Origin: a virus
IMG/VR virus record: IMGVR_UViG_3300029813_000033
Coordinates: 1 to 24,535 of that record
DNA length: 24,535 bases
Reading direction: 5' to 3' (one strand)
Positions 1 through 24,535 of this stretch are shown piece by piece. The notes under the pieces are model-generated. The model was given only the letters and a program-made list of their open reading frames with translations, did not search any database and had not been told where the DNA came from. The position numbers were made by a program, and so were the translations under genes. Position 1 is the stretch's first letter. Each line of letters opens with the position of its first letter.

Positions 1-12
1 CCATTGGTATAG

Positions 13-247
13 CAGGTTTTGTTGAAAATTGGCTCAATAATGCAAATGATATATGGGTATAGCATAGCATTAGGCTATAAGGCCCTCTTTTCCATCTATT
101 AGTTATATATATAATTTATATATATATATGTTATATGTTTATATAACTGTCTATTATAGCTTACAAATCTAAGAGGGCCTGACAGTGTGATGCTATGCTA
201 CAGGGGCGTATCATCGTCGATATTGGCTCAATATTCCACAAAACCTG
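13..247. repeat. Long imperfect palindrome (about 235 bp)
   Basis: Matching arms share one centre at about position 130. Positions 13-22 (CAGGTTTTGT) pair with 238-247, 28-31 with 229-232, 35-39 with 221-225, 46-51 with 209-214, 60-70 (TAGCATAGCAT) with 190-200 as a perfect 11-mer, and 80-89 (AGGCCCTCTT) with 171-180 as a perfect 10-mer. The centre, about 100-150, is a TA-rich stretch. Many of the remaining opposed bases are G-T, with fewer A-C. It lies downstream of the leftward micro-genes. It could be an origin, a boundary or terminator structure, a MITE-like element, or a structured RNA; the sequence alone does not decide. Confidence 0.75.
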
Positions 248-300
248 TCGCAATGTGTATCGGGTAATACTACTCTCATCAAACCACTATGTCTATATAT

Positions 301-447
301 TCATTTCTTGTATTTCCTACTATAATAATCTTTAATAATTCTATCTCTAATATGTTTATGCTTATATGCGTCCAGGTCGTCTTGCCTCCAAGCTGGTCTA
401 TCTACGCTACTCTTTTTATCTATCTTGAGCTTTTTCATTTTGGACAT
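301..447 (-). CDS. Small highly charged hypothetical protein (48 aa)
   Basis: This is a minus-strand reading frame from ATG at 447 (second possible ATG at 438) to TGA at 303-301. It gives a 48-residue protein starting MSKMKKLKIDKK, rich in Lys, Arg, Asp and Tyr and without a hydrophobic segment. The ATG at 438 overlaps the TGA of the preceding 27-codon frame as ATGA, which suggests coupled translation. An AGAAG-like site precedes ATG 447 closely. The frame lies in the same direction as the 128-aa gene at 641-1027, so a leftward operon of small genes is likely. It is too short for family assignment. The plus-strand frame covering the same bases encodes an implausibly hydrophobic peptide and looks like its shadow. 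Confidence 0.5.
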   Translation of the reverse strand: MSKMKKLKIDKKSSVDRPAWRQDDLDAYKHKHIRDRIIKDYYSRKYKK

Positions 448-518
448 ATCTTCTTACTGTTCTTAATTTCGTGATATCTCATTAAGACTCCGCAATCAAC
501 ACAGGGAGTATCAATCAT
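435..518 (-). CDS. Micro-protein with half a zinc-finger pattern (27 aa)
   Basis: This is a minus-strand frame from ATG 518-516 to TGA 437-435. A GAAGGT Shine-Dalgarno-like site sits about 7 nt upstream. The product starts MIDTPCVDCG and ends ICPK, so it has a CxxC knuckle and then the first part of a second knuckle, CPK, where the expected second Cys position is the stop codon. It may be a genuine truncated micro-protein, a zinc ribbon decayed by a Cys-to-stop change, or the leader half of a product joined to the next frame. The last codon AAA lies in an AAAA run just before the stop, and the next gene's ATG overlaps that stop in the -1 frame. Confidence 0.4.
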   Translation of the reverse strand: MIDTPCVDCGVLMRYHEIKNSKKICPK

Positions 519-578
519 CTTTTATACCTTCATTGATGTGATTGGTTCAACTTGTCTACTATTAGACAGACAATAATT

Positions 579-620
579 GCATAGGCAGCCAGCCGATTGA
601 ATAATGCTGACTACCTATGC
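579..620 (-). terminator. Stem-loop after the 128-aa leftward gene
   Basis: Positions 579-593 and 606-620 form a 15-bp stem around a 12-nt loop. The two non-Watson-Crick pairs (586/613 and 589/610) are C-A on the plus strand and therefore G-U on the minus-strand RNA, so the stem is continuous only in the leftward transcript. It lies about 20 nt past the stop codon of the gene at 641-1027. No clear U-run follows, so attenuation, RNA stabilisation or processing is as likely as intrinsic termination. Confidence 0.5.
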
Positions 621-640
621 TTGGTTGAGAAGGAGAAGTA

Positions 641-1027
641 TCATACTATTTCCTTTTTCCACATCTCTACTATCTCAGCTCTAATTGCCACTGATGGATT
701 ATTGGTCTTATGGCAATCCTCAATCTGTTCGGACGTCAGCTTGTTGTATAGTCTATTGTAGTCAGCTTTCGGCATATTCTTAGCCGTCAATCGTCTTCTA
801 ATCGCCGCTTGCATCTCAATAGCTTTCGCTCCAACATACAGATTCATCGAATGCACTTCTGTCTCAACGCCTTTATCTATGAATTCTTGCAATTCTTCTA
901 ACGTCGTCGGATAAGGCACAAGACATTCACCAGCGGCCTTCTTACCATTCTCAATTCTGGCAAGTCTTTTCTGATAGTATAGACCATCCTTCTCAACCAG
1001 CTCAATCTTAGAGCTGGCCACTGTCAT
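641..1027 (-). CDS. Hypothetical phage protein, helical (128 aa)
   Basis: Read on the minus strand, an AAAGGAGGTGA Shine-Dalgarno sequence (1043-1033) stands 8 nt before ATG 1027-1025, so I choose the start MTVASSKIEL. An in-frame GTG at 1036 lies inside the Shine-Dalgarno sequence itself. The product is soluble and mixed-charge, with an N-terminal segment that looks beta-rich followed by helices (around LEELQEFIDKG and KAIEMQAAIRRRLTA). I see no DNA-binding helix-turn-helix, membrane segment or catalytic motif, and I do not recognise the family. It runs opposite to the late genes and shares the 1037-1874 control region with them, so it may be an early, regulatory or accessory protein. That role is inference. 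Confidence 0.8.
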   Translation of the reverse strand: MTVASSKIELVEKDGLYYQKRLARIENGKKAAGECLVPYPTTLEELQEFIDKGVETEVHSMNLYVGAKAIEMQAAIRRRLTAKNMPKADYNRLYNKLTSEQIEDCHKTNNPSVAIRAEIVEMWKKEIV

Positions 1028-1047
1028 AGGTTTCACCTCCTTTCAAC

Positions 1048-1092
1048 AGATTGTTAAAGAATAGATTGTTAAAGAATAGATTGTTAAAGAAC
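1048..1092. repeat. Three tandem copies of a 15-bp repeat
   Basis: The unit AGATTGTTAAAGAAT occurs at 1048-1062, 1063-1077 and 1078-1092, the last with one changed base. The array begins just upstream of the Shine-Dalgarno sequence of the leftward gene, so it lies in that gene's leader or promoter. It could be an operator array, iterons or a translation-tuning leader. Confidence 0.85.
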
Positions 1093-1239
1093 AGATGTTG
1101 TTCAGTACAGACGTTGTTTAGCAGATATTGTTACTTCAATGAACACATAATAATAAGCAATATCTGTGCCAATCTACCAAAAATCTGTAAAATAATAAAA
1201 ATTGTTGTAAGTCGTGTGTTGATAAGGACTTAGGACAAT

Positions 1240-1259
1240 CTAACATTTGTAATTGTTAG
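1240..1259. promoter_or_regulatory. CTAACA/TGTTAG inverted repeat
   Basis: CTAACA at 1240-1245 faces TGTTAG at 1254-1259 across 8 nt. The same half-site recurs in the palindromes at 1418-1431, 1464-1482 and 1529-1556, suggesting a shared repressor or activator site. Confidence 0.4.
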
Positions 1260-1278
1260 GTAGATATATAGCAAACCG

Positions 1279-1313
1279 GTCAAGATGGCAGGCTGGCTGT
1301 CAAGATGGCAGGC
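1279..1313. repeat. Direct repeat GTCAAGATGGCAGGC, two copies
   Basis: Identical 15-mers stand at 1279-1293 and 1299-1313, a period of 20 bp (about two helical turns). That spacing suits two protein molecules binding the same DNA face. No function is assignable. Confidence 0.75.
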
Positions 1314-1417
1314 GATTATTTATTCAATACTCAACAATATCTGTCATATTGGCATATTCGGGTTAGATATTCATAAAACATTTATTGAAGACAGCATCAG
1401 TTTAGTGATTGGTGTTT

Positions 1418-1431
1418 GTTAGAATTCTAAC
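1418..1431. promoter_or_regulatory. Perfect 14-bp palindrome GTTAGAATTCTAAC
   Basis: This uninterrupted palindrome uses the same GTTAG/CTAAC half-sites as its neighbours. It is a plausible dimeric operator or structure element. Confidence 0.45.
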
Positions 1432-1463
1432 TAACATTCATTGGGCAGCTGCTAATAATGTTA

Positions 1464-1482
1464 TAACTATCGAACATAGTTA
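1464..1482. promoter_or_regulatory. Inverted repeat TAACTAT / ATAGTTA
   Basis: Seven-bp arms (1464-1470 and 1476-1482) flank 5 nt. The half-site is shared with the palindrome at 1529-1556. Confidence 0.4.
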
Positions 1483-1528
1483 GTCGGGCTAGCATTGTTC
1501 ATCTCAGCTAACACTATTCAATAGACTG

Positions 1529-1556
1529 AACATAGTTATCTGGCACTAACTATGTT
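1529..1556. promoter_or_regulatory. Inverted repeat AACATAGTTA / TAACTATGTT
   Basis: Perfect 10-bp arms (1529-1538 and 1547-1556) flank an 8-nt loop. The right arm repeats sequence found near 1471-1482 in inverted form. It may be an operator or a hairpin, and no U-run follows it. Confidence 0.45.
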
Positions 1557-1660
1557 AGCAATATAAATATACCCACTATATCGAAAATGAGAAACCCCCC
1601 ATAGGCCTTCGCTGGGTGTAGTGGAATCGTAAAATACTTTTATGTATTTTTGCTATAAAA

Positions 1661-1690
1661 CAGACAATCATTGTCCAGAATATTTATAAT
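1661..1690 (+). promoter_or_regulatory. Promoter candidate overlapped by a 13-bp palindrome
   Basis: TATAAT at 1685-1690 is a consensus -10 box. CAGACA at 1661-1666 matches four of six -35 positions with an 18-nt spacer. The palindrome GACAATCATTGTC (1663-1675) overlaps the -35 box and could be an operator. This is sequence pattern only, in a very AT-rich stretch. Confidence 0.4.
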
Positions 1691-1728
1691 GTTTGGTAAA
1701 TTTTTAACAAAATTTTTAATAATTTAGA

Positions 1729-1757
1729 TTGACTTTCTTAATAATTTCTGCTATATT
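1729..1757 (+). promoter_or_regulatory. Sigma70-like promoter for the late operon
   Basis: TTGACT (1729-1734) and TATATT (1752-1757) each match five of six consensus bases and are separated by 17 nt, so transcription would start near 1764. It points rightward at terS, with about 110 nt of leader that contains the three hairpin repeats. It is the best promoter match I found in the window. Confidence 0.55.
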
Positions 1758-1780
1758 CATTGATAGACTGTTTGTTTATT

Positions 1781-1851
1781 ATTGAATGAGACTTATTCAT
1801 CTTATTGAATAAAGACTTATTCATCTTATTGAATAAAGACTTATTCATCAT
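1781..1851 (+). repeat. Three tandem hairpin-forming repeats before terS
   Basis: Three units (1781-1803, 1804-1827, 1828-1851; 23, 24 and 24 bp) share the pattern ATTGAATAAAGACTTATTCA. The second and third contain the inverted repeat TGAATAA-AGAC-TTATTCA; the first differs by one base loss and one change. They end 23 bp before the terS start. Arrays near terS in other phages serve as small-terminase binding sites (pac or cosB). Operator or leader-RNA roles are alternatives. Confidence 0.8.
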
Positions 1852-1874
1852 CTTCGGATTATGAAAATGATAAA

Positions 1875-2345
1875 ATGACTTTTCAATTAGACAAACTCAA
1901 TCCGAGACATTTTAAGATATTAGACTTATGTATTAGAGGATTGTCAGCGGGAGAGATAGCGGAAGAACTATCTATGCATAAGAATCAAATATCAGCAGTT
2001 ATTAACAGTCCCAACTTTCAGCATCAACTATCTATTAGAAGAGCCAGTTATGAAGAGAAAGCAGATGCTCAACAGATACATGCTGAAGATGAAGCGACTA
2101 GAGTTCTTAAAGAATCGGCGGTAGAAGCGGCCCAAAAACTTAAAACCCATTTAACTAGTGAAGACGATACTGTAAGTTTGCGTTCAGCTACTGCTATTCT
2201 TGATAGAACTGGTCATGCTAAGAGAGAGCCTACTGGAGGAGTGGCTGTTCAGATAAACATTAGCTCTGAAGATGCTAAGATTATTGCGGAGACTATAGAT
2301 TTAGAGAAGAGTGCGGATGATAGAACTAGACCAAAAGACAATTGA
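1875..2345 (+). CDS. terS: Terminase small subunit (TerS)
   Basis: TerS recognises the packaging site and recruits the large terminase to begin DNA packaging. Residues 10-45 form a helix-turn-helix region (around LCIRGLSAGEIAEELSMHKN). It is followed by a charged helical oligomerisation segment and a polar C-terminal tail. The length (156 aa) is typical. The gene directly precedes terL and overlaps it by about 29 bp, suggesting coupled translation. The start ATG has no evident Shine-Dalgarno sequence; instead a five-codon frame MKMIK (1861-1875) ends with TGA overlapping the ATG as ATGA. No other start fits, because an in-frame stop lies at 1830. Family identity rests on fold pattern and position. 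Confidence 0.8.
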   Translation: MTFQLDKLNPRHFKILDLCIRGLSAGEIAEELSMHKNQISAVINSPNFQHQLSIRRASYEEKADAQQIHAEDEATRVLKESAVEAAQKLKTHLTSEDDTVSLRSATAILDRTGHAKREPTGGVAVQINISSEDAKIIAETIDLEKSADDRTRPKDN

Positions 2346-3918
2346 GACTTTGAAGGAGAAGGGTAAGAAGTCGATGTTCTTCTTGGCGAGAGCTGTTCTT
2401 GGCTTTCACGAGTTGGATGTAGATATTCATCTGCCTATTTGCAAGAAGCTTGAGATGAGAGAGCGATATCCTAAGTTGGTTATTCAGCTCCCTCGAGATT
2501 GGTTTAAGAGTACATTAGGCTCGATCGTCTATCCAATTTGGAGAGCTATCAATAATCCTGACGTTAGAATCGTAATAGTCCAAAATACATTTAGCAATGC
2601 TTGTAGAAAGCTGCAAGCGATAAAGCAGATTTTTGAGAAGAACAAGCTTTTTAGAGCTTTATATCCAGAAATACTACCAACCGACTGTGGGCCCTGGACG
2701 AGAGAATGTTTGACAGTTAACAGAAATGCTGCTCATCCCGAAGGTACTTTTGAGGGCGCAGGAGTCGGTACGGCTTTGACGTCTCGACACTATGATGACA
2801 TAATTGAAGATGATACTGTTGCTCCTGAGAAGGATTCATTAAAAGGGATTATTCAGCAACCGACCCAGTTGGAAATTGAGAAGTCTATTGGATGGCATAG
2901 AATCGCTTATCCTCTTCAGGTTCATCCGACTAAATCGAGGAGGATAGTTATTGGGACTAGATGGGCGGTAGCTGACTTGATAGGCTGGATTTTGAATAAT
3001 GAACCTGAGAATGATGGAGGGTATAATCTTGTATCTCGCTCGGCCATAGAAGACGGCAAACCTGTATGGGATAGGTTTGGAGAAGAAGCTCTATCATCGC
3101 TTGAGAAAGTATTAGGCCCTTATATGTTTAAGACTCTCTTCTTAAATCTACCTACTGAAGCTATCAATCAGGTATTTAGGAGAAGTTGGATAAGTTATTA
3201 TTCAAACATTCCTAAGACTAAAACCAAGTATGGAGTGGCGTCATTAATAACTTGCACATCAGTCGACCCAGCAGCTTCTGATACTGAAGGGTCTTCTGAC
3301 CCCGACTATAATATAATTCTTACAACTACGTTGAACGTAACAACTGGGCATGTTTATGTTAATGAGTATAGTCGGGCTAGAATGAATCCAGGTGAGTTGA
3401 TTGCGGGAATCTTTGAGCATCATAGAAAGTACAAGCCTCTCGTTGTAAAGATAGAGAGTATTGCATATCAGAGGACTATAAAGTATTGGATAATGAAAAG
3501 GCAAAGACAACTGAATGAGAGATTCTACGTTGAAGAGATTAAAAGTCATGGGAGGACTAGTAAGGAAGATAGAATTAGAGCCCTACAACCGTTTTTCTCT
3601 GACGGACTTATTCATATAACTACACATATGGATGAGCTGGAAAGAGAGATGCTCTCTTTCCCGAGAGGAGCACACGATGATATACTTGATGCACTATCTA
3701 TGCAGGTAGGTTTCTGGACGGATGAAGCTCAGGATTATCAGAAGGAAGTGAGTGATAATCTTATAGTTAATCCGTTTTCTGGGGCTGCAATCTTAGATGA
3801 ACTACACGGTAGAGCACGTAAACTTTACGGTTATCCTGCTGATATAGGACATTTGAAAGAAAGAGCTCTTGATGAACTGCCAAGAGACGACCTGATTTAT
3901 GACGGAGTACATCGGTGA
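2317..3918 (+). CDS. terL: Terminase large subunit (TerL), ATPase and nuclease
   Basis: TerL is the motor that pumps DNA into the prohead and cuts the concatemer. The N-terminal ATPase shows a Walker A variant (PRDWFKST, about residues 59-66), a Walker B (YDDIIEDD, about 159-166) and the downstream IGTRW motif (about 212-216). The C-terminal RNase H-like nuclease has its acidic residues in SVDPA, KIES and HDDILDAL. The length of 533 aa suits the family. I choose ATG 2317 because GAGAAG lies 7 nt upstream; an in-frame GTG at 2311 is too close to that site. The gene overlaps terS at its start, and its stop overlaps the next gene's GTG as GTGA. Confidence 0.93.
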   Translation: MIELDQKTIETLKEKGKKSMFFLARAVLGFHELDVDIHLPICKKLEMRERYPKLVIQLPRDWFKSTLGSIVYPIWRAINNPDVRIVIVQNTFSNACRKLQAIKQIFEKNKLFRALYPEILPTDCGPWTRECLTVNRNAAHPEGTFEGAGVGTALTSRHYDDIIEDDTVAPEKDSLKGIIQQPTQLEIEKSIGWHRIAYPLQVHPTKSRRIVIGTRWAVADLIGWILNNEPENDGGYNLVSRSAIEDGKPVWDRFGEEALSSLEKVLGPYMFKTLFLNLPTEAINQVFRRSWISYYSNIPKTKTKYGVASLITCTSVDPAASDTEGSSDPDYNIILTTTLNVTTGHVYVNEYSRARMNPGELIAGIFEHHRKYKPLVVKIESIAYQRTIKYWIMKRQRQLNERFYVEEIKSHGRTSKEDRIRALQPFFSDGLIHITTHMDELEREMLSFPRGAHDDILDALSMQVGFWTDEAQDYQKEVSDNLIVNPFSGAAILDELHGRARKLYGYPADIGHLKERALDELPRDDLIYDGVHR

Positions 3919-4157
3919 GCGCGGTGGTAAGAAAGTTATACCGAGACGCTGGGTTAACTCCACCAAAAGGTAAGGGAATACACACGCTAGCATTTCATAA
4001 ATGTGTGATAAGTATTAAGAAGAAGATAAAGACAGGCAAAATAGCTAAGACATATGTTGATAAGAAGACTGGTAAGAAGATGAAAACGAATCCTTACAAG
4101 ATTTGCATGGAGAGACTTGGGATTGAGAAAGCTGTTCATAAATCGCATAGGAGATAG
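3915..4157 (+). CDS. Small lysine-rich protein between terL and portal (80 aa)
   Basis: The start is GTG 3915, overlapping the terL stop, with GGAG about 9 nt upstream. The product is strongly basic, with many Lys and Arg and few acidic residues. Recognisable stretches are GKGIHTLAFHKCV, then a Lys-rich linker, then NPYKICMERLG. I recall similar short proteins (HT..FHKCV ... NPY..C...LG) beside terL or portal genes in uncultured phages, but I know no function. The charge suggests nucleic-acid or acidic-protein binding. It is tightly coupled to terL and followed by portal after 3 nt, so a packaging or head-assembly accessory role is plausible. Confidence 0.75.
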   Translation: MSAVVRKLYRDAGLTPPKGKGIHTLAFHKCVISIKKKIKTGKIAKTYVDKKTGKKMKTNPYKICMERLGIEKAVHKSHRR

Positions 4158-4160
4158 ATA

Positions 4161-5855
4161 ATGGCTAATCCTACTGTTGAAGATTGGCTAACTGAAATTG
4201 ATAACGGACTTGAGTATAGAGAGAAATTCGGAAGAGAGTCTTCTTGGACTAAGCTTGAGAATTCTTATCTCAACGATCCCCAATCAGATGCAGCGATAGG
4301 GCCTAACTTAATATATTCAATGGGAGATAGTTTAATGAGCTCCCTAACTGTTCCTGACCCAGAGTTTGTAGTTACGCCTGAGCATCCATCTGGAGTTGAC
4401 AGAGCTCCTATAGTTGAGGCTGTTGATAACTGGTTAGTCAGAAAGTTAAAAATAAAGAGAGTAGTTGATGCAGCGGCTCTACATATGTATCTCTATGCGG
4501 GAGGATTCATTAAGATAGGCTATGATAGTGAGTTTGGATGGTCGCCTTATTATGATTTAGGAACGCAAGATAGTCCAATAGGAGCGACTTTGACGCAGTT
4601 TGATAAGAAAGGTAAGCGGATTGAGTATAAGGATACTATACCTGGAATGCCTTGGATAGCAGCTGTGCCTCCTCATGATATAGTATTTCCTTGGGGAACA
4701 ATATTCATAGAGGACGCTCCCTGGTTTGCTCATCGGATTATAAGAGAAACAGAGCAGTTGAAGAAAGATCCTAAATATATCAACACTAATAGACTACAGC
4801 CTCAGATATCAATGGAAGACTTTATGGCGTCTTACTGTAAAGTTATGGGAACTAAGAAGAGGCCTAGCTATAAAAGCACCGGGCACTATTTTGCCAATAA
4901 ACAGCCTAAGTTTAGTGAGCTATGGGAAATTCATGATAGAATGACTGGAATGGTATTTGTAGTGTCTAGAGATTATGATAAGTATTTGAGAAGTAGTATA
5001 GACGCAATGCAGGTCTGCGGATTGCCATTAGTAGGAGGCAGCTTTGTTGCTCATCCTAGGTCTATTTGGACTACTCCATTAGCATTTTACTTAGGGCAAA
5101 TCCAGAGAGACCAGTTTGATATATCTAAGCAACAGGCGAAGCAGAGAAGAATAAGTAATTTGAAGTTCATCATGCAGAAGAACACTATGACTGAAGCTGA
5201 ACTTACGAGACTGATTAGTGGAGACGTAGGAGCTGTAGGGATAGCTGATACTAATCGACCACTATCAGATGTCCTTACAACAGTTCCAACTGGCAACTTT
5301 CTCGACTTCATTTTATTGAATAATCAAACAAGAGGCGATGCGAGAGAGATGATTGGGTATAGTAGAAACCAGATGGGCGAGTTTGACACATCTTCTCGTA
5401 GAACAGCAAGAGAAGCCACTTTTGTAGAATCCGGTTCACAAAGAAGAACAAGTAGGAGAGCAGGAGTTATTGTAGAGATGTATATTGATCTTATCACTAA
5501 ACTTAATCAAGTCTGTTTTAGCTTTTGGAGAAGGCCAAGATTTGCGACAGTTGAAGGAAAGTGGGTTCAGTTTACTGGGGATGAACTTAGAGGCGACTAT
5601 CTTTATGATGTATCGCTTAGTACGAAAAGAAGTCTGAGTAGAGCGCAGAGAAAAGTAGAGGCAATGATGATGTTGCTCCAGTTTGCTCAAATTCCAGGAG
5701 TTGATTTGCCTAAACTTTATCAGTATGCGATAGATGCATCGAGCGACCCTCACTTTGAGACTTTGTTAGCTCCAGGAGCTAGAGGCGGATGGAAGGGAGC
5801 TCCTACTGCTCAAGGAGGATTGCCCACTATTCCGAGCACTAAGACGGAGAAATAG
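4161..5855 (+). CDS. Portal protein
   Basis: The portal forms the ring at one head vertex through which DNA enters and leaves and on which TerL docks. The 564-aa size, the position directly after terL, and the sequence (an N-terminal helical segment with NLIYSMGDSLMSSL, a central beta-rich region with PPHDIVFPWG, then a long helical region with ARE and QRR motifs) fit podovirus-type portals. An AGGAG site precedes ATG 4161. The stop is one base before the next gene's ATG. Identification comes from context and overall pattern; there is no short diagnostic motif. Confidence 0.82.
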   Translation: MANPTVEDWLTEIDNGLEYREKFGRESSWTKLENSYLNDPQSDAAIGPNLIYSMGDSLMSSLTVPDPEFVVTPEHPSGVDRAPIVEAVDNWLVRKLKIKRVVDAAALHMYLYAGGFIKIGYDSEFGWSPYYDLGTQDSPIGATLTQFDKKGKRIEYKDTIPGMPWIAAVPPHDIVFPWGTIFIEDAPWFAHRIIRETEQLKKDPKYINTNRLQPQISMEDFMASYCKVMGTKKRPSYKSTGHYFANKQPKFSELWEIHDRMTGMVFVVSRDYDKYLRSSIDAMQVCGLPLVGGSFVAHPRSIWTTPLAFYLGQIQRDQFDISKQQAKQRRISNLKFIMQKNTMTEAELTRLISGDVGAVGIADTNRPLSDVLTTVPTGNFLDFILLNNQTRGDAREMIGYSRNQMGEFDTSSRRTAREATFVESGSQRRTSRRAGVIVEMYIDLITKLNQVCFSFWRRPRFATVEGKWVQFTGDELRGDYLYDVSLSTKRSLSRAQRKVEAMMMLLQFAQIPGVDLPKLYQYAIDASSDPHFETLLAPGARGGWKGAPTAQGGLPTIPSTKTEK

Positions 5856-5856
5856 A

Positions 5857-6120
5857 ATGCCAATCTTTGATTATAAATGCGGTATTTGCAGTCATCAGGA
5901 AGATGATGTCTTTGTGCATAAGTATGATGATGTAATGATTTGTCCTAAGTGCGGATATTCTATGACCAAGTTAATTAGTGCAAGAGTAGTTGGAAGATGT
6001 TTTCCATCTGAAGGAATTTTTCTGGAACACGTAAGCTCTACCGGTCAAAGATTTTACAGCAAAAAGGAGATGTTAGCTTACGAAAAAAAGCATAGTGTGC
6101 ATATAGATTGTGCTCATTGA
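5857..6120 (+). CDS. FmdB-like zinc-ribbon protein (87 aa)
   Basis: The N-terminus MPIFDYKCGIC and a second knuckle CPKCG give a Cys2-Cys2 zinc ribbon (C8, C11, C29, C32), with the MP-x-[FY]-x-Y-x-C opening typical of FmdB-family regulatory or scaffold-like ribbons. The C-terminal half has the aromatic, charged segment RFYSKKEMLAYEKKH. A GGAG site within the portal gene's end serves its ATG. Such ribbons are common small phage genes near head modules. Their role is unknown; protein-protein or nucleic-acid contact during assembly is a guess. Confidence 0.75.
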   Translation: MPIFDYKCGICSHQEDDVFVHKYDDVMICPKCGYSMTKLISARVVGRCFPSEGIFLEHVSSTGQRFYSKKEMLAYEKKHSVHIDCAH

Positions 6121-6152
6121 TGTCCTTGATATGAACAAGAGAGGTGTGTATA

Positions 6153-6449
6153 ATGAGAACACTAATTTGTAGAGTGGCGGATTTAGGTGGTGTAGATGTC
6201 AAGTTTTCAGGTGGGCATCTTAATAAGAGGGAGTTGCTGAGATTACTAAGAGCCATTAAGCTCGAGTATCGTCGGAATGCTCTGGAGCATCGACGAAAGT
6301 TAATGCTGGAAAGATTAAAGAAAGTAGAGGAAGCAAAAAATGTTAGAAGAGAAAAAGAAAGAGCAGAAAGAGAAGGACAAGACAGTTCTGGAAGAGGAAA
6401 CTCAACAGAAGTTAAATCTGGTATCCCAGCAACTGTTGGAGTTCCATAA
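6153..6449 (+). CDS. Small basic helical protein overlapping the scaffold gene (98 aa)
   Basis: ATG 6153 follows an AGAGGTG ribosome binding site by about 7 nt, which is preferred over the GTG at 6144 inside that site. Residues 1-25 look beta-like (TLICRVADLGGVDVKF). Residues 28-65 form a basic amphipathic helix (RELLRLLRAIKLEYRR). The last 36 codons are read from the same DNA as the scaffold start, in a different frame, and become polar and glycine-rich, which suggests overprinting or a lost stop. The family is not recognised. Its place between portal and scaffold suggests a head-assembly accessory. Confidence 0.65.
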   Translation: MRTLICRVADLGGVDVKFSGGHLNKRELLRLLRAIKLEYRRNALEHRRKLMLERLKKVEEAKNVRREKERAEREGQDSSGRGNSTEVKSGIPATVGVP

Positions 6450-7095
6450 GCAGCAAAAGGATTTAGCGGCAAAGAAGACTCAGGAGGATGATTTGGATAA
6501 AAAGCAGATGCTAGAGGCTGAAGCGAATCTAAGCACGTTGTTAGGAAAGAGCATAAGTGACGAAGAGGACATGAGTGCTAAAGGAACAGTGGAAGACTTA
6601 TCTAACAAACAGATGATAGAGATTCTTGCTGATTCAGTGGATACAGCACTGGGTGCTAGGACTAAGATGAATGAGCAGATGGTCGATAAGAAGATGAGTG
6701 AGCTGAATGATAAGATGGAAGTAGTTAAAGGCGCTATTCTTCAAATGCATGCTAAGACACAGATTGATGCTGCGAGGCAAGAGTTTTCGGACTTTGATGA
6801 TTTCCGTGAGGATATGGAAGAAGTCTACAAAGATCCAGCTATGCAGAGCCTAGACATCAAGTCTGCTTATATCCTTGCCAAAGGAAGAAGAGTCGGCAAG
6901 TCTCCTTCTAAGAAGGAAACGTTCTCTGAAAGGCCAATAAAAACTCCAATGGGTTCAATTTCATCGAAGAGGTCTGAGAAGACTTCGACGAAGTCTGAAA
7001 TAGGCGGGCCTTCAGAGACTTCACAGACAGGCATATTGAAATTTAGAAGTATTGTAGATAAGGCTATTGATAAGGTAATAGCCTCGAAAGAGTAA
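6340..7095 (+). CDS. Scaffolding-like protein
   Basis: The product is a very hydrophilic, mostly helical protein of 251 aa. The N-terminal 50 residues are a Lys/Glu/Gln coiled coil. The middle contains DFDDFREDMEEVYKD followed by SAYILAKG, a pattern I associate with phage scaffolds, and the C-terminus is Ser/Thr/Lys-rich and basic. It lies directly before the major capsid gene, where scaffolds normally sit. Capsid assembly around such a core, then its removal, is the known role. AGAGGAAG precedes ATG 6340, and an in-frame stop at 6325 excludes a longer start. It overlaps the upstream gene by 110 bp. Confidence 0.75.
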   Translation: MLEEKKKEQKEKDKTVLEEETQQKLNLVSQQLLEFHKQQKDLAAKKTQEDDLDKKQMLEAEANLSTLLGKSISDEEDMSAKGTVEDLSNKQMIEILADSVDTALGARTKMNEQMVDKKMSELNDKMEVVKGAILQMHAKTQIDAARQEFSDFDDFREDMEEVYKDPAMQSLDIKSAYILAKGRRVGKSPSKKETFSERPIKTPMGSISSKRSEKTSTKSEIGGPSETSQTGILKFRSIVDKAIDKVIASKE

Positions 7096-7146
7096 GGTTG
7101 CTTAGTTGCATGTATGGCGACTATTGATAAAGATGCATGCACATCT

Positions 7147-7200
7147 ACGTCGTTGATTGAGACGTTATTGAACTATTTTGTTTTGTAAATTCTATTAACT
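7147..7200 (+). promoter_or_regulatory. Possible promoter ahead of the capsid gene
   Basis: The 123-bp gap before the capsid gene is large for this compact operon. It contains ACGTC/GACGT inverted arms (7147-7151 and 7161-7165), then TTGAAC (7168-7173) and TCTATT (7191-7196) with a 17-nt spacer. Both boxes match only four of six bases, so this is weak. Confidence 0.25.
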
Positions 7201-7218
7201 TTAGGAGGTAAATTTACT

Positions 7219-8298
7219 ATGGCGACACTACCACAGTGGACTAAAACACTGGATGATGATTTCGTCAATACATGGTATGAGATTCGGCCAGAAGTTGTAG
7301 ATAACATCTTGGAGGCGACTGTCTTCACTCTTGCTCTAAAAGAGCACGGATGTTTTATTTCTCAACCAGGTTCTGAGATTGTTACTCGCACTATTGGTTA
7401 TGGAGAGAAAACGACTCAGAGATTTGATAGAGGATCGGTACTAGGTCAGAGCGTACCTGACTTGGACACAATGGCAGAGTGGAATTGGCGATTCTTCTTG
7501 GCCGATGTCAATAGGTCATTGATTGATGATGCAGTAAATATGGGACAGTTCATGATTAAGTCTTACTTGAGTAGACGAATGGAGTCTGCAAGGAATGCTT
7601 GCACGCAAGACCTCGAGAAGTACTTGACTCAATGGGGTGGAGCGTATAATGCTCCTAAGCAGATGAATGGTCTATATGATATTTGTCCTAATGCTACTGC
7701 TGAGACTGCAGCTGCTGCACCGTTTAGTGATACAGAGAATAACAGTGATTCTCAAGGTACTGGTACTAGTAACGGCAAAATCAATAGGACCAATACTTGG
7801 TGGAGAAACTGGACTGCAGCTGACGGCGGAGCTGAGACTCCTGCGAGTTTCCTTGCAGGGCCAACGAATGAGCCTTATGCTATGAATCTTGTCCCCGACA
7901 TGCGACATGTATTTAATAGTATTAGAGCCAATCAAGAAGCTCCTAACCTCATTCTCTGCGACCAGAACATCTATGAGGCTTATGAAGATGAGGCACAGGA
8001 TAAGCAACAGATTGTTCAAAGCCGATTCACTAAAACGGCCGTTGATCTTGGATTTGATGCTTTTACTTATAAAGGCGCTACTATGTCTTATAGCGGTAAA
8101 CTTGCTGGGACTAAGCATCTATTCATGCTGAATCTCAATCATATTGAGATGGTCTATCATCCCAATGTATGGTTTGATTTCGTAGATTGGAAGGATACTG
8201 CCAATCAACTTGAAAGAGTTGCGTACATTGCTTGTATGACTACTGGTTTGATTACTGATCAGCCCAGGAGACATGGGGTTATGGAGTATGCATCCTAA
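7219..8298 (+). CDS. Major capsid protein
   Basis: This is the 359-aa shell subunit, expected to assemble with the scaffold into the icosahedral head. The sequence has the alternating polar/aromatic character of HK97-fold capsid proteins, including the segment NLILCDQNIYEAYEDEAQ near residue 240 and the late segment VYHPNVWFDFVDWKD. The gene follows the scaffold and has the strongest Shine-Dalgarno sequence in the window (AGGAGGT, 8 nt before the ATG), as expected for the most abundant virion protein. A stem-loop follows it. The central region around residues 160-200 is Thr/Asn/Ser-rich and may be a surface loop. Assignment rests on order, size and general pattern. Confidence 0.85.
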   Translation: MATLPQWTKTLDDDFVNTWYEIRPEVVDNILEATVFTLALKEHGCFISQPGSEIVTRTIGYGEKTTQRFDRGSVLGQSVPDLDTMAEWNWRFFLADVNRSLIDDAVNMGQFMIKSYLSRRMESARNACTQDLEKYLTQWGGAYNAPKQMNGLYDICPNATAETAAAAPFSDTENNSDSQGTGTSNGKINRTNTWWRNWTAADGGAETPASFLAGPTNEPYAMNLVPDMRHVFNSIRANQEAPNLILCDQNIYEAYEDEAQDKQQIVQSRFTKTAVDLGFDAFTYKGATMSYSGKLAGTKHLFMLNLNHIEMVYHPNVWFDFVDWKDTANQLERVAYIACMTTGLITDQPRRHGVMEYAS

Positions 8299-8329
8299 TA
8301 GATGATTGTGAGTATAAAGTTGTTAATGT

Positions 8330-8352
8330 ACATTTTCAAGTTCTGAAAATGT
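8330..8352 (+). terminator. Stem-loop after the capsid gene
   Basis: ACATTTTCA (8330-8338) and TGAAAATGT (8344-8352) form a perfect 9-bp stem with a 5-nt loop, followed by a T-rich stretch containing TTCTTTT. It could be a weak terminator or an RNA-stabilising or processing hairpin that sets capsid expression. A close copy stands at 16144-16166. Confidence 0.55.
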
Positions 8353-8377
8353 TAATTCTTTTGTGAGGTAAACTTTT

Positions 8378-8914
8378 ATGCTAAAAGTACTGTTCAAAAC
8401 TAAGCTGACCGATGTCAGAGATTCCGACGTTGAAGGCGTTGGAATATTGCGGTACGAAGATGATGGAAGAATATACAGATGGGAAAAGAACAGGAATGCT
8501 ACAGCATTTACGGCCAAGCAGCCTGTTTGCTATGACGCAGGCAATGTTGGAACATCTGCATTGTTTAAGTCAGTAAACTCTCCTGTAGCCGCAGACTTGA
8601 TGATAGCTGCTGGTATTGCCATGACGGCTGTTGGTAAGTCTGGAGGTACTACAGGTTGTTATGGCTGGGTGCAGGTGGAAGGCTACTGTCAGGATGCTCT
8701 AGTCGCAACGCCAAACACTGTAGCTGGTGGTATTACTGCAGCTATTGTGGTTGGAAGTTCGTTGACTTGCGTTACCGGCAAGACTGCTCTTGCTCATGAG
8801 TCTATACAATCAACTGCTCCTGTTTATTCTAGCCACTTTATTGCTCTTGAGACTCTTGCTGCCGCTACGCCTTCAGTCGCTACAGCGAAGGACGTTATGA
8901 TTAGATGTCTGTAG
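8378..8914 (+). CDS. Putative capsid decoration or head structural protein (178 aa)
   Basis: GTGAGG upstream gives the ribosome binding site. The product begins with a polar beta segment (VLFKTKLTDVRDSD) and continues as a small-residue, Ala/Gly/Thr/Val-rich chain with YGWVQVEGYCQDAL, typical of beta-sandwich head decoration or cement proteins. It sits directly after the capsid gene, where such proteins are usually encoded. It contains five Cys, some of which might form disulfides or pack in the interior. The stop overlaps the start of the next gene by 10 bp. Decoration is inferred from position and composition. Confidence 0.6.
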   Translation: MLKVLFKTKLTDVRDSDVEGVGILRYEDDGRIYRWEKNRNATAFTAKQPVCYDAGNVGTSALFKSVNSPVAADLMIAAGIAMTAVGKSGGTTGCYGWVQVEGYCQDALVATPNTVAGGITAAIVVGSSLTCVTGKTALAHESIQSTAPVYSSHFIALETLAAATPSVATAKDVMIRCL

Positions 8915-10062
8915 AAGAGAAGATAAAGATTGGTGTTGCTGTTCACACTTATGGTCATATAGCGCCGGATGTATACGCTAATCATTTAGGAATGTTCTGC
9001 CGTTGGGCTAAGCGTTATGCTGCATTGTTCATCCACGTTGATGGAGTGAAGACTGCGGAAGCGCGGAATTTACTAGTAGAGAGAGCGATTGAAGAAGGAT
9101 GTACTCATATATTCTTCCTCGACGCCGACCATCTAGTCGATGAGAACATATTGCCCTGCTTACTCGGCAATACAATAGCGACCGTTGTTAGTGGCCTTAT
9201 TGTTAAAAGAGACGGTAAAGACAGTCAAGTCGGATTTGTTAAGAAGAGCGACGGTTTTTACTACAATGTTGCTCTTCCTACAGACGGCCTGTCCTACGCA
9301 GTTGATGCATGCGCCTTCGGATGCACTTTGATTGATTTAAGTGTATTTAAGGATATCGAGAAGCCTTACTTCAAAGATGTTTTATATAGAGATTCTGAAG
9401 GCGCTTTGCAACAGAGGAGAAGTGATATGGAGTTTTGTAGAGAGGTTAAAGCACTTGGAAAGGATATTAGAATTGACACGAGAGTTAGAGTAGGGCATAT
9501 TGGTAAGCAGTCTGTTTACTATCCGAAAGAGGTGCAATATCAGTTACCTGTTTATAAATTAGCTGCTGAATTAGTTAAAGAAATGGACAATCCGTCAGTT
9601 GTTGATTTTGGATGCGGGTCTGGTAGAAAGCTGGTAGAAATCCTTGCGCCATTATGTCAGGTTGCTGTAGGGATAGACAGGAAAGACCTCATTGAAGGAT
9701 GTGAGAGGTTATATCCGGATTCTAATATTAAGTGGGGAGCAGCGGATTTAGAAGAGCCAATCGAGACTTGCGGCAAGTTTGATTTGGTCATCTGCGCTGA
9801 TGTTCTTGAACATTTGGACAATCCAAGTGTATTAACTTCTACCATTCTAGACCACTTGACTGATGATGGGTATGCAGTGATATCGACTCCGGATGTTGAT
9901 ACTATTCCAGAAGGAGTTAAAATCAATCCTGCTCATAAGCAGTTCTGGAATGAGAAGCAGTTTGTTGCTTTTCTATCCAATAATGGATTGAAGATTGTTG
10001 ATGTGAAGAGAGAGAAGGAGATTAGTGAATATATTTCTATAATAGCTATTTGTGGGAGGTAA
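8905..10062 (+). CDS. Glycosyltransferase-methyltransferase fusion (385 aa)
   Basis: Residues about 6-205 are a GT-A glycosyltransferase of the GT2-like type: ARNLLVERAIEEG leads into the metal- and sugar-nucleotide-binding DAD (73-75, in FFLDADH), with a possible catalytic or metal His at 198 (VGHIGK). Residues about 228-385 are a class I SAM methyltransferase: motif I VDFGCGSG (233-240), acidic residue D258, D281 in the GAADLEE segment, and CADVLEHLDNP (297-307). It would transfer a sugar and perhaps methylate it or its acceptor in the cytoplasm. It overlaps the upstream gene by 10 bp and lies inside the virion operon, so targets could be virion proteins, tail sugars or host surface glycans. 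The target is unknown. Confidence 0.85.
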   Translation: MSVEEKIKIGVAVHTYGHIAPDVYANHLGMFCRWAKRYAALFIHVDGVKTAEARNLLVERAIEEGCTHIFFLDADHLVDENILPCLLGNTIATVVSGLIVKRDGKDSQVGFVKKSDGFYYNVALPTDGLSYAVDACAFGCTLIDLSVFKDIEKPYFKDVLYRDSEGALQQRRSDMEFCREVKALGKDIRIDTRVRVGHIGKQSVYYPKEVQYQLPVYKLAAELVKEMDNPSVVDFGCGSGRKLVEILAPLCQVAVGIDRKDLIEGCERLYPDSNIKWGAADLEEPIETCGKFDLVICADVLEHLDNPSVLTSTILDHLTDDGYAVISTPDVDTIPEGVKINPAHKQFWNEKQFVAFLSNNGLKIVDVKREKEISEYISIIAICGR

Positions 10063-10067
10063 CTTAA

Positions 10068-10370
10068 ATGGCTACAAACACTGTAGTACCAGATAATAAG
10101 TCAAGAGCGCTTGCTCAGTTGCTAAAGTATATTGGTAAGAGTACTACACTAGGCGAAGTTGGGACGAAAAGTCGTGGACATATGAGGAGGAGAATATGGC
10201 GGTCTCCAGGAACACCGTCAACTCTACAAGGTCAATATGCTACCAGTCCTCATGATAAACTGCAGATAGGAGACTTTTGTATTGATACTACCGGCAAGCT
10301 CGCTTATGTATGCACAGTTGAGCCGGCAGCTTCCACTGACGCAACTTGGACTCCTATTAGTGTAGATTAG
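10068..10370 (+). CDS. Small virion surface protein (100 aa)
   Basis: GGAGGT lies 8 nt before ATG 10068. The N-terminal 45 residues are basic and polar. The C-terminal half has GDFCIDTTGKLAYVCT followed by TWTPIS, a small beta module (GD.C.DT...Y.CT....TW..I) that I recognise as recurring in head-fibre and tail-fibre proteins of tailed phages. It probably forms a trimeric surface spike or a linker to fibres. It starts the long run of small beta-rich genes. Confidence 0.6.
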   Translation: MATNTVVPDNKSRALAQLLKYIGKSTTLGEVGTKSRGHMRRRIWRSPGTPSTLQGQYATSPHDKLQIGDFCIDTTGKLAYVCTVEPAASTDATWTPISVD

Positions 10371-10411
10371 TAGAATCTAATGTTTAATTATTGAAAAATG
10401 GAGGTTAGTAA

Positions 10412-10762
10412 ATGGCTTTTACTATGAACACTATCGTTCTTGCAAGGACAGCTGAGGTAGGAGGTAAGACTCCTTGGACAGTGGATGGATATTGTGCAGA
10501 TGTTGCTACTGCTCAAGTCTTGAGAACTGCTCCAACAACTGGTAATCAGGTCTTGGAGAGCATTGAGATAGATTGTGAAGCTCTTGCCACTTCAGAGACT
10601 CTGAGCATATATGATGGTTCTACGCTGCGCATTGGGCCTATACCTGCTGAGTTAGGATGGAGCTGGACTTTTAGAGATGGTCTTAAGTTCGCTGGGGACA
10701 TAAAAATAAAGACTTCTGCAACTCGTCCTATTCACGTTTTAGCAGAAGGTGATGATATTTAA
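10412..10762 (+). CDS. Small beta-rich structural protein (116 aa)
   Basis: TGGAGGT precedes the ATG by about 6 nt. The protein is predominantly beta and acidic, with segments such as SIEIDCEALATSETL and LGWSWTFRDGLKF and no membrane or catalytic motif. I do not recognise the family. The position among fibre-like genes suggests a virion surface component. Confidence 0.6.
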   Translation: MAFTMNTIVLARTAEVGGKTPWTVDGYCADVATAQVLRTAPTTGNQVLESIEIDCEALATSETLSIYDGSTLRIGPIPAELGWSWTFRDGLKFAGDIKIKTSATRPIHVLAEGDDI

Positions 10763-10768
10763 TACGCT

Positions 10769-11596
10769 ATGCTTTCTCGTAGACTTGATAAAAATCGGTT
10801 TAGGGATGACATATTCACCTTAGTCGATGAGGCGGATAGAACGAAGACGATGCGCTTCCAGTTGAGTGGAATAACGACTGGAAATATGAGAGTTCTAACT
10901 ATTCCGGATGCTAGCGGTATAATTCTTCTTGATGGTGAGATTGGTAGTAGTGTTCAAGCTCATGATGTAGTGCTTGATGATATTGCTGCTTTAGATGTTG
11001 TTGCTGATAACGAGTTTATTGTAGGTACAGGTGCGGGCGCTTATGCTCACGAATCAGGAGCTACCGTACGAACTTCGCTTGGCTTAGGATTAAACCAGAA
11101 TGTTGATTTTGGTACGGGAGCTTTAACTACAAGAGATGTTATCTTAGGTGGTGGTGTTGATTCTGATTTTTACATAAATAGCGGGGCGATTACTTGGATG
11201 AACATATACCCTGATGGGGCAGCAAACGGAGATATGTGTTTTGATGTTCCAGTAGGGGATTTAGATTTTGATGTTGCCGATAATGTAACAATATATGCTG
11301 GAGGCGGGCTGCTTATCTATCTCGATGATGATATAAACGATTATCTCGAAATATCTACTGCCGCCAATGTAACTTGGTTGAACTTTGTGGGTCAGGACGG
11401 CAAGATTATTTCCAGTGGTGGTCATACTACTGTTGATGGCGTTGATGTCTCTGCAAAGGCTGCGGAGTTCGATACTCATAAAGCCAGCACAGGAGCTGAC
11501 CATAGTTATATCGACCAAGATGTAACGGTTGGTGCTTCGCCAATCTTTGATACGGGCACAATTAAAAGATTGCTAATCGGAGGAGTAGAAAGTTAA
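10769..11596 (+). CDS. Tail-fibre-like protein (275 aa)
   Basis: The N-terminal 60 residues carry a pattern common to phage fibres: a FxxxDE..RTK..RFQLSGITTGN block followed by LTIPDASGIILL. The middle has repeated short beta segments rich in Gly/Asp/Asn (VILGGGVDSDFYINS; VTIYAGGGLLIYLDD), consistent with a trimeric beta-helix shaft. The C-terminus includes HKASTGADHSYIDQDV, another recurrent fibre segment. The ATG has only a distant AAGGTGATG upstream, so translation may depend on the preceding gene, whose stop is 6 nt away. Confidence 0.7.
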   Translation: MLSRRLDKNRFRDDIFTLVDEADRTKTMRFQLSGITTGNMRVLTIPDASGIILLDGEIGSSVQAHDVVLDDIAALDVVADNEFIVGTGAGAYAHESGATVRTSLGLGLNQNVDFGTGALTTRDVILGGGVDSDFYINSGAITWMNIYPDGAANGDMCFDVPVGDLDFDVADNVTIYAGGGLLIYLDDDINDYLEISTAANVTWLNFVGQDGKIISSGGHTTVDGVDVSAKAAEFDTHKASTGADHSYIDQDVTVGASPIFDTGTIKRLLIGGVES

Positions 11597-11610
11597 AAGG
11601 ATAATGAATA

Positions 11611-11880
11611 ATGGCAATTAGTTGGAATGTAAAAATAACAGTTTTGAATAAACTAGAAAAAAGGGCATCTATTACAGCAACTCGGATAGATGATACTGAC
11701 TCTGATAATTCCTGGACTTTCACTGTATTCACTATTATAGCTACGACTACACAGAAGTTGGCAGCAGCGGATTTTATATGGGAGCGCTATCAGGCAAGTT
11801 TAACGGAAAAAGCTGCTGTTGCTGCTGTGATTGGAAGTCTTGAAACGCAGGCCAAAGCTAATTTGGAGGCAAGAGAATAA
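11611..11880 (+). CDS. Small structural protein of the fibre cluster (89 aa)
   Basis: AAAGGATAA precedes ATG 11611. The first half is beta-like (WNVKITVLNKLEKRASITATRI), the second a helix (FIWERYQASLTEKAAVAAVIG). The gene ends with TAATG, overlapping the next start. No family is recognised. Its gene neighbours are all virion-surface candidates. Confidence 0.6.
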   Translation: MAISWNVKITVLNKLEKRASITATRIDDTDSDNSWTFTVFTIIATTTQKLAAADFIWERYQASLTEKAAVAAVIGSLETQAKANLEARE

Positions 11881-12317
11881 TGGCAGAGACTGGCATAAAC
11901 TGGAGTGCGTGGGCCGATATGACCTACAATACAGGGACGGACGTTGATGATATAGCTGTGGCGGATGGGACTGCCTTAATTACAGATGAGATTGACCTTG
12001 ATATTAAAGCTGCTTGCGAAATAGCAGTCAAGTTGATTGAGGATGATACGGGCGCTGTTGCAAGTCCTTGGGTTCTAATACAAATACTTCGTGAAGACGG
12101 TGAGGTATGGCAACTTCCTGCTACCACTGGACCTGTTATTGTAGATAAGGCATTGAGTCTTGTTATGGAGCCTGCGCAGAACGGCACACGGTTGCAGGTG
12201 TTTTCTATTGACCCAAGAGATATGGGCAAGTTCAAGATTAACGTAGTCAATGATTGTGAGCAGGAGTTGGCATTGACCTTGCGAATTAGAACGGGAACTA
12301 TTCCGGTGGCTTCGTAA
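11880..12317 (+). CDS. Beta-sandwich-like structural protein (145 aa)
   Basis: It is coupled to the preceding gene by a TAATG overlap and to the following gene by TAATGA, with GGAGG inside the upstream gene's end as ribosome binding site. The sequence is acidic and strand-rich: DIKAACEIAVKLIEDD, SPWVLIQILREDGE and LALTLRIRTGT alternate hydrophobic and polar residues, as in jelly-roll virion proteins. No specific family is recognised. The tight coupling suggests it is made in fixed proportion with its neighbours, possibly as a fibre or baseplate subunit. Confidence 0.6.
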   Translation: MAETGINWSAWADMTYNTGTDVDDIAVADGTALITDEIDLDIKAACEIAVKLIEDDTGAVASPWVLIQILREDGEVWQLPATTGPVIVDKALSLVMEPAQNGTRLQVFSIDPRDMGKFKINVVNDCEQELALTLRIRTGTIPVAS

Positions 12318-13123
12318 TGATTGGAACTTTGCAAAAACCTGTTTTTGGTATATTACCAAAGATTAGTAATCCTTATGGCATTCCTTTCCCTATCGGTCTC
12401 TGGCTGATGAATGAAGGGTCAGGCAATAGAGTCAATGATTTGAGCGGTAATGGAAATATGGGAACGCTTGTAGCTGATACTCATTGGGTTCCTGGTAAGT
12501 TTGGTTCTGCATTGAGCTTTGACGGAGGCGGTGACAAAATTGATATGGGTTCACCAGAATTATTGAAATTTGCACCAGCTGATGCAGACTTTTCGATTAT
12601 TGCTGGGATAAGAAGAATTACAACTGATGATGAATATGTTATAGATTTTAGGGATGGTGGTGATGATGGTTGGGACTTGAGGTTTGTCAGCGATTCTTTG
12701 TGGTGCCAACTGGACAATGCTGATGTAAAGACAAGTTCTACGATTACAGATACAGATTGTCATCAAGTTGGTGTAGTTATTAAGAGAACTGGCAACGGCC
12801 AAATGTATATAGACGGCCTTGCAGATGGTGTCCCTGTTGATGTAAGTGGAGAGGGGACAATGGCTATAACAGCCGATATGTATATTGGTGGAACCGACAC
12901 AGGTGGAGCCAATGCGTTTTTTACTGGCGATATTGAATTTATAATGATTTTCCTTTGTGCTATTACTCCCCAACAAGTAGCCCAATTATACGTAAATCCT
13001 TTCCCTTGGTTTAAGAGAGACCCGATTGAGCTTTGGGCAGCTGCAATGACTGGAGCAGGACCATCAGGACTAAGTATTCCAATCGCAATGCATCATTATA
13101 AGCAAATGGCGGGAGTATCATAA
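12317..13123 (+). CDS. LamG/concanavalin-A-like adhesin (268 aa)
   Basis: Residues about 24-230 match the LamG-like jelly-roll pattern (Laminin_G_3 type): GLWLMNEGSGNRVNDLSGNG, then GKFGSALSFDGGGDKIDMG, a central strand pair, GNGQMYIDG, and a closing FFTGDIEFIMIFLCAITPQQV. In this family GxALxFDG and the late (G)xIDxVxI..ALT strand are hallmark elements. Such domains bind sugars or proteins and are used as phage adhesion modules. The N-terminal 20 residues may anchor it. The residues after the domain (NPFPWFKRDP) are proline-rich. It is coupled by overlaps on both sides. Receptor binding is inferred. Confidence 0.8.
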   Translation: MIGTLQKPVFGILPKISNPYGIPFPIGLWLMNEGSGNRVNDLSGNGNMGTLVADTHWVPGKFGSALSFDGGGDKIDMGSPELLKFAPADADFSIIAGIRRITTDDEYVIDFRDGGDDGWDLRFVSDSLWCQLDNADVKTSSTITDTDCHQVGVVIKRTGNGQMYIDGLADGVPVDVSGEGTMAITADMYIGGTDTGGANAFFTGDIEFIMIFLCAITPQQVAQLYVNPFPWFKRDPIELWAAAMTGAGPSGLSIPIAMHHYKQMAGVS

Positions 13124-14166
13124 TGCAAATGTTAAGACAAAGCACACAAGTAATAGTTAGAGTAGGGCCGTTTGTTGATGTAGGAGACGGTTTCACTCCG
13201 CAGACGGACATAACACTTGGGGGCAATGAAGCTGAATTATTGAAAAGTGCTTCTGTTGAAGTTGATATATCAGGGCGTACTTGGGCGGCAGTAACAAATT
13301 GTCGAGGCTGGTATGATTTGACTCTTACTACGGACGATACGGATACAGTAGGATTGCTTACGGTTGTGGTGCAGGATGATTCTGATTGTCTACCTGTCTT
13401 TCGGGATTTCCAAGTTATAGAAGAAGCTGTTTATGATGAGTTATACAAGAGTGCTGCTACTGGAATAAATGCCGCCTGTGATACTGCAATTAGCGACTAT
13501 GACCCCCCGACAGATACAGAAATGCTCGCAGCTCATATTACAACAGACGCCTTGATTACTACAGTAGATGGTGTGGTTGATACCATTTTGGTTGATACGG
13601 CAGAACTACAAACAGATGATATTCCGACCAAAATTGCATCTGTTCAGACAGAGGTGGACAAAATTGACATTGCACAAGCCGACCTTGATATTATCACAGG
13701 AGCTTCGGGTGTTGTAATACAGAATGACACTATCACCGCCGCCAAACTAGGAGCAGACTGTATAACAAATGCAAAGATTGCAGACGATGCAATAGCGGTA
13801 GAAAACATAAAAGATGCTGCAATTACGGCTGATAAAATTGCGGCGGATGCTATAACATCTGCCAAGTATGATGAATCAACGGCATTTCCAGTTTCTTCAG
13901 GAATGAAAATGGCCGGTGGTACTATAGTTGAAGGAACTGTCAGTCATGATAATACTGCATCATCAACCACTGTGTTTTATAGCGATGATATAATAGAGGC
14001 AACGGCAGACCATTATAACGGTAGGATTGTAATTTTTACTTCTGGGGCTTTGATATATCAAGCAACAGACATTACTGATTATGCATTAGTCTCAGGAGAA
14101 GGCAAATTTACCGTTACGGCTTTAACTGAAGCCCCTGCGGATAATGTTACTTTTGTGATTGTATAA
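13123..14166 (+). CDS. Fibre or baseplate protein with decapeptide repeats (347 aa)
   Basis: Residues 1-100 form a beta-rich head-like domain (VEVDISGRTWAAV; YDLTLTTDDTDTVG). Residues 130-190 are a probable coiled coil (TKIASVQTEVDKIDIAQ). Residues about 202-251 contain five 10-residue repeats of the form D-x-I-x-x-x-K-I-x-x, for example DCITNAKIAD and DAITSAKYDE, as seen in trimeric fibre stalks. The C-terminal 90 residues are a beta domain. Lysine is coded mostly by AAA (8 of 11), whereas terL prefers AAG about three to one, so this gene may have arrived from another phage. It overlaps the LamG gene by one base. Confidence 0.7.
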   Translation: MQMLRQSTQVIVRVGPFVDVGDGFTPQTDITLGGNEAELLKSASVEVDISGRTWAAVTNCRGWYDLTLTTDDTDTVGLLTVVVQDDSDCLPVFRDFQVIEEAVYDELYKSAATGINAACDTAISDYDPPTDTEMLAAHITTDALITTVDGVVDTILVDTAELQTDDIPTKIASVQTEVDKIDIAQADLDIITGASGVVIQNDTITAAKLGADCITNAKIADDAIAVENIKDAAITADKIAADAITSAKYDESTAFPVSSGMKMAGGTIVEGTVSHDNTASSTTVFYSDDIIEATADHYNGRIVIFTSGALIYQATDITDYALVSGEGKFTVTALTEAPADNVTFVIV

Positions 14167-14168
14167 TT

Positions 14169-14444
14169 ATGGCACAAAAAACTCAGTTAACTCCGTTGGC
14201 TCTGCCAGGACAGATTCAGACATTTCTGGCGAAAGTTGCTGCGGCCTTGAATCTTGTAAGTCTAATAGGCAGTACTGTTGATTATCGACCATCTTGTCTA
14301 CTTGATGAAAGTAAAAGTCTTGGTATTGAAGGAAGCTTGGAGATCGGTAATAACTTGTATCTGGTAGGCCTTCCAGTAGCTGACCCAAGTGTAGTTGGAC
14401 AATTATGGAATGATGGAGGTATCTTGAAGGTCTCAGCGGGTTAA
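14169..14444 (+). CDS. Fibre-tip-like small protein (91 aa)
   Basis: The ATG is 2 nt after the upstream stop and lacks an obvious ribosome binding site, so coupling is likely. The last 27 residues follow the GLPVADPSVVGQLWND-GG-LKVSAG pattern that I recognise at the C-termini of many phage fibre or structural proteins. The first 60 residues have a hydrophobic helix (IQTFLAKVAAALNLVSLIG) that is more amphipathic than membrane-like. It may be an independent fibre subunit. Confidence 0.6.
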   Translation: MAQKTQLTPLALPGQIQTFLAKVAAALNLVSLIGSTVDYRPSCLLDESKSLGIEGSLEIGNNLYLVGLPVADPSVVGQLWNDGGILKVSAG

Positions 14445-14462
14445 AGAGGAACGAAAGGCAGT

Positions 14463-14708
14463 ATGAGAATGAATGACAAAAACCTATACGAACAATACGG
14501 AAAACTCCAACTTCGTAGAGAGATTCTATTCTCCGAAGTACAGCAAGTAGAGAAAATAATGGCAGAAGTGAAAAGGCAGATAATAATGCAGGAGCAAGAC
14601 AATAGAGATGTGGATAGCAAGAAAAATCAAGAATCTTTATCGAAAGTATCTGCAAAGAAGATACTTCCGGGAGAAAGCAAAAATGGCAAGCACATACCAA
14701 AAGACTAA
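14463..14708 (+). CDS. Small coiled-coil protein (81 aa)
   Basis: AAAGGC lies a few bases before ATG 14463. Residues 5-50 form a continuous charged coiled coil (LYEQYGKLQLRREILFSEVQ), followed by a Lys/Ser tail. Short coiled-coil proteins with the YEQYGKL-type opening are common in tail gene clusters of environmental phages; none has a known role to my knowledge. The 3' end overlaps the next gene's start by 26 bp. Confidence 0.6.
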   Translation: MRMNDKNLYEQYGKLQLRREILFSEVQQVEKIMAEVKRQIIMQEQDNRDVDSKKNQESLSKVSAKKILPGESKNGKHIPKD

Positions 14709-15165
14709 GCACGTGCCTTGGATAGACTATAAGACTATAGCAGTAACTGGCTCAGCTCTTGGGAATGATGAGAAGAAGCCCGGCAATATTCCATCGGATG
14801 CTTATAAAATTCCTGAAGGGATGAATCATTTAGAGATGAGAGTTTCTGCAGATGACAATACTGCTAGCGGTACTATGCATGTTTATGCAGCTAGAAGAGG
14901 AAAAGATCATGGAACTTATGATGATGTCGCGCTTCTTGGCTCTAATGCTTTAACAGTGGGAGAGCAAGTAACATCCAATGATTGGTATTATGTAGATACA
15001 ATGGTGCTGACTGATAGATGGATTACTGAGATCAGTCTTGCAGATAACAATGGCAATAATGGAATGTCGAGACTGACTTTTGACGTATTTGGTTATGATT
15101 GCATTTTTGTCATTATTGACTATACCGGTTCAGTAAACTGGAATATTGAAGTTAGTGGGTTTTAG
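14683..15165 (+). CDS. Beta-rich virion protein (160 aa)
   Basis: I choose ATG 14683 (MASTYQKTKHVPW), with GGGAGA about 8 nt upstream. The earlier in-frame ATG at 14608 would add 25 basic residues read from the preceding gene's sequence. The protein appears to be a single beta-sandwich: HLEMRVSADDNTASGTMHVY, ITEISLADN and SVNWNIEVSGF alternate as strands, with Gly/Asn turns. This resembles small phage appendage or decoration proteins. No catalytic or membrane motif is present, and the family is not recognised. Confidence 0.65.
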   Translation: MASTYQKTKHVPWIDYKTIAVTGSALGNDEKKPGNIPSDAYKIPEGMNHLEMRVSADDNTASGTMHVYAARRGKDHGTYDDVALLGSNALTVGEQVTSNDWYYVDTMVLTDRWITEISLADNNGNNGMSRLTFDVFGYDCIFVIIDYTGSVNWNIEVSGF

Positions 15166-15166
15166 A

Positions 15167-15415
15167 ATGAGAATGGATGATGAAAGAATAGCTAAGCTTG
15201 AAGTTAAAGTAGACAATCTGACATCAATGATAGATAATGATGTCAAACATACACTAGTTAAAATATGGGACAAGGTCAATGAGATGTGTCCTATGGTGAA
15301 GGAGAATAGTTATTGGGTAGGTCTATGGAAGAAGACTATATTTTGGCTAGCAGTTATTGGAGTTGGAGGCGGATTAGTGACTTTTGTTTTTAAGTTAGTC
15401 GGAGGTATACAATGA
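15167..15415 (+). CDS. XhlA/holin-like coiled-coil membrane protein (82 aa)
   Basis: The start is taken at ATG 15167, just after the upstream stop; a TTG at 15146 is possible but less likely. The first 45 residues form a coiled coil (DDERIAKLEVKVDNLTSMID). Near the C-terminus a hydrophobic stretch (TIFWLAVIGVGGGLVTFVFK) is one membrane-spanning helix. This layout, coiled coil then C-terminal membrane helix in about 80 aa, is that of XhlA-type phage membrane proteins that work with holins in lysis. No endolysin lies beside it, so it could instead be a virion or entry membrane protein. It overlaps the next gene as ATGA. Confidence 0.65.
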   Translation: MRMDDERIAKLEVKVDNLTSMIDNDVKHTLVKIWDKVNEMCPMVKENSYWVGLWKKTIFWLAVIGVGGGLVTFVFKLVGGIQ

Positions 15416-16143
15416 GTAGAACAAGACTAGAAATAAAAGCGCTTGTGCATTCCCACACTAATAGGACTAAAGAGACACTAGAGAATTCTCTTTGTGATAG
15501 CGCTCTAAAGATTGCTCAGAGTCGTCATCCCTTTCAGGATTCTCAATCAAATCCTGAGGATTTTACAATCGATGAGGATGCTACTTATGTAGATGTATCG
15601 TCAGCAAGCATTCTTCATATTGTTACTGCCAGAATTGTCGAAGCGGATGGGAGCAGAAATGCTCCGCTTAAGATGAAGAATAAGACTTGGTGGGATAAGA
15701 AAGTTGTCAATGCTGAAGATAATATGAAAAGCTGGCCTGTTTATGGGCTTAAGGATGGAGACTGCGTAAGGTTCAACTGTCCAGTATCGTCTGGATTAGA
15801 GCTTAGACTCCGGATTACTACAGTCCAGACATTTACTGATGATAGTACTGAGTGTCCTATTAAGACATTAGATATTTTTGTAGAGAAGTATGTTACAGCT
15901 GAAGTTTTCCTCGATGTCGGTAATCATGAGAAATATCTGTTTTGGAGAGCTCAGGCTCTCGGGCCTAACTATGATAGAGGAGAAGTAGGTGGAGAGTTAC
16001 TAAACGCTATTAATGCTGATAAGTTTGCTAACGCTGAGGAATATGAGTTCGATAGAGACGATGTTCTAAGCGATGCTGGAATCGCTATGAGGAATCTTAT
16101 CTCTGGACATGAAAGATATGGGGAAATAGACTACTGGTTATAA
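15412..16143 (+). CDS. Putative head-tail adaptor protein (243 aa)
   Basis: The N-terminus (RLEIKALVHSHTNRTKETLENSLCDSALKIAQ) is the two-helix pattern of podovirus adaptor or head-completion proteins that bind under the portal. A beta insertion follows (FTIDEDATYVDVSSASILHI). The C-terminal part returns to helices with RDDVLSDAGIAM and a terminal YGEIDYWL. Length and gene order (after capsid, before the tail hub) also fit. GGAGG precedes the ATG within the upstream gene's end, and translation is probably coupled. Alternative: another tail-completion protein. Confidence 0.5.
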   Translation: MSRTRLEIKALVHSHTNRTKETLENSLCDSALKIAQSRHPFQDSQSNPEDFTIDEDATYVDVSSASILHIVTARIVEADGSRNAPLKMKNKTWWDKKVVNAEDNMKSWPVYGLKDGDCVRFNCPVSSGLELRLRITTVQTFTDDSTECPIKTLDIFVEKYVTAEVFLDVGNHEKYLFWRAQALGPNYDRGEVGGELLNAINADKFANAEEYEFDRDDVLSDAGIAMRNLISGHERYGEIDYWL

Positions 16144-16166
16144 TCATTTTCAGATTCTGAAATTGA
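16144..16166 (+). terminator. Stem-loop after the adaptor gene
   Basis: TCATTTTCA (16144-16152) pairs with TGAAATTGA (16158-16166) at eight of nine positions around the loop GATTC, and five T residues follow at 16169-16173. It starts one base after the stop codon. The core differs from the capsid-gene hairpin (8331-8351) at only three of 21 bases, which argues for a shared function such as partial termination or RNA processing. Confidence 0.5.
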
Positions 16167-16184
16167 TATTTTTGGAGATATACT

Positions 16185-16958
16185 ATGGCGAACGAATGGA
16201 ATGTTGCTGAACCTGGAGATCATACGAAGATTGGAAACTTACCTAGCCATCATAGAGCTCGTAAGGGCGATGTGAAAGAAGTACTCGAGAAAGAGCATAC
16301 TGATCTAGGTGATGACAATAGCGGATGCTGGCATAGGAAGGGTTCTGCTAAGTCTTATCATGCTGACTATAGTGGAGGTCTTCCTCAGACTAGGCCTGAT
16401 GATGCTACTGCTATAACAGATGATGATGATGGTAGATTTGCTTACGACACTAATGATAATCGTCTAATGATGCAGACTGACCATGCTAATGGTGATGATG
16501 ATGATTACACACAAGTTGGTGGAAAGGTACTTGGCGAAGCTGATATGGCATCGGATTCAGAGACTGAACTGGCCACTCAGCACAGCATTAAGGCATATGT
16601 AGATGGTCAATGGATACACAAGGTTCTTGTAAAAACTCAAGCCGATACTCCTTATACAGTAATTGCTGCTGACTTGAAAGGCAACACAACTATTGTAAAT
16701 ACTGGAGCGACTGGAGCTTTAGTCTTGGACCTTCCAGATATGACTGTTGGAGATAAGCTTAGAGTACTAGTCACTGCGGCTCAGTCTGTATCTCTCAATC
16801 CTCACAGCTCTGATAATTTTAGACTGTTTACGCAAACTACAACAGCTAATAAAGACTTGTCATCCAGTACTGTCGGGGCTATGATAAGCATAGTAGGAGG
16901 ATCTGGAAGTACTTGGATAGTTAACGAAATAGCAGGTGTTTGGGATGAAGAAGCATAA
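16185..16958 (+). CDS. Fibre-like virion protein (257 aa)
   Basis: TTGGAGAT precedes ATG 16185. The first 110 residues are polar and Asp/His-rich (YHADYSGGLPQTRPDD). Around residue 125-140 the segment ELATQHSIKAYVDGQ matches the LATQ.SIKAYVD linker recurrent in phage fibre proteins. The C-terminal 110 residues form a beta domain (ALVLDLPDMTVGDKLRVL; GSGSTWIVNEIAGVW) of a type seen in trimeric fibre tips. The role is probably host contact or tail appendage; the receptor is unknown. Confidence 0.65.
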   Translation: MANEWNVAEPGDHTKIGNLPSHHRARKGDVKEVLEKEHTDLGDDNSGCWHRKGSAKSYHADYSGGLPQTRPDDATAITDDDDGRFAYDTNDNRLMMQTDHANGDDDDYTQVGGKVLGEADMASDSETELATQHSIKAYVDGQWIHKVLVKTQADTPYTVIAADLKGNTTIVNTGATGALVLDLPDMTVGDKLRVLVTAAQSVSLNPHSSDNFRLFTQTTTANKDLSSSTVGAMISIVGGSGSTWIVNEIAGVWDEEA

Positions 16959-16970
16959 GGAGTAAAGTTT

Positions 16971-17270
16971 ATGAGTTTAGGAACAAATATAAAAGGTATT
17001 TATCAAGGAACGGGGCTTGTAACAATAACGATAGGTACAGTAGCTAAGGTGGAAGTGGATGTAACAGCGCATTCTATATCCTCAGTGAATAAATGTGAAG
17101 TCCAAGCTTGGGTAGCTGACCCAAGTAAATGGACTGCTGGAGGTACTGATAAAGATGGTTTTTCTTCAATAGCTCCTCATCTTTCATCGACGATACAACT
17201 TGACTTATACATTGCTGGAGGAGGATCGACTATTACAAGATACACTTGGCAGATAACTGAGTACTATTAA
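16971..17270 (+). CDS. Small beta-rich structural protein (99 aa)
   Basis: AAGGAG lies 9 nt before the ATG. The chain alternates strands (LVTITIGTVAKVEVDVTAHS, then STIQLDLYIAGGGSTITRY) and ends YTWQITEYY, which is consistent with a small beta-barrel or sandwich. No family is recognised. It is placed between a fibre-like gene and the tail hub, so a tail appendage role is likely. Confidence 0.6.
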   Translation: MSLGTNIKGIYQGTGLVTITIGTVAKVEVDVTAHSISSVNKCEVQAWVADPSKWTAGGTDKDGFSSIAPHLSSTIQLDLYIAGGGSTITRYTWQITEYY

Positions 17271-17271
17271 A

Positions 17272-17679
17272 ATGTCTGAAAAGACTTATAGAAGAATAAA
17301 TCTTCCAGAGATTTTGGAAGAAGTCGCTAAGCCTGATGAGCCTTTGTATGTTTATTTGATGGAACTTGAAAGGCTTATAACGCAAGAAGTAGAAGTAGAC
17401 GATGCTATAGACAGAGTTGATAGAGAGTGGGTAATAGAGAAGTCTGCTGTTTATAGCGCCGGTGCTGTAGCTGATGGCTCATTTAAGGCTCAAGATATAA
17501 CAGTGATTGAGGCGGAGTTAGGAGATTACGTTGATGTTAGTTTTAGTGCTGACGTTACTGACTTGCAATTAGATGCCCAAGTCACTGCGGCCGATGTAGT
17601 AACCGCAGTGTTCTACAATCAAACTGGAGGTTCAGTAAATCCTTCTGGAACTATTTATGTGAAAGTTGTTAAGAAGTAG
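17272..17679 (+). CDS. Small structural protein with C-terminal beta domain (135 aa)
   Basis: The ATG is one base after the upstream stop. Residues 1-50 are helical and acidic (LPEILEEVAKPDEPLYVYL). Residues about 60-135 form a beta domain (GAVADGSFKAQDI, LGDYVDVSFSADV, DVVTAVFYNQTGG, GTIYVKVVKK) that I recognise as a recurrent module in uncultured phage virion proteins (ADG...V.GA.LGD.V..S), of unknown function. Its stop lies one base before the hub's ATG, implying matched expression. Confidence 0.65.
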   Translation: MSEKTYRRINLPEILEEVAKPDEPLYVYLMELERLITQEVEVDDAIDRVDREWVIEKSAVYSAGAVADGSFKAQDITVIEAELGDYVDVSFSADVTDLQLDAQVTAADVVTAVFYNQTGGSVNPSGTIYVKVVKK

Positions 17680-17680
17680 A

Positions 17681-19786
17681 ATGGATACTGAGTTAAAGAA
17701 GCTATTAAGAATTCCAATACCTATTGCCAGATTTGGGCTCAATAGAGACATTGAGCCGACTGAGTTGATTGGACAGTATTCTCCTTTCATGCAGAATATG
17801 GTAGTTGAGACTGAAAGGCTTAGGAAGAGATTAGGATATACTACAGTTGGCGGTAACCTTCCTCTATCAGGAGTTGGTTCGGAGCTTATTCAGTACGTTG
17901 ATGCCGGAGGCGACATTCATCAGATAGCTCTTACTACTACTAATGCTTATAAGCACAATGTCAGCAGTGATTTGTGGGAACTTATAACGCCTTGCGTAGA
18001 GATAGAAGACTGTGAAGATGTTTGGGTTGCAGGAAGCGGCGATACTATTGCTGTAGATTCTCTGGAGAAAGTGAAAGGCACTAAATCGGTGAGTATTGAG
18101 TTAGTTGCTAATCGCTCTGATGGAGATAAGTTGGCTTATGAAGATTTTGATTCTATTGACATTAGAGCTCAAAATAAAGAAGAGCCTGAGGAGCTAACCC
18201 TCACTCATATAGGCTTTTGGATAAAGTCTAGTGCTGCCTTAGATGCTGGAGATTTAGAACTTGTCGTTAGTGAAGCAGCTAATGGAGCTAAGACTGGAAC
18301 GTACTCGGAATCCTTGACGATAGCGTTAACTGCTGATACTTGGACTTTTGTGCAAGTGGCTGAAACATTAACGGATTTTGAGCTTGTTGTATCTGTCGCT
18401 CTTTACGCAAACGCAACATTAGCAAGTGGCCTAATCCTTCATATTGATGATGTCAGAGCTTACGCTCCTTTTACAGGTGAAGTTGATGACAGATGGAGTC
18501 ATTCTAGAGCCAATGATCTTACATACTTCAGTAACAATGGAGGAGATGCATTGTTAATATCGAATGGAGTGAAAGATATCTACTTCTATGAAGGCCAGTC
18601 TGAAGATGTTTTTCAGAAGCTTGACGTATCAGACTTCGCTGCATTTGCTAGCACAAAGGAAATTATTGAGTCTTGGAATCACTTTTTCGCCTTGAATTAC
18701 AATAATAACGTCCAGAATGTTAGAAGCATTGCTTTCGCCGATTTAGGTGATATAGTTGACTGGACGGGAGGAACTTCAGATGTTAGGGCGTTGACTGATT
18801 CCGTTGGAAAGATTTTGAGGGCTAAGAAGCTTGGAATGGATGTAATTATTTATTCTGGAAAAACAATTACTAGTGGAATGTATGTAGGCGCTCCTATACT
18901 ATTTACTTTTCCAACTCTGATTACTGACCTAGGATTATTCTCCCCAAAGGCTCTCTGGGACTTTGCAAATGTTCATTACTTCCTAGGCTCTGACCTGAAG
19001 GTTCACGAATATCGAGGAGGCAGACAGCTTACTCTCGTTGGAAAGGCTATTGAGGAATCACTCTTTGAAGAGTTGGATAATAGTAAGAGAGACAGAATAG
19101 TAGCGGGCTTCGATTATGGTAGATACAAGTTATACTTCTTCATTCCAGCTCCTGGAGAGGATTATGCAAAAGTGTATTATGCAATGAATCAGAGATTAGC
19201 TAACAAGCCTTGGGAGTACGGGAAGTTTGCGCATGATGTTAGAGACTTTAGTGTCTTCAGCAATTATCGAGATTGGTATTGTGATGATGATGACAAGAAA
19301 GACTTATGGTGCGATGAAGTTGCCTTCTACTGCGATGGCTCATATACCCAAAGCGGCTACGAGATGGCTGTTTTTATATCAAGTGCAGGTTATATTTATA
19401 AGCTAGATGAAGCTTTGGGTTCTGACGCTGGAGAAAGCATTGAGGCTATCTACGATACAGGAGATATTGTTTTAGAAGATGAATATCTAAATGGAAACTG
19501 GCTTGAGTTTAGTTTTACTTCTAAGTCTATCAAGCCAAATGGAGATGCTATAGTCAAGTATTCTACTGATAGTGGCTTTACATGGATTACGTTGACTGAG
19601 TATATTGTTGATGGCAGTCCTTCCGGTACTCCGATATCCTTATCAGAAGACTGGGAGACTTACTTCGTACCCGTAGATGTCTTTTCGAGAAAGATAAGAT
19701 TTAGAATATATCAAAATTCAATTCAAGACTTACAGTTGCGTGATGATATGCACGTTACTGTTGATGTAGAAACAGAGAAAGAATAG
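17681..19786 (+). CDS. Tail hub / gp10-like DNA-stabilisation protein with jelly-roll insert (701 aa)
   Basis: The N-terminus (RFGLNRDIEPTELIGQYSPFMQNM, quoted here as RFGLNRDIEP then QYSPFMQNM) is the opening of P22 gp10-type tail hub or nozzle proteins that close the head. The main body has propeller-like beta segments (ITSGMYVGAPILF; VHYFLGSDLKVHEYRGG; KLYFFIPAPGEDY). Residues about 105-265 look like a separate jelly-roll insert: EDCEDVW, then FWIKSSAALDAGDL, WTFVQVAE and LILHIDDVRAY, as in carbohydrate-binding modules. Residues near 525-550 hold three CD dipeptides next to aromatic residues (WYCDDDD, LWCDE, FYCDG). The start ATG 17681 is preferred over the TTG at 17666. Confidence 0.7.
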   Translation: MDTELKKLLRIPIPIARFGLNRDIEPTELIGQYSPFMQNMVVETERLRKRLGYTTVGGNLPLSGVGSELIQYVDAGGDIHQIALTTTNAYKHNVSSDLWELITPCVEIEDCEDVWVAGSGDTIAVDSLEKVKGTKSVSIELVANRSDGDKLAYEDFDSIDIRAQNKEEPEELTLTHIGFWIKSSAALDAGDLELVVSEAANGAKTGTYSESLTIALTADTWTFVQVAETLTDFELVVSVALYANATLASGLILHIDDVRAYAPFTGEVDDRWSHSRANDLTYFSNNGGDALLISNGVKDIYFYEGQSEDVFQKLDVSDFAAFASTKEIIESWNHFFALNYNNNVQNVRSIAFADLGDIVDWTGGTSDVRALTDSVGKILRAKKLGMDVIIYSGKTITSGMYVGAPILFTFPTLITDLGLFSPKALWDFANVHYFLGSDLKVHEYRGGRQLTLVGKAIEESLFEELDNSKRDRIVAGFDYGRYKLYFFIPAPGEDYAKVYYAMNQRLANKPWEYGKFAHDVRDFSVFSNYRDWYCDDDDKKDLWCDEVAFYCDGSYTQSGYEMAVFISSAGYIYKLDEALGSDAGESIEAIYDTGDIVLEDEYLNGNWLEFSFTSKSIKPNGDAIVKYSTDSGFTWITLTEYIVDGSPSGTPISLSEDWETYFVPVDVFSRKIRFRIYQNSIQDLQLRDDMHVTVDVETEKE

Positions 19787-19799
19787 GAGGTAAATTGTT

Positions 19800-20966
19800 A
19801 TGAGCTTTTGGGATGATTTGTTTGGTAGCCCTTCACAATCAGAATATGGTAGTCAATATAGTGAGAGAGCAATATCTCTTCCAACAACATCAACGACTCA
19901 GAGAGGTCTTGAGAGCACAATTTCTGAATGGCTAAAAAGTAGGGTTAGTCAGGGAGCGCAGCCGTTTCCTGGAGCTCTTACACCAGACATTCCAGAGTTA
20001 TTCAGAGAAGCTTATTCGGGGTTTCAGTATTCGCCATTCGCAGAAGACATTTCAGCAGCTACTAGAGACTTAATATCAGGCGTCCCTGCTTATGCTTTCG
20101 ACCCTGCGAAGACTACAGAGAAGTGGGTGGAGACTTATGCTGCTCCAGTTATGAAGGCTTGGGAGAAGTATGTACTACCTCTCAAAAAGGAAGAGTGGAA
20201 TATTCCAGGCGTCTATGCATCGAGAACTAGAACAAGAGAAGTAGCTAAAGCTGGAGAAGAGTTTATGACAACTAGAGTTGCTCCAACGCTGTTTGAAGCT
20301 CTGCAGACTGGAGAGAAGTTAGGGGCGTTGTCTGCAGAACAGGCTGCTGAAAGAAAAATGGCTGCGACTTCTATGCCTTATCAGCAGTTCTCTCAAGCTG
20401 CTGATGCCGCGAGTAAATTATATGGCTTTCAAGCTGCTGATATAGCTGCAAATTATCAGGAGTTTTTAAGAACTCGAGCCGAGCCCGGCTGGCCTATATC
20501 TACTGCTATGGGATATATGACTACTCCAACGATACAGAATCTTGTGTTGAGAGAAGGGTCAAGTTGGGGAGAGCAGACAGGAGAAACTAGTGGTTGGCTA
20601 GGTGGAGTGTTAGGTGGAGTAGGTGAAGCTGGATTAGGAATGATGATGGATCCTAGTACCGCATGGAACTGGGGAAGTCTCGCTCTAGGCGGTCTAGCTG
20701 GCTTGTCTGATGCCAGACTAAAGTCAAATCCAGTTATGATAAAAAGTGCATTAGCAAGAGTAAAACTACTTAGAGGCTACACATACGAAATCTTTGGAAC
20801 TAATGATGCAGGAATAATGGCGCAAGATTTAGAGAAAGTACTTCCTGAAGGAGTAGTTCAAAATCAGGATGGTATAAAGTTTGTCAAGATTCCTGCTGTA
20901 GTAGCTTTGCTTGTGAATGCAGTTAATGAGCTTGCTGATAAGATGGAGGTTAAATATGGCGTATAA
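19800..20966 (+). CDS. Helical virion protein ending in an S74 intramolecular chaperone (388 aa)
   Basis: AGGAGGT precedes the ATG. Residues 1-290 are mostly helical with Ala/Gly/Ser-rich parts and a Gly-rich segment (SGWLGGVLGGVGEAGLGMMM), as in internal or ejection proteins. Residues 303-388 are a Peptidase_S74 domain: SDARLK at 303-308 holds the Ser-Lys pair, then GIMAQDLEKVLPEGV and ALLVNAVNELADKM. In known proteins this domain trimerises a fibre and then cuts itself off just before the Ser, so cleavage before S303 is expected. S74 is classically on tail spikes, so a trimeric needle or plug is an alternative to an ejection protein. Confidence 0.8.
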   Translation: MSFWDDLFGSPSQSEYGSQYSERAISLPTTSTTQRGLESTISEWLKSRVSQGAQPFPGALTPDIPELFREAYSGFQYSPFAEDISAATRDLISGVPAYAFDPAKTTEKWVETYAAPVMKAWEKYVLPLKKEEWNIPGVYASRTRTREVAKAGEEFMTTRVAPTLFEALQTGEKLGALSAEQAAERKMAATSMPYQQFSQAADAASKLYGFQAADIAANYQEFLRTRAEPGWPISTAMGYMTTPTIQNLVLREGSSWGEQTGETSGWLGGVLGGVGEAGLGMMMDPSTAWNWGSLALGGLAGLSDARLKSNPVMIKSALARVKLLRGYTYEIFGTNDAGIMAQDLEKVLPEGVVQNQDGIKFVKIPAVVALLVNAVNELADKMEVKYGV

Positions 20967-22056
20967 TTATAAAAGTGGAACTATTCTCAATTTTATGCTT
21001 AGAATGAAAGAGTTAGAACAGAGACAAGAACTATCTGCAAAGGAGCTCAAGCGACAGGAAGATAGAGATAGAGCATTAGGCTCTCATCAAGCGTCTCAGC
21101 TCAGATTACAAGAGGCAGAGCTCGCCAGTCTTACTGCTTATAGACAAGCGATGGTGAGGGATAATCAAGAAAGAACTGAAGCCTATATGGAGAAGTCTGA
21201 TAGGGCTAACAAGATGTCAATAGCTAATCTTATGATGGCCAAACTGCAGATGGATAGAAAGGATGTTAAGCCTGGTAAGACAGAGTCAATGGAATCTTAC
21301 ATGAATGCTCGCAATTTGGATGGGCTTGTGAAGAGCTTATCAGGAATGCCTCCTGAAGACATTATGCAGTCTCAAGCCGGCATGATGCCGTTTACTAGAC
21401 CAGATGAAGAAGAAGAAAAGAAAATGCGGACAGAAATGTTCGCCTGGCAGTATGGATTACCTATGCTAGCAAGATTTGGAGATACGGATGCTTTTCAGGC
21501 TTATATGAAAGAGTTGCTAAGTGGTAAGATTCCTGCTATGCCTACACTTGAGAAGGAAGAAGCAGACAAGATGTCCTTGCTTGACCTATCATCGATAGCA
21601 GCAAAACTTGGACAGATTTATTCTCCTGAATCAGTTTCAGATTTTATGGGCGACTATTTGGAAGAAAAAGAGCCTACTGATGTTTCTCTTCTAAAACCAA
21701 AGGAGAAAGCTCCATTCACTATGTTGGAGGTTCAGAGACTAGTAGAACAAGAGCAAATTACGACTCTTGAAGCGCAGAAACAACTAAAGGACATAATGAA
21801 TAAGAGAAGACCTGGAGCTAATTATCAGTGGATAGATGTAAATCCTGGATATGGAGAAGACATCAGAATTATCTCCAAAATGGAGGCAGAGGAGTTTATT
21901 AAGAATCCTAATAGATATGGCTATAGAGGAAAGTTGGATGAAGCAAGTATTAAGAAGATAAGAGCTCTCTATGAGAAGACTGTGGAAGAAGTAGAGAGTA
22001 AGCGGCCTGTTAGAGACAACGTACTTGAAGCGTATCGAAGATATAAAGTTAGATAG
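20956..22056 (+). CDS. Coiled-coil internal virion protein (366 aa)
   Basis: GGAGGT five nt before ATG 20956 sets the start (MAYNYKSG); an upstream in-frame ATG at 20917 lacks such a site. Residues 10-110 are a long charged coiled coil (LRMKELEQRQELSAKELKRQ). Met-rich helices follow, then a short loop region (YQWIDVNPGYGEDIRII) and a basic C-terminus (VLEAYRRYKVR). The gene overlaps the S74 gene by 11 bp and precedes a giant helical gene, the usual place for internal (ejection) proteins of podoviruses. No enzyme motif is seen. An ejection role is inferred. Confidence 0.65.
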   Translation: MAYNYKSGTILNFMLRMKELEQRQELSAKELKRQEDRDRALGSHQASQLRLQEAELASLTAYRQAMVRDNQERTEAYMEKSDRANKMSIANLMMAKLQMDRKDVKPGKTESMESYMNARNLDGLVKSLSGMPPEDIMQSQAGMMPFTRPDEEEEKKMRTEMFAWQYGLPMLARFGDTDAFQAYMKELLSGKIPAMPTLEKEEADKMSLLDLSSIAAKLGQIYSPESVSDFMGDYLEEKEPTDVSLLKPKEKAPFTMLEVQRLVEQEQITTLEAQKQLKDIMNKRRPGANYQWIDVNPGYGEDIRIISKMEAEEFIKNPNRYGYRGKLDEASIKKIRALYEKTVEEVESKRPVRDNVLEAYRRYKVR

Positions 22057-22065
22057 GATAAGTAT

Positions 22066-24535
22066 ATGCTGTTATCTGTTATGAAGATGTTTGAGAGGGA
22101 GAGAAATGTCCAGAAAGCTGGTATAGATGACTTTGATGAAGATGATTTTAAGAAGTGGTATAGTCAGCATGCACAAAGACTAGGACTACATCCTGACCCC
22201 GATGATCCTAAACATTTCTACGACTATCGAGCGGCATATCAAGCTGGAGCATTACCAGACAAAACAGGTCATTGGCCTAGCGAATTCAAGCGCCTTGGAC
22301 ATCCTACATACACACCTTCTCCTATATATAGAACAACGCCTGAAGATATTAGAACTGTTCGTGATGAGAAATTTGTGTCTATAACTGACGAATGGAACAA
22401 CATGCTAACGTTTGCTAAACCAAGATTCAACAAGCAGCAAATTCGATACGCTCAAGAAAGATATATCTCAAATCTCTTCCAAGATGAAGACTTTAGAAAT
22501 AAGTCTCTCAACTATCAACAGACTGCAGTTGATGATATAAGAAAAATGTCGGCAAGAAAGGCTGAAGTATTTTCAAGTCAGATGGCATCAGTTATAGCTG
22601 CTGAACCTCCATTACTAAGAAACGCATATCTTGGAATAATGACATTTACTGACGAGGCGTTGTTCAGTATTCCGAGAGCTTTATCTGAGAGAGGTCTATG
22701 GCTACCCGAGCGTGCTGTAGGAGACCCTCCTGGAAGAGGAGCATATGCAACATTAATGGATGCACTTGATGCATATAAGCTTGAAGTTAGACCAAGATTC
22801 TACGAGCCTCTTGCATTGTCTGAGATGATTGGGACTTTTGCTGGAGCAGCTCCTAAGTTTATGGGTATAGGTGCAGGTGTTGGAACTATGTTGACAGGTA
22901 CGAGTTTAGGCGCAAATGCTCTTCGCTCTGCCGTGACTTTAGGATTATATCCAGTTCTTGACGCTCCCCTCAAAGCTGAACTAACAGATGGCTATATGAA
23001 GCTTGCTAAGAGAAGAGGAACAGCATTTCTTACTGGAAGCACAATGGGTCTCATACTGGGAGGGATTTCTCCCCTAATGAGATCTAATTTAATAAGAGTG
23101 CCCACAATCACTACACTTTTTGCTGGTAGAACGTTTGCAGAATCTAAATGGATACAGGATAGAACTACTAGAGATTCTATCGATGCTGCTGCCAAATCTA
23201 CTAAGCTGATACAAGCATTTAAATTATCAGATACTGCAGATAGACCTTTGAGAGTTAAAGCAGATATTAGGAAGATTGAAAGTAAGCTCGCTAAAAATTT
23301 GCATAAGTCTGGAAAAATGGATAAGGCATTAGCAGGAAAAGTTGCATCCACTGTCATCAATCGAACAGATGCAGTGTTTAGCAGGAGACTTAGAAACATT
23401 ACTAGAATGTTGCAAGCGAAGAAACTTGATGGAGGCCTATCGAAGGGAGAGACCAGACTACTTAGATCAATGAAAACAAGATTTCCTCGAGCATATTCTA
23501 AAGAGGTGCAAAAAGTAAATCGGACTCTTATGAAGTATTCTGCTGAGGATTATGTTGCGGATGCTGTTCTGACTATGGCAGATGCTATGGAAAAAGGACA
23601 AGGCCTCGATAATGAATATTATATGTCAGTAGCGAGGAGTATGATTAAGGCAGAAATTGGAGAGTTGAAACCTGCCAAGACTGCTAAGCCTAAACTTGGT
23701 GTATTGTCTGATAAAGGCATCGAAGCGAGACTGATATCAGAGAAAGTTATGAGAGGGTTGGGGAAAGACTTGGCCAAGCCTACTAAGGTAGAATCTACAG
23801 TTGAGCAACTTGCTGCTCAAGTCAAAGCTAAAACTCAGGCTTACTATAACAAAATCGCCCATCGTCAGCAAGCTCTTACAATGAAGGCTACTGACGAGAT
23901 ATACGAAGCGGCTGGATTAAAGCAACCTAAACCAGTAGCACCTAGTGGAGTTGTTAAACCAAAGGAGAGAGGAAGGATAAGAACATTTCTCAATGAAAGA
24001 CACGAAAAGCCCGAGTCCCTAATACTACAAATGACTGACTTGAATGAGAATTCGATTGCTATGAAGATATTGTATGGCGGCATAGATAGAGGAAGAGATA
24101 GTCAATTCCGTACGATGTTTACTTTACAAAAGTACATGCGTGATGCTGCTAAAAGTGCAGGGATATCTGCCAGAGACTTAGAATCAATGTCCCCATATAT
24201 TGCTCCAGTAACTCGCAAGATTAAGGAGAAAGTGTTAAGACTGGAAGCAGCAAAAGTTCCTACAGTCTCCTTCAAGCTCCAAAGCGGGAGAGATATTCAA
24301 CTAACCAGAGCAAATATTCTCGACGTATTCATGCACAGCAAAAACCCTCAGAATGTTAAAGCTCTCTCAACTGCTGATTATGTAAAACTTTCTGGGCATA
24401 AGATAGGCAAAATGACGAAAGTTGACGTAGAAGCTATTGCAAATCTTACAACCCCTAAAGAAAGGCTCCTAGCGTCAGCTGCAGATGGAGTAATGAAGAT
24501 GTGCTCGGAGTTAGGGAACATTGTATCGTTAGAAA
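22066..24535 (+). CDS. Very large internal virion/ejection protein, 3' truncated (at least 823 aa)
   Basis: ATG 22066 follows AGGATAA by a few bases. The frame stays open without a stop to the window edge. The N-terminus has YDYRAAYQAGALPD then GHWPSEFKRLGHP (about residues 57-85), a module I recognise from many phage virion proteins. Residues about 250-345 include two apolar segments (APKFMGIGAGVGTMLTG; GTAFLTGSTMGLILGG) that could insert into a membrane. The rest is basic and helical, as in P22- or T7-type ejection proteins that form a channel in the host envelope. Any lytic domain or C-terminal activity lies beyond the window. Confidence 0.75.
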   Translation, partial: MLLSVMKMFERERNVQKAGIDDFDEDDFKKWYSQHAQRLGLHPDPDDPKHFYDYRAAYQAGALPDKTGHWPSEFKRLGHPTYTPSPIYRTTPEDIRTVRDEKFVSITDEWNNMLTFAKPRFNKQQIRYAQERYISNLFQDEDFRNKSLNYQQTAVDDIRKMSARKAEVFSSQMASVIAAEPPLLRNAYLGIMTFTDEALFSIPRALSERGLWLPERAVGDPPGRGAYATLMDALDAYKLEVRPRFYEPLALSEMIGTFAGAAPKFMGIGAGVGTMLTGTSLGANALRSAVTLGLYPVLDAPLKAELTDGYMKLAKRRGTAFLTGSTMGLILGGISPLMRSNLIRVPTITTLFAGRTFAESKWIQDRTTRDSIDAAAKSTKLIQAFKLSDTADRPLRVKADIRKIESKLAKNLHKSGKMDKALAGKVASTVINRTDAVFSRRLRNITRMLQAKKLDGGLSKGETRLLRSMKTRFPRAYSKEVQKVNRTLMKYSAEDYVADAVLTMADAMEKGQGLDNEYYMSVARSMIKAEIGELKPAKTAKPKLGVLSDKGIEARLISEKVMRGLGKDLAKPTKVESTVEQLAAQVKAKTQAYYNKIAHRQQALTMKATDEIYEAAGLKQPKPVAPSGVVKPKERGRIRTFLNERHEKPESLILQMTDLNENSIAMKILYGGIDRGRDSQFRTMFTLQKYMRDAAKSAGISARDLESMSPYIAPVTRKIKEKVLRLEAAKVPTVSFKLQSGRDIQLTRANILDVFMHSKNPQNVKALSTADYVKLSGHKIGKMTKVDVEAIANLTTPKERLLASAADGVMKMCSELGNIVSLE

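Follow-up and report, generated by a model that had tools for sequence, protein, structure and literature searches.

Among the packaging systems described so far, those of the phages HK97, lambda and SPP1 offer useful precedents for the DNA that lies just upstream of a terminase small subunit gene (terS). For HK97, the minimal TerS site has been mapped to positions 15–29 bp past the cos cut and requires a G at position 21 and a 9-bp A-tract (PMC11331095), and the left end sequence of this phage contains the 15–29 bp stretch. Lambda has a bent, AT-rich segment that separates cosN from three TerS sites, and it needs a fixed spacing of cosN and cosB (PMC4856287). The terminase of SPP1 is reported to repress its own synthesis, and its pac overlaps the late promoters PL1/PL2 (PMC6316719). 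These statements, and the comparisons made below, draw on parts of the cited papers, as does our use of two further ones (PMC10810279, PMC6739421).

Genomic setting of terS

The window analysed here is the whole of virus record IMGVR_UViG_3300029813_000033 (24,535 bases), and its terminase genes are as follows.

1875–2345, plus strand: terS, terminase small subunit with an N-terminal helix-turn-helix (phrog_2538, E 6.3e-7; predicted structure)
2311–3918, plus strand: terL, terminase large subunit (phrog_38, E 3.2e-71)

Downstream of terS and in the same direction come terL, an SU10-type portal (PF23899) and the major head protein, and on its 5' side about 840 bases hold no recognised gene, with one mechanical 60-aa frame inside. 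The window TerS had no match in Pfam. Its predicted model contains an N-terminal helix-turn-helix (mean pLDDT 86.7) and gave weak matches in a structure search (best E 0.12), among them 2ao9 and the TerS of E217 (7uxe).

Two other places in the window drew our attention. A long gene at 8905–10062 has a C-terminal methyltransferase domain (PF13489) and an N-terminal part similar to phrog_1574 (function unknown). At 61–205, where no gene is recognised, a long inverted repeat is visible by eye (tagcatagcat..ggccctctttt / aagagggcc..atgctatgcta), which is perhaps a bidirectional terminator or a junction.

A tandem array of dyads in the presumed terS leader

A preliminary description of the window had reported three tandem repeats of 23–24 bp just 5' of terS, and these were fully recovered by Tandem Repeats Finder (TRF) at 1779–1849 (period 24, 3.0 copies, 95% matches, consensus TTATTGAATAAAGACTTATTCATC).

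1779–1801, plus strand: array unit 1, 23 bp, imperfect dyad TGAATGA-GAC-TTATTCA at 1783–1799 (TRF, sequence)
1802–1825, plus strand: array unit 2, 24 bp, perfect dyad at 1806–1823 (TRF, dyad search)
1826–1849, plus strand: array unit 3, 24 bp, identical to unit 2, perfect dyad at 1830–1847 (TRF, dyad search)
1729–1757, plus strand: sigma70-like promoter TTGACT-17-TATATT with TG before the second hexamer (consensus match only)

The longest exact self-match at one offset is 37 nt (offset 24), against at most 12 nt in dinucleotide shuffles (200 of 1627–1874, 200 of 1036–1874 and 60 of the whole window); the array is confirmed as real, far beyond chance. The hairpin TGAATAA-AGAC-TTATTCA (7-4-7), which had been attributed to every unit, is present as a perfect 18-bp dyad in units 2 and 3, and is imperfect in unit 1, where one substitution and a one-base deletion leave the pairing retained through a G-U pair and a shorter loop. 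From the end of the array to the terS ATG at 1875 we measured 25 nt, and not the 23 bp first given.

Perfect inverted repeats (7-nt arms, loop 3–8) number 6 in 1627–1874 (shuffle mean 0.6, maximum 5) and 38 in the whole window (shuffle mean 11, maximum 21), and given this window-wide excess hairpins as such are not peculiar to the spot occupied by the array. Dyads of the array type with up to two mismatches occur three times in the window against 0.3 expected, two of them being the perfect copies in the array and the third, with one mismatch, lying inside terL at 3187.

Since the promoter-like site is 5' of the array, the array falls in the presumed 5' leader of the terS mRNA, and the earlier placement in an mRNA leader holds to that extent. 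Sigma70-like sites number 24 in positions 1–4500, with a shuffle mean of 16.1.

A GC-rich element conserved upstream of terS

Divergent relatives were gathered with profiles of TerL and of the head protein, and later with a TerS profile and a wider TerL profile. The DNA 5' of their terS genes contains a recurring GC-rich element and no array of the window's kind. In the relatives the element consists of AAACCCCCCA and, some 16 bases further on, GTAGTGG or GTAGTA. The window's copy shares its intergenic region with the array and precedes the array by about 155–190 bp.

1592–1624, plus strand: GC-rich element AAACCCCCCA-N16-GTAGTGG, proposed cos-type packaging signal (sequence conservation)
1416–1431, plus strand: palindrome TTGTTAGAATTCTAAC, 5' of the element (some relatives have similar palindromes 5' of theirs)

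TerS genes identified by profile in all loci formed 33 clusters, three of which had less than 190 nt of upstream DNA, leaving 30 testable. A fixed pattern found the element within 700 nt 5' of terS in 18 of these 30, and two loci with looser forms that escape the pattern (L024, L061) were counted with them, giving 20 carriers, among which L113/L027 is a weak member. The fixed pattern is absent from 12 of the 30 clusters, or 10 if L024 and L061 are counted, and the clusters without element are L142, L140, L151, L131, L029/L032, L031, L119, L028, L136 and L012. In controls run with the same pattern, which had been shaped on examples already seen, the 30 clusters gave no match to the reverse complement, one to the reversed pattern and none in the 700 nt downstream; their dinucleotide shuffles gave a mean of 1.3 matches (maximum 5), and DNA outside the terS-upstream stretches gave 5 in 554,286 strand-bases. 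The site is thus kept 5' of terS in a single orientation (18/30 versus 0/30 for the reverse complement), as in a cos of the HK97 type.

A simpler pattern matched 12 of 30 whole records (9 distinct phages, with three same-phage pairs), once each and always at the terS-upstream element, against one match for its reversed control; the 18 records that it did not match include carriers of forms it misses. When sequences were anchored on the C-run, ten-base identity reached 0.88 at the element, compared with about 0.28 in the flank 5' of it, figures that are partly circular because the carriers had been chosen by the C-run. TerS identity among the 20 carriers has a median of 35.6% (190 pairs) and exceeds 60% in 2 pairs. 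Upstream regions first seen after the motif had been described contained the element in L106, L108, L114 and L130, and lacked it in L142, L140, L136 and the distant L151. Between 126 and 566 bp separate the element from terS, depending on the carrier.

An element that is unique, apparently noncoding and conserved could also be a replication origin or some other regulatory site needed once per genome. We regard this as unlikely, because the element keeps its place upstream of terS and its single orientation across divergent phages, and because the A/T run that follows it (see below) recalls HK97 cos in the parts of that work available.

TTGTTAG-like palindromes were seen some 45–180 bp 5' of the element in several carriers (the window at 1416–1431, L030, L048, L050 and L054). 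The TerL match spanned about 800 extra bases in two loci (L002:1260-3671 and L143:6001-8343); in L002 the terL frame is open (803 aa) and the insert looks intein-like by eye.

Wider searches

Searched against IMG/VR by itself, the window TerS brought up no confirmed relative. A strict form of the element pattern matched 10 stretches in IMG/VR, two of them in the phage group of the window and both from one phage. For the other eight, the TerS profile was applied to six records (L095 and L096 were left out), with no match in four and weak matches in two (G034, E 2.4e-4; G035, E 9.1e-4). The TerL profile, run on one genome per GTDB species, yielded 56 pattern matches, none of them a relative, and hence no host or prophage. 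Among cultured phages with distant TerL or TerS, a scan for the C-run found no element-like site beside terS in H1, H15, H16 and H21; the record of the fifth, H11 (Pam1), starts at terS and contains no upstream DNA. We found no paper naming the element in the open-access library with the terms used. One of the four records in which no TerS of the family was found is the contig L088/L120; its element-like site, at L120:16927, has 163 nt of contig after it, too short to judge.

A/T-rich DNA after the element and genome ends

1626–1690, plus strand: A/T-rich stretch after the element, with an inverted repeat at 1631–1650; candidate TerS-contacted DNA (by analogy with HK97)

The first A/T run of 9 bp or more after the element has its start between +41 and +54, a range picked after inspection of the data, in 12 of the 20 carriers; 200 dinucleotide shuffles of these stretches averaged 3.85 and never exceeded 9. 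The window's own first such run starts at +87, outside the range of most carriers.

Terminal overlaps of 114 or 127 bases were present in 4 of the 9 records tested, which therefore look like circular assemblies; the element is present once in each of three of them, and the fourth, G010, has none by the pattern used. Circular assemblies fit a cos as well as a pac mechanism and do not discriminate between them. The end of contig L010/L038 coincides exactly with the first C of the element, and a near-identical contig continues past this point. We considered contig ends as possible genome ends and set the idea aside as weak, the other contig ends looking scattered by inspection.

A cos-type role for the element is suggested by its conservation, position and orientation, together with an A/T run that recalls the layout of HK97 cos. 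Against a packaging signal speak the 12 of 30 clusters without the pattern, including the circular G010, and the displaced A/T run of the window.

The array in relatives

Conservation of the repeats in relatives, which the preliminary description had proposed as a check on a packaging role, was not found. The perfect dyad is absent from all 151 loci other than the copies of the window itself (153 searched, many redundant or unrelated), and none of the 19 other element carriers has a 24-bp array between element and terS, the longest self-match at offsets 22–26 being 10 nt against 37 in the window. The exact array unit had no match in IMG/VR, in a search that may omit records near the window. 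From these comparisons of sequence, the array is best read as a feature peculiar to one lineage, located in the terS-terL leader and absent from the relatives compared.

The array might nonetheless anchor TerS as the three R sites of cosB do in lambda, in which case nicking would take place at the element (1592–1624). The arrangement of three sites between a GC-rich element and terS is that of lambda cosN, I2 and cosB as the available parts of the source present it (PMC4856287), the window TerS has a predicted helix-turn-helix, and several hairpins of a single type are scattered between element and terS in L024. In this last locus the hairpins lie between 1392 and 1958 (ATGTTGCTACGCAACAT and variants altered on both arms), and the interval holds 11 dispersed inverted repeats; L024 is alone among carriers in having many. 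The 19 other carriers without such an array and the variable distance from element to terS (lambda requires its cosN-cosB spacing to be fixed) argue that the array is not a family-wide cosB, and in the window it begins about 155 bp past the element, behind the promoter-like site. We consider an anchoring role quite improbable.

A recent and neutral tandem duplication, in intergenic DNA prone to repeats, would also explain an array whose units 2 and 3 are identical and which relatives lack. Other tandem repeats lie nearby at 1048–1096 and 1279–1313, and in several carriers unrelated tandem repeats flank the element on both sides; a repeat-prone region is accordingly a reasonable null for the array. 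Duplication alone accounts less readily for two identical 7-4-7 dyads and an in-register near-dyad just 3' of a promoter-like site. Dyads in register just downstream of a promoter are a typical operator arrangement. We judge the neutral origin somewhat unlikely. The repeat at 1048–1096 is itself a tandem array (15 bp x 3.3, AGATTGTTAAAGAAT) that adjoins a minus-strand gene at 641–1036.

RNA structure of the leader

The array could instead act as RNA: located close to the start of the terS-terL mRNA, its hairpins would alter stability, translation or elongation. Its location in the presumed leader would allow this, the array folds at -18.1 kcal/mol (z -4.15; leader z -3.04), and the pairing of unit 1 survives its sequence changes by way of the G-U pair and shorter loop. 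Any tandem dyad, however, outfolds its own shuffles, a single hairpin of the array is weak (-3.9 kcal/mol), and none of 4227 Rfam families matched the window at gathering score. Leader structure as a family trait was rejected, since z fell below -2 in only 2 of 20 leaders, those of the window (-2.81) and of L056 (-2.79), and not in the remaining 18. An RNA role is in our view rather unlikely. The weights that we attach to anchoring, duplication and RNA overlap with parts of the main reading given next, and are not meant to sum with it.

Proposed roles of the element and the array

Our main reading, to which we give a probability of roughly 0.6 from sequence comparison, combines a conserved cos-type packaging signal, the element, with a lineage-specific leader array that would not be a packaging signal and that, if functional, most likely modulates the terS-terL operon. 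The proposal that a packaging site lies at the array would then stand in part: the region upstream of terS probably does hold a packaging signal, and the conserved one is a different sequence, at 1592–1624. At this cos-type site the terminase would recognise and presumably cut concatemeric phage DNA, with TerS likely contacting the A/T-rich DNA just downstream. An 18-bp dyad in the presumed leader of the terS-terL operon would have been tandemly amplified to give the array. If functional, the array may be a triple operator to which a dimeric helix-turn-helix protein, possibly TerS, binds, or it may act through RNA hairpins. Against any function of the array are the weakness of the single hairpin and a period of 24 bp, which is not a whole number of helical turns.

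With SPP1 as precedent, autoregulation through the array is possible. A bolder version, speculative and with only a slim chance of being right, is that TerS would recognise two sites: the conserved element, for packaging, and the three-dyad array just behind the late promoter, which surplus TerS would occupy to switch off its own operon. Lineage-specific operators would thereby couple packaging to terminase supply.

The element is common to divergent uncultured phages that are related in their TerL, TerS and head protein; next to it the array is a lineage-specific curiosity. If the element is a cos site, circular metagenome assemblies from this group can be given a fixed genome start, and a packaging signal becomes available for testing without an isolate.

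Comparison with known packaging systems

With lambda cos (cosQ-cosN-cosB, with R3, R2 and R1) the window shares, as far as the parts of the source available describe it, the succession of a GC-rich element, AT-rich DNA, three repeated sites and then terS. It differs in the promoter-like site that separates element and array, in variable distances and in repeats that no relative was found to share; repeats at a kept cosN spacing, the mark of a cosB, are seen in none of the 19 other carriers.

PaP3 cos, a 20-base site bound by TerS (PMC7672466, in part), is likewise GC-rich cos DNA of a recognition system near the terminase genes. In SPP1, packaging region, promoter and terS start lie together as they do in the window. 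SPP1 differs in packaging by headful, and the available part of PMC6316719 contains no array of the window's kind; binding of the window TerS to its leader is putative.

There is a resemblance in layout to HK97 cos, although no sequence can be aligned, the A/T run of the window is displaced, the cut position in carriers is only proposed, and terS lies 50 bp from the HK97 end against 126–566 bp from the element in carriers. As far as the parts of the HK97 work available show, both have the site upstream of terS, and the A-tract of about 9 bp shortly after the HK97 cut may have a counterpart in the A/T run that follows the element in 12 of the 20 carriers. If the element is a cos site, an HK97-like cos layout would extend to phages whose packaging is unstudied.
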